A stretch of DNA of 64,000 nucleotides, taken from contig OY720344.1 in the NCBI GenBank assembly GCA_963082975.1, positions 76,558,053 to 76,622,052 on the forward strand, read 5' to 3'. The translations under genes were made by a program, and so were the position numbers. Under the pieces are notes generated by a model, which was not told the origin of the DNA, made no database searches, and was given only the letters and a program-made list of their open reading frames with translations. The DNA is from Labia minor. Lineage: Eukaryota > Arthropoda > Insecta > Dermaptera > Spongiphoridae. This document shows positions 1 to 64,000 of the stretch, piece by piece. Every line of letters starts with the position of its first letter. The first letter of the stretch is position 1.

Positions 1-1066
1 TAATTCATTAAATTTTAATTTCCAGCAGAAAATATTTAGGATTATGATGACATAATGAAATAATAATGACGGTGGGTTGCCAGCTGAGTTCTCTTTTCGA
101 GCTAATCCAATTAATTCTATTTGGACATTGGAGGGTCGAAACAGGGTTTAGAACATTAAATGAGAGAAACGGTCAAGATATCAATTGGTTACTTAACTGA
201 GAGAGCTTAAGTAATTGTATTATATAGATCTAAATAACACGTCACTCAATAAGTCTCCTATCTAACCAAGAAATACAATTTTTTTTTATTTATTTGGAAA
301 TTCAATTATCGATACGTTTTGTGTAGAAGAATTTGTCTTTGTTCTCCAGAAAGAGGTTCATTTTGGCAACCACTTCTTCAATTGAGTCAAATTTCTTTCA
401 CTAGTTTAGGTGTTGGGTTGTCGATTCATGTTTCATCCTTTGTCACATATTGGCCAAAAAATCATTTTTACTTCGTTTGAACAGTTCCAAATAATGTAAT
501 ATGAACAATTCGCACATTCCACCGATATCACTAAAAGCACTATAACCAGTAAACTAATTGGTAATAAATAAATATCATACAATATTGACAAGATTCATTT
601 GAAATTTAGGTACTATTTAAAATAGTGTCGTCACAATAACAGAAAAATAGTGAGAATTTATTATTCTAAAATTCCTATTAAAATTTCCTAAACTGATCTT
701 ATACATATACTATTGAAGATATTGATTAATAAACTCTTATTAAATATAATAAAATATATAATATCTTATAAATTATAAATTATAATTATAATTATCTTAT
801 AAATTCTTATTAATCTTGAATAGAATTTAAAACCTCAAAGATCAAGTTCCTTACATTTGACAAAAATATATTTTAATAAATGTGAATATAAAATAATAAA
901 TATAAATTATATAATAAAATAATTATATAAAATTACAATTAAATATGTATGTATTATATAAAGAATTTCTGTCCATAGATAGATAGCTGTTTTGATTTTG
1001 TTGTTAATGACAATTAATATTTTTCAACAGTTACATAACTATCCAATAATAATTATTATTTATATA
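1..1066. other. AT-rich stretch, no gene seen
   Basis: Mostly simple A/T sequence with no open frame of note and no repeat structure that I could pair. It ends at the left terminus of the mariner-type miniature element. Confidence 0.6.
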
Positions 1067-1767
1067 GGGTCTTTCAAATTGGACGGTTTTTTTAATCCTT
1101 TAACTAAAATACACAATTTGCATTGATTACAAAAAATTTTTTATTGGTCATTAAAGTATAGTGTATGACATTTAAAGTGTATAATATAAAGTGTATTAAT
1201 AGTGTATGACATTTAAACGGATGGCTTTTCTCAAAAAATCATTTTTTCGGATGAAGAAAATTTTGAAATTGGTGGCTATCTTTTTTGACCTAAATTGAAC
1301 AATAATAACCTGGAAGGCATGTGGTTTCAGCAAGATGGTTCAACCTGTCACACTCCTCATAAAACCATCGAATTGTTACAAGAAAAATTTGCTGGACGTG
1401 TAATCTCCAGAAATGGTGATGTCAATTGGCCACCAAGATCATGTGAGCTGACACCATTGGACTACTTTCTCTGGGGTTACGTGAAAAGCCAGGTCCATAA
1501 GAATGATCCACAATCGATTCCTGAGCTGAAGGACAAAATTATTCACATTGGTGAATTGGAACTGCAATTATGCCAAAATGTCATTGAAAATTTTGACAAA
1601 AGATTGCTCATTTGTGGAGCTGCACGAAGTGGATATATGGCGGATATTAATTTTTGTGTTTAAATGTCATACACTATACTTTAATGACCAATAAAAATTT
1701 TTTTGAAATCAATGCAAATTGTGTATATTATTTAAGGATTAAAACAACCGTCCAATTTGAAAGGCCC
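1067..1767 (+). mobile_element. Internally deleted mariner-type element with ~110-bp terminal inverted repeats
   Basis: Positions 1067-1176 are repeated, inverted and with few mismatches, at 1658-1767, giving very long terminal inverted repeats. Both outer ends carry the motif CTTTCAAATTGGACGGTT. Between them is a shortened transposase (see next entry). A second copy of GTGTATGACATTTAAA lies just inside the left repeat (1161-1176 and 1202-1217), so the left side has suffered a local duplication. Flanking bases are TA-rich, but a clean TA target duplication cannot be assigned on the right. The element is non-autonomous. Confidence 0.85.
1225..1663 (+). pseudogene. IS630-Tc1-mariner superfamily transposase remnant, DD41D-like
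   Basis: The frame at about 1231-1284 reads FSDEENFEIGGYL and ends at a stop. This resembles the region of the first catalytic aspartate. From 1295 an open frame of 122 codons gives WFQQDGSTCHT (second catalytic D) and WPPRSCELTPLDYFLWG (third D). Exactly 41 residues separate the second and third aspartates, the spacing of the DD41D (rosa-like) group of mariner relatives. The DNA-binding N-terminus and the sequence between the first and second aspartates are missing, so no active enzyme can be made. The C-terminus runs to a normal-looking stop just inside the right inverted repeat. The superfamily call is firm; the subgroup rests on spacing alone. Confidence 0.8.
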
Positions 1768-3400
1768 TTTACAAAGCAATTGATTCTTGTGAAAATATTT
1801 ATATCTCATTTAATTAATTAAATTGTAATAAATAAACTCTATAAAAGTGAATATTTTTCTATTTAACCTTACTTTTTAGGAAAAACCATTCAATAAATAT
1901 ATGATTAATTTAAAAGAATAATTATACTAAATGATAATAAAAATGTATCGAAAGGACTTAAAGAAATCTAATGCCCTTCGTAGCGTTTATATATAACAAA
2001 TGAAAAAAATCGAATAATCAATGATGATTTTTTGATACTCTGTATTAAATAATAATTAGGATTTAAATGGAATAATTTAGTGGTCTTTTTCATAAACGTC
2101 AATACCCATATAGATCATAATTATTATTGACATAAAAAAAGAATATGAAAACAAATTCATTATTTGAAACGTTTAAGACAAAGGTCAAAAACCTTGTTTT
2201 TCTAGATCATATAAATAATGATTGGTTAATATCAAAATTAGTTTAGTTATCATCGCTACTTTTTTATTTCAAGAATCCAATTGTTTAGAGAATCTTTAAT
2301 GCTTTTCCGGTATTATTCTCACGTTATAGATCTTTTGAGTATCTAATTATTAGTAATATCGTCATGATTTTAAAGTGTCTAAATATAAAAAAATAAATAT
2401 TTTGCATTCAAAACCGACTCCAGCCATTTATTTGATGCCACTATTTCACAATTTTCTTGTACATGATTTAAATTAAACATCATTCACTAGAGGATTTATT
2501 TATAAATGTTATATATTTCATTTATAGATATTTATCTATCAATATGTTCATCTCATTTGATAATTATTTTTTAGATTAAATATGCAATCTTGTTTTATCA
2601 ACGAAATAGAGGATTTTGATCGAAAATTATATGTTCATTTAAATAAATCAATATAGAATGAATGCATATGGAAATCATTGAAGATATTTATTTATCGCAA
2701 GGTTTATATAGTTTACTTGAAACATTTCAAAATATTATTATAATTCAAATTAGTAAAGAATTTCAGATATTATTAGTAAATATAAAATCAACGATGAAGT
2801 AGTTTACATCTTTTAATAATATACTAGTGAATATTATTAAGTGATTCTTCTACATTGTATATTAATTAAAGAAAAAATTTTATTTGATATTAATTATAAT
2901 TATTATTATTGCGTTATTATAAAAATAATCTACAGATTAAAGAGGAAAGTACAGTCACATGGCTATTTATTTATTTATTTTTATGATAAAACACCTCCGA
3001 TATTTTGAGGTAGATTAGTAGATATATTTATGACGAGAGGGATTGTAAATTTAGTTTCTAGTTCAATTCACAGTTGTAATTTCCGTAATTCGTCACTACA
3101 ACGTCATCAGCTATCAATTTAGATTCCAAATAATTAATTCGAAAATTTTCAACTAATCAAATATTCTATCGTGTATTTTATCTGATATTTTATTTTTATT
3201 AAAATACTCGACTCAAATATCCATTAATGAGAAATATATTATTAAAAACGGTTCGATATTAAGAATTTTAATTAAAACTAGATACATACAAATATATATT
3301 CGGTATTTAATAAAAATATAATAATAATAATAATAATTATAATGACAAATGAATAAGAATAAAAGATATATTTAGGGGAATGTTAAAGATGAAATATAAG
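1768..3400. other. AT-rich stretch, no gene seen
   Basis: No credible coding region, inverted repeat or recognisable element. Around 2940-3130 the base composition is slightly higher in GC, but nothing there resolves into a family. Confidence 0.55.
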
Positions 3401-3407
3401 TGATTCA

Positions 3408-3525
3408 GTACCGGGACCCCGAGCCTCGGCTCGGTACTTAAGTTAAAAAAAATGATTCATTATTATTGGGTTTGGCTGGTAATATTAATACCTGGGACAC
3501 CGATCTGTCGCTCGACCCTTTAAAA
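3408..3525 (+). repeat. Pair of short GC-rich hairpin repeats (copies a and b)
   Basis: Copy a at 3408-3440 reads TACCGGGACCCCGAGCC and then completes a hairpin: CCGAGCC pairs with GGCTCGG around a 2-base loop. Copy b at 3489-3522 reads ACCTGGGACACCGATC, then GCTCGACCC, and aligns with copy a as a diverged form. The same two forms recur at 4384-4420 (b-like) and 4917-4952 (a-like). The family is not one I can name. Confidence 0.6.
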
Positions 3526-3630
3526 AATATTAATCTACAATTAATTATTTATTACAATTATTAAATGTTGCATCATTGCATCAATCTGATTAAAATGAAT
3601 TGAACTGGGGTCCTCAATAATACAAACAAA

Positions 3631-3654
3631 CAATTTTAGCTAGCATAATAAGAT
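3631..3654 (+). repeat. 24-bp repeat shared with 5867-5890
   Basis: The stretch beginning CAATTTTAGCTAGCATAATA occurs identically here and at 5867-5890. It probably marks the same end of two copies of one repeat family. The rest of the element cannot be aligned by eye. Confidence 0.55.
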
Positions 3655-4173
3655 TAATCCAAGTAATATCGTCTATTTCTATTCGACACTATTTTCAGTT
3701 ATGAAATGAACAGTCAGTAGAGAGTAAAAAATTGTAATTGAAGACCGTTGTTTTTAAAAATAATTAAATTATTTTATAGATTATAAAATAAAAATTATTG
3801 TATTAACATTAAAAATATTGAAATAAAAAAATAATAGTTTGATTTAATAAACTAAAATATTATAAACATTTTTAATGGGAATTTCTCAGGGAGGTAGGGA
3901 GCCCAATTCATTTAACCATCCATGTTGTATAAGGAATCTTAATTTCTTAACACTCCGTTTTTTTAAATTTAAAATAGAGGGAGAGAAAGAGTTTCAATTA
4001 TATTCGAATAGTCTATATATTCTATATATGAGTATTTTTTTTTCTGAATTTAATACCAAGTTGATTTTCAAAATTTTCTATTCTTTATGCATATGATTGA
4101 TTACATGTGTTAAAATTTAAACAAATTCAAATATTCTAATTTATAAATTTATATAAAATTTAATATTATTTTT

Positions 4174-4284
4174 TCGAGACTAATGGCAAATACCGGTGGC
4201 CCTAGTCAGAGCAAGAGAAGACTCCTTTTGGTAGCGGCCCAGTCGATGATGTTATATGGATCGGAGATTTGGGCTTTACAACTA
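4174..4284 (+). pseudogene. R1-like non-LTR reverse transcriptase fragment
   Basis: An open stretch of about 36 codons translates to SRLMANTGGPSQSKRRLLL followed by VAAQSMMLYGSEIWALQL. This matches the segment just after the polymerase core in R1-clade LINEs, where xRLMxNxGGPxxxKRRLL and LLYGxExWA are typical. Nothing on either side continues the frame, so it is a short, old relic. The clade assignment is from motif recognition only. Confidence 0.75.
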
Positions 4285-4383
4285 TATTTTAAGTGAAAAA
4301 ATGATTTCTTGGTTAATAAAAATTAAAATATGATTCTTTATATCTTTATTATACAGAAAAGTAGGCGTGTTAATATAAAATAT

Positions 4384-4420
4384 ATACCTGGGACACCGAA
4401 CTATCACTCGACCCTTTAAC
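4384..4420 (+). repeat. GC-rich hairpin repeat, copy c
   Basis: ACCTGGGACACCGAAC with CTCGACCCTTTAA matches copy b at 3489-3522 in order and spacing. It stands out in a region of nearly pure A/T. Confidence 0.55.
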
Positions 4421-4916
4421 CAATTTATACAATTTATTTTTATATACTTTAAAAATTTTACAATTTTTTAATTATTTATTATAATTGTTAAATGGGATTT
4501 CTAAAAATGACCCATTCAAAATTTGTTTCCTAAAATGTTTCAAATTAATTAAAATAAATTGTATAAATGTTCATTTATAAAATCTATATATCTGTGAGTT
4601 TGTTTTTCGATTTTTTAAATTTTGATTTTGGATTCGATTAGAGCTTAAAATGTGTAAATGTAAAGTGGTCTTGGTTTTTTTAAAATTCGTTTGGGAACAT
4701 GGTCAATTCGGCAGTCAAAGTTGAAAATTCCCCATATATTATAACTACTGTAATTAGTATTATTATAATGTAAAATTATAAAGAAAAATGTTTAGACATT
4801 ATTATAGACATTTTCATTCTGTAAATTAAATAATTTTATTTCATTTAAATAAATATCTATTTTTAAATATTTTCTTCTCTACATTATTTATCTAATTCTG
4901 ACAATATATTAAGATC

Positions 4917-4955
4917 ATACCGGGACCCCGAGCCTCGGCTCTGTAATTAAGTTAA
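4917..4955 (+). repeat. GC-rich hairpin repeat, copy d
   Basis: TACCGGGACCCCGAGCC and GGCTCTGTAATTAAGTT match copy a at 3408-3444, including the run of A that follows. Two bases in the distal arm differ, so the hairpin is slightly weaker. Confidence 0.55.
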
Positions 4956-5020
4956 AAAAAAATAATTAATTATTATTGATAAATATATATCGTAATTTAT
5001 AATTATAAAATATTATTAAA

Positions 5021-5665
5021 ATATATATTTTTAATTTTATTTCGAAATTAAATAAAAAATTTTAAAATATTTTAAATATAAAAAAAATATATATTTTTAA
5101 TTTTATTTTTAATAAAATATATATAGATATTTATTAATCTCTCTCAAAAAAAAAAAAAAAAAATAAAAAACATCAAATCTGCCTGCTAAGACAAAATATA
5201 TTTAAAAAAAGGCGGGAGTCAAATTTCAATATAAATGTCATTTGTGATGTCATCAATATATAAATTAATAATAAATAATATTAATAAATATTAAATTTAA
5301 TAAAAGAACAATGAATAAATAAATATAAAATAGTAATTTATTAAAATGTAAACAATAGATAAAAAGAAAAAAAATAACAAATTCATTATTTTCATTTTTA
5401 AATAACGATTCACCCGGAGAGTTTCGAACCGACGAAATCCACTCGTTAAAACATCACTTTACCAACTGAACTATATATATTTAGATAAAAAATTGTCATT
5501 TTTTTACTGTCTTAGCAGGCAGATTTGATGTTTTTTATTTATTTTTTATTTTTGAGAGAGATTAATAAATATCTATATATATTTTATTAAAAAAATAAAT
5601 ATTTTTAATTTTATTTCGAAATTAAATAATAAATTTTAAAATATTTTAAATAAAAAAAAATATTA
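5021..5665. repeat. Composite foldback element with a tRNA-like core
   Basis: There are three layers. The outermost is a direct repeat of about 68 bp (about 5021-5093 and 5599-5663, each containing TTTTATTTCGAAATTAAATA). Inside that is an inverted repeat of about 85 bp: 5108-5193 against 5508-5590, including TCAAATCTGCCTGCTAAG and its complement. The core (5194-5507) holds a tRNA-like promoter on the minus strand. The family is unknown to me. A foldback miniature transposon carrying a tRNA-derived segment is the simplest reading. Confidence 0.7.
5404..5477 (-). other. tRNA-derived sequence with pol III A and B boxes (not a functional tRNA)
   Basis: Read on the minus strand it contains TAGTTCAGTTGG, a good A box, and after about 31 bases GGTTCGAAACT, a B box matching 9 of 11 consensus positions. 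The acceptor and T stems do not pair and no sensible anticodon arm forms, so it is not a working tRNA gene. It could still be an internal RNA polymerase III promoter, as in tRNA-derived SINEs. Confidence 0.6.
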
Positions 5666-6886
5666 ATACAAATAAAAATGGAGGCCAATTTTGACGTTTT
5701 CCATATATAATTTTCAATTAAGAAATTAATAATGAAGCTGAATGTTTCAAGAGATATCATCAATAAAACTTAATTTTTCTTTATAAATACTATATCTAGT
5801 GTGAATTTGAAAAAAATCGTTAGAGCGGTTTTTGAGAACCATGATATATAGATAGATAGATATATACAATTTTAGCTAGCATAATAAGATAAGATTTGTA
5901 TAATGATGGTTTGACTTGACTAAAATTTCTGGCATTCTAATGTAATACCAAGATAAATAAATAAAATAATATAATAAGATTTTCTTTAAAAATTAATGAT
6001 TTAATTTATTTTTCACCTCTTTTAGTTTTTTAATTTATTTCAATATTTAACGATAATAATTAGTCAATTATTACTTTTTTTATTTCAGTTAATAAATAAA
6101 AATTTATTCTTAACAAAATTTAATTTAAAAAAAAACAACTTAATTGTATCTGCTTGAATATTTATTTATTTTTCAAATAGAAATGATATAAATATAATCT
6201 GATTATATCTGAGAGCATTTAAAGCAAAAAAGAATACATAATATAATAACAACGAGATTGATGGTCGAGATTGAAGCGCAGATAATGTAGTTTGTTATGA
6301 AAAGGCTACAAAAACTCCTAAAGGTAGTATTCGGAATATATTATGATTATATTTTAATTTTTTTCAAAGTATACCTTAAATGTATACTTACAAACCAATA
6401 GAGAAAGTATGTTCTAGTTTTTGTAAATATGAATAAAAGGTGTTAAGGTTTTTGAGCCGTTATTATTTTGCGTTATTTCGAGAACAATGTAGTTTTTTTT
6501 AGAATAAATGATTTTTTATAAAATGTATTTATTTATTTTTCCCTGCAGTAAGAGAATGTATACATAATTACAAATATTAATAAATTTTGTTTTTTTATTC
6601 TATTGTATTATTATTCTTTTTTCTGTTGTCCGCATAGGTGAAAAATACCTCTTTTTCCTTTAATTTTAAGGCCCAAACAGCGAAAGCTCTAATAATTTTT
6701 CTAATTACGACTTGCGCTTCCAAATATGATATGGCTCATTCAAAATTAGAGGTAAGGTAACGTGACCTCCCCTTGTAAGATAATTAATGAGGAAAATGTA
6801 CATATCTATATATTGATAAAACTAGATTCACAGTGGAACCGCGCTTGGTGGTTTAAAAGATTATATTTAACGTAGTGGGTATATTT
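5666..6886. other. AT-rich stretch with a repeat end at 5867-5890
   Basis: Contains the second copy of the 24-bp repeat seen at 3631-3654, preceded by a short (GATA)n run. No gene or other element was recognised. Confidence 0.5.
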
Positions 6887-6887
6887 T

Positions 6888-7140
6888 TATCGACCGACAA
6901 TAGGAAGGAAAGGTATTGTTTTCACACCAAATTTCAAATGTGGCGATTTTTACATATCTTCACAAATTATGCATTTTGTTAATAGAAAAAAGTATTTTTA
7001 ATATGATGTCTGTCTGTCTGTCCGTCAGACTTGTACAGCTTGAACGGCTTTGATAAAATTTTGTATATTTAGTTAATGCATCAGTACGATGAATTCATCA
7101 ACTTTTGGTGTATATCCGGAAACCAGAAGTGGTAGTTTAC
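6888..7140 (+). mobile_element. Helentron-like (HINE/DINE-1 type) element, 5' part only, copy A
   Basis: Starts with ATCGACCGACAATAGGAAGG and runs through the (CTGT)n stretch to CAACTTTTGGTGTATATCCG. It matches the first part of the better-preserved copies at 49.5 and 50.4 kb, but is more diverged and lacks the 3' end. Confidence 0.75.
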
Positions 7141-7287
7141 AAAGTATTAATTTTATATTCATTGTCTCAAAATATTTCAATTAAAATATCGTAGTAATAA
7201 ATAATTGAGTAATTAAACTAAATATAAAAACCAAGATAATATAATTTAATCATTTTAATTCAAGTTTTAAAAATATTTTTCTTTGAT

Positions 7288-7289
<2 letters not shown>

Positions 7290-7327
<38 letters not shown>

Positions 7328-7450
7328 GCAATGTCTGTCTGTCTGCCTGTGTGTCTGTCAAATACCCGTCCGATTGCGATGAAACTTTCAGGGATTGTTG
7401 TGGGCATCCCAGGGAAGGTTTTAGTGTAGTTAAATCCAAAATTAATTTAA
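7290..7450 (+). repeat. (TA)n tract followed by a repeat-like TCTG-rich segment
   Basis: A (TA)n run at about 7297-7322 is followed by AAAAGGCAATGTCTGTCTG and a segment mentioning GATTGCGATGAAACTTTCAG. This layout is typical of the 5' region of insect Helitron-like elements, but no partner copy exists in this window, so it is left unnamed. Confidence 0.4.
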
Positions 7451-7894
7451 TTAGTAATATTTTGGTAAAAGTCTATTTTCATGGTTACCATGGTTACATT
7501 GGTTACTTATAAGTAGGTATATACATAAAATTACAATACAATATTTATATATATATAATACATTATGTGTTTGAATTTTCATTTTAAATTCAATAATTTT
7601 ACAATTTTAATTCTAATTAATAAATGATTCTACCTAAATAGTAAAATCTTTAAAATGTAAAAATGATTAAATTATATATTGAATATTTCAAAAAGAAAAG
7701 AAAAAATTAAAGAAAATAATCACGATATTCAATTATTTTTTTTTAATTGATAATAAAATAAAAAAACAATTGAATATTTAATAGGGCCTCCTCCTATCCC
7801 CATAAATTAGCCCTTCCAAGCCTCTCCTTACGGAATTTGGAAAAAGTAATGAAAAAGAAAGTTCGCCTTAAAAAAAAAGAATTTTAAAAAATAA

Positions 7895-8368
7895 GGCGTT
7901 TGGTCTGTACGCCTTTTTGAATCAGCTGAGAATGCCTTTGATTTTTTGGATTTCAAAATGAAACCGCCACATTCGGGGCAACCTGAAATAAAACCTGCCT
8001 ACCTAAGAAGATGCATGGTCTCCACTATTAGGAATGGATCGCCCATGTTAATCGAATCTATCCTACGCTCAAAAGGTATCCAACAATTTGTTCCTATTCA
8101 GGCTATTCCCATTTCGGAACTGTGCTGAATTACCTTCCCGAATGCTCGTTCATTCGATCCACCTCAAATACATTCTCAGCAATACAAAAAGGCACAATTC
8201 AGACATGGCATGCAATTAATACAACCCTTCTCTTATAATATTGGCATGGCACTTCCTTTATCCACCCACACTTTTCTATTTAATAATTCTAAACTAATCT
8301 ATGGATTAGTAGGATGAGAACCAGCATCCTTCGATGGAAGTAGGAAGCAACCTCCTGAAAATCTCTAA
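7895..8368 (+). pseudogene. Unrecognised broken coding-like frame with only TGA stops inside
   Basis: From 7895 one frame runs about 158 codons to a TAA near 8368 with just two internal stops, both TGA (8126-8128 and near 8320). Its composition is distinctly richer in G+C than the flanks. Phrases such as AYLRRCMVSTIRNGSPMLI and SFDGSRKQPPENL look protein-like, but I do not recognise a family. It could be a decayed gene or retroposed copy in which two TGG (Trp) codons became TGA, or a chance open stretch. No upstream start or splice site is convincing. Confidence 0.3.
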
Positions 8369-8519
8369 CAACAAAATATAAGTATATTCCAATGATTAGT
8401 CCCCCTCCCTCCCAGTGTAACGCAATTCGAATTACCTTTCTCTCTTCTGCTTCCTTTATCAATGGTACCCATTCTTGAGAGATGTAATCTGAAATCCCCT
8501 AATCTCACTAAGTTCTAGA

Positions 8520-10020
8520 ATATATTTCCCTATAATTTTCTAATTAATATTATCAAAATAAAGAAAATCAATGAATCATAAATCAAATATAATTACTGTT
8601 ATGTATATTAAATTTTACTTGAAATATTTTATTTAAAAATTGAAATTAATAAAATTTATTCCTATTTGAATTTGTGCCATGCTAAATAGATAAATAACGA
8701 TGATTACTTACATTTGGTGAGCTGTATGAAGGTCATTTCATCATCATCAGAGATGGAGAAGATAATCAAGAAATTGAATCAACATCCAGTAGAAGGAACG
8801 AAGATTGAATAATGAAATGGGGAAGAAAAAAAATAACATATTAGATTATAAAATTTTAAAATAGATAATTATAAATTGAATAAAAATCAAATTAATAATA
8901 AATACTGACCTCGAAGTTAATAAAATTTGATATAACTCGTAGATTAAACTCGAAGACTTGTATTGATATTCCATCTCACTCAACTGGATAAAAAGAAATT
9001 CAATAAGATTAGTTATGTCATTTAAGAAAAAGAAAAATATAATAGATATAAAAATAAAATAAATAACATTATAATGATTGAAGAGGTGTAAGTTTTAAAA
9101 AAATATTTTATTTTTTCAGTAATATTACATTAAAATACTAAAATTCTAGAATTATCCTAGAGCCACTCCATTTTATGAATGGATGAATAAATTCATAAGT
9201 GTTTGAGTGGATTTTAATAGAAATACTTAGAAGTTATTATACTCAATTAATAGTCATTAAAAAATTTCCTACTAAACACCACAAAACTAAAAATCTCTTC
9301 TTTCTTAAATATTAAAAAGATTATGGGATGCCACAGTGGAAATAAATTACATTTATCTTATTAATTTCCTGAAGATATTCTTCTGTGTAATTGTCATATA
9401 ATAGAAATACCCTTAATTTACTTTCCAAAAGTGTTATAATAATAATAAATTGACAAAATAATATTCATTTTTCATTTGGATATTTCTATTCTAATTTATT
9501 AAATTGCTTTTATTTATTTTAAGAAATTTTATGAGAATTGTTTTTTTTAATGATGTTATTAAGTATAAATAGGTATATAAATGCCCTTTAAAGTAGTATT
9601 GTATAATTTTTTTTTTGATAATGTTATTCTAATCACCTGTGTCCATCAATGACAATCAATGATAAAGGCTTATTTATACTATTTCACTTTATTTTTATAT
9701 GATATTAATTTTATTATTATATTGATTACAAATTAAATATCATTTTATATTGAAACATTGAAAGCAATGTTGTTCTTTAATATATTCATAAAAATTAAAT
9801 TTTGAAAATTGCAATGATATTTCAAATGTTAAAATAAATAAATTGATTTAAATATCTATAATAGATTTAAAATTTTTTATTTTCAAATTAAAAAAAAAAT
9901 ATTTTAATTATTCGAAGCATTTTCATCGAACAAAGTCTGTGATAAAGCCACTGGAATAAATTGAGATTAAATAAAACTGATTTGAGAAATTTTTCATTCA
10001 ATTTATCCAAAATTTGTTTT
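8520..10020. other. AT-rich stretch, no gene seen
   Basis: On the minus strand the sequence ending at about 8712 reads into GTAAGTAATC, a good-looking splice donor, but no supported exon precedes it. Otherwise there is nothing recognisable. Confidence 0.5.
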
Positions 10021-10095
10021 GTTTTTTTTTAATAGAAACTCCAATAAAATAATACGAGAATCGTAGAACAAAATTATTATTAAAGAGGATGAGAT

Positions 10096-10229
10096 GTTGG
10101 TAAGTGAAAATATTAATATGATTCAAATTGAATGATAATTTACCAACTGATTGATTGATGTTGCAGTGTTATATTCATGGATTCAACACGAAGAAATTGA
10201 TTTCCACACTAAAAAGCGATGTATTATAG
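10096..10229 (+). other. Possible tiny spliced reading frame with a 67-bp intron
   Basis: ATGTTG at 10094-10099 is followed by GTAAGTGAAA and, 67 bp from the donor, by TTGATGTTGCAG. Joining 10099 to 10167 gives a 22-codon frame ending in a stop near 10229. An insect-sized intron with both consensus sites is suggestive, but the upstream sequence has stops in all frames. At best this is the end of a noncoding transcript or a micropeptide. Confidence 0.2.
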
Positions 10230-10599
10230 AAATAATAAATAAAATATTTTAAATTTATTTTTTATATTAATTTTAAAAATAAATAGTGAAAGATTTAATA
10301 ATTATTACAAATTTTTTAAAGAAAATTTAAAAATAATTCTAACATTTTAAAGATGATTTTAATTTAAAAAAATATTTAATAAATATATTTAAAGAAAATT
10401 ATATCTTATAATTGATTTTAAATCTTTTCAAAGAATTTGATTAAAAATTTATAATTATATATATCTACATATATAATTTTTCAATGAAAAATATTGAAAT
10501 TTTTTTTTTTGAAAGTTTACTAATAAAATCTTGGTTTTAATTAATAAAATAAATAAATCTTCAATTAATTCTTGATTAGTGAATGATTCAAGGGATGAT

Positions 10600-10738
10600 T
10601 TCGGTGAATAGGACGGCGAGCGTCTTGCACACTGCAAGGGGAATAAGAAAATAAAAGCGTTCGAGGCAGCAGGCAGGCATGCAGGTGGGGCAGGCGGAGG
10701 AGACAGGAGAGGGGCGGGCGGGGTCGAGCGGAGGTGAA
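10600..10738. other. Isolated GC-rich island
   Basis: About 140 bases are strongly GC-rich and purine-skewed on the plus strand (for example GGGGCGGGCGGGGTCGAGCG) inside DNA that is otherwise nearly all A/T. On the minus strand a good acceptor, TATTCCCCTTGCAG, lies just beyond it and leads into about 25 open codons. It may be a promoter or first-exon region or an unrecognised repeat. Confidence 0.35.
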
Positions 10739-10904
10739 CATTTTACAGAAAGCTTTTCTTGCAATTTATTACAAATAAATATTATATTAATTAAAGAAAA
10801 ACATAAATATTAATTTTTTTTTATAATTAATGGTGTTTTTATATAGATTTTAAATCGAACCAATAGAAACAATATTTAAATTTAATTCTTTTAAGATTTT
10901 ATTA

Positions 10905-11110
10905 TTATTACTATTATTTGTAATAATTCCAATAAAAATAAATAAAAATAAAAACCAAAAAAGTGCAATTAAACCTAAATTTCAATTATATTCATTTAAT
11001 ACATTATTATTATTATTTGTAATAATTCCAATAAAAATAAATAAAAATAAAAACCAAAAAAGTGCAATTAAAACTAAAATTTAAATTATATTCATTTAAT
11101 ACATTATTAT
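10905..11110 (+). repeat. Two tandem copies of a ~99-bp unit
   Basis: The segment with TTTGTAATAATTCC, then AAAACCAAAAAAGTGCAATT and ATATTCATTTAATACATT, occurs twice in a row at about 99-bp spacing, differing at only a few bases. It lies directly upstream of a Helitron 3' end and is probably part of that element. Confidence 0.75.
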
Positions 11111-11139
11111 TATTATTAAGTGTTTAGTTATCATATACG

Positions 11140-11192
11140 TATATATGTATACAAGCACACATGCAAAAGCGAAGCTTTGCCGGGTCTGCTAG
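11140..11192 (+). mobile_element. Helitron 3' terminus
   Basis: GCAAAAGCGAAGCTTTGC (11163-11180) forms a hairpin with one bulge, followed by CGGGTCTG and CTAG at 11189-11192, then T. A short hairpin about ten bases before CTRR, with insertion before T, is the diagnostic 3' structure of Helitrons. The 5' end was not located with certainty. Confidence 0.7.
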
Positions 11193-11326
11193 TTATTAAT
11201 AATATCAAGATAAATTAAATTTGATTATTTTATTTCCAAAATTGTCAGAAGTGATCAAATGGAAATTGCTAAAAAGTGTCAATAAGAAACTATACCAGTG
11301 AATCTACAATTATTGCCTATAAAAAA

Positions 11327-11847
11327 AACCGGAAACCGGAAGTGGTAGTATTAGCGATCGACGATAGGAAGGGAAGGGCTATTTTCACACCAAATTTCAC
11401 ATGAGGAGATTTTTTACATATCTCCACGAATCATGCACTTTGTATTGGTTTTATCCTCGGGAAAAATCATCTTCATTAGTTTTTCCTAATTTAAAATTAT
11501 ATGACGTCATCCAGCCCTTCATGATGTCACAGCCAACTCCTACTTATATATTATAAATAAAATAAAATTAAAAATATTTATGTTATATCCATTTCTGTTT
11601 TTATTGCATTAATAGATCTATCTATCTATCTCTGTGGCTCTATGGAACTCGAAAGTTCTTGGCCGCAGCAACCACACTTCTCCAAGTGTCCCTATTCTGA
11701 GCCACAATCCCAATCCTCTCCCATTTCTCTCACGTCCCAAGCATTAATAGATATATTTAAATTATTTCAAATTGTTTCTGAAGCTGGAAATTAATTTATT
11801 TGAAACCGTCGGTCGGTTCTGCACCTGGCCACAGGTCAACTTATTTT
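11327..11847 (+). mobile_element. Helentron-like element, 3' part, copy B
   Basis: Begins at CCGGAAACCGGAAGTGGTAG and ends with the family's 3' signature, CGTCGGTCGGTT followed by the hairpin CCTGGCCACAGG and TCAACTTATTTT. The 5' half is missing. It is interrupted by a short LINE tail at 11618-11740. Confidence 0.85.
11618..11740 (-). mobile_element. 5'-truncated LINE 3' tail with 12-bp target duplication
   Basis: The 123-bp insert is flanked by GCATTAATAGAT at 11606-11617 and 11741-11752. Read on the minus strand it matches the same LINE tail seen at 13.8-14.2 kb and 57.2-57.6 kb and ends in a (GATA)n-type run, as expected for a LINE that primes with a microsatellite tail. It must have arrived after the Helentron-like copy it interrupts. 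Confidence 0.85.
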
Positions 11848-12441
11848 AATAATAGTGCGGGTCTTTCCGGGAATATTGATAAAATGGTTAATCCGATTTC
11901 TTTGAATATCTTGTAATTATCTATATGTGTACATAAAAAATGAATAAAGATATTTCAAAAAACAAAAAATAATTATGAAAAAATTATAAATAAAAAATTT
12001 ATGTGAAACTATGCACTATTCATCCAATGGTTACAAAAACCTACCCATACATGTACATCTAACAATTCTCAGAATTAAATTTAACATAAAATGTTATTTC
12101 CATTTCTATTAATGAAATATCATTTACATTTATTTATTCATTCTAAAAATTTTCATTTTAATTAATTCAATAAAATTATTTGATCATATTTATTAAATAT
12201 TTTAAAAGAAAAATGATGTTGTTTTAATAACATATTTAAACGAAAATCAATAAAAAAATAAATTGTTTTTAAAAATATAAAACATATAAATATTTATATT
12301 GACACTTTAATTAAATATTTTAATTAAAAACAAAAAAATTAAAATGAGACCTATTCCAAATGGATTCATTATCTGAAAAACCTTTTTATTCGTAAATTTC
12401 ATAAAAAAATTATGTGGATAATTTTAAAAATATACATACCT

Positions 12442-13726
12442 AAAGCCGGGAACTAAAATTGAGTGTGGACATTTTAAAGAGTTTTTTAATACCTTGGGCC
12501 ACAAATTCATCTCAGGTGGAGATTTAATCGCTAAACACACCCACTGGGGCTCAAGATTGACAACACCTAGAGGGAGGTAACTTTACCAAACTATTCAAGA
12601 AAGAAATCTGAATGAAATATCAACTAGTCAACCAACTTACTGGCCTTCAGATCCAAAAAAAATCCCCTATCTATTAGATTTTAAAGGTATTTCTCTTGAT
12701 TGCTTAAATATTGAATCTATTTTGGATTTATCATCTGATCACTCTTCTATAATTTTAACTGTATCAACACAATTAGAGAAAAGAATAAAAAATATTCCTC
12801 TTTTCAATAGATAAACAAATTGGAACCACTATAGAAATTTAATAACAAGAAATATAAACCTGAATATTTGTATGAAAGACGAACAAGATATTGGGGATAA
12901 AATAAACAACTTAACAAAATTAATTCAAAAAGCTTCTTAACAATCTACCCCTATAGCAAATATTAAAAATTAAAAAACCTTTGTTCTCAATCAATTAAGG
13001 ACAAAATAGATGAAAAACGCAAAGCTAGACAGAGATGGCAAAAGACAAGGCCCCTACGGATAAAAAAACTCTAAATAAATATATAAAAAATTTTAAAAAA
13101 ATGTTAAAAATTGAAAAAGAAAATGGTATTCAGATATACTTAAGAAACCTTAGTCAAGGGGAAGAAAGTAATTACTCTTTGTGGAAGGCTACTAAGGCCT
13201 TAAAAAGAACCCAAACCCCAATTCCACCAATAAAAATTTCTAAGAGATGGGCTAGAAATGGAAAAGAAAAAGTAGATATTTTTGCTAAGCACTTATTTAA
13301 TGTGTTCAATGAACCCCCTGAAAATAAAAATCAATACAAAAGTGATGAAACCATCTTAAAAACTAATAAATTACATAAGGACCCCCATAGATTTAAAAAA
13401 ATCAAATTTGAGCAAGTTCTTGACGAAATTAAAAATATAAAAAAAAATCTCCTGGATATGACTTGATCTCAGGCAAATTATTAAAATAACTTCCCAAAAT
13501 AGCTTTTATTTTTATTTCAAATATCTATAATAATATAATTAAATTAAATTACTTTCCAAAATTATGGAAAGTAGCTCAAATTATAATGATACCTAAACCA
13601 GGTAAAAATCCAAATGAATTAACATCTTATAGGCCTATTAGTATTTTGGGAAAGTTCTTGGAAAAGCTTTTATTCCGAGAATTAAAGCCTTATTTAACAA
13701 ATATATAATTCCTGAATATATATATA
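12442..13726 (+). pseudogene. Jockey-like LINE ORF2, endonuclease and start of reverse transcriptase
   Basis: This is the coding remnant of a non-LTR retrotransposon that would nick DNA and copy its own RNA. In order: the C-terminal half of an APE-type endonuclease (FISGGDLIAKHTHWGSR, PTYWPSDPKKIP, LDLSSDHSSIIL); a linker region open for 144 codons from 13035 (ESNYSLWKATKALKR); and the first reverse transcriptase motifs (VAQIIMIPKPGKNPNELTSY, then RPISILGKFLEKL). Several stops and at least two frame changes interrupt it. The 5' end, including ORF1 and the N-terminal endonuclease, is absent. It stops abruptly where the Helitron begins. Confidence 0.85.
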
Positions 13727-15077
13727 CTAGCTGCTCAGAGCTCCTTCGTCGCTCTTCACATCTAGACGGGGGCTGCGCCCCCTGTACCCCGCCCCCCCCC
13801 CCGAGTGTCCCTATTCTGAGCTATAACCATCTAACTCCTACCCTGTCCCATCTCTCTCACGTTCCTTCCTACATTGTCCACCCTGTTCCCAATTGGTCTT
13901 CCACACAGACGTTTTCCAATCGAACTCCCCACCAATATATTATTCCTCTCCCATTCTAGCCATGTGCCCTGCCGATCCCAGCCTTCTCTATTTGATGACC
14001 TATATCTAGAGATGCATAGAGGTCATGCAATTCCTTGTTATGCAGTCTCCGCCATTCCCCGGTGTCCTCATCTTTCTTTGGTCCATAAATGCTGGGAAGA
14101 ATCCTATTCTCAAATACTCTGAATCTATTCTCATCTCCCAGGGTTATAGACCATGCCTCCCACCCATATAATACAATTAATAATTTAATAATTTTGATCC
14201 CCTTTGATAATAATTTCCAGATTGCAACCTCGATTTAAATTCTTTGCAAATATTATTCTCTCTGATACTAATTATTTTGTCTTATCACTATTAATTTCAA
14301 ACCCCATCAATTTTCCTGCCTCGATTAATTTTTTTATGCTACTTTAAATGTTATTAATTTATTTAAAAAAAAATCAGAGTAAACAAAATAAAAATAAAAT
14401 ATAAAATTAGCATAACACTAAACTACTATAAAAATAATATTAAAAAATATATTATATATTAAAATCTTACGTGAAAATCCAATTATGAGATCAAATTTTC
14501 TTAATTAAATTGATTTACTCACATAATCTTAAAAATTAATAGTATTAAATTATAGCCGTAATGTGAATGTTTTCAAAGTTTAAAAGGCCAATAAGATCAA
14601 TTGAGATATTGTAAATATCAATAGATATATAAAAAGATTTTTATCTGCACATTGCTCAGAATTTAAATTACCGAAAATTATCGCCACCAGCGCCTCTATG
14701 ATCTAATATGGTAACTAAACTATTTTTAATTAATTAGCACCCCCTGGACACACCTTAGCAATTAGCGGTTTAATAAAAGAAGTCTGACATGCCCTGAGAC
14801 CTACTGAATATGCATAAAAAATTTCATAAGAATCGGCCCAGCCGTTTCGGAGGAATTTTATATATAAGATATATCCACTACCCGCCTATACTATATTCTT
14901 TATAATTTTTTTAAAATTTTTCTAATTCAAAAATCGAAAATCGGGCTTTGAGGTCTAGTGGCCAGCCCCTTTGTGCTTCCGTGTAAAAATTCCAGGTCCC
15001 TGCGTGCGATAGATTTGGCTGGAGAGCTCGGTCAGACAGACAGACAGACACATTACACTTGCTTTTATTATGTAAGA
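13727..15077 (-). mobile_element. Composite non-autonomous Helitron carrying a LINE tail
   Basis: On the minus strand the element starts with TCTTACATAATAAAAGC after an A (15077) and ends at CTAG before a T (13727-13730). An imperfect hairpin lies just before that end. Two 5'-like ends are present: one at 15077, followed by a (CTGT)n run, and an internal one near 14870 (TCTTATATATAAAATTCC, then CCTCCGAAACGGCTGGGCC). One Helitron has therefore probably inserted in, or recombined with, another. The segment next to the 3' end is a captured LINE C-terminus (next entry). No Rep/helicase gene is present. Confidence 0.75.
13800..14166 (-). pseudogene. LINE ORF2 C-terminal tail captured in the Helitron
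   Basis: Translated on the minus strand this gives AWSITLGDENRFRVFENRIL, then SIYGPKKDEDTGEWRRLHNK and ELHDLY, followed after a frame change by a GRPxxR-type segment and a region ending in QDRDTR-like codons. These are the conserved motifs after the polymerase domain in many arthropod LINEs. It is a different LINE family from the Jockey-like copy around it. It joins the Helitron 3' end at a shared CACTCGG motif. Confidence 0.8.
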
Positions 15078-16060
15078 TTATATATGATAGACATGCCTTT
15101 CTTTCCTTATAATGACAGCAACTTTCGCTGATGATACTGCAATCATTTCACAAATGTAAACCATAATGTTGTATCTGAAAGACTTCAAACGCATCTCGAT
15201 ATGTTATCTCTTTGGTTTAAAAGATGGCGGTTAAAGATAAATACAACCAAATCTATATTTGTCATCTACACCTTAAATAGACAAACATGCCAGCCAATAT
15301 ACATGAATAAATCCATCATTCCGCAAAAAGATGAGGCAAAATACCTAGGAATCCATCTAGATAGGCGTTTAACTTGTGCAAAACATATTTCATCTAGAAT
15401 TGTTCACTCAAGGGAAGAGTATAGAAAACTATATTGGCTTTTAGGGAGACATTCTGGCATAGGAATAGAAAGCAAAGTTCTTCTATACAAATCCATAATT
15501 AAACCAAAACTGATGTATGGAATTCAACTCTGGGGATCCGCCTCAAAAACTAACATAAAAAAAAATCGAAAGCTTTCAAAACAAAACACTTAAAAATCTT
15601 GTAAGAGCCCCATGGTATGTTCCAAATAAAGTAATTCAAAGGGACTTAGAAATTAAAAACTTATATGATGAAATAAACATCTTAAGTGAAAAGTATATTG
15701 AAAAAATGGAAAACCATCCAAATGTGTTAGTGAAAAAATTACTTGTTAGAAATGATTCAATCAAGAGATTAAAAAGATATGATATATTGGATCTCGTTAA
15801 TAGAAAATTTTGACATTCATCAAAGATGTGTGAAAAAGTGAAGTGCGTGTTTGTGAAATGTTCGGGATGAGTGTGTATGTTTAGTGTGTAATATTTGAAA
15901 CTAATATGTTAAGTGCAAATATGTTGCTTGGCATGATATTGTATTGTCAAAGATATGGATGTATTGTGTGTATTTCACATTTTATAAAAATTATTTATTG
16001 GCTATATTAAAATAGGCAGATTGTATATTTTCTGAAATAATAATAAAAAAAAAAATATAA
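15078..16060 (+). pseudogene. Jockey-like LINE ORF2, end of reverse transcriptase and 3' UTR
   Basis: This continues the LINE left of the Helitron. TFADDTAIIS at 15121-15150 is the reverse transcriptase catalytic YADD-type box. It is followed by an open frame of 130 codons (15201-15593) containing SLWFKRWRLKINTTKS and KYLGIHLDRRLTCAKHI, then a frame-shifted C-terminal tail to about 15811. The 3' UTR is T/G-rich and ends in an A-rich tail near 16050. The part of the polymerase between RPIS and FADD, roughly 120 or more residues, is missing on both sides of the Helitron, so DNA was lost as well as inserted. Confidence 0.85.
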
Positions 16061-16137
16061 TTATAAAATATCAATCTGATTGATATTGAACACGGGATTC
16101 CTGCTTGTTGGATATCGAGAGAACCATTTGCATACAG

Positions 16138-16495
16138 CAGTGATTCTCAACCTATGTGCCGCGGCACTTTTGTGTGCCGCGAGATTTTCAAAAATGTGCC
16201 GCCAAATTATTACAAATGTAAAGAGGTTCTTAAACATTTCCGACTTTTTTTTCTAAATTTTTTCAATTTGGTTTTAAAAAAAGGTAAAACGTTTTTGGGA
16301 CTAGACTCTTAAACATTTCCGACTTTTTTTATGAATTTTTTTTTCAATTTGGTTCTAAAAAAAAGGTAAACCGTTTTTGGGACCACTGTTTTTAAATATG
16401 GTAAATTTTTACACTTATCTTTTTCTTTGTGTGCCGCCAAATTTTTAAACCGTTAAAAGTGTGCCGAGGTAAAAAAAAAAGTTTGAGAATCACTG
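16138..16495. mobile_element. hAT-type miniature element with 8-bp target duplication
   Basis: Ends are CAGTGATTCTCAA and TTGAGAATCACTG, a typical hAT terminal repeat. The flanks are GCATACAG (16130-16137) and GCATACAT (16496-16503), an 8-bp duplication with one later change. Inside, a block of about 75 bp containing TTTCAATTTGGTT and AAGGTAAA is tandemly duplicated. The GTGCCGCGGCAC palindrome sits near the left end. It has no coding capacity. Confidence 0.9.
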
Positions 16496-16503
16496 GCATA
16501 CAT

Positions 16504-19500
16504 TTTTCCTATCCCTTCATGGTTGTTATTATTTATTGATTTATTTTTATTATTTTTCTAATATCACAACTGTGTAAGTTTATTAAACATATTTTTATTT
16601 AATTATTTAACATTATATTTTATATGCTATTAAAATTTATTTTTATTTTATTTCTATAATATTTATCATACAAGCCTTTTATGTAAAAAGTTTTCTAAAA
16701 ATTTAAAAAGTGAGGGCCAATAATATACTACATATTACACCAAAAGATCATTCGAGTGGTCTATTAAAAGATATTAAAAAGAAGATAGTCAGTCTGAAAT
16801 ATCTATATAAACTGTATAATGTTTAGCAATTTTCCAGAGCTTTGACTCGGTCAGGAAATTGACGATTTTTATCTCGAATTAAATCTCTTGGGGGGATAAT
16901 ACTAATAGTACTCTTTTGGGAATTTATTTCAGATCAAAATAAAAAAAAATAATAAAATAACCATCCATTTCTCTTTTATTAATATATGTTTATCATGATA
17001 TGATACAATCTTTTTAATTTACTTTTAAATAATATAACAGTTTTTAAATTATTTATTTTCAATTATTTTATTAATTAATAATTTTTTAGATCATTTTCTA
17101 CATTATAATGTTCTACATAGAAAACTAATAAGACATTTTAATTAAAATATGTTTGTTACTTAAGAGGCAATGTTTAAATCCTGCTAGTGTATTTGTAAAT
17201 CATGAGATTCTCTTGCTAATCCATACAAAGGAGCTTAAGTGGCAGCTATTCCACTTCCAATCGGTAGAAGATTAAATTACTCTGAAGGGGTTTAGAATGA
17301 TTTTGAAATTTGATAAAAAAATCGAAATCTCAGATAACAGGATAAAAATAAACACGGAAATGATTCGATAATACGAAAAAAGATAGATTAATGCAAAAGA
17401 AAAACATAGGAAATATGATAAGAATTATTGAAATTTCGGATATATCTAATCTCATAATATTTTTTACATGCACTTGAAATTTAAAAATATATGATACCCA
17501 TTGATTTCAAAGCCTATGCCAATATATAAAAGAAAATTATAAAAAATAAAATAATTCAGAGATACAAAAATAATTTAAGAAAAGTTTAAAGGTTATTTAA
17601 TTCACAAAATTAGAATTTTATGTTCATTTATAGAGGAAGTTACTTGGCAAACTATGAGCTACTAGTCACTTTATGATCCATTTACTAATTTTAAGAGTCC
17701 CTACAAAATTTTGAAAACACTATTTTAAATATAATTAAAAACGTATATAAACGCGAAAATAATATTAACAAAAATGCATAAAATACTACAATTTTTTCTG
17801 AAATGAATCTTATCATAGTATTAGTTGCCATTTTTTAATTACACGTCTAAGCAATTGAATCTCAGGCCTCATTTTAGTGAATTAACAAAGTACCTTTAAA
17901 TAAATAATTATAACTAATTTTAAAAAAAAATATATTTTACCATGGTTTCAAAAAATAAAAATCTAAGAAAAAACTATATAGTTCAAGATTTATGCACTGA
18001 GTAATCTGGAAGTGTCAAACGTGATAACACTTTGATTTATACTTGATTCCTTTTTCTTTTAGTTGCTTAATATTGAGCAACATTAAACAACATAAAAATA
18101 AATTTTTATTTTAAACATTTACAATTATATTAATTATTATTATATTACTTGATTATATATAACTAAAAACCTATTTTAAAATTTAAAATCCACCGACCGA
18201 AAATATCTTTTAAAAATTAAATTTAGTTAATTTTCATTCACACTTAGGAAAGGTTTCCAAATAATATTTATAATATAAATAATATTTTGTGACACTTTCT
18301 CGAAAATATAATTATAAATTAATAATGAAATAATTCATAATTTGAAATAAGAAAAAAACATAAAACATAAACATTGTATTTCTATTGTAAAATTGTAATT
18401 CCTATCTATCTGGCATTATTTTTGAATTAACTCAAAAATTAACTTTTTTTTTATAAAAATTTCTTATTAACAATTATCAAATTATTTATTCTTTATACAA
18501 ATTAAAAACCTAAAAGATTATTTTTAATTTATTTAATTAAATTAATTTTTATATTAATATTCTTTTTTTTTATTTTTTATCTAATTTTTATATTAAAATT
18601 TAATAAAGAAGGAAGAGTTAGGGCTAGATTTTGAGAAAACTTGAAATCCCTTGTTCTTTAAATAGAAGATTAAAAAAAACAAATTCATTTGAAACGATAA
18701 GAACATTTTAAATTCTTCATTTTTAAACTGAAAACTATTTTGATTGTAACCTCTCCTTCCAAAATTGTTTCACCTTTAAAGTTAAATATTTTTACTTTGA
18801 GAAAAAAAAACTTATAATGAAGTGTTCTCTCCATTAAAAAATACATTTTAAATAATATCTTTTTTTAATATTCATAAAGAACGAAGATCATTTAAACTTT
18901 TTAATTACCTTAGAAAACTTATAAAGAGTGACAAACTTTCTTATCAACTCGTTTAAATACTTACTATTCTGTATAATTTTATTTTTTTAATTAGTTATCA
19001 TCCCATACATGATTATCTAATATAAAATTGATAATTAAAAATATATTTTTCTTTTAAATATTAATTTCTTATTATAATAATATTATTTCAATTAATAATT
19101 TTTCAGGAGTTTTTCGATATTTTTCCCTGAAATTTTTTTTCTATGACAATTTGTAAGTGACCGCATAAAAATTTATTTACAATCGAAATTTTGTTTCAAA
19201 TTTTAAATAGTTATTAAAATAATTTTTATTGAAAAGTTAGTTAAAAGGTCCTTGTAAATAGATTTTAAGCGATCTTATTTTGTTAGAAAAGTTTTATTAT
19301 GATAAAATTAAGTGTATTTAATTTTTTATTTTCATTATATTAAGTGATTTCATTTTTCATTTTTTAAAAGAAATTATTTACAAAAGTCTTAGCTTTACTG
19401 AAAAATAATTTTTTGAAAAAAGTATACATTCTTTACATTGTTGGATTTTAAACAGAGGTGGGTGCGAGGGCAAAATTTTCACTAGCCTAGTTATTTTGTC

Positions 19501-20746
19501 CCCCATTACAATTTTTTAATTTAGTCAATAAAACTTGACGATATACAAGAATTATAAATTTGTTCGGAGTGTATAACTACAAATTTTGAAGACACTAAAT
19601 GTTTATATATTGATACATTGTTAGTAAAAATAACAATTATTTCTTATTTATTGATAATCAAAGCATCAATCAGATGAAGTGACTTGACCTGAAGAGAGTT
19701 TAGATCTCAATGAGCTCAAAAAATTTATATATATATAGGTATATAAAATACTCGACATTATCTTAGATAGATATAAAACAAAGTGATATTTCATTTCTGT
19801 GATTATTTTGTGAATTAATCTAAGGAAATTTTTCTTAATTACTAAATTATAGATTAAATGTTACTTTCGACAATCCGCTTGCCATTGGTAAGGAAAATGG
19901 AAATAGCATTAACGATAATTACTCTCAGACAATAATTGATGTATGATGTTCAAATTACTAAACATTGAAATGGTAGGATAATACGGAATTTACTAATTAC
20001 GTTCTAAAGTGAAAGAAAAAATTAGTTAAATATATAATTAAAATAAATGAATAACAATATAAAAATTTAAATTTAGATATAATTGAATAAAAACTTTAAT
20101 TTGTTAAAGTATAAAAGGAACACATACATGGATGTAAAGTTGTTATAGATTAAAACAATTAATTCTCAAGATTAGTTAAATAAATAAAGATTTAAAAAAT
20201 GAAGTCATTTTATGGCAATTATTATTTATATATATTTTATATTTTTATATTTTATTATATTATGTATATTTTTTTATTTTATATTTTTAAATAATTTTTA
20301 TATTTATATAAATATTAATTTTTACTGATTAAATATACTAAATATCTTAGGTGCTTATTTTTATGGCTTAAAGCATAATTAGTTCTCTACCCTCTTGTCT
20401 AATTAGTTTTCTTTTGAAATATAAATTTTCTCTAGAAAGAGATAAATAATTATATATTTTAGACAATTAATATTAAAATAATTAGAATACTAGTTTTATA
20501 TATTCGTAAATGCATATAAAGCTCTTATGACATTTTTTTTTTATTATTTTAAATAACCTACCAAAGCTCAGAAAAAAAATTAAATATAAATATGAAAATT
20601 GTATTAATTACATAAATGCACAAAATTCAACGCTACTTTCTGAAATGAATATTATTACTGAATGAATTACAGCTTTATAGTTGCACTTCTAACAGTTAAG
20701 CAAAGACCTGAGTTTAGAGTAAAAACGAAGTATTTATGTATTGAAA

Positions 20747-20747
<1 letters not shown>
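16504..20747. other. Long AT-rich stretch, no gene seen
   Basis: About 4.2 kb with no credible reading frame. Around 19454 there is CAGAGGTGGGTGCGAGGGC, which looks like one end of a hAT element, but no matching end could be found. Confidence 0.5.

Positions 20748-20783
<36 letters not shown>
20748..20783 (+). repeat. (TAA)n microsatellite
   Basis: A perfect run of TAA units reaches the TA target site of the following transposon. Confidence 0.9.
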
Positions 20784-20784
<1 letters not shown>

Positions 20785-20941
20785 AGGGTGGACCAAAAGT
20801 CCGGTAACATTTCAAATGATTATAAAAAAACAAAAAGAGATATGAGAGAAAATATGTTTATTTATTATAAAAGTACAAAAATCAGGGTTTTATTTTTTAA
20901 AAATAACGTCGTCCAAATGTGCCCCATGTTTAGTTTGGCAC

Positions 20942-21043
20942 CAGTGCCGCCCTAACCACAGGGCTAAATATAGTATTTTCTTAGGAAGAAGGGCGCATTA
21001 TTTTTAGTAGCCCATGGGCGCCGAATTCCTTAAGACGGCCCTG
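20942..21043. mobile_element. 102-bp hAT-type miniature element
   Basis: Ends are CAGTGCCGCCCTAA and TTAAGACGGCCCTG, imperfect inverted repeats. It is flanked by a perfect 8-bp duplication, TTTGGCAC (20934-20941 and 21044-21051). It is inserted inside the mariner-type element. Confidence 0.9.
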
Positions 21044-21069
21044 TTTGGCACCCCCGTAACCTAATGCGG

Positions 21070-22029
21070 AAATTTTCCATCACCGCCCGACAAGTGTTTG
21101 GAGAAATGTTCTGAATTTCCTCGCGTATATTTTCTTTTAATCTTCAATAGACTGAGGGTTGTTATTAAAAACTTTACTTTTGAGGTATACCCAAAGGAAA
21201 AGTCCATTGGTGACAAATCCGGGCTGCGGGGTGGCCAGTTAATGTCACCTTTTTTGGATATGACTTTTTAACCATAATTTTGGCCTTAATTGCTGTACAA
21301 TTTGAATTTTATACGGGTGTAAATGTAAATCCTTGTGAAGAATACGATTTAAAGATGTCCTGGACACATTTAAAACGCTAGACCGCTTTCGAGTAGAGGC
21401 CAGTTCGTTCTCTAAGGCCCGATTCACACACAAGTGGCGTATGGCACTGGCGTGGTTCTGGCGTGGAACAGGTTTGTTAATATAATTGCATTAGCTTATG
21501 ACTCAATACCCACAGATATGGCGTGTTGGAGGCGTGGAAAATGGCACGAAGACCACTCCACTCCGGCGCCACCGGTGGCTCGTAGGACTGGCACGCCACT
21601 TCTAGACCATTTCATTATTCATTTGGAGTGGTCTTCTTGCCATTTTCCACGCCTCCAACACGCCATATCTGTGGGTATTGAGTCATAAGCTAATGCAATT
21701 ACATTAACAAACCTGTTCCACGCCAGAACCACGCCAGTGCCATACGCCACTTGTGTGTGAATCGGGCCTAACAGAGATGCTCGTACGCGCTCTATGTTTA
21801 CGGGCTCTCGACGTCCTAGGTCGGCCGAATCATGGTTGATTTAATGTTGAACCCGTCTCCTCGAACTTCTGTACCCAATTTTAATTGCACGAGTTGATGG
21901 AGCTTGTATGTTGTACTGTGTACAAAATTTTCGTCGCGCTTCAGTCGCAGAATCGTTGTTGCGATAGTACTCGCGTACGCAAAACGCGCTTTGTGCTCTG
22001 CTGAACGACACCATGGCATTGAATTCCAA
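21070..22029 (-). pseudogene. Mariner-superfamily transposase remnant
   Basis: Reading from 22029 leftwards, MVSFSRAQSAFCVREYYRNN and ATEARRKFCTQYNIQAPSTR form the N-terminal helix-turn-helix region, then the frame shifts. After the nested Harbinger-like element is removed, the frame continues as LENELASTRKRSSVLNVSRT and LNRILHKDLHLHPYKIQIVQ. The catalytic core is mostly gone, but INWPPRSPDLSPMDF near 21190-21245 keeps the region of the last catalytic residue. It is related to, but not the same family as, the remnant at 1.2-1.7 kb. Confidence 0.8.
21416..21768. mobile_element. PIF/Harbinger-type foldback element, ~150-bp arms
   Basis: The element begins GGCCCGATTCACACACAAG and ends with the complement. 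The two arms (about 21416-21570 and 21615-21768) are almost perfectly complementary, with only a few differences. A three-base TAA lies on each side (21413-21415 and 21769-21771), matching the TWA target choice of PIF/Harbinger. Removing it with one TAA rejoins the mariner transposase frame, which confirms the boundaries. The open frame in the left arm is a by-product of the GC-rich repeat and not a gene. Confidence 0.9.
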
Positions 22030-22130
22030 CTAGCCGCTCTCGCGTTTAGTAACGCCCCGCTCCCCCCTATCCACCGCAATTCGAAGCAGCGCTCGATTCA
22101 AATGTTACTTAACTTTTGGTCCACCCTGTA

Positions 22131-23360
22131 ATACATTTAAAAATATATATTTTACCATGTCAATTCCATATTATGACTATTTCAATTTTAATATAAAAAA
22201 TAATTCTTGTCAGAATATTTAATAGTAAGCTACAATTTACTTTAAAACAATAATTTTTATTTTTTATTATTTTCCCCAAAAATATGTCGATCTGATAACA
22301 CATGAACAGCTAAATGTTTTCAATATTTAAGAAATATGTTTTTTATTTTGAACAAAATCTCCCTTGTAAAAGAAGAATGTCGATAAAATCGGAACCTCGT
22401 TATCGCGTAATAAAAAAAACTTGATTTATCTAATCAATACCAGAATATTTGATTAATATGTATAATTTAGAATTATCTAAAAACTATTTGTTTTAATTAT
22501 AACAATTTACATTTATTACATTTCATTAAATATATATTTTTATCTTATTTTTTTTTCCTTTTTCTAGAATACAGATAGATTTTTTTTATTATTATAAACA
22601 TGTCCAAAGGCGGAGTAATTTTGTTTAAGTTACCCTGGGAAAGAATTTTTTTCCACTCGAACGTTTTTATTGAAGAAAATTCCAATAAACAAATAAAACA
22701 TCTTCAACGCCTGTATTGTTTGTTTTACCGATTTTTATATTTTTATTCAATATTGCTTTTAATATTCACATAATCATTTACAGATAAATTGGATTACTTG
22801 TCAGACGAATAATTTCATTAACTATTAATTATAACAAGAATTAGATTAAAAAACAAAATTCCTATTTGGATATTTTTATTATTTGAAATTATTATTCTTT
22901 ACTTTCAAAAGAATAATTAAATTAAAAAAAAATAAATATACAAATTCTCATAAAGTTATATACCTGCCGCGACCAAGTTAAGTTTGAGGGACCGAATCTC
23001 TTCTGTCCATTTAGATTTAAAATTAACATAATTAATTTAAATTAAATGGGAAGGCTTGTTAAATATGAGATTAAAATTAAGTAAAAAGTATCATATTTTC
23101 ATTTTTGGAAATTATTAAAATTAAAAATTACCTTATGGAATGATTACTTTATTATCAATAAAATAGTAAACAGGTACATCCTTATATATATATACCTATT
23201 TTTATTGTTCTGAATTAAAGGAATTAAAAATATTTTATCATTTCTTATATTTGATCTTTTAAATAAAGAAAAAGATAAATAATTTTCTGGATTGTTATAA
23301 ACTATTTCTACTAAATATTTATATTTATTACAAAAAATATACTTATATTATTATATTTGT
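22131..23360. other. AT-rich stretch, no gene seen
   Basis: No element or exon recognised. A T-rich run ending in TTTGTTTGTTTCAG leads into the candidate microexon. Confidence 0.5.
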
Positions 23361-23369
23361 TTGTTTCAG

Positions 23370-23405
23370 GTGAGTATCCAGTCCAGTATCAATCAACAGA
23401 TAGGT
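23370..23405 (+). CDS. Candidate 36-nt microexon (hypothetical)
   Basis: A strong acceptor, TTGTTTGTTTCAG, ends at 23369. A perfect donor, GTAAGT, starts at 23406 (an alternative GTGTAA starts at 23404). The 36 bases between are divisible by three and open in two frames: phase 1 gives EYPVQYQSTDR and phase 0 gives VSIQSSINQQIG. The composition is clearly less A/T-biased than the flanks. It could belong to the same plus-strand gene as the exon at 62327, 39 kb away, but nothing in the sequence links them. It could also be a chance arrangement. Confidence 0.35.
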
Positions 23406-23562
23406 GTAAGTCAAATATTATTCTTGATATAATTATTTTTAATTTTTCAATTCGATGATGTACTTCAGAATTATAACACAAATATAATTTTGAAAATATA
23501 TTTTTTGTAATTTAGTTTGCAAAGAGAAACGAATATATTTATTTAAAACTTTTATAACTATA

Positions 23563-23826
23563 TCTTATATACAAAACTTTGAAATCATACTCCTCCGAAA
23601 CGGCTGGACCGATTCTTATGAAATTTTTTATGTATATTCAGTAGGTCTCAAGGTATGTCAGACTTCTTAGTCATTAAAAAATTTATGAAAAACTTTATCG
23701 AAGCAACCTTTTTAAATGGCAAGTTTCGATGGGAAAAGATATTAATACCACGAATAACTATTATACCCACTAGAATTTCTCTAGAAATTATTTACATGGC
23801 AAAACAACGTTTGCCGGGTCAGCTAT
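23563..23826 (+). mobile_element. Short non-autonomous Helitron
   Basis: Starts TCTTATATACAAAACTTTG after an A, includes CTCCGAAACGGCTGGACC, and ends after the hairpin GGCAAAACAACGTTTGCC and GGGTCAGCTAT. The 5' part matches the minus-strand element near 14870. The terminal CTAG is altered to CTAT. Confidence 0.7.
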
Positions 23827-24035
23827 ATTAATATATAATTAATTTACTGAGTAAATTAAAATATATTTTACAAGAAAACAAATAAATGTCTTATCTACTT
23901 ATACTGATTGATACAAAATGGATGAAAACCTTTTACATACACACTTTCAACCAAAAACTATGTATCACTCGGGGGTACAGGGGGCGGAGCCCCCGTCTAG
24001 GTGTGGAGAGCGCCGAAGGCGCTCGGAGCAGCTAG
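23827..24035 (+). mobile_element. Helitron 3' end
   Basis: The 3' terminus has a perfect 7-bp hairpin GAGCGCC-GAA-GGCGCTC (24008-24024), then GGAGCAG and CTAG (24032-24035) before T. About 200 bp upstream of it are shared with 57580-57779. The 5' end was not found; the copy abuts another Helitron. Confidence 0.85.
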
Positions 24036-27000
24036 TATATTATAAATGCAAGTGGTAGCTTTATCCAACCTTGGAGATTTCTATTTTCTTTATTTAATAA
24101 ACTTTGAATTAAATCCGCTATTTTCATTTTAAAAGTAATATAATTAGGTTTGAAATAAAATTAATTTTTATATGATTTTTAAATTATAATTTGTGATTAC
24201 TTAAATTTAAAAGTTTACCGATAATATTCATTCTAGAAATATAGGTTTATATCGGGTTGAATGGAGTGGGTAATCTTTGATTTACCGAGTTTTGAAACTC
24301 TGAAGAATAATCAGCACTAGCACAGATATTAATATTAGCACACACTTCTGGCTCATAATAGAGTCCAAGTATAATCAAGATTACAAACCTTTTCAAAGTA
24401 AAATACTAGCTAACTTAGTCAAACAGATTAAATTCTAGAATCCCAAAAATTCACTCATAAAAACAAATTCTCTTGAAAATTGATCCAAATGAGCACCGAC
24501 CCGTCGAAACTAAAATTTCTAAAAAAAAAACACGAGAAAAATACTCGGTAAAATACTTTTCATAATAAATATTTTCACGGAAGTCTAAACGAAAATATAT
24601 TTATGTAGTTAAATATAAAATATGCATTTTTGTATCAATGAATCAATGCAATTTTCAATTTAAAAAGACCCAATATATAATTTGAGTATGACATTAAAAT
24701 TTGTTTCATTACAAACCTAATATAGTACTTTTGAAATTAAATTAGAAAACGTTGATTCTCAATTGTCACAAAAACACAAATGAATTTTATTAAAATTAAT
24801 CTAAATTGTTAATTATAAAAATAAATAAGAAAAATCCTGATTATAAGGTTAAATAGGATTAATGTTTTTCTGAAATTATAAAAAAAAAGAAGATTTTAAT
24901 TGAATTTCTTGAAATTGAGAGAACCCTTACAACGATTTCATTCATTCGTGTCTCTGTTGCTGTCTGAAGTCGAAATTAATTGAATCCTCACGCTATTCGA
25001 TAGAGAAAATTCAATTTAATTTAAGACATTGGATGAAATTTGTTCAGATTCTTTGCCTTGACCAGTTTCACTTTTCTGGAATCGTGACTCTCTATAGGTC
25101 TGTTTACAATTAGATTTTTATAATATTTTCAATGATATAAACAAGACAATAAGATGAGAATAAGATATAATAAGTTAAATATTTATGAATAACAATTATT
25201 TAAAAGGAGTAAGTATATTAAACAAATAATATTTATAGGTCTGTTTACAATTAGATGAGATTAGATTAGATGTATTATATCTTTCTGGTCAAATAAATTA
25301 TTTAGTACTGGGACTTGACCTTAGTATTTGAGAATAGATCTAAAAAATATTTTTTACCAAGAACGGGATGATATTACTGCATATATACATCAAAGTATAA
25401 AAAGATTTGAATATAAATTTTCAAAATATTAAAATTTCAGAATAATACACCTATAAACTTTCTTATTTTAAATTTCCTTCATTTTTAACTTCTTTGTTAA
25501 ACAAAGCGAATAAAATATTATTTTTTAATTTTTTTTTAACTAAAAATAACATAAAATAAACATTTTTCCGTTTTACAAAATATACAAATTATTTATTTTT
25601 TAATACGATATTTATGATTAAATTTTCATTATCACTCTAATATCGTTTATATAATTTTTTTTTAATTTAAGGAAATCCCATATTTAAATTATTTGATATG
25701 TATTTTCCTTTTTTGTCAAGTTATGCAATATATAGGGCATTATTGGAATATACAACCCATGTAACTTGATTCCCACTTCAAATGAGATGGACAAACAATT
25801 TTAATAAAACACTTTGGTAATAATACAAAATCACTAACTCTCTGTTATGGTAATGTAATACAGGTGAATTGAAATTACAAGCTGTTTAATAATATGATAA
25901 GATACTTTATATTATGTATTTAAATTTATTTGAATGTTATCATTTATATTGCAATTACTAATCATTGATTATTGAAATTATCAAATATCTACATATATTA
26001 AAGAAAGAAGAAATATAAAGTTTAATAAATTTTGTATTTATTGATTGATCCTTTATACTGATGTAATACATATAAACATGTATAATATTTATTTCTAGTA
26101 AAATATTATCTAATATAAAGAAATAATACATCTTCCCCTTTGATCTTAAAATTAATTATTTTATAATTTTTAATATTAATAGTACTTATTTTATGATTTT
26201 GTCAAAGTATAAAAAATAAAAAAATAAATTTAATAATATAAATTATTTTTATAACAAACTAAAAAATGTCTCGTTTTTAGGATAAATTATTGAATTAATA
26301 CTCCCCTTGATAAAGCTATTAATCATATAAATATTTTATTTCAAATTCTTTCTAAGTATAAATTAACTATCAATTATCTATCTGATTTATTATTCCATTC
26401 TTAAAATCACTTTAATTAATAAAAAATCGGGTCAAGAAGTCTTTTATATTTTTGTATTTGTATATATATATATATCTTATAATATATTTTATTTGACATT
26501 AATATTTTATGCAATTAGGTAGTTGTTTTATAATTATCAATGGTTCAATTGATTAATCATTCAAATACATTTTATTAATTTATATTTCTACTCATTCTTA
26601 GAATTTAATTTAATTTATTTAATTAAAAAATTGAATAAAGGATTGATTAAACTTTGATTACAATTCAAAAAGTATTGGAAACTAATATAACAAATGATGA
26701 TTAAAATTCTAGGAACGAAAGAAGATGTTGCGTCTTTTAATATATAATATATCTAATGAGATAAAATATAATAATTCAAGTGTTATTGTATTAGTAATGA
26801 TTCATTGAAGTACTCAATCCACGTCCATTAACTAAACAGATTAATAGTATATAAAGAGGGTACATAACATAGTATATGTCAACGCATCAATATATTTCAT
26901 CTTCAAAGATGTTTAATTTATGTCCTCTAATAATGAATAAATTACTCACTTTAACAATTAATGAGACTGTTTTTTATGAAAATAGATAATTTAATTAAAT

Positions 27001-28200
27001 TATATATTTTAATTTTTATTTGATTGATGAAGATAGTAATTACAATTTATTTTAAAATAAAATTCTGTCTACTATATCATATTAGTTTATTATGAAATTT
27101 AACATATTTATAATAAATACAATTTGACTTTGATATATTATTAGTAATTTTTTGTAAGATTTTTTAGTACATACTATTTCTAATATGAGTATGACTGGCG
27201 GTTTTGTGAGAGAATTGACCTTAATAAAATTATACGAAATATACAATTTTACTTTTTTCTTTTTAAATCAAGTCTTAGTCTACATTTGTAGCAATTTATT
27301 ACTAAAAATTTTGAACTAACTCATCTCTTTTTCTTCATCATTAATTACCTTAGGATGAAAAATTAATGACCATAAAAATGGAAATTACCTTATATTATAA
27401 AATCAATTTCATTTCTAATGCTCTACAATATTATTTAATAAAATTACAAGAATACATTATTCAAATAAATTCTCTATTTGTATTTATATATATACAAATC
27501 CATATATATGATATATATGATTTAATCAAAATCAATTCGACATATTACATTAAAATGAATAAAAAAAAATAAATGAAATGATGTATCAAAATTAACTAAA
27601 ATTTTATTTAATTCAGTTGCCCTTCGCAATCAAAAGCAAACAATTAATTAGCATTTGAACAAATATTGAAATTAAATTTAATATGAATATAAAAGACGAA
27701 ATGATTCAATGAGTAAAATCAAAGATAATAAATAAAATTTCATCCTATTTGTGATTAAATGAAATATACTATATATATATACTTTTTATGACATTTTTAT
27801 TTAATGAACTCAATTATAATGAATTGATCTATAATTTATTAGCCTTTTGAAAAAGATTTATCATTTAAAATAGATAATTTTTATTATTTTTATAATTGAA
27901 ACTGCAAAATTTTTGTATATTATTAAAGAAATGAAAATTATATGATCTATCAGAAAAATTCAACGCATTAGACGTTTCAGAGGTTTTCGAGTTCAAAACA
28001 TTTTATGTGTCCTGTATTTGAATAGAAAAAAGAAAAACTATTGTCTACTATACTAGATTTAAATTTTATATTTATGTTAGATATTTTGGATAGGATACTT
28101 TTTTAATTGGATAATCAGAATAACGCTCTCTAAATATATATATATATATATATAATCTAATCAAACCAAAACAAGATTATTAAAAATAATTTTAAAAAAA
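24036..28200. other. Long AT-rich stretch with minor repeats
   Basis: A 22-bp direct repeat (ATAGGTCTGTTTACAATTAG plus two bases) occurs at about 25095 and 25236. The segment 24450-24600, with CACCGACCCGTCGAAACT, resembles 31130-31262 (next entries). No gene was seen. Confidence 0.5.
24450..24600 (+). repeat. Diverged repeat sharing a 'CGTCGAAACT'-type motif with 31120-31265
   Basis: Both segments share, in the same order, an AAAATTC start, a TTGAAAATGA-like stretch, ACCGAMMCGTCGA, then an ATAATAA run and TCTAAACGAAAAT or CCTAAACGAAAAT at the end. The similarity is clear in order but patchy in identity. Confidence 0.4.
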
Positions 28201-28211
28201 AATATAAACTA

Positions 28212-28487
28212 AAAAAAAACCCTCTGACTTTTCTACGTCCTATGCAAGGACAATGCCTATCAAGTCGGTTACATCAACTAGGTGTCCTATTATCAGTAGA
28301 ACAGGTCCTAACAACCTTTACCTTGATTTTCTTGATCGGAGTTACTACTTTTTATCAAGTAGCCTCCCAATGTTGATCCCGGAAGCTGGGTTGCCTCAGT
28401 CCTATAGACCCCAGCTAGAGAAATACCCGTGCCACGGACTTGACCACGTGAGACAGCGACGCTAGCCTCTCACCCTGTGGCGCCTTT
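28212..28487. mobile_element. Unclassified 276-bp insertion with 11-bp target duplication
   Basis: AATATAAACTA occurs at 28201-28211 and again at 28488-28498. Between them is a segment of ordinary GC content (about half G+C) in DNA that is otherwise nearly all A/T, starting with a run of A and CCCTCTGACTTTTC and ending CACCCTGTGGCGCCTTT. The 11-bp duplication suggests target-primed retrotransposition or a similar process. There is no recognisable pol III promoter, and the open frame across it has no protein-like features. It is probably a fragment of a retroelement or a SINE-like unit that I cannot name. Confidence 0.6.
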
Positions 28488-28498
28488 AATATAAACTA

Positions 28499-29900
28499 AT
28501 ATGTAGTATTTAATTTATCATAATAGTATAATATAAATTTAAAAAAAATAATTTTACAATTTTAATATAATAATAGTTATGTAATTTAAAATATCATTTA
28601 ATTGAATTTAAAAAATATTTATTAAATAAAAAAAAATTCTGAAAGAAAAACATTGTATCTTAGAAAAAAAAATTGATTCTAATCTTAATATTTAATCACA
28701 ATTTCTTAATTTTAAAACCTATAATTTTTGTTTTTTTATTTTACAATTAAGATCTACATCTGCGCTTTCTTATGGCAACAATAAATAGTTTACAATCTAT
28801 TTACAATAATATTTACAATATAATGGAAAGGAGAAATAGGGAGTATTAGGAAGTACTCGGCTCGGCTATTTGCCCGATAGAGTAGGACAGGAGGACATCT
28901 CTCAATTTAGGGTTCAGTGAAAGAAAGAGGAGGGAAAAGGATAGGAAGAAAGAAAGAAAGAGTAAAAGAAAACCTGCTGAATATACAGATTAAAGGAAAA
29001 TAGTTGGGAAAACGAAGGAAACTATAGCTGAGTTCAGAGTAAAACCTATAATAATGAATCATAAAAAATACAATTTATTTATTATAATCAATGATAAATC
29101 AATTACCAACTCAAACCTTAAAAAATAAATCAAATAATCGACCCTAATTTAAAAATGTTTAAATGCATATATTTCTTATCTATAATACTAATTACTGATC
29201 TTCTTTCGATCTATTTTCTAGGGCTAAGAAATAAAATATTTTATTTCATTTATTATTATTATTATTTTAATTAGTAAAATTCTCATCTATAACTGGACGT
29301 CAAACACCCGTCAAGAGTTATTTTCAACTTCATATAATAACATCTAGAAAATTAAAAAAAAAACAATTTGTTTCTATACTGAATATCATTTTTCAAGTGT
29401 TTGAGTAAATTAAATTATTTTTTTTTTCATTGATAAATAAAAAACTTAATTATTTTTCTTTGAAAAGAAACATTTTTTTTTTCAATCGATTTTTAAAAAT
29501 ATTTCAAAATTTTATTAAAATGCATTTTACATTTTTTAATTCTCATTTCAACCTATTATTTAATTTAATTTCTGCTTTATAAATGATACATGTAAGCAAT
29601 TTCAGATTATTATATAAACATCATTTAATATCAGTATTCATGATGATAAGATTATCATAACAAATATAATAAATAAATACAGGGAAATCGAATAAACATG
29701 ATTAAATATTGGATATTCTAAGAAATTTATTAATTATATATTTATAAATTAATTTCATTGGAATAGTCATATAAATATACATATAATCTGATTTTAAAGG
29801 AGTTTAGTATGATGGTGAGAGAATTGCATCATTAGAATTAATTGAATAATAATTTTGGATGGTATGAGTCACATCCCATCCATCGACGTTATGAGTAATA
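28499..29900. other. AT-rich stretch, no gene seen
   Basis: A purine-rich segment at about 28830-29040 (GGAAAGGAGAAATAGGGAG, then AAGAAAGAAAGAAAGAG) differs in composition from its surroundings, but has no coding or repeat structure that I can support. Confidence 0.45.
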
Positions 29901-29925
29901 ATTATTTAGATAAGAGCATTTGATA

Positions 29926-29960
29926 TATATAAATGAAAGGTTGGAATCGGCGTGTTCAGT
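29926..29960 (+). promoter_or_regulatory. TATA box and arthropod initiator of the MBF2-like gene
   Basis: TATATAAA at 29926-29933 is followed by TCAGT at 29956-29960. The A of TCAGT (29958) lies 30-32 bases after the TATA box, the usual arthropod TATA-to-initiator spacing. Transcription starting there gives a 5' leader of about 26 bases and excludes the upstream ATG at 29933. Confidence 0.7.
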
Positions 29961-29983
29961 CTGGTTTTAGTGATCGAATCGCC

Positions 29984-30325
29984 ATGCATCGTCTCGTCGT
30001 TTTCCTCGTCGTGTTGGCGGCTGTTTTTGTCGTCCATGGCCAACAACACAATTTAATCATCGGGCAACGGTCACCTGGTGATTTTAATTTACTAAGAAAA
30101 CAGGTGTTTCATGATTCGTCGATATTAAGGGTGGTGGAAACCGATCTCGCTTACCATGGCACTAGCTATATCACATTTATCAACGCCACCGACATGCATA
30201 CCGATGACGATGGTAAAACACCAGCAATCACATCCGGAGGACTCGGTGAGAGAAGCGTCAACATCCACTTCAAGTCCAAACGGGGACACACCATTAATTT
30301 TTTAGTTGAAATTTATGGACGATGA
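29984..30325 (+). CDS. MBF2-family small secreted protein
   Basis: It encodes a 113-residue protein. The first 19 residues, MHRLVVFLVVLAAVFVVHG, are a textbook signal peptide. The mature part starts QQHNLIIGQRSPGDFNLL and ends with GGLGERSVNIHFKSKRG and INFLVEIYGR. HNLIIGxRxxGD at the start and GGxGxxxVxxxFxSxRG with a final IYG are the marks of the insect MBF2 family. Its founder was described as a transcription co-activator, but most members are secreted, often salivary or haemolymph proteins. An in-frame ATG at 29933 would add 17 residues, but it lies upstream of the predicted transcription start and would bury the signal peptide. Polyadenylation signals follow at 30380 and 30391. The frame is unbroken and intronless, with codons far richer in GC than the flanks. 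Its exact role is unknown. Confidence 0.85.
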   Translation: MHRLVVFLVVLAAVFVVHGQQHNLIIGQRSPGDFNLLRKQVFHDSSILRVVETDLAYHGTSYITFINATDMHTDDDGKTPAITSGGLGERSVNIHFKSKRGHTINFLVEIYGR

Positions 30326-30400
30326 TCATCGCCCAATCACGGACCAATTGAATCGTCAACAACCAAAGAATGAAGAAATAATAAATCAATAATAAAATAT
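30326..30400 (+). terminator. 3' UTR with AATAAA signals
   Basis: AATAAA occurs at 30380-30385 and 30391-30396, about 55-65 bases after the stop codon of the MBF2-like gene. Confidence 0.6.
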
Positions 30401-33182
30401 GCATAATAATATTATTTTCATACCTATATGTAAATATAAATTTTATAAATTTTTATTTTTAAATTAAATAAAAAAAAAATATTTATTTATTGAAAAAAAA
30501 GAACAATATAAATTGATTATTAGAATTTTGATTTTCCTGATCTATTTTTCCTTTACCTATTAACCAACATTTTTATCATTCAATTGTCATTGAATTATTT
30601 ATGTTTAAGATTAGATTTAATGTTTGTTGTTTATTGTGCTCGTTCGAAAAGTAAATGTAAAGAAATTTCCTTTATATTCAATCTATTAGATGAAGTAGTA
30701 TTCAAATAATTTAAGAAAACATTCAATCTTATTACAAGACTCCAACCAATATTAATGTATAACAAAATTAAAACGGAGAAAATAAATTTTTCTCGTTAAT
30801 TTTAATAAAAAAAAAATATGATAAATTAATTTGTTTTGTTTATATTTATTTTGCATTTTCTTTTTAAAGCGATTTAAAGCAAGCTTAGAGATAACTCTTT
30901 AAAAAAAATAGTGGGAGGAAAAAATATTACTTAAACCTTCGCGGCCAAGTGACAACAAAAAAGTTTTTATTTATTTGTAATAAATAATTCATTTATATAT
31001 TTAGGAGAGTTTTTAGGATTCTGGTCTTTTAGAGGCATTTTTGGGTTGATTGTTGAATTGGTGGTTCCAAAATACCCTGAATGTTCTCACTATCAACATC
31101 GCAAAAGCAGAACCCCAAAAATTCCCTTCTAAAATACTTTGTTGAAAATGACGTCAACAAAGACACCGAAACGTCGAGACTCAATCTCACAATTAAACAT
31201 GAAAATAACCCGGAAATTACTTTTTATAATAATAAAACTATCACGCAAACCTAAACGAAAATTTATATATTAATTATTATAGTATTTTTCTGTATTATTT
31301 ATAAATTATAATATTTTTATAAATAATTTATTTGTTTTATTCTTGCCTTGGTTTGTGGGATGTACACCTCTGAATTAAACTAGACTAATTTATTTTACAA
31401 TAAACTATAATTCAATTTAAAATATATAAAAAAATTGTGTATTAAAGACACTTAACTTTACTAAGTTTCAAGTTTATTGACATATTTGATTTCCAAACAT
31501 TGTTGATTTTTCATAGCAATTGAAATGCACATAAAGCAAATAATTCAATTAACTTAAAACTTTACCTAATGTTTTTTTTAAATAATTTTTATTAAGTTTT
31601 ATATTTGTATGTTGAATTTTAGTTTATATAATAAGTGTATTAAACTGTTTCATCGAGTGGTAACTGTTTAATTTATCAATAAGTTAAACACATATTTTTT
31701 TATTTAATGTTAATTTTTTTAGCCTTGAGAAAGTTTATTCAGTTTCCTCTGGATTTATTAATTTATTATACATGTTATGATAATCTTATCAACATAAATA
31801 TTGAAAAGGGGAGGGGAGGGTTTAATAGAGATAAAATTTACCATATGTTACCTTAGGTTCGAATATGTACATATTTCAAAAATTAGTTTATTATATAATC
31901 ATTAGATCGAAATTGGCCTTTCAAAATAATGGATAGCACCTACCACATACTGTATCTAGTTTTTTTTTTCAAAGCTTACGACCGCAACAACCATAACAAC
32001 CCTCCAAACACCACTATTCTTCACCACATCCATTTACCAGTGACCCTTTCCTATATTATTATTATATGTATTATTAATCAAAATTATTTTTATTATTCAT
32101 ATTATTATTTTTTTAATTATTAAATAAATTAATGTTAATTTCTCTTTTTTCATGGAGTTAATTTGTAGATAAAGAAAATAAATTCAAATTTTAAAATAGA
32201 CTGCTATAGATATTGTCACTCAGCAGAAAATGGGTCTTTAGTTATTTAGAGATGTAAATCATTTTATCATTTACAAATTAAATCTATTAATTTTATAAAA
32301 CTTATTTTAATAATTTGAATTAATTACACTAATTATATTCTTTCTATTAATTTAAAAAACTAATAATAATAAAAATAATAATTTAATATTAGAGCGCCCA
32401 AGGGAAACAGCAACGTTTTCTGCGAAAATACAAAATAATAATAATAATAATAATAATAATTAAATATTCTAGAATATATTAATTAATTAAAAATAAATAA
32501 TAAATGAAAATCTGATATGATTGTCATTTTGATTTTAAATGAGAGAGCTTGAAAGTGAAAAAAGGGGCGAACAAACAGGCCAAACAAAAAAAAAAATACG
32601 AGGGCGAAATGAAGATGAACCCAATTAAGAAGCCTAGTTAAATTAAAAAAGGAAGACCCTTCTACCTCAAATAAATGAGGGAATCACACAAGTTATATAC
32701 AGTTTTTTCGATATTTTATTTAATTATCTTTATTTTCTCTTTTAATTATATTATTCTGATAATTTAATTTATCTCAGTTTGAATATTATGGATAAAATTG
32801 AATAAAATGAGACAAATAAACTTTTGTTATATTAATATTTATTATTAACATTATTGGTTATTTCCTTAATAAATCAAATATTAATATTATGTACTCAATT
32901 ATAAAATAATTTTTGATATTTTTCCTATATATAATTAGATAAAGATATTCAAAAGATTCCAAGTTTTTTCCTATTATTTTGTTGTCAAATATTCAATATT
33001 TTAATATTTATACTACAAATTTTTGAAGGTCATCATCATTATCGGAAATATTCATGATCGGCTATTAATTTATGTTTTTAGATAGTTTGTGCCTTAAAAA
33101 TTGAAAAACTGAATTGATTGCTTTGTTGTTTTGTTAAAAATGAAGATACTTATGATTTTTTTATATTTTTACTAGATTAATT
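30401..33182. other. AT-rich stretch, mostly featureless
   Basis: Contains the repeat at 31120-31265 described with 24450-24600, and an (AAT)n run near 32434-32460. No gene was seen. Confidence 0.5.
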
Positions 33183-33183
33183 A

Positions 33184-33622
33184 CAATTTTTTTTTTTTTT
33201 TAGTAGGTGAAATGCTTTTACGCACAAAGTGTCATTAGACGATCTACCGAATAAAACACCTACTCCTTCTATTTTATTTTCCAATCCGGTTTCCACGATA
33301 GGAATCGCCTTTTGGCATAGCGTCTATCGTAGATTTGAGGATTATTTTTTCGTCTTCAACTGCTTTTATTTTGATTTAATTATTTATTTTATTAAATTGT
33401 TAATAAGACCCCATTTCTCTTTACTTGTTATCATCTGGTCTATTAAATTTTCTATGGAGATCTCAATACCTATACGATTTTTTATATCCTCCCTCTTCGA
33501 TTTCCATCTTTCACAGATAAACAAGTTAGGTTCCCCGTTGTCTTCTACATAGTTACAATTCGGACAAGTTGCCGTTTCTGCCCTTGCAAATTTATGCAGT
33601 TAGCTTTTGAAGTAACCATTTG
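33184..33622 (-). pseudogene. 5'-truncated R1-clade LINE 3' end with poly(A) tail
   Basis: On the minus strand the frame from about 33620 gives GYFKS, a stop, LHKFARAETATCPNCNYVED and NGEPNLFICERWKSKRED, then ENLIDQMITSKEKWGLINNL before a stop. The CPxC...C-x-RW motif and the following ENLI..M..S.E.W block are the C-terminal zinc-finger-like region of R1-clade elements. A 3' UTR follows, ending in a run of about 18 A (T on the plus strand, 33184-33202). One internal stop and changed His/Cys positions mark it as dead. Confidence 0.8.
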
Positions 33623-33639
33623 TAATAATATTAATATTA

Positions 33640-33757
33640 TAACCACATAAAATAAATTGACAAATTATGGAGCCGGCGGGGACGCGGATACTTCATTAAT
33701 TTTACTAACCAAGTGATAAAAAATATTTATTAATTACCATAAGTTCGTATATGTGTA

Positions 33758-33791
<34 letters not shown>

Positions 33792-35030
33792 TTTTTTTGA
33801 AATATGAAATTTTAATAGAATTTATTCCATTAAACACAGATAATTTATAATTTTTTTTTAAATTTTCAAACAATTGATGGAGCGTTTGATCTATAGTAGT
33901 AGGCAAAATTATTTATTTTTTGTGATGCATGATTTTATTTACCGTTCCAAAATGAATTTCAGTTTTTTTCTCTTTGTTTGTCGTTTCATTTGAAATAAAT
34001 CACTGTTGAGAAAATAATTTATTGGGAAACCAAACGAACAATAATTCACTATTTGAAAAAGAAAGGTATTTTTTGTCGCTAAATGCAAAATGAGGAAAAA
34101 AGAACATTCGATAATCAAATGATAAATTAAATGAATAAATAAATAAACATTCTAAATAATTTATTTACATAGGGAGAAGTTTAAAGAACTTCATCTGTCA
34201 ACTTAAATATTCTCCCAGTAAAAACGTTTATTTTCCAATTCTAGTGGAAAATACAATTAAATATCTTACGGTCATTAATTTTTCTTCATCTTAAAGATTA
34301 TTTAAAATATTCTCAAAAAGACAAGAGATTACGAACCTTAATGTCTATTTTATTATTTATCATTAATCATCCCAAACATTATAAATAATGAATAAAAAAA
34401 ATAAATAAATAAATTTAAATTTAAATTTATGATTATTTTAAAATGTAATATTGTTTTTTTATAAATATTGGCATCAATATATAGAAACATATATAAAGGT
34501 TTTGGTTGTACTTGTTTAGAATTTAATATCTATCTATCTACGGTCTTTCTTCTCTCATGATCGAAGAATTTTAATTTATTATTTTATGGGTTTCTCTCTC
34601 TCTCTCACTCTCTCTCATGAATAATTGTGAGGATTCCTTACTCTTTTAATATTGCTATATATTTTCAGTCAATATTTTTTATTTAAAAAACCTCGGTTCA
34701 GAGAATCTGCTCACACAAATTCATCAATAAATACAAAAATATTAATTCTAGCAATTCCCAATATTTTAAATATATATTAGAAATTTTAGGTGTTTTTAGG
34801 CTTTTATTATGGAAGACAATTAAACATTCATATCCAAATATATAATAATCATATATTTCAAATTTAAATTCAAATTTAAAAATAAATTCAATTTTAAATG
34901 AATATTATAATATTGATTATTTATTTTATTACATAGAGAGTAGGAGTAGATAGATACAAAAAAACGTGCAAGTAAAATAAAGTAAATATTAAATTCTATG
35001 TTACATTTTACATATAATAGGCTATGGTAT
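33640..35030. other. AT-rich stretch with microsatellites
   Basis: Holds a (TA)n run at about 33760-33790 and a (TC)n run at about 34590-34618. No gene was seen. Confidence 0.55.
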
Positions 35031-35037
35031 TATATAA

Positions 35038-35493
35038 TTAATTCGTTCCTTTTGTTCCTGTTTTTTCAAAAAAAGTAATTTCATCTTTTATTTTTTGCTC
35101 TCGACCTGGAATTTTTTTAAACGCAGGCACGGGTGAGGTATTTAAGGTTTCGTCTATTGCTGCCTGTAGTTTGTTCTTTAATTCGTTTAAGTTTACCTTG
35201 TCAGAATCATTACTAATTTGGGAAGATATTGGAAGGGATGTTTCTTTCACAACTTTCATATCTTCTGTATCTTCTAGATTATCATATGTGAGCCGTTTAG
35301 TTAAGTTTACAATTTTTTTAATGATTGAAAGTTTGGATATATGTTTAAATAGTTCTCCAACATCTTGTGAGCCCTTCTGCAGATACTGAAGTATTTGAAA
35401 TAATTCAGTTCGTCGCAGTAAAATTCGAGTTTTTAATGATTCCAAGAATTGTAATGAAATTTCAGATTTTTGCTGGGAAAGAGTTTCTAACAT
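35038..35493 (-). pseudogene. hAT transposase fragment, upstream of the dimerisation domain
   Basis: The frame is open for 151 codons. The N-terminal part, SLQFLESLKTRILLRRTELF, resembles the 'E-L-x-x-RI-x-x-RRTEL' helix found late in many ZBED-like hAT transposases. The last 20 residues, EQKIKDEITFFEKTGTKGTN, resemble the 'IKKEMxxFExTGxRGxNL' segment that normally leads straight into the C-terminal dimerisation domain. A stop follows instead, so the dimerisation region and all catalytic residues are missing. It belongs to a different hAT family from the neighbouring full-length copies. It could alternatively be a domesticated short protein, but no regulatory signals support that. Confidence 0.6.
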
Positions 35494-35586
35494 AAATTTT
35501 AAATTTAAAAAATTTCTTGTAATTAATTAATATTTATTTTAATACAGATATATATTGTGCATAAATTCAATTTTTATCAACTAATG

Positions 35587-38500
35587 CAGTGGTTCTTAAA
35601 CTGTGGTCCGCGGACCCCTGGGGGTCCGCGAAGCCTTTACTGGGGGTCCGCGGTCCTCGGAAAAAAATCATCGTAAAAATATATACATATATAAATATTT
35701 AAAGTTCATTGTTTAACTATATCCTCCTAGAGAATTACGGCTATAATTTAATACTATTAATAATACTATTTTATTTTATTAAATTGATAATTATGTCAAT
35801 TAATTTTTTGTGAATAAATAAACATATATAAAAAACTATATATAAAATTTGAATTTTCATCCATTCATTCATTTAAAATCATTTTTCGATTGTTCCTTTA
35901 AAATAACCCCTCTTAGGGGCTCGGAAGGGGAGGCATATAAGGGAATTTTCTTTCACTTTGTTATTGGGGAAAACCAGGGGAGGGGACAGTCTTACCCGGA
36001 AAAACCCAAATTGTCAGCGTCCACTCTGGGGTTTTAAACAGTTTTAAAGCAAATGTTAATTATAAGTTCATTTCTCAACGAGTTGTATCTTTAAATTATT
36101 TTTATTAATTTAATTAATTATAATTAAATTATAGCTAATAATAGTTTATTATAGCTAATAATTTTTTTTAATTTTTAGTGTAATTTGCATGATCATTATT
36201 TTATAAAAACACTAAACACATTTTGCAATTTCCCTGAAAGGCTGTTTTTGAGAGTAAGTATAAGTTAGTTTTATGAATAAAAAATATTTATTTTAATAAT
36301 ATTTTAGAATCAAATTACGAAATTAATAATATTTTAGAATCAAATTACGAAATATATTTATTATATAAATTAATATTCATTTAAAATGATATTAAATCAT
36401 TTATTTAAAATGATTTAAAACATTTATTAAAATGATTTAAAACATTCATTTAAAATGATATTAAAACATTCATTTAAAATCATATTAAAACATAGCTAGT
36501 AAATAATAATTCGTTATATTTATATTATATTTATATTATATTTATATTATTGTAGTTCAATGTTAATAAATTACTCCATAAAATGGATCGTTGGCTACAA
36601 ACTGGTTCAACACAGAAACGGAAAGAATCAGATGATGAGGCATCAACAGCAAACTCTACCAAGAAACGCAAAACTAGAAAATATTCGGATGATTATTTAT
36701 CATTTGGATTTACTTATATTTGCAACAATGATGTGGAAAGACCAGTCTGCGTTCTATGTCAGGAAAGTTTATCCAATGAAAGTATGAAACCTGCTAATCT
36801 CAGACGTCATTTACAAACAAAGCACAGCGAGCATGTTAGTAAGTCTATCGAATTTTTTAAAATGAAAAAAGAAGAACTTAATTCAAGTCAGAAATTGATG
36901 GTAAAGACGGGATCTGGTGGTATGAGTAAGAAAGCAGTAATGGCATCATATGAAGTAGCTCTACTTATTGCTAAAGCAGGAAAGCCGCATAATATAGCAG
37001 AGCAATTAATTCTTCCTGCTACAAAAGTAATTACAAATATAATGTTAGGAACTAAAGCAGCAAACGATATAAATTTGATTTCATTATCAAATGATACGGT
37101 TAAGAATAGGATTGAAGACATGTCATGTAATATAAAAGAAGAATTAATATCGAGAGTGCGCAAAAGTCACTATTACTCATTACAATTGGATGAAAGTACT
37201 GATGTCACTAATAATGCCAATTTGTTAGCTTTCATTAGATATGAGTTTGAAAATCAAATACAAGAAGATGTATTGTTTTGTGATTCACTACCTTCACGAA
37301 CGACAGCTAATGACATATTTAACAGTTTGAATAATTTTATAACCGAAAATGAAATAGAGTGGCCAAAATGTGTTGGAATTTGCACTGATGGTGCTCGTGC
37401 AATGTCAGGTACAAGAACTGGATTGATTGCTCTTATTAAAAATGTTGCGCCTCAGGTTGTTTGGAATCATTGCTGCATTCACAGAGAATCATTAGCAGCC
37501 AAAAATATGTCACCAGATTTGAAAAGAACATTAGACGAAGTAGTTAAAATTGTCAATTTCATTAAGGCTCGTCCACTTAATTCCAGAGTTTTTAAAATTT
37601 TGTGTGAGGAAATGGGTAGTCAACATACACATTTATTATTACATACAGATGTACGTTGGTTGTCCCGCGGGAAAGTACTCATTCGCCTTTTTGAGCTTCG
37701 AGATGAAATACGATTGTTTTTAATAGATGCGCATTTTGAACTGACCGAATGTTTCAATGATTTTATCTGGTTAGCTAAGGTGGCTTACTTGACTGATATT
37801 TTTACAAAATTGAACGAACTTAATTTGAGCCTGCAAGGTACTGTTGTAAATATATTTAAAGTTGAAGATAAAATAGAAGCAATGATTAAAAAAATCGACT
37901 TGTGGTCGAAACGCATCCAGAACGGTGTATATGAGTCTTTTCCAACTCTCAATGATTTCATAGAAAGCTCCAGTGAAAAATTGCTTAATCAAACGCGTCA
38001 ATTATTTGTTGAACATTTAATTACTTTGAAAAGCAACTTCAGGAAGTATTTTTCTACTCCTGATCCTTGCAATAACTGGATCAGAGATCCATTTAATATG
38101 GAAATTACAAATGCTAAACATTTATCTGCACCTGAACAAGATATTCTCGTGGAATTATCATGTGATACAACTTATAAACTAAAATTTAACAAAACTGAAT
38201 TGAGCAACTTTTGGTTACTTCTCAGGTCAGATTATCCTGCGCTTGCAAATAAAGCACTTCAACACTTGATTCCATTCTGCACAACATATTTATGCGAACA
38301 AGCTTTTTCGGTACTATTTTATATTAAGTCTAAATATAGAAACAAATTAAATGTAGAGCCGGATCTTAGATTAAAAGTTTCCAATATTAAGCCAGATATT
38401 GAGATTCTTGTTTCAAGAAAACAACTGCATACATCTCATTAAATATGTAAGTTATATTTAATGAGATAGATGCAGTTATTTTTTAAAATATTTCTTATTT

Positions 38501-38828
38501 AATATTTTCTGAAAAAAATTATAAAATATTTATATGAATTTAATGTAAGTACCCATTATAATTTGTGAGATTTGTTGCTATGACAATGTTTGTATTTTCT
38601 TTCTTCAATATTATAATTTCTAATAAAATGTGTTCTACAATATGCAAAAAAATCGTTATTCACCAATCACTGTTAGAAATATTCATCATATATCCTTGTC
38701 CTTATGAGATCGTAAGCCAGAAATTAATTAATAAAATGACGTAAAGTACCTAAAGTTGTGATGGGGGTCCGTCAAAAAAAATTTTTTCAAGTGGGGGTCC
38801 GTGGAGTACATAAGTTTAAGAACCTATG
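35587..38828 (+). mobile_element. Full-length hAT transposon, copy 1
   Basis: The element is 3,242 bp. Its terminal repeats are CAGTGGTTCTTAAACT and, inverted, CATAGGTTCTTAAACT. It is flanked by a perfect 8-bp target duplication AACTAATG (35579-35586 and 38829-38836). GC-rich subterminal GGGGGTCCG repeats occur at both ends, three on the left and two on the right. It has an uninterrupted transposase gene and a non-coding leader of about 1 kb with short tandem repeats (36293-36480). Copy 2 is the same, base for base, wherever I compared them. Confidence 0.97.
36583..38442 (+). CDS. hAT transposase (ZBED/ZMYM6-like), copy 1
   Basis: This 619-residue protein cuts out the element and inserts it, making 8-bp target duplications. 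Visible parts in order: a basic stretch KKRKTRK (27-33), probably a nuclear signal; a BED-type zinc finger with C56, C59, H76 and H81; a catalytic core with LDESTD (D203) and CTDGARAMSG (D269), followed by HCCIHRESLAAK (296-307); and a C-terminal dimerisation block YLCEQAFSVLFYIKSKYRN (catalytic E near 572) ending in LRLKVSNIKPDIEIL. All residues expected for activity are present and the frame is unbroken. The start was chosen because MDRWL precedes the zinc finger and matches the usual hAT start. Host-derived relatives exist, but the intact termini show this is a transposon gene. Confidence 0.95.
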   Translation: MDRWLQTGSTQKRKESDDEASTANSTKKRKTRKYSDDYLSFGFTYICNNDVERPVCVLCQESLSNESMKPANLRRHLQTKHSEHVSKSIEFFKMKKEELNSSQKLMVKTGSGGMSKKAVMASYEVALLIAKAGKPHNIAEQLILPATKVITNIMLGTKAANDINLISLSNDTVKNRIEDMSCNIKEELISRVRKSHYYSLQLDESTDVTNNANLLAFIRYEFENQIQEDVLFCDSLPSRTTANDIFNSLNNFITENEIEWPKCVGICTDGARAMSGTRTGLIALIKNVAPQVVWNHCCIHRESLAAKNMSPDLKRTLDEVVKIVNFIKARPLNSRVFKILCEEMGSQHTHLLLHTDVRWLSRGKVLIRLFELRDEIRLFLIDAHFELTECFNDFIWLAKVAYLTDIFTKLNELNLSLQGTVVNIFKVEDKIEAMIKKIDLWSKRIQNGVYESFPTLNDFIESSSEKLLNQTRQLFVEHLITLKSNFRKYFSTPDPCNNWIRDPFNMEITNAKHLSAPEQDILVELSCDTTYKLKFNKTELSNFWLLLRSDYPALANKALQHLIPFCTTYLCEQAFSVLFYIKSKYRNKLNVEPDLRLKVSNIKPDIEILVSRKQLHTSH

Positions 38829-38836
38829 AACTAATG

Positions 38837-38945
38837 TAATACCAAAATACCGGTATTTTTACATAAATACAGGTTTTTAATACCGGACAAAGATCGTCCG
38901 GGATCCCGGTATTCGGGATCCCGAGATCCCGGTATTGTAAGCCCT
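38837..38945. repeat. Repeat with 'CGGGATCCCGGTATT' motifs, interrupted by hAT copy 1
   Basis: TACCGGTATT, GGGATCCCGGTATTCGGGAT and CCCGGTATTGTAAGCCC are arranged as overlapping palindromes. The family looks like the end of a miniature element, and the left part of it may lie beyond the hAT insertion. No target duplication could be assigned. Confidence 0.45.
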
Positions 38946-39107
38946 ATTAACAATTAATAACTTCAATTCTTCTAATTTATTAAAAAGACCATTTATATTC
39001 CATTGGATAATCGAATTATGATTACTGCTACTATGCATAATTATTAATTATATATATATAAAAATAAAAATACGAAATATTTTTCTCTATGCCAAATTTT
39101 ATAATTT

Positions 39108-39250
39108 CTTTCTCTTTCAAATAAACAGGGCATTTTTAGAAAATGAGGGGTGATCCTTTTGACAATGGACACATTTCGGAGGGTTTTTACAAATTTTATA
39201 GTCATTTTTGTGATCCTTTTCACCACAAAAACCACATATATCAACCTTCG
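39108..39250 (-). pseudogene. LINE ORF1 (gag-like) second zinc knuckle region
   Basis: On the minus strand, ICGFCGEKDHKNDYKICKNP and KCVHCQKDHPSFSKNA include two CCHC-type knuckles (CxxC..H....C and CxxC..DH), as in ORF1 of Jockey/CR1-type LINEs. A frame change follows, and a remnant reading ERERNYKIWHREKY continues to about 39070. No start is present. Confidence 0.75.
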
Positions 39251-39253
39251 ACT

Positions 39254-39415
39254 TACAAGAACTGACTGTTACGACCCCGCTTATGATAATTACTTTTGAT
39301 ACCCCAACTCTAAACTTAAAGTGGGATATATTCTCTTAAATGTCAGGAAATATGTCCCACCACCTCTCCGTTGTTATCGCTGTCAACTTTTCAACCATGA
39401 GTGTTTTATTTATAA
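39254..39415 (+). pseudogene. LINE ORF1 (gag-like) first zinc knuckle region, inverted relative to its partner
   Basis: On the plus strand, TTPLMIITFDTPTLN, then KVGYILLNVRKYVPPPLRCY and RCQLFNHE. This is the conserved segment of LINE gag proteins just before and including the first knuckle (PxPLRCxxCQxxxH). It should be followed directly by the knuckles found on the opposite strand at 39108-39250, which makes a head-to-head inversion. Confidence 0.75.
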
Positions 39416-39420
39416 TAATA

Positions 39421-40400
39421 TCACTTTATTTAATTTCTTTTCCTTGTCTACATGTGAAATTACCAAGAATCGAAGCTGAGCGTTGATCTTGAGAATTTCA
39501 TGAAAAATAGCAAAACCGAAATATTTCCTAAGCCGTTTTAGAGATAGATATTCTTCATTTCCGAAGTGATATCCCAAATTTGCGAGGGATCTATACCCCT
39601 CTCACCCGACTCATCCATTTGGCGGCTTGCCAATGGAAATAGAAAATTAGTTTAATTATTTATATAATTTAAAATAATTAAATGTTAGTTTAAAAATAAA
39701 AATATTAATTAATTATTTTTTTAATTAATATTTGTTTAAAGATAAAAATTATAGAAAGTAAAATAGTTTAATAGAGAGGTTAGAAAAATGAGTAAAAGAT
39801 AAACTAGTTAGAGCGGAACACACACACCTCCTTCATGTTGAACGGCTAGTACTCGAATGTTATATTCAATACATTACTAAATATGTAGAATATTTAGATT
39901 TATAATTTAATTATAATATTTTAAATTAAAATTAATTATACACATATTATCAGAATTTTTAATGAAAAAAAATGTACAGTATAAAAATTAATATTATATA
40001 TTTGGCTATGTATTTCAATATTGACTGTTTTTTATTAAATATATTAAAAAATTGTTTTTTAAAAATATGAGTTATATTAAAAATTATTTACATTCTCTCT
40101 TTATATTTTTAATATATATTATATATAATAAAATTGCATGTTCATCATTGTAACAGATTGCGTGTTTGTCCGTAAGAATCATTCTTTGAAGTAAAAAAAA
40201 TACACATCAAATTAATTGAAAAAAATATCATGATCAAATTTTTCTTTTTTATATTATTTTGGAATTTGGTAATAATGATATTATTACCAATTTTTTCTAA
40301 TTAAATATATAAATTTATTATTTGTTTTATATACCAATAAATCAAAATATTATTGTTTTAATAATGTATTAATAGTAGCTCAATATTTCTTTTACTTTAT
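39421..40400. other. AT-rich stretch, no gene seen
   Basis: No element recognised. The segment around 39500-39620 has a more balanced composition without a usable frame. Confidence 0.5.
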
Positions 40401-41228
40401 TACTATCTCGCCAGTATTGCAATCACGAAAATTTTCGATTTTGATGTTTTTATAAGTTTTGAGAGTCCCTGAGTCATTTTCACTTAGGTTGAGAAAAATG
40501 TATGTCTGTCTGTGTATGTGTCAGCTTGATTCACTGAAAGTACTGGAATTTGGTACACGGGCATTATTCAAAATTCGTAGTTTTATATCAACTTTTGATA
40601 AATGTAGCTCAACCGGAAGAGGGTCATTACCTACCACGTTTTCATTTTTATTCCACAAAACTGACCGTAAAAATAAAGATATATGTTTGATAGTTTTTCA
40701 CATGATTAAAAATTGTATAAAAGTTGTATATTTAGAATTTCAACTTGATTCGCTGAAAATACTGGAATTAATTTTTTAAATTTTATAACACGTTGACTGC
40801 CATCACGCGCCAGCACGTGATGTGGTGACATCAACAACGAGCCAAACTCGCGCTGGTTTAATAAATATTATTTATTAATTTTAATTTATACTTTATAATC
40901 AATTAAATTTAATTTAAATATAATATAGGGTTTTTTATTAAATAAAAAACAGAGTGAATCTAATTATAAGTTTATTTCAAAAAAATGTAAGAAAAAGGTA
41001 CAAGTTAGCATTCGCTGAGCACTAGAAGCCAACTGACTGCAAGGCAAAATGGCGGTTGTCTCTAGCAGGAGATGGCGTCGCTCGACATCACGTAATTCTC
41101 CTGACTGCTCTGATTGGCACTGCTTAGCAACGGGGCAGACAGGTGGGGACAATCTTGGGCTTTAAATTCCTCTCCTACAATAATATAATTTATTCTAATT
41201 AATCCAATTCAAATTTGCGAGATAGTCG
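40401..41228 (+). mobile_element. 'ACTATCTCG' family miniature element, copy 1
   Basis: Starts TACTATCTCG and ends CGAGATAGTC, short inverted ends. The body has TGAGAAAAATGTATG with a TG-rich microsatellite, AACCGGAAGAGGGTCATTAC, and CACGCGCCAGCACGTG near the 3' side. Copies 2 and 3 are at 48192-48764 and 61597-62215. Unlike them, this copy carries about 250 bp of unrelated, GC-richer sequence at about 40930-41185. Confidence 0.8.
40930..41185. other. Foreign insert in the ACTATCTCG element
   Basis: Where copies 2 and 3 read straight on to TTAATCCAATTC, this copy has an extra segment including GGCAAAATGGCGGTTGTCTC and CTTAGCAACGGGGCAGACAG. The open frame on its minus strand is not protein-like. 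The target duplication is unclear (possibly AATATA). Confidence 0.5.
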
Positions 41229-41245
41229 AGAGGAGACACCCCAGA

Positions 41246-42355
41246 TTTTTTTTCATATACATTCAAAATTTAAATTTATTGTAATTTTTAGTTGTTTTAA
41301 GTGTCCTAAAAAATTAAAAATAGTAAAAATGACTAAACTATATTAAAATTGGCGTGCGTTCATACATGATATTAATTCAGTATTAAATATCATATATAAT
41401 CATAAAATAGATTTTATTTTTCATTAAAGTTCTATATGAATGATTATATCTTTTTAAATATCCTATAATATTCCAAGGATTAATAAATATTTAAATATAG
41501 TTTTATATATATATATTTATTAAATTAAAATACATTCAATACTAGATTTAAATTCATTTTTCCCAGGTGTGTTGTTTAGTGATAAATGAAAATCTTTTAT
41601 GAATATGAAAGGGCTATTTATGTTTTCCATTAAAATGCTTTTAGACAAGAATACATCCATTGAATGTATGATAATTCTTTCCCATCCCAATAGAATATTT
41701 AATCTTTCTTTGTTGTAAATTTTTCAATTATATCTATGGGATTATTTATTTATTTGTTTATATTTTAATCAATTTTAGTAATATACTTCATTTCTTGAAT
41801 TTCTATTAAATATACCATACTTCTATTTATATTTTAAAAAATAACTGCTTTTCTTTATTAAATTTGAATTTAATTTAAAAAATCAGGATAATATAATCTT
41901 TTATTTGTTTGCATGCACGTTCTTTTAAAACTTTTAAATAAACCAAATGAAAATATTAAATCATATAAGAAATATTTTTTTTTATTTTAAATAAGGAAAT
42001 ATTTTTTCTTCAAATCAGGATATTATAGAAAATCCATATTACGTACAATTTCTAATAAATAATTTAATAGAGGATTTTATATTTATAAAGATATGCATTT
42101 TTATTCTTTCTATAAATAATGAAAACCGTTTTTTATCAAATTTGAATAGTAATCTTATATCTTTAGTTCTATTGATGATGATTATTTCTATAAATTGTCT
42201 CATAAAAGAAAATGAAATGTTTAAAATCATAAATTGTCAATATATTGTTGTAGAAGTTAGTGTGTGAATTGTCATAAAACTAAAGAAATAATATTTTTTG
42301 AGATGAAATACCATTTAACTGGTGTCTATTTATTCGATTGACCCCAATGAATATT
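41246..42355. other. AT-rich stretch, no gene seen
   Basis: Nothing beyond simple A/T sequence was recognised. Confidence 0.55.
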
Positions 42356-42479
42356 TTAATGCAATAGTATATTATATTGAATTATCTGCACAGGATATAA
42401 CTGGAACACATTAATCTCTATAAAGTTAAACCGTTCGTTATGAAAATAGCTATTTGAAATAAACACTTTATTGAAACTG

Positions 42480-42890
42480 ATTATTTTTTTCTTTATTTTT
42501 TTATATCTACCAGGTGTAAAAGTATGAAACTTAATTTCTTTTGTAAAAATTGCACGTTTCAATTCGATCATTTGTTGTTGGATACCGGTTGTTAACGGTT
42601 TCGTCAAGTTTTAGTAGCTCATAATATATTAAATCCTTTGTTTACACTTTTTCGGTGGTTTCTCACGTCAAAATCATCACATTTAAATTTTTTAAACCAC
42701 TCAAAGCATTGTATTTTTTCAAGAGCATATTCAGAGTATGCTTCGACAAACATTCTATACGATTCTGAAGCAGTTTTCTTCAAATGATAGTCAAAAATCA
42801 ATGCTGTCCGCAAATCATAGTTCGTAGTCACAAAATTCGATAAGCGATAAGGAAATACCAGTTTCATAAATTCATACCTATGAATATGCC
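42480..42890 (-). pseudogene. Mariner transposase relic (DD34D-like), internally deleted
   Basis: Reading from 42867 leftwards, LRTALIFDYHLKKTASESYR, then VEAYSEYALEKIQCFEWFKK and KCDDFDVRNHRKS are the N-terminal helix-turn-helix of mariner transposases. From about 42590, TTGIQQQMIELKRAI corresponds to the segment just before the second catalytic aspartate. The first catalytic region between them and the whole C-terminus are missing. The left half of the downstream frame is not recognisable. Confidence 0.75.
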
Positions 42891-42903
42891 GGGTTAACTA
42901 CAG

Positions 42904-45900
42904 CAGTGGTTCTTAAACTGTGGTCCGCGGACCCCTGGGGGTCCGCGAAGCCTTTACTGGGGGTCCGCGGTCCTCGGAAAAAAATCATCGTAAAAATATA
43001 TACATATATAAATATTTAAAGTTCATTGTTTAACTATATCCTCCTAGAGAATTACGGCTATAATTTAATACTATTAATAATACTATTTTATTTTATTAAA
43101 TTGATAATTATGTCAATTAATTTTTTGTGAATAAATAAACATATATAAAAAACTATATATAAAATTTGAATTTTCATCCATTCATTCATTTAAAATCATT
43201 TTTCGATTGTTCCTTTAAAATAACCCCTCTTAGGGGCTCGGAAGGGGAGGCATATAAGGGAATTTTCTTTCACTTTGTTATTGGGGAAAACCAGGGGAGG
43301 GGACAGTCTTACCCGGAAAAACCCAAATTGTCAGCGTCCACTCTGGGGTTTTAAACAGTTTTAAAGCAAATGTTAATTATAAGTTCATTTCTCAACGAGT
43401 TGTATCTTTAAATTATTTTTATTAATTTAATTAATTATAATTAAATTATAGCTAATAATAGTTTATTATAGCTAATAATTTTTTTTAATTTTTAGTGTAA
43501 TTTGCATGATCATTATTTTATAAAAACACTAAACACATTTTGCAATTTCCCTGAAAGGCTGTTTTTGAGAGTAAGTATAAGTTAGTTTTATGAATAAAAA
43601 ATATTTATTTTAATAATATTTTAGAATCAAATTACGAAATTAATAATATTTTAGAATCAAATTACGAAATATATTTATTATATAAATTAATATTCATTTA
43701 AAATGATATTAAATCATTTATTTAAAATGATTTAAAACATTTATTAAAATGATTTAAAACATTCATTTAAAATGATATTAAAACATTCATTTAAAATCAT
43801 ATTAAAACATAGCTAGTAAATAATAATTCGTTATATTTATATTATATTTATATTATATTTATATTATTGTAGTTCAATGTTAATAAATTACTCCATAAAA
43901 TGGATCGTTGGCTACAAACTGGTTCAACACAGAAACGGAAAGAATCAGATGATGAGGCATCAACAGCAAACTCTACCAAGAAACGCAAAACTAGAAAATA
44001 TTCGGATGATTATTTATCATTTGGATTTACTTATATTTGCAACAATGATGTGGAAAGACCAGTCTGCGTTCTATGTCAGGAAAGTTTATCCAATGAAAGT
44101 ATGAAACCTGCTAATCTCAGACGTCATTTACAAACAAAGCACAGCGAGCATGTTAGTAAGTCTATCGAATTTTTTAAAATGAAAAAAGAAGAACTTAATT
44201 CAAGTCAGAAATTGATGGTAAAGACGGGATCTGGTGGTATGAGTAAGAAAGCAGTAATGGCATCATATGAAGTAGCTCTACTTATTGCTAAAGCAGGAAA
44301 GCCGCATAATATAGCAGAGCAATTAATTCTTCCTGCTACAAAAGTAATTACAAATATAATGTTAGGAACTAAAGCAGCAAACGATATAAATTTGATTTCA
44401 TTATCAAATGATACGGTTAAGAATAGGATTGAAGACATGTCATGTAATATAAAAGAAGAATTAATATCGAGAGTGCGCAAAAGTCACTATTACTCATTAC
44501 AATTGGATGAAAGTACTGATGTCACTAATAATGCCAATTTGTTAGCTTTCATTAGATATGAGTTTGAAAATCAAATACAAGAAGATGTATTGTTTTGTGA
44601 TTCACTACCTTCACGAACGACAGCTAATGACATATTTAACAGTTTGAATAATTTTATAACCGAAAATGAAATAGAGTGGCCAAAATGTGTTGGAATTTGC
44701 ACTGATGGTGCTCGTGCAATGTCAGGTACAAGAACTGGATTGATTGCTCTTATTAAAAATGTTGCGCCTCAGGTTGTTTGGAATCATTGCTGCATTCACA
44801 GAGAATCATTAGCAGCCAAAAATATGTCACCAGATTTGAAAAGAACATTAGACGAAGTAGTTAAAATTGTCAATTTCATTAAGGCTCGTCCACTTAATTC
44901 CAGAGTTTTTAAAATTTTGTGTGAGGAAATGGGTAGTCAACATACACATTTATTATTACATACAGATGTACGTTGGTTGTCCCGCGGGAAAGTACTCATT
45001 CGCCTTTTTGAGCTTCGAGATGAAATACGATTGTTTTTAATAGATGCGCATTTTGAACTGACCGAATGTTTCAATGATTTTATCTGGTTAGCTAAGGTGG
45101 CTTACTTGACTGATATTTTTACAAAATTGAACGAACTTAATTTGAGCCTGCAAGGTACTGTTGTAAATATATTTAAAGTTGAAGATAAAATAGAAGCAAT
45201 GATTAAAAAAATCGACTTGTGGTCGAAACGCATCCAGAACGGTGTATATGAGTCTTTTCCAACTCTCAATGATTTCATAGAAAGCTCCAGTGAAAAATTG
45301 CTTAATCAAACGCGTCAATTATTTGTTGAACATTTAATTACTTTGAAAAGCAACTTCAGGAAGTATTTTTCTACTCCTGATCCTTGCAATAACTGGATCA
45401 GAGATCCATTTAATATGGAAATTACAAATGCTAAACATTTATCTGCACCTGAACAAGATATTCTCGTGGAATTATCATGTGATACAACTTATAAACTAAA
45501 ATTTAACAAAACTGAATTGAGCAACTTTTGGTTACTTCTCAGGTCAGATTATCCTGCGCTTGCAAATAAAGCACTTCAACACTTGATTCCATTCTGCACA
45601 ACATATTTATGCGAACAAGCTTTTTCGGTACTATTTTATATTAAGTCTAAATATAGAAACAAATTAAATGTAGAGCCGGATCTTAGATTAAAAGTTTCCA
45701 ATATTAAGCCAGATATTGAGATTCTTGTTTCAAGAAAACAACTGCATACATCTCATTAAATATGTAAGTTATATTTAATGAGATAGATGCAGTTATTTTT
45801 TAAAATATTTCTTATTTAATATTTTCTGAAAAAAATTATAAAATATTTATATGAATTTAATGTAAGTACCCATTATAATTTGTGAGATTTGTTGCTATGA

Positions 45901-46145
45901 CAATGTTTGTATTTTCTTTCTTCAATATTATAATTTCTAATAAAATGTGTTCTACAATATGCAAAAAAATCGTTATTCACCAATCACTGTTAGAAATATT
46001 CATCATATATCCTTGTCCTTATGAGATCGTAAGCCAGAAATTAATTAATAAAATGACGTAAAGTACCTAAAGTTGTGATGGGGGTCCGTCAAAAAAAATT
46101 TTTTCAAGTGGGGGTCCGTGGAGTACATAAGTTTAAGAACCTATG
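42904..46145 (+). mobile_element. Full-length hAT transposon, copy 2
   Basis: It has the same 3,242-bp length, ends, leader and gene as copy 1, offset by exactly 7,317 bp with no insertion or deletion. It has its own perfect 8-bp target duplication AACTACAG (42896-42903 and 46146-46153), so it is an independent insertion and not a segmental duplication. The right-hand duplication overlaps the first bases of the Tc1 element. Confidence 0.97.
43900..45759 (+). CDS. hAT transposase (ZBED/ZMYM6-like), copy 2
   Basis: The 619-residue product is identical to that of copy 1, with the same BED finger (C56, C59, H76, H81), catalytic D203 and D269, and the CEQAFS dimerisation block. The absence of any amino-acid change between the copies, in a region full of dead elements, indicates very recent movement. 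Both genes could supply transposase to each other and to short derivatives sharing the ends. Confidence 0.95.
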   Translation: MDRWLQTGSTQKRKESDDEASTANSTKKRKTRKYSDDYLSFGFTYICNNDVERPVCVLCQESLSNESMKPANLRRHLQTKHSEHVSKSIEFFKMKKEELNSSQKLMVKTGSGGMSKKAVMASYEVALLIAKAGKPHNIAEQLILPATKVITNIMLGTKAANDINLISLSNDTVKNRIEDMSCNIKEELISRVRKSHYYSLQLDESTDVTNNANLLAFIRYEFENQIQEDVLFCDSLPSRTTANDIFNSLNNFITENEIEWPKCVGICTDGARAMSGTRTGLIALIKNVAPQVVWNHCCIHRESLAAKNMSPDLKRTLDEVVKIVNFIKARPLNSRVFKILCEEMGSQHTHLLLHTDVRWLSRGKVLIRLFELRDEIRLFLIDAHFELTECFNDFIWLAKVAYLTDIFTKLNELNLSLQGTVVNIFKVEDKIEAMIKKIDLWSKRIQNGVYESFPTLNDFIESSSEKLLNQTRQLFVEHLITLKSNFRKYFSTPDPCNNWIRDPFNMEITNAKHLSAPEQDILVELSCDTTYKLKFNKTELSNFWLLLRSDYPALANKALQHLIPFCTTYLCEQAFSVLFYIKSKYRNKLNVEPDLRLKVSNIKPDIEILVSRKQLHTSH

Positions 46146-46150
46146 AACTA

Positions 46151-47393
46151 CAGGGATTGGACAAAAATATGGAAACACTTTGTGAAACGCATGTTTGAAA
46201 AGAAAGAATGATTTTAATGAAATATATAAGCGCCGCTGGCGTTTTTGACTACTGACGCCACCTATACAACTTCGTAAATGTGCTAAACAGTTCTGTTGTT
46301 GTCGGAGTACTGTTATGTGAGGTTGTCAGAGTAAACAGACTTCGAACTTGGGCAAATTTTTGGAGCACGTACGGTATGTGCTTCCGTAAGCAAGGTAGCC
46401 GAGGTGTTTAGTATATCAAGAGGTACTGTATCGAAGATTTATTCTGTATATTTGAAAAGCGGAAAAACATCATCTGCTAAATCACAGCGCGGACGAAAGT
46501 GTGTCCTGAGTGATCGTGACAGACGTTCATTAACGGCAATTGTGTCGAAAAATAAGAAGACCACAGCTGCAAAAGTTACTGCTGAAATTAATGTTGTGTT
46601 ATCGAACCCCGTGAGTACCAAAACAAATAGAAGGGAGCTTCATGAACAGGGAATTGCTGGCCGTGCTGCAATTGAGAAGCCACTCACCAGTGATGCTAAT
46701 GCAAGTAACAGGAAAAGGTGGTGTTTAAGTCATAAATCCTGGACTATAGAGCAGTGGAAGCGAGTAATATGGTCTGACGAGTCTTCTTTCACATTGTTTC
46801 CCACTTCTGGACGAGTTTACGTCTGGAGAACGCCATCTCAAGCGTATCATACAGACAGCTTGTTGACAAGAGTGAAACATGGAGGGGGTTCTGTTATGGT
46901 TTGGGCAGCCATATCGTGGTTCTCTGCTGGCCCCATGATAACTGTGTCAGGGCACATGACTGACAAGACTTATGTGAACATTTTGGCCGATCAAGTTCAT
47001 TCCATGGTACAAACTTTGTTCCCCGATGGTGATGGTGTCTTCCAAGTCGACAAAGCCCCTGATCACACAGCTCACATTGTCCAGGACTGGTTTTCTGAGC
47101 ACGAGGATGAGTTTTCCCATCACAGTCACCAGACCTGAATATTATCGAACCTTTGTGGTCTACATTGGAACGGAAAGTGCGTTCATATTATCCACCGCCA
47201 ACATCGTTATCTGAACTTACCACCGTTTTGCAGGAAGAATGGTATAATATTCCCTTGGCAAACATATAGGAACTGTATTTATCCATTCCGAGAAGACTGC
47301 AAGGTGTTTTGGATGCCAACGGGTTTCCTACACCATATTAGGCAAAGAAACATGTTTTTTTAAAGGTATTTCCATATTTTTGTCCAACCCCTG
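46151..47393 (+). mobile_element. Decayed Tc1-type transposon
   Basis: It is 1,243 bp, with inverted ends CAGGGATTGGACAAAAATAT and, at the right, ATATTTTTGTCCAACCCCTG. TA lies on each side (46149-46150 and 47394-47395), as expected for Tc1/mariner. The transposase inside is broken. hAT copy 2 is inserted at its left edge. Confidence 0.95.
46317..47341 (+). pseudogene. Tc1 transposase pseudogene (DD34E type)
   Basis: From 46317 the frame begins VRLSE, a stop, TDFELGQIFGARTVCASVSK and VAEVFSISRGTVSKIYSVY, the paired-like helix-turn-helix DNA-binding region. VIWSDESSFTLF holds the first catalytic D, and FQVDKAPDHTAHIVQDWF the second (normally followed by N, here K). At about 47120 a small deletion shifts the frame: SPDLNIIEPLW, with the catalytic E, continues in another frame. 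A TAG near 47266 interrupts the tail before the natural stop at 47341. In total there are two nonsense changes and one frameshift, so it is inactive. Confidence 0.92.
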
Positions 47394-47395
47394 TA

Positions 47396-48190
47396 GTTCT
47401 TTATATTTAAATAATATTAATATAAAAAGTTACAATTATTTTGTTAAGTCTTGCTGATGTAGAACAATGACAATTGTATTTTTTACAGGCATTTCTAGTT
47501 TCTAGTTTTATTCTTATTTGTGATCCATATCTTGTCTTATCACCACGTATTCGATCTATCATTCAATGTCAAGATCGATTCGTTCTTCATTTTTTTTCCT
47601 CAATACTTTGTACATACAGACAGCTATAATCAAATAATCTAATAAAAAATCTTTCTTTTTCAATTCAGCTCAAAACTTGATAGATAACCTTGAAGAAGTA
47701 AAGATATTGATTGAAAGAAAATCGAAAGTGAAATTTGTTATCTAGAAATCATGAATATTAATTACTACATCATACATTTATTTCATTACTATCATAGCAA
47801 TGAATTATTTAAATACAAATACCTCATTTATGTTGCATTGATTCAGGAAAGAATGACAACAAATACAAATCTTATCTCAAAGACATTTGATCTAAAAAAA
47901 ATAAAAATAAATTTTACAATTTTTAATTACAACACGTTTATTTGTTTTGTTTTTTTTCACTTTATAACATTGTTGCCCAGGGATATTGGAAATTCTTTAT
48001 AATATTTTATTATTAACACGGTATAGTTTCATAGAGAGATAAAAATTAATAAATATTGTGAAAATTTATTATTATATATTATCTAAAAATTATCTGAAAG
48101 AAACTCAATTCTATTCTTTAAAAATAAATCAGTTTTTATTAATTTTGGTTAATGATTAGCTTCTACAACTATAAATAGTTTTTAACATTT
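47396..48190. other. AT-rich stretch, no gene seen
   Basis: No element or exon recognised. Confidence 0.5.
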
Positions 48191-48191
48191 T

Positions 48192-48764
48192 TACTATCTC
48201 ATAAGAGATAGTATTGCGATCACGAAAATTTTTGATGTTGAGATTTTGATGTTTTTATACGTTTTGAAGGTTCCTGAATCATTTTAACTAAGGTTGAGAA
48301 AAATGTGTGTGTGTGTGTGTGTATGTATGTAACCAAGACGCAAAAACGGTTTGAGCTAGAATGATAAAATTTGGTACATGGACATTATTCAAAATTCATA
48401 GTTTTCTATCAACTTTTGAGAAATGTAGCTCAACCGGAAGAGGGTCATTACCTACGTTTTGATTTTTTTCTTCTAAAGTGACCGTAAAAATAAAGATATA
48501 TGTTTGATAATTTTTCACATGATTAATAATTGTATAAAACTGCTATATATAGAATTTCAACTTGATTGAATCGCTGAAAGTACCAGAATAATTTTTTTAA
48601 CACTGCAAATCTCACGCGCCAATGACGTGGTGCCATCAACAAAGAGCCAAACATGCGCTTGTTTAATAAATATTATTTATTAATTTTAATTCATAATTTA
48701 ATTAATTTAATTTAATTTCAAATAATATATGTTATTTAATCCAATTCAAATTTGCGAGATAGTC
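48192..48764 (+). mobile_element. 'ACTATCTCG' family miniature element, copy 2
   Basis: Starts TACTATCTC and ends TTTGCGAGATAGTCC. It has a (TG)n run after GAGAAAAATG (48304-48322), GCTCAACCGGAAGAGGGTCA, and CACGCGCCAATGACGTGGTG. It is the shortest of the three copies and lacks the extra insert of copy 1. Confidence 0.8.
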
Positions 48765-48765
48765 C

Positions 48766-49526
48766 AGTGGAGACCCTCCAGCTTTTTTAGATTTAATTTA
48801 CATAACACAAAATCATTTGAATTAGATGTTTGACAACAAATAGATTTATGTAATCTACTAGAATTAACTTGACAATAAATTGGTGAGAAATTTTAAAATT
48901 GATGAGAGTGAGTGATATTAACCCAATTATTTGACAAAGTATTTTTTTTGGTCATTTTCCATTTTCACCATTAAAATTATCTTATTTTTGACAATAAAAT
49001 TCAAATTATAATGCATAATAAAGAATGCTATTTTTTTTTTGTTAGGAAGTTTTAAAGTTTGCAAAGAAGACATTTCATATCAGAGAGGGCTTTTATTCTT
49101 TACTAACTACTTCATTTTAAAGAAAAACATCATTCCTATCCTGACCATTAATTTGCTTACAAAGGAGATCATAGAATGATAATAATATCTTGAAAACACA
49201 AAAAACATTTATTATATTAAACCAAACTTTGAATTATCAAATCCACATTATATTAAAAAAATATTTAATAATAATGTAATATTATTACTTTCGAAATATT
49301 TGTGATTTGTAAAAATCATTTGATTATGAAAAAATGCATTAAGTCTATATAGATATGATTTAATTTATTTATTTTAAAATCAAAATCTTTTGTAGCATTA
49401 TTTATTATATTTTTACAATAAATTTTTATATATTCAAATTCACTTATGAAAATCAATTGGTTATGGTGCGCTGAGACTTTAAAATTTTTTGGAAAAATAC
49501 TCAAGAATTCTTTTCAAGTAATTTTA
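48766..49526. other. AT-rich stretch, no gene seen
   Basis: Nothing recognised before the Helentron-like element starts. Confidence 0.5.
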
Positions 49527-50225
49527 TTACCGACCGACGATAGTAAGGGAGGTATTGTTTTCACACCAAATTTCACATGTGGAGATTTTTACATATCTCC
49601 ACGAATCATGCATTTTCTAAACAGAAAAAAGTATTTTTAGCATGATGTCTGTCCGTCCGTCTGTCCGTCTGTCCGTCCGTCTGTCCGTCTGTCCGTCCGC
49701 CTGTCCGTCCGTCTGTCCGTCTGTCCGTCCGTATAGATGTGTACAGCCTGAACGGCTCAACCGATTTTGATGAAATTTGGTATATTTACTTAATGCATCA
49801 GTGGGATGAATTGATCAACTTTTGGTGCAAATCCGTGAACCGGAAGTGGTAGTATTAGCGATCGACGATAGGAAGGGAAGGGTTATTTTCACACCAAATT
49901 TCACATGAGGAGATTTTTTTATATATCACCACGAATCATGCACTTTGTATTGGTTTTATCCTAGGGAAAATCATATTTATTAGTTTTTTCTTGATTTAAA
50001 ATTATATGACGTCATCCAGCCATTCATGACATCACAGCCTGGTCTTGCATATATATTATAAATAAAATAAAATTAAAAATGTTTATATTTATTATTTATG
50101 TATGCCTATCTGTTTTTTATTACATTAATAGATATATTAAAATTATTTGAAATTGTTTCTGTAGCTGGAAATTAATTTACTTCAAACCGTCGGTCGGTTC
50201 GGACCTGGCCACAGGTCAACTTATT
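49527..50225 (+). mobile_element. Helentron-like (HINE/DINE-1 type) element, copy C, full length
   Basis: The 5' end TTACCGACCGACGATAGTAA holds the subterminal repeat CCGACCGACG, and its complement CGTCGGTCGG lies close to the 3' end. That is followed by the stem-loop GACCTG-GCCA-CAGGTC and AACTTATTT. A (CTGTCCGTCCGT)n microsatellite (about 49647-49735) lies in the core. Subterminal inverted repeats, a 3' stem-loop and a core microsatellite are the features of HINE/DINE-1 elements, the non-autonomous relatives of Helentrons. It has no coding capacity. Confidence 0.8.
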
Positions 50226-50299
50226 TTTACTTGTATGGAGTTTGCTTATATAATATATACGGTTTGACATCTCCATTCCATATTAAAGTAGAAAAAGTG

Positions 50300-50330
50300 A
50301 AAAAATGTGTGTGTGTGTGTGTGTGTGTGT
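50300..50330 (+). repeat. (GT)n microsatellite
   Basis: A run of TG between Helentron-like copies C and D. Confidence 0.85.
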
Positions 50331-50421
50331 AAGTCTAAATTAAATACAAAATTCGAAAATTATATGTATTATATTAGAGAAATTATATATACGAGTAGTT
50401 AAAAAACTAAATTTCTTTCTT

Positions 50422-51079
50422 TTTACCGACCGACGATAGTAAGGGAGGTATTGTTTTCACACCAAATTTCACATGTGGAGTTTTTACATATCTCCACGAA
50501 TCATGCATTTTCTTAACAGAAAAAAGTATTTTTAGCATGATGTCTGTCCGTCCGTCTGTCCGTCTGTCCGTCTGTCCGTCCGTATAGATGTGTACAGCCT
50601 GAACGGCTTAACGGATTTTGATGAAATTTGGTAGATTTCCTTAATGCATCAGTGGGATAAATTGATCAACTTTTGGTGCAAATCCGGAAACCGGAAGTGG
50701 TAGTATTAGCGATCGACGATAAGAAGGGAAGGGTTATTTTCGCACCAAATTTCACATAAGTAGATTTTTTTACATATCACCACGAATGTATTGGTTTTAT
50801 CCTCGGGAAAAATCATATTCATTATGTTTTTCTTAATTTAAAATTATATGACGTCACCCAGCCCTTCATGACGTCACAGCCTCGGGTAACGCCGGCAACG
50901 CCGGCTACCTCACTATATATTATAAATAAAATAAAATTAAAAATATTTATGTTATATCCATATCTGTTTTTTATTACATTAATAGATATATTAAAATTAT
51001 TTGAAATTGTTTTTGTAGCTGGAAATTAATTTATTTCAAACCGTCGGTCGGTTCGGACCTGGCCACAGGTCAACTTATT
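50422..51079 (+). mobile_element. Helentron-like element, copy D, full length
   Basis: It has the same ends as copy C, a shorter CTGTCCGT run, and a different GC-rich segment (AACGCCGGCAACGCCGGC, about 50887-50905) at the point where the copies generally diverge. It lies 196 bp downstream of copy C in the same orientation. Confidence 0.8.
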
Positions 51080-51090
51080 TGAATTATTGT

Positions 51091-51124
51091 TTTTACCGAC
51101 CGACGATAGTAAGGGAGGTATTGT
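51091..51124 (+). mobile_element. Helentron-like element, 5' scrap, copy E
   Basis: TTTTACCGACCGACGATAGT and the next 14 bases match the start of copies C and D, then the sequence departs abruptly into unrelated A/T DNA. Confidence 0.75.
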
Positions 51125-51396
51125 TTATTTTATTATTATATATAAGGTTTTAATCTGAGACTAACAATTGAATAATAAATATTGTATTTCTATAATTTCT
51201 TTAACATAGAAAACACAGACCCAAATATTATATAACTATAAATTGTTTAGTCCATAATATCATAAGAGTTTAACAAACTAGTGTAAGAAATGTAAATGTA
51301 AAAATTTTATTAATTTCTTATAGAACCACTCAAAATGGAAGATTTTAAGACAGGCATACCAATCCCCAGAAGAATCCAGGTAAAGAGAATAAGAAA

Positions 51397-51630
51397 ATAA
51401 GTTGACCTGTGGCCAGGTCCGAACCGACCGAAATAAATTAATTTCCAGCTACAGAAACAATTTCAAATAATTTTAATATATCTATTAATGTAATAAAAAC
51501 ATATATGGGTATAACATAAATATTTTTAATTTTATTTTATTTATAATATATATGTAAGACCAGGCTATGACGTCATGAATGGCTGGATGACGTCATATAA
51601 TTTTAATTAAGAAAAAACTAATAAAGATAA
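51397..51630 (-). mobile_element. Helentron-like element, 3' part, copy F
   Basis: On the plus strand it begins AATAAGTTGACCTGTGGCCA, the complement of the family 3' stem-loop, and runs to the TAAGAAAAAACTAATAAAG segment. The 3' subterminal repeat is shortened here (GACCGAAATAAAT in place of GACCGACGGTTT). The 5' half is absent. Confidence 0.8.
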
Positions 51631-52145
51631 ACACTTATAATAAATTAAATATTTTAATAATCCAGCCAATTGATAAAACATGAACAGTGACTTCGAATTG
51701 AAATAGACATCAGATGAATTCTTATTAAAAGTTTTATAATGAACATTAATTTATGTGTGGTTTATTCAAATTATATAAAAACCCTTAAAAAGTGCCATGC
51801 ATCAGAATAATCTCGAATAAATATAAAAATACATTATATTATTATTTAGATTATCCCAGTATAAAATATAAAAGATAAATAAAAAAAATTTATTCTTATG
51901 TAATATATTGAAAAAAGATTTTTATAAGTTTATATAGAACTATATAATTTTATTTTTTTGTTATTTATTTAAATTAAAATATTTTAAATTAATATTAAAT
52001 AGAATAAATACATATGGAAGTTATATTATACGTATATAATTAAATGAAAAGAATGTGAAAAATTATTTTGTGACAATTTTACAATGATAATTGTGAGGAA
52101 TTGAGAGGGTTGTAATTGGTTATCTCGAGTTATAATAAATGATAA
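51631..52145. other. AT-rich stretch, no gene seen
   Basis: Nothing recognised. Confidence 0.5.
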
Positions 52146-52147
52146 TA

Positions 52148-52340
52148 GACCTCACCCCGAGGTTGAATTTTGACAGGAACAGCGCCGCTCGCCGAGCTCC
52201 CTGGATATGCGTGCGCACTCACACACCAAACCGATAGACTGACTACACTCAAGCGGCTGGGTAGGAAGAGCCCCTGGCATTTAGGCAACCCGCTGCGCTA
52301 GTTTCCAAATTTAAAATTTTCTTATTTAAAGTACCTGGAT
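52148..52340. other. GC-rich island of unknown nature
   Basis: From GACCTCACCCCGAGGTTG through CAGCGCCGCTCGCCGAGCTC to GGCAACCCGCTGCGCTAG the base composition is close to balanced, unlike everything around it. It has no open frame of note, no inverted ends and no second copy in the window. It may be a promoter or noncoding first exon, or a single-copy repeat. Confidence 0.35.
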
Positions 52341-52877
52341 TATCCAGCAGCCGCTCAGAAGATTAAAAATGTATACTTTACTAACTGTTTTAATAATATT
52401 AATTAATTTTAATATTATTCTTAAATTTGAATTAGTCAATTGATTGAGTATATTGAGTTATTATGATTATATTCTCTTCAGGTATTTTTATCTTATAATT
52501 AAATAATAATTATTATTTATATATATATACAATCTATATATTTATTGAACTGTTCATGTCATGCTTTATCAATTAGCTGCATTATTAAAATATATAAACT
52601 TTATATTAATTTTAATCTTAATTTAAATTATCTAATTTATCATAAAAGTTAATATTTTCATTCAATTAATGTCATTTTATCATATTTATTAAATTTTGTA
52701 TATGAATTAAGAAAGTTATACACATTTATGTTAAATATATATCATTTGAAAAAATAAATTATGTTTAAAAAATAAATAGGTTAATTTCCAATTTAAACCA
52801 CTAGATTAAATGGATAAGAATTGTAAATATATAGAAACAAACTGTAAATATAAAGAATAATTAAAATAAATTTTAAA
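52341..52877. other. AT-rich stretch, no gene seen
   Basis: Nothing recognised. Confidence 0.5.
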
Positions 52878-53427
52878 TAAGTAGACCTGTGGCCAGATCC
52901 GAACCGACCGACGGTTTGAAGTAAATTAATTTCCAGCTACAGAAACAATTTCAAATAATTTTAATATATCTATTAATGTAATAAAAAACAGATATGAATA
53001 TAACATAAATATTTTTAATTTTATTTTATTTATAATATATAAGTAGGAGCTGGCTGTGATGTCATGAATGGCTGGATGACGTCATATAATTTTAAATTAA
53101 GAAAAAAACTAATAAAAATGATTTTTCTCGAGAATAAACCCAATACAAAGTGCATGATTCGTGGTGATATGTAAAAAATCTCCTTATGTGAAATTTAATG
53201 TGAAAATAACCCTTACCTTCCTATCGTCGATACCTAATACTACCACTTCCGGTTTCCGGATTTGCACCAAAGTTGATCAATTCATCCCACTGATGCATTA
53301 AGTAAATATACCAAATTTCATCAAAATCCGTTGAGCCGTTCAGGCTGTACACATCTATACGGACGGACGGACGGACAGGCATCATGCTAAAAATACTTTT
53401 TTCTGTTCTGATCGTCGATCGGTAAAA
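52878..53427 (-). mobile_element. Helentron-like element, copy G, both ends present
   Basis: On the plus strand it runs from AATAAGTAGACCTGTGGCCA to GATCGTCGATCGGTAAAA. Both family ends are present, but the segment between the start and the microsatellite is deleted and the CTGTCCGT run is short. Confidence 0.8.
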
Positions 53428-54980
53428 ATAACATAAAAACAATTAATAAATTATTTTAATAATAGTGTTAGCACAATGAGACATTATATACATATAACTT
53501 TTTATGATAATTATTTTAAGAACAAGGGTATAGGTAACATTGTTTTTAATTACAAATGATATTGGTAGGCAAAACTGTAGAATTTTGCAATAGAAGGTTG
53601 CTGAGATTACCAAATGCAATAAATGTTATCAATATCTGTGTACATTTAAAAATTATTAGGATCCAATTAAACAATTATTTAGTGGAATGCCTTGAAATTA
53701 GAAAAAAGCCCAAATTTTTTCTAAAAACAAACCAGATTTCACAATCATATATTATTACACAATACTAAGTTTGGTTCTTGCCTACCAGTTATTGTCATGA
53801 AAATTTCTCCTATATTAATAAAGTCCTCCCTCTTAGTCATTTATTATTTTTTTTTAATTTAAATTAAAAATTTAAATATTTTTTAATTTTACAAATATTA
53901 ACGAAATAACCTTCTTCAACATTATAAGTTCAGGTTTTTGGATGACAATTTTTGATGACTCTCCTTATTTTCTTTGGTGAAAATTGTAACTTCATATGTG
54001 CTTTCCTTACACAATTGATTTAACTTTTAAATTCTACTTTAGATATATACTAATTTTGTTTTATATATTACATATTTACATATATTAAAAACATAATTTA
54101 AAATTCATTTAAGAATATTTATATATATTTAAAGCATCTTCAGGAAAAATAAGAAAACAAATATTTTATTAGCGTTTCATAAATAAATATAAGGGATTCT
54201 TCTAAACGAAACTATTTATGTACATTGCACTGTATAAATTTAATATTAAGTATATTTATATAAATATATAATGATTTTTTTTTTCATATTTTGATCCTGT
54301 TGATATTTTTTTCTCCGAGATCTGTTTATATTCTCCAACGGTTCGATGAGTGCGATGGCTATATATTTTTTACAAGGTTTGATTGCAAACTTTCCTTCAC
54401 AAGTTAACTGTCCCTCGAGTACGTCTCTTATTTTGACCTTACTATTCAATACTTTTCATAAGTTTTAGAAAGGCACACATCTACATTTCTATTTTAAATA
54501 AATATACTAACACAAAATGTTTTTAATTATTTTTTTTATTGATAATATAATTCACTCAACGAAAAGTTTACATAAGTTTTAATTTTTCCTTCAAATAATT
54601 TTTTAATGATTTATATCTATTCAAAATATTATTGTATACGAATCTCTCTCTAAATGAAGTTATTTTGGTTTTAAATTTATTTATAAATAAATCTTTTATT
54701 TAAGATTATTTGTGCTGTTATTAAAACTTTTCATATATTAATAATATTCAAATCATTAATATTTATATATCAATTACGAAAGTTTATAGTCAGAACAATC
54801 ACATTTAATCTAAAAATTTTATTATTTTATTTTATAATCACAAAAATAACACAATTAAAAATAAATTATTTCGTCAAAAAAAAAAAAAAAAATACAATTA
54901 TACAGAATTAATAAGTATTAGTTCGTATTTATAGATAATTTTGTGATCAATATATCTGACTAGCGTCTAAACCGTTTTAC
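53428..54980. other. AT-rich stretch with two unrecognised open frames
   Basis: A plus-strand frame at 53556-53768 includes LLRLPNAINVINICVHLK, and a minus-strand frame at 54246-54449 includes KVKIRDVLEGQLTCEGKFAI. Both are protein-like enough to mention but match nothing I know. The first could be the last part of a LINE ORF2. Confidence 0.3.
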
Positions 54981-54984
54981 TGTT

Positions 54985-55340
54985 TTAGGTCAAATTTAAT
55001 AAATATAAGGAAAGGTGAATAAGTACGTGACTTTTTGAATGAAACATAGGTTTTTGGATAAAAAATTATTTTATTTTTTCGTGATCTGTGTACTTTTCGT
55101 TCAAAGTTTCTCCAATATTTTATCCCTTCCAAAAAATAAGATTTGCCGAGGACACCAAAATAGATTTGTTTGTGAGATGATTTCATCGTCGGAGTAAATC
55201 TCTTCCCGCCAAGTCATTTCATCAGGTTTGGAAACAAGAAATAGTCCCTTGGGGCTAAATCGGGAGAATAGGGCGGATGAGGAAGCAATTCGTTTCATGG
55301 ATTTTCTTTGAAATTCTCTTTTTTTCATTTTCTTCTCAAA
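54985..55340 (-). pseudogene. Mariner transposase C-terminal relic (SETMAR-type)
   Basis: On the minus strand, across two frame changes, it reads LLPHPPYSPDLAPRDYFLFP (with the last catalytic D), then REEIYSDDEIISQTN and GKSYFLEGIKYWRNFERKVH. These are in the usual order for mariner-type transposases, ending near a terminal segment ACGTACTTATTCACCTTTCC. The N-terminal two thirds are missing. Confidence 0.8.
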
Positions 55341-55344
55341 TCAC

Positions 55345-56382
55345 AAGGTAGTCTGTTATTAATTGATGCCAAACAAAACAAGACCCAGGAAATGATTTTA
55401 TATACTTCCAGAGCAAATAAGTATTTCTATTTTATTTAAAATGGTATATAAACTACAAAGTAATCCGAATAAAAAAAATTTTTAAAGATGTGAAGGAGAA
55501 AGCTTCTGATGATGGTATAAAGCAAATATATCAATAAATTTGAAACATTATACTGATACTTTATAAAAATATTTATTATTTATATTTTTTGAGTTTGATT
55601 TTAGTTTGCATCTTATTTAAATGTTTCAACTAGCGACCTAGATTATATCTATTCATTTTTATTTTTAAGAAAAATTAAAAAAAAAAAATTTCTGAGGATA
55701 AATGCTTGTTTTTATTATTAAGATTATTTCGAGGTATAAATCACACACACACATTTAAAGTAATTATATATAAAAATAATTTCAAAGAAACTCAACTTTA
55801 AGAATAATAAAATAAGCATCTCATCGTTTATTATAATTAAGTCCAAATTTAATTAAGTTGCTATTGTAACTTTAACCTTATTTTTTTATGGCATTCAATT
55901 TAAAAATTAAAAAAAAAACGAGGAATATTCTTTAGCTACTGAGCGAGCTCTTGTTAGAATAAATTGTGTAATCCATGCATACTCACTTTAGCACGGATAT
56001 CACGACGCTCGAAGGCTCTTCTAACTATGCAAATTTCTTTCAATGAATCATGTAGACACCTTAACGGGTTATGAGAAACAGAAGACAAGAATGACACTCT
56101 TCCAATGAGATAATATTATATATCACTTTTAATTAGATCATTTCTAAAAGAGTCCATTCATATTCATGACAATTATTTTAATTTTGTTTCTCGCACTTAC
56201 AAATTGGATTTATTTAAATTTCTAGTCACATTAAATTATTTTGATGGTGATCATTTTATTATTTACTTATTTATTTACTATAAAATATTGAAAAATATAT
56301 TGGTGACGTCAAATTTGGTTGGTTAATTGATATTTTAAAATCATATGGTTTTTACAAATATATAGATAATCTTATAAATAAT
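55345..56382. other. AT-rich stretch, no gene seen
   Basis: A more balanced segment at about 55930-56100 has no frame or repeat that can be supported. Confidence 0.45.
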
Positions 56383-56645
56383 AAGTTGACCTGTGGCCAG
56401 GTCCGAACCGAACGACGGTTTGAAGTAAATTAATTTCCAGCTACAGAAACAATTTCAAATAATTTTAATATATCTATTAATGTAATAAAAAACAGATATT
56501 GATATAACATAAATAATTTTAATTTTATTTTATTTATAATATATATGTAAGACCAAGCTGTGCCGTCATGAATAGCTGGATGACGTCATATAATTTTAAA
56601 TTAAGAAAAAACTAATAAAGATGATTTTTCTCGAGGATAAAACCA
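56383..56645 (-). mobile_element. Helentron-like element, 3' part, copy H
   Basis: On the plus strand it runs from AATAAGTTGACCTGTGGCCA to GATTTTTCTCGAGGATAAAA. The 3' stem-loop and subterminal repeat are intact. The 5' half is missing. Confidence 0.8.
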
Positions 56646-56961
56646 CCTGGACCATTTTTGACAATTCTTTTTTTTTAAATGTTCGTGAAGTCCAAGTATG
56701 GTTTTTACGGCGAGAAAAAATTGAATAATTGCCGGGAAAACCCTAAAAACAGCTTTTTTTTCCATACATATTTTTCAATATTATGCAATATGTACATAAT
56801 TACTATTTTTCACTATTATGTAATATGTAATTACTAATTGATAATAATAATAATAGCTCATAAGTATTATGCAGTAAAGGGGCTTATATGATCAAAACTA
56901 TTATCAAAGAGGATCAAAATTGAAATATATAAAACAATTATTTTTCATGTTGATCGATGAC

Positions 56962-57154
56962 TATGGTGACCATATTTCGAAAACACCAAACCGGTACAAA
57001 GGGTTTACCTTTTTTTTAGAACTAAATTGAAAAATTTTTGAAAAAAAACGAAATGTCCTAAATATTGAAAAAAAAACGGGACAATGGACTGTCCGAAGAA
57101 ATTTTTGGAGACACCGGGACAGAGCACCTAAAAACGGGACGTTTGGTCACCCTA
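56962..57154. mobile_element. hAT-type miniature element, 'GGGTGACCA' family
   Basis: Ends are TATGGTGACCATATTTCG and the inverted TAGGGTGACCAAACGTCC. It is flanked by a perfect 8-bp duplication TCGATGAC (56954-56961 and 57155-57162). It has no coding capacity. A second, truncated copy is at 63711-63880. Its left half shares a core with the unrelated-ended element at 16138. Confidence 0.92.
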
Positions 57155-57162
57155 TCGATGAC

Positions 57163-57560
57163 CCTGAGAGACGAGAGTAGATTTAGAGTATTTGTGAGAT
57201 TAGTATTGTTCGCAGCATTTATAGGCCAAAGGAAGATGAGGTCACAGGGGGATGGCGGAGAAGGCATAACGAGGAATTGCATGATCTCCAGATATAGTTA
57301 AGGTTATAAAATCGAGAAGGCTGGGATGGGAAAGGGACTTGGCTGGAATGAGAGAGTCTAGAAAGACCGGCGAAAAATATATTTGGGAAAAACCGATTGG
57401 GAAACATCCGGAGGAAGACCAAGGACGCGGTGAGTGGACAATGAAGGAAGGGACATGGGAGAGATGGGACAGGGTAGAATTTGGTTGTAGCTCAGGATAG
57501 GGACGCTTAGAGAAATGTGGATGCTGCGGCTAAGAACTTCTAACACAGAGTTAGATAAAT
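57163..57560 (+). pseudogene. LINE ORF2 C-terminal tail, second copy
   Basis: MTLRDESRFRVF, then after a frame change RRRHNEELHDL, and later IKSRRLGWERDLAGMRESR and WEKPIGKHP. It has the same order and motifs as the minus-strand tail at 13800-14166, with several frame changes. It is again directly followed by the Helitron 3' region. The miniature hAT element lies at its 5' edge. Confidence 0.8.
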
Positions 57561-57579
57561 ATAATATATACAATAATAA

Positions 57580-57779
57580 TAAATAATTAATTTACTGATA
57601 AATTAAAATATATTTTACAAGAAAACAAATAAATCTATCTACTTATATTGATTGAAACAAAATGGATGAAAACCTTTTACATACAGACTTTCAACCAAAT
57701 ACTATGTACCACTCGGGGGAACAAAGGGCGGAGTCCCCGTCTAGGTGAGAAGAGCGCCGAAGGCGCTCGGAGCAGCTAG
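57580..57779 (+). mobile_element. Helitron 3' end, third copy
   Basis: It matches 23830-24035 over about 200 bp and ends with the perfect hairpin GAGCGCC-GAA-GGCGCTC (57752-57768), then GGAGCAG and CTAG (57776-57779) before T. The 5' end was not identified; the LINE tail upstream may be part of the element. Confidence 0.85.
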
Positions 57780-60700
57780 TTTTAAATAAAATATTAAACA
57801 TATAATTGTAGATATCAATGGTTACATATATTAAATTATTTATATATCTCGCTATTGAACTGAGAGGTCTTGGTCGAAACGACCACGTTCCACTAGTCAT
57901 TTAAATTCATCAACTAATTATGAGATATAAGATATAGAATTCAATTTTTGTTTTAATTAAAATAAAAATTATACTTGGTTATGTATTAATTTTATAATAA
58001 TATAATATATTTTTGAATACAAAAATATAATTTTCAGTAATGACTCTAATTATTTTAATTAAACTTTATGAAAATTTTCGGAATATACTTTCATTTCATT
58101 ATTTTTTTTCCAAATTTAAATAATCTAAAAGAGACTTTTTTTTGAATTACACTTTCAATTAAAAAAGTATCCTATATATTATAATTTATATTTCTTTTCA
58201 TTTTTATTTTAAATTGATATGATACACGTCATATGCTTACACATATGTATACTTACATTACACATAAATATATATTGTGACATTATATTATATATTTTAC
58301 TATTTTGATTGAGTTTTTTATATTGCTTTGCTTATTTTTTATATGTAATACTATCTATAATATAAAATTGAATAAAAAATGTAGATGAGTAATAAGAGTT
58401 TCTAGTTGATTAAATACATTTATTTTGTAATTAGTGCTTGAACTCATAAGCATTTGCATTTATCTATGGCCATTCTCTTGATTAAATTTTCAACAGAATA
58501 TCAAAATGGATTCCATAGATTCAGATGAAAATGTTTACAGTTAATTTATGTTTCGAATTATTTTATTTTAATTGTTTATGTTATATATATGTTTTGGATT
58601 TTAGTTAAAAAATAATAATACATCATATAATTTTATTTATAAAATTATATAAATCTTTTTTCTGGGATTTGATAAAATAAATTTATGAATATTTGCTTAA
58701 AATATTATTAACTTAGAATATTAAAAGACCTCAATAGAATTTTATGGCCGAAACCATATTATATTTATTAATACAATTATTATTATTTATGTATTTATTT
58801 TATTGATCAATTTATTTAATATTTATCTAGTTTTCAATCATATGCAATACATAAATGTGATATAAATAATATATTTGTATTTATCAATGGGAAATGAATC
58901 AATGATTATCCAAATTGAATTCAAATGAATTTAAATGATTATAAATTAAACCCATTTATAATATTAAGAAGAATATAATGAAAGAATTATAGTTATATTG
59001 AATTCAATTTTCATTTTATTTGAATGTGATTTAAATAAAAGAATTGAAATATTAAATGTTATCTCTTTGATATATGATATTCAAAGTTTGGAAAATTGGT
59101 TAAATTAACATCATACGTTTTTATTCAGTTCTATTTAAATGTTTTTATATACATACAATTATGATATAATTATTTGTTTAATTTGAAATAGACTATATTT
59201 TTGAATTAATTAATTTTGGAAAACTGGAAGATAATAACTTTAAATGTTATATATAACCACAGTGGCCAAACCGTGGTTATCACTTTTCATTTTTCATAAT
59301 TTTCTGTTTTTACAATTCTAGGTGTATAATAAAAAAAAAATTATGTATTGAAATGCTCGAACTAGTATTAGAGGAAGCGAAGTGAATTTAAAAGAATTTT
59401 TATAATACAAATTATGAGTTCTGCTTATCTTAATCTTCAGAGATATAAAAACCTAATACTGGTATGTTCAAGATAAATTTTATTTATTTTTTATTTATTC
59501 TAGATCAACTTTTTTTAAGTCAGCCTTTACATTTATGCTGCGTGACTTCGACGTCTCCCAGCTCTGTTCTAGACTTCATGATTCTAATTATATTTGGAGT
59601 TGTTTAGGAGTCATGTAATTGTTCATTTTAAAATCTCGTCTATTCCCCCAGTAATATGATCTATTATAATTATGAACTTAATATTAGTAAATTAAGTTAA
59701 TGTAGTAGTTTATTTTAATAATTAATTTTTTATTTATTTTAACATTAATCAAATTAAGCATTCATTAATAATATTTATAGGATAATCTCTATAATATTAT
59801 TATATTCTTGAGTAAATTAATAATCAATATTTATATTTAGATTAATAAATTGTTTGTTTAATAAGTAGAATATTAGGAAATATATTAGTAAGAAGTAATT
59901 ATCTTTTTATATGAACACCAAATAAATAATTTAATGTTAGATTTATTGAATTTATGCAATATTCATAAAAACATTAAACTGTAGGATATCGTATATGATA
60001 ATGAAGGAATGTATAAAAAAGGATAAGGAAAATTTTCATTATCATTGAAAAGTACCGTTAACACTAGATAAGTCTTAACGAGAAGTTAAAAAGAATGGAA
60101 AACAATTCGGTTAATGGGTGTAGATTATTAAAAATAATGTCTAAGAAAAGGGAGTATCGTGATCCTAAAACAGCTGAATGAAAAGGAAAGGAGAAAAAAG
60201 AAGTTTCAATTCTTTAAAAATTTTTTTACTTATTTCAATCAGTATTAATGGGACAATAGGGGATCGATAAGTAGAAGAGGACTTGAAACAAATTATTTTA
60301 ATACCATGTAAATATGACTGGATATTATTACTTTTTAAAAATTCTTTAAATATACCTACTAATTATTTAGCAAAGGGTTAGAATCTGAAACTTCTTTTTA
60401 AAATGATTTTATATTGAATCTCACTCAGCTATAAAAAGGATTGAATCTAGATTATTAAAAATGTTTTTTTTATACATTTGATTAAGTAGGTACTTCCAGT
60501 TAAAAAGTTTTAATGAATGGAGTTAAAAATATGTTTGATATAGCAGTAGGTATATAATGGATATACTAAAAAATAATATAGCTTTTAGAATTTTATTTTA
60601 AAAAAATATAAATAAATTAATAAATGCTATTTTAAGGTTTGTCGTGAGTTTGAGTTGAGTTTAAATCATTTTTCCATTTTCATCCATATTAAATTTATAA

Positions 60701-61285
60701 ATTGAATATTTAATATATATCTTTATTATATTATAAAATTTCATTTCACAGGAAAAAAAAATTTATTCTTCAATATATTTAAATCAATATTCTAAGAAGA
60801 TGAGATGATTGAATTTCAGGCAGATTAATATCCAGTTAGTTGAAAAATCTCCTGTCGAGTATTATCCTTTTAGCTTTCAAAGGGGCTTGTGAAAAATATA
60901 ACTGAATAAATCTGATTGGAAATAATCAAGGGAAATTCTTTTTCTTTGCGATTTAAATATAACCTACAAATATACGATATCTATCTGTCTAACTCATTCA
61001 CTCAGTCAAATTGTTAGAAATTGATTTGTTGACGTATAAAAATTAAATACCAAAATCCAATTCTCATTATCATTTATCATTATCTAAAGGAGGTTTGAGA
61101 AAATTACAAGATATTGAAAATGACGGATGACAGGATGAGGATGATTGAGATGGAATGTGGCTATTGTGGTCCAGACTTTCTCGATTTAACTAGTTCACAA
61201 AGATAAAAAAAAAATTGTTTAAAATTTAATAATAAAAAGATTTTAAAATACTTAATAAATTTAAATAGAAATGTGGGAAATTTGT
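57780..61285. other. Longest featureless AT-rich stretch
   Basis: About 3.5 kb without any supportable gene or element. A short hairpin lies at about 59255-59280 (CCACAGTGGCCAAACCGTGG). A purely A/T intron or intergenic spacer is the likeliest nature. Confidence 0.5.
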
Positions 61286-61289
61286 TTGT

Positions 61290-61435
61290 AGGGGAACTGG
61301 TTGGAAGACCAAGGTTGGTATAAACATGATGGGCAGACAATGTAGGAAGGGACGTGATGGATTTGAGAGGGGGTGGGAGTATGATGTGGGTGGCTCAGGA
61401 TAGGAACGTTTATAGGAGTGTGGTTCTGGTTAGAT
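61290..61435 (+). pseudogene. LINE 3' tail fragment, third copy
   Basis: The segment with GACAATGTAGGAAGGGACGT, then GGCTCAGGATAGGAACGTTT and a TTAGATAAATGG end, matches the 3' part of the LINE tails at 11.6, 13.8 and 57.4 kb. It is too short to show a useful frame. Confidence 0.7.
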
Positions 61436-61596
61436 AAATGGATTTAAATTTAATTTTATAAGAACTATAGTTGAGATGACAGAGAAACAAAAAAATTGTA
61501 AAAAGATCTAACCTTTTTAAAAATAATTAAAAAATATTTCTCTAATCATTAAAAAAAAAATGAAATCCTATTATGTCAATAAATACATAACTTTTT

Positions 61597-61706
61597 ACTA
61601 TCTCGTCAGAGATAGTATTGGGATTACAAAAATTTTCGATGTCGAAATTTTGATGTTTTTATACGTTTTGAAGGTCCCAGAGTCATTTTCACTAAGGTTG
61701 AGAAAA

Positions 61707-61750
<44 letters not shown>

Positions 61751-62215
61751 TTGTATGTAGACAAGATTACGCAAAACACTTTGAGCTAGAATAATGAAAT
61801 TTGGTACACGCCCATTATTCAAAATTCGTAGTTTTCTATCAATTTTTGAGAAATGTATCTCTTTCGGAAGAGGGTTATTTCTTACCACGATTCATTTTTT
61901 TCCTCTAAACTGACCTTAAAAAGAAAGATATATGTTTGATAGTTTTTCACATAATTAAAAATTGTATAAAACTGCTACGTATATTATATATAGAATTTCA
62001 ACTTGATTGAATGCCTAAAAGTACCGGAATTAATTTTTTAACAAGTTTACTGGCAATCACGCGCCAGCACGTGTCGTGGTGCCATCAACAAAGACCCAAA
62101 CACGTTCTGGTTTAAAAAAATATTATTTATTAATTTTAATTTATAATTTAATTAATTTTATTTAATTTAAATGTAATATATGTTAATTAATCCAATTCAA
62201 ATTTGCAAGATAGTC
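61597..62215 (+). mobile_element. 'ACTATCTCG' family miniature element, copy 3
   Basis: Starts TACTATCTCGTCAGAGATAG and ends at GCAAGATAGTCGAG. It has a (TA)n then (TG)n microsatellite (about 61710-61750) after GAGAAAAATG. It ends only about 110 bp before the splice acceptor of the transmembrane exon, so it sits inside an intron of that gene. Confidence 0.8.
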
Positions 62216-62326
62216 GAGTGGAGACAATTCCGATTTTTATATTTTACAATTGTATTAATTTTTCTAATGAGGTGTTTAAAATTTCTTTATATTTTAATCT
62301 ATATTTTGTTTTTTGTTTTTTATTAG

Positions 62327-62592
62327 AGTTGATGGCGGCACCGATTCCAAGTGAAGATGGCCCTCGGGACCGGACTAACAGCACCGACCCGGATCTCGAC
62401 CGAGATGAGGTGGCTTTGGTACGTGCTGAAGAGGCCCTCATTGTACTCCTCGTACTTCTTCTCTGGGTGGCCGCGATTGCTCTGTTCTTTAATCGGTGGG
62501 GTAAAATTCGAATGCTCGAGCCATATCAGCCAAAATTCCAGCAACAGCATCGGTCCAGTTGCCCGATGTTAGACATTGCCGTCCCACTCCAG
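62327..62592 (+). CDS. Coding exon with transmembrane segment, FNDC4/FNDC5-like
   Basis: The 266-base exon lies between a T-rich acceptor TTTTTTATTAG (ending 62326) and the perfect donor GTAAGT (62593). It enters one base into a codon and leaves at a codon boundary. The encoded part has an acidic outer stretch with an NST glycosylation site, a membrane helix EEALIVLLVLLLWVAAIALF, and a basic inner tail NRWGKIRMLEPYQPKFQQQ. The helix closely resembles the membrane segment of vertebrate FNDC4/FNDC5 (EVLIIVVVLxMWAGVIALF in outline), which suggests a single-pass fibronectin III protein. No fibronectin exon is visible in this window, so the assignment rests on the membrane region. GC content and codon use are far above the flanks, supporting a real exon. 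Confidence 0.7.
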
Positions 62593-62824
62593 GTAAGTTT
62601 TATTTATCTTTATCCTATATTTACCTAAAATAACAAAGAATGTATTATTTTATTATTTTATCCATAATTCTATAATTTATGAATTTTTTTTATTGAATAT
62701 AATATTACAGTTGATCTCTTTTATCATTTAATTTGCATAGAAATTATTTTTTACTTGAATTACTTTTGTCATCTTTATATTTATTGTTTTTTCATAGTAA
62801 AATCCAAACATATCTTATATATTA

Positions 62825-63200
62825 GGGTAAAGCATACAGTCGTTGACCCCCTTAAATAACTCGTAACAGCCTTTAATGCATATCTGGGCAAATTGCGGAA
62901 CAATCTGTCAAATTTGGTTTGCTGAATATAGCTTGAACATTTTGATTAATAAAAAAAAACATCATTTTCTCATGACATTTTCAATAAGCACTTTTAAATA
63001 AAAAAATCCTAAAAAATACAGTTATTGACCCTCTGTTATATTTATTGGCCTAGGTATTCTATAGTGATTATACAACCATACAACAAACGATTACATAACC
63101 ATAGTTAATAACGCAATTTTTAAAATAAAAATTTCTAATTATTTGTGTTTTACTGATAGGGGCCAATGACTGCCTCGAAGCCAACGACTATACTTTACCC
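62825..63200. mobile_element. 376-bp miniature element with GGGTAAAG ends
   Basis: Left end GGGTAAAGCATACAGTCGTT and right end CGACTATACTTTACCC are inverted repeats of roughly 20 bases, with GACCCCC and GGGGCC further in. TA is present on both sides (62823-62824 and 63201-63202), compatible with a Tc1/mariner-type origin. It lies in the intron after the transmembrane exon. It has no coding capacity. Confidence 0.8.
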
Positions 63201-63710
63201 TACTTAAAGTTTAAATTAATTTACTATATAAATTATGTGTTTATTTATATTATTATATTTCAAATATTTGTTTAAATTGAGAGATAATTTGAATTTTGTA
63301 TCTCTATTCTTTATTAATTACAAAACTAACAAATAAATAGATATTTCGTTGTTTTTAGTCACTATCTATTTTCTTAAAATCCTATTCTATCAATTAATAT
63401 TTATGACAAAATTTTCTTTTTTTTCTATAATAATCGAATGAACAAACCATCTGTAAAGTTGTAGTTATATATTCATTATTCCTATCTTTAGAAATATATG
63501 TAGTGAATATTATATTCTATGCCAATTAGTTATACGCATTATATTCCAGTTTGTTTAATAAACTGAACAGACTCAGCAAATTAACAATAAATATTATTCC
63601 AATGGGAAGAAAACCTAAATATAACAACATTATATTAATACACAATATTATATGATTTATTTTAATTTTCCTTGTGTGTTTTTGTAATATACTCTTAGGT
63701 AGGGTGATCA

Positions 63711-63909
63711 TATTTCGAAAACACCAAACTGGGACAAACGGTTTACCTTTTTTTTTAGAACCAAATTGAAAAAATTTTGAAAAAAAAGTACGAAATGTCC
63801 TAAATATTTAAAAAACGGGACAATAGGCTGTCCCGAAGACATTTTTAGGGACGCCGGGACAGAGCACCTAAAAACGGAACTCGGCCAACGGCTGTATACT
63901 TTACCCTAT
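63711..63909. mobile_element. Truncated 'GGGTGACCA' hAT miniature element joined to a GGGTAAAG-family end
   Basis: 63711-63880 matches the element at 56962 from TAGGGTGATCATATTTCG to AGAGCACCTAAAAACGGAAC, then stops before its right end. 63881-63909 (GGCCAACGGCTGTATACTTTACCCTA) is the right end of the family at 62825-63200. The junction is abrupt. Confidence 0.75.
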
Positions 63910-64000
63910 AAATATTACTTACCATTAATTTTACTACCATACTTTTAGAGTTATTTTATTAACTTAATACTACATGTAGTTTAAATAATGTGTCGGATTT

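Follow-up and report, generated by a model that had tools for sequence, protein, structure and literature searches.

A young and unusually large family of probable Buster-type hAT transposons in the genome of Labia minor

Introduction

Among the hAT transposons, Hermes belongs to the Ac group. For Buster elements, a consensus of nnnTAnnn is given for the target duplication (TSD) in PMC3517528. Table 1 of PMC4298943 reports 17, 3, and 3 copies of the long forms of Buster1 in three species, with an average divergence of 8.22% among the 17, and the same source gives numbers of up to 270 for the short Buster1 derivatives. In DNA transposons more generally, short non-autonomous copies are described in PMC3942097 as often more numerous than autonomous ones.

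In this study, we analyzed a 64,000-nucleotide stretch of the genome of Labia minor (Insecta; Dermaptera), which lies on contig C1 (OY720344.1) at positions 76,558,053–76,622,052 and is hereafter called the window, and we searched the assembly (GCA_963082975.1; 604 Mb, 71 contigs) for relatives of a hAT element that occurs twice in this window. The two window copies, designated as A and B, are very probably members of a very young and very large autonomous cut-and-paste family of the Buster type. The size and the freshness of the burst are what is new here; the mechanism and the kind of element are already known.

Results

Two identical hAT copies in one window

The features of the two copies and of their surroundings are as follows, with positions counted from the first base of the window.

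35579..35586, no strand: left TSD of copy A, AACTAATG
35587..38828, plus strand: hAT element copy A, 3,242 bp, the same as copy B and found across the genome
35587..35601, plus strand: left terminal inverted repeat of copy A, imperfect, 13/15 matching the right end
35605..35652, plus strand: three subterminal GGTCCGCG repeats at the left end, starting at 35605, 35623, and 35645
36052..36106, plus strand: 55-bp leader unit of copy A, single in the window copies and tandem (×2) in others such as L016; a lineage marker
36583..38442, plus strand: transposase ORF of copy A, 619 aa
38814..38828, minus strand: right terminal inverted repeat of copy A
38829..38836, no strand: right TSD of copy A, AACTAATG
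42896..42903, no strand: left TSD of copy B, AACTACAG
42904..46145, plus strand: hAT element copy B, 3,242 bp
43900..45759, plus strand: transposase ORF of copy B, 619 aa, the same as that of copy A
46146..46153, no strand: right TSD of copy B, AACTACAG; its TA at 46149–46150 doubles as the border of the Tc1-like element
46151..47393, plus strand: Tc1-like element adjoining copy B, outside the hAT element; both ends present, with a 244-aa ORF at 46404–47138

The initial annotation had described two sequence-identical copies of 3,242 bp that encode the same 619-residue transposase. A base-by-base alignment of 35587–38828 with 42904–46145 bore this out, with 0 mismatches over 3,242 bp, and the ORFs at 36583–38442 and 43900–45759 are likewise identical. 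The element ends in CAGTGGTTCTTAAAC and CATAGGTTCTTAAAC, which match at 13 of 15 positions and constitute short terminal inverted repeats. When the right end was scanned for subterminal repeats in the same way as the left end, two 6-bp CGGACC sequences were found. After the transposase ORFs, the longest ORF of the window is the 244-aa ORF within the Tc1-like element. Other ORFs of the window carry MBF2 and DUF4808 domains, which would suit an insect or a near relative as host.

Perfect identity between copies that are just 7.3 kb apart could also be produced by a local segmental duplication or an assembly error instead of two transpositions. However, the copies are flanked by distinct 8-bp TSDs, AACTAATG for copy A and AACTACAG for copy B, which are perfect at both sides, and the identity between A and B continues for only 1 base beyond the element on the left and 5 bases on the right and then stops, which argues that the pair is not a segmental duplication. 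The approximately 1,500 further copies described below also stand against this explanation, as does the state of the site of copy A in paralogous repeats. A query composed of the 300-bp flanks of copy A fused with one TSD matched 13 other places across the junction, each match spanning query base 1 (23 in one case) to base 377 or beyond. The target sequence is present once in seven of the eight fetched paralogous sites (identical in six and with a single-base change in one), and the eighth has a small deletion at the target. Since these paralogues carry an uninterrupted target, copy A sits inside an older dispersed repeat. The segmental-duplication reading is largely refuted by the independent TSDs and flanks, and we regard a duplication or an assembly error as highly improbable.

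The right flank of copy B is the Tc1-like element. Matches to further copies of this element in the genome mostly start at the TA within the hAT TSD, and a few start 3–5 bases before that TA. Of 739 candidates, 40 were scored, and none of these contained the two flanks of copy B joined in one piece; the insertion of copy B is indicated by its TSD. With independent perfect TSDs for both copies and uninterrupted paralogous sites for copy A, the earlier claim of two separate insertions is upheld.

Transposase

The transposase has a probable BED-like zinc finger at approximately residues 52–84 and a probable C-terminal dimerization region at residues 536–590. Between and within these regions, candidate hAT-type motifs occur in the expected order (D203, D269, C297–H300, R358–W359, and E572); we take D, D, CxxH, RW, and E to be the catalytic and structural hAT motifs of the protein. 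Pfam searches detected the hAT dimerization region and BED-like fingers, with all three matches under the curated cut-offs. For PF05699, the E-value was 8.5e-4 and the score was 19.5 bits against a cut-off of 21.4, rising to 20.3 bits with the C-terminal 419 residues alone; L052, another hAT protein of the same genome, scored 79.6 bits for this family. The order of the motifs is similar to that in L052, but pairwise comparison gave weak evidence. BLASTP aligned the transposase with L052 from the finger through RW at 21% identity (E of 5e-4 in this one-against-one comparison, a weak match) and, separately, over the E region (E of 0.017), whereas phmmer found no match for the same pair and hhalign gave a probability of 1.2%. 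No solved structure matched the sequence with E up to 1, NCBIfam returned weak unrelated matches only, and a single-sequence structure model had a mean pLDDT of 34, which is too poor for judging an RNase H-like fold with a helical insertion. Searches of viral and prokaryotic contigs yielded 1 and 18 pattern matches, respectively, none of which was confirmed as a relative. With an intact transposase ORF and both ends, the window copies have the constitution of an autonomous element.

Genome-wide copy number

Exact matches to the 41-bp 5' end numbered 1,551 genome-wide, those to the initial 87 bp of the ORF 1,477, and those to the last 32 bp (3' end) 1,558, and reversed control patterns gave 0 matches. 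Because the ends and the ORF start are present approximately 1,500 times, the identity of A and B is no chance match. At approximately 3.3 kb per copy, the family amounts by arithmetic estimate to approximately 5 Mb, or 0.8% of the genome. These approximately 1,500 near-identical copies are an unusually large, young outbreak of a known element type.

In a protein search, 71 of 3,642 first-look candidates were scored, and all 71 were 100% identical to the transposase, with no stops; all of them are on C1, so that this number is a lower bound, and the unscored candidates may include other hAT families. A DNA search listed 35 non-window copies at length, 24 of which were fetched with flanks. Two of 20 further copies fetched are identical to the window pair, namely L010 (C1:76.49 Mb, approximately 100 kb off) and L009 (C2:57.0 Mb), and A, B, and L010, which are mutually identical, all lie within approximately 110 kb.

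The DNA search passes over frequent words and gives minimum numbers, and the family size that it suggested (37 candidates) was rejected on this ground. When the last 300 bp served as the query, no matches were obtained, presumably for the same reason. Apparent 1.4-kb copies in the DNA-search list proved to be of full length wherever fetched. Similarly, the view that the 3,242-bp form is represented by only 8–9 copies was not upheld: the leader with a single 55-bp unit occurs 168 times, a count that is made regardless of element length.

Target-site preference

Perfect 8-bp TSDs flank 21 of the 22 copies in one set, 12 of the 12 in another, and L034 in addition, and the sole exception, L021, has lost its 3' end. 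The dinucleotide TA, whose frequency in the window is 0.119, occupies TSD positions 4–5 in 32 of 33 cases. The Buster consensus nnnTAnnn is therefore found in these 32 TSDs; C is at position 3 in 19 of 33. The AACTA shared by the sites of copies A and B had been read as a hint at target preference or local hopping. The former part is borne out by the frequencies of TA and C. The latter is not: the first five letters are alike in 27 of 528 TSD pairs, so that the shared AACTA is no evidence for local hopping and follows from the TSD preference.

Leader variants and linked transposition

The leader contains tandem units of 55, 30, and 11 bp, the number of which differs between copies. Among 89 copies, the ATG offset is 1081 in 37, 1051 in 16, and 996, as in the window, in 2. 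Two rare variants were examined for proximity. For the single-55 form, 100 copies were listed, and the 97 of these that lie on C1, C2, and C4 include 12 pairs within 25 kb, compared with 0.73 expected under a uniform distribution and 1.23 with labels placed at random among all copies, an expectation based on the overall clustering in one 41-Mb region. These pairs make up five clusters (Poisson P of 0.009 among the copies listed, by a crude test). The 11-bp deletion form has 198 copies; among the 100 listed, 11 pairs lie within 25 kb against 1.60 expected, in seven clusters (P of 0.0013 by the same crude test). The two sets overlap in some copies, and their 25-kb clusters are distinct.

An all-variant test for neighbors of the same kind over C1 0.25–40.5 Mb was non-significant at distances from 15 to 250 kb (p of 0.12–0.57; at 25 kb, both members carried the same variant in 3 of 11 pairs, compared with 2.27 expected, p of 0.39). 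The 5' ends as a whole are mildly clustered on C1 0–41 Mb, where 14 pairs lie within 25 kb and a uniform distribution would give 6.0, and some close pairs are 0.8–2.6 kb apart and may be nested or rearranged. All three observations would fit local gene conversion, insertion hot spots, or local duplication, any of which could give the appearance of local hopping. Such an origin nevertheless seems rather unlikely, because each of two rare variants lies near its like more often than expected from the clustering of all copies and because the flanks and TSDs of copy A differ from those of copy B. Linked transposition is thus supported but not proven, and leader variants can arise repeatedly by slippage.

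Intactness of the copies

We measured the distance from the ORF start to the 3' end for the first 100 ORF starts on C1 (0.25–40.5 Mb). It equals the window distance of 2,246 bp in 77 and is 2,232–2,315 bp in 12; one start is 701 bp from the 3' end, which represents an internal deletion, seven are not followed by an exact 3' end within 6 kb, and three are without a listed distance. An exact 5' end accompanies the 2,246-bp distance in 69 of the 100 starts, and at least 26 of the 100 belong to the 71 fully identical proteins. The exact ORF start is missing in six of 98 exact 5' ends, four of which have a 3' end at the full-length distance and two of which have no 3' end. No short MITE was recognized among these 98 exact 5' ends (C1 0.25–40.5 Mb), a search that derivatives with altered ends escape.

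The full 619-aa frame is present in 31 of 34 copies read, which came mostly from the DNA-search list and are a non-random sample. The exceptions are L022, which is frameshifted, L024, which lacks 9 bp in frame and encodes 616 aa, and L040, which has a stop at codon 4; L034, read in addition to the 34, encodes 619 aa. A position-picked set was taken from the exact-5'-end list and comprises nine usable copies (L034 and L036–L043, with L033 and L035 left out). Both ends and a TSD are present in every one of the nine, and the 619-aa frame in eight; the 3' terminus of L034 is changed, and L039 is missing approximately 0.6 kb of the leader.

Age and possible present activity

The average pairwise difference among the position-picked copies is 0.21% (range 0.06–0.40%), as calculated from eight of the nine with L034 excluded. 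The insect mutation rate is near 3e-9 per site per generation, which together with this difference gives a family age of roughly a few hundred thousand generations. A conserved 30-mer with up to three mismatches was found at 1,590 places, near the exact counts of the other patterns, and the 100 matches listed all have 0 mismatches, in a list that is possibly ordered by mismatch. No sizeable older layer within approximately 10% divergence is visible at this one 30-mer site, which suits a recent founder. Backed by the approximately 1,500 near-identical copies and this lack of an older layer at the site, the suggestion of recent activity in the initial annotation holds.

The distinct ORF changes are 18 non-synonymous and 3 synonymous, against 1,476 and 381 sites, respectively. 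In these small numbers, there is no sign of purifying selection between copies, and since the changes are in neutral proportion, many copies may be passive. Such neutral differences would be left by a burst that was recent but is over, with the family silenced and its copies drifting. The same account would accommodate the one-residue change from the window protein in each of the seven intact position-picked copies, the two changes in L034, and the premature stop in L040. However, four identical copies were present among 35 read, three of them within approximately 110 kb, many intact ORFs are identical, and like variants are still close together. We consider a finished burst possible but somewhat doubtful. 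As a tentative account, the family may represent an ongoing invasion by an autonomous hAT element, caught early, in which the approximately 1,500 near-identical and mostly intact copies precede common MITEs and decay; many copies would then be competent, and insertions would differ among individuals.

Discussion

Judging from the sequences, this putative Buster-type hAT family has probably exploded recently and is probably still competent for transposition, and it may have entered the genome through a recent founder, possibly by horizontal transfer. In the mechanism that we propose, the BED-finger transposase would bind the subterminal GGTCCGCG repeats and the terminal inverted repeats, excise the element, and insert it into an 8-bp target centered on TA, generating the TSD. 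Copies would be gained when the excision gap is repaired from the sister or the homologue or, alternatively, when excision follows replication. Part of the re-insertions would occur within tens of kilobases of the donor, and repair slippage could alter the tandem repeat number in the leader (55, 30, and 11 bp), giving rise to length variants.

We found no report, by title, of a comparable hAT burst or of linked hAT transposition in the literature, and absence from print is unproven. A family of approximately 1,500 mostly long and largely intact copies would permit direct tests of cut-and-paste multiplication, of the frequency of local hops, and of the timing of host silencing. The leader-repeat variants provide natural lineage barcodes for such studies, and the family is a candidate source of a naturally active hAT tool.

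The described hAT elements resemble the Labia minor family in different respects. Hermes, as presented in PMC10368747, has in common with it a hAT transposase with an N-terminal BED zinc finger and subterminal repeats that are weightier at the left end. The TSD pattern of the Labia minor family, unlike that of Hermes, is Buster-like. BuT2 of the Tip group, as described in PMC3942097, shares the 8-bp TSD and a similar transposase length (643 aa) within hAT, but its gene is divided into five exons and its full-length copies are few, whereas the Labia minor family has one uninterrupted ORF and a very high copy number. Mar of Drosophila has the same TSD consensus, nnnTAnnn, but is portrayed in PMC3517528 as mainly a MITE family for which a coding copy was reconstructed, whereas the autonomous form is abundant in Labia minor. 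As for Buster1, the account in PMC4298943 gives the terminus as CAGGGCTTCTTAAAC, compared with CAGTGGTTCTTAAAC in the Labia minor family, and G/C-rich subterminal repeats of TGGGTCGCG, compared with GGTCCGCG. The termini of the two are similar, and the likeness to Buster1 extends to the insertion bias, which that source used for placing Buster1 itself in Buster. In contrast to the Buster1 numbers given there, most of the approximately 1,500 copies of the Labia minor family are long, and short copies are very scarce.

Sequences neighbouring and related to the hAT elements

Four hAT copies with a single 55-bp leader unit lie inside 22 kb of the contig that carries the window (C1:61842124-61863704), with just 834 bp between two of them, and this cluster possibly reflects nested or rearranged insertions. 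Other features are as follows.

29933-30325, open reading frame with an MBF2 domain (E = 1.5e-22)
40382-40938, 48174-48740 and 61588-62238, diverged dispersed repeat
46151-47393, Tc1-like element retaining two ends, adjoining hAT copy B
62203-62628, open reading frame with a DUF4808 domain (E = 1.3e-30)
C2:72054900-72057100 (another contig), 636-aa open frame for a hAT-type protein distinct from that of copies A and B

The genome search for the joined flanks of copy B gave 739 first-look candidates, of which 40 were scored. Among the matches listed, relatives of the Tc1-like element were ~89-94% identical to it, and its family looks high in copy number. The three repeat occurrences share 75-81% identity; this repeat is also found close to several other hAT insertions, with identity of up to 90%. 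The distinct hAT-type protein scored 79.6 bits against PF05699, and its locus may represent a second, intact hAT or else a domesticated gene.
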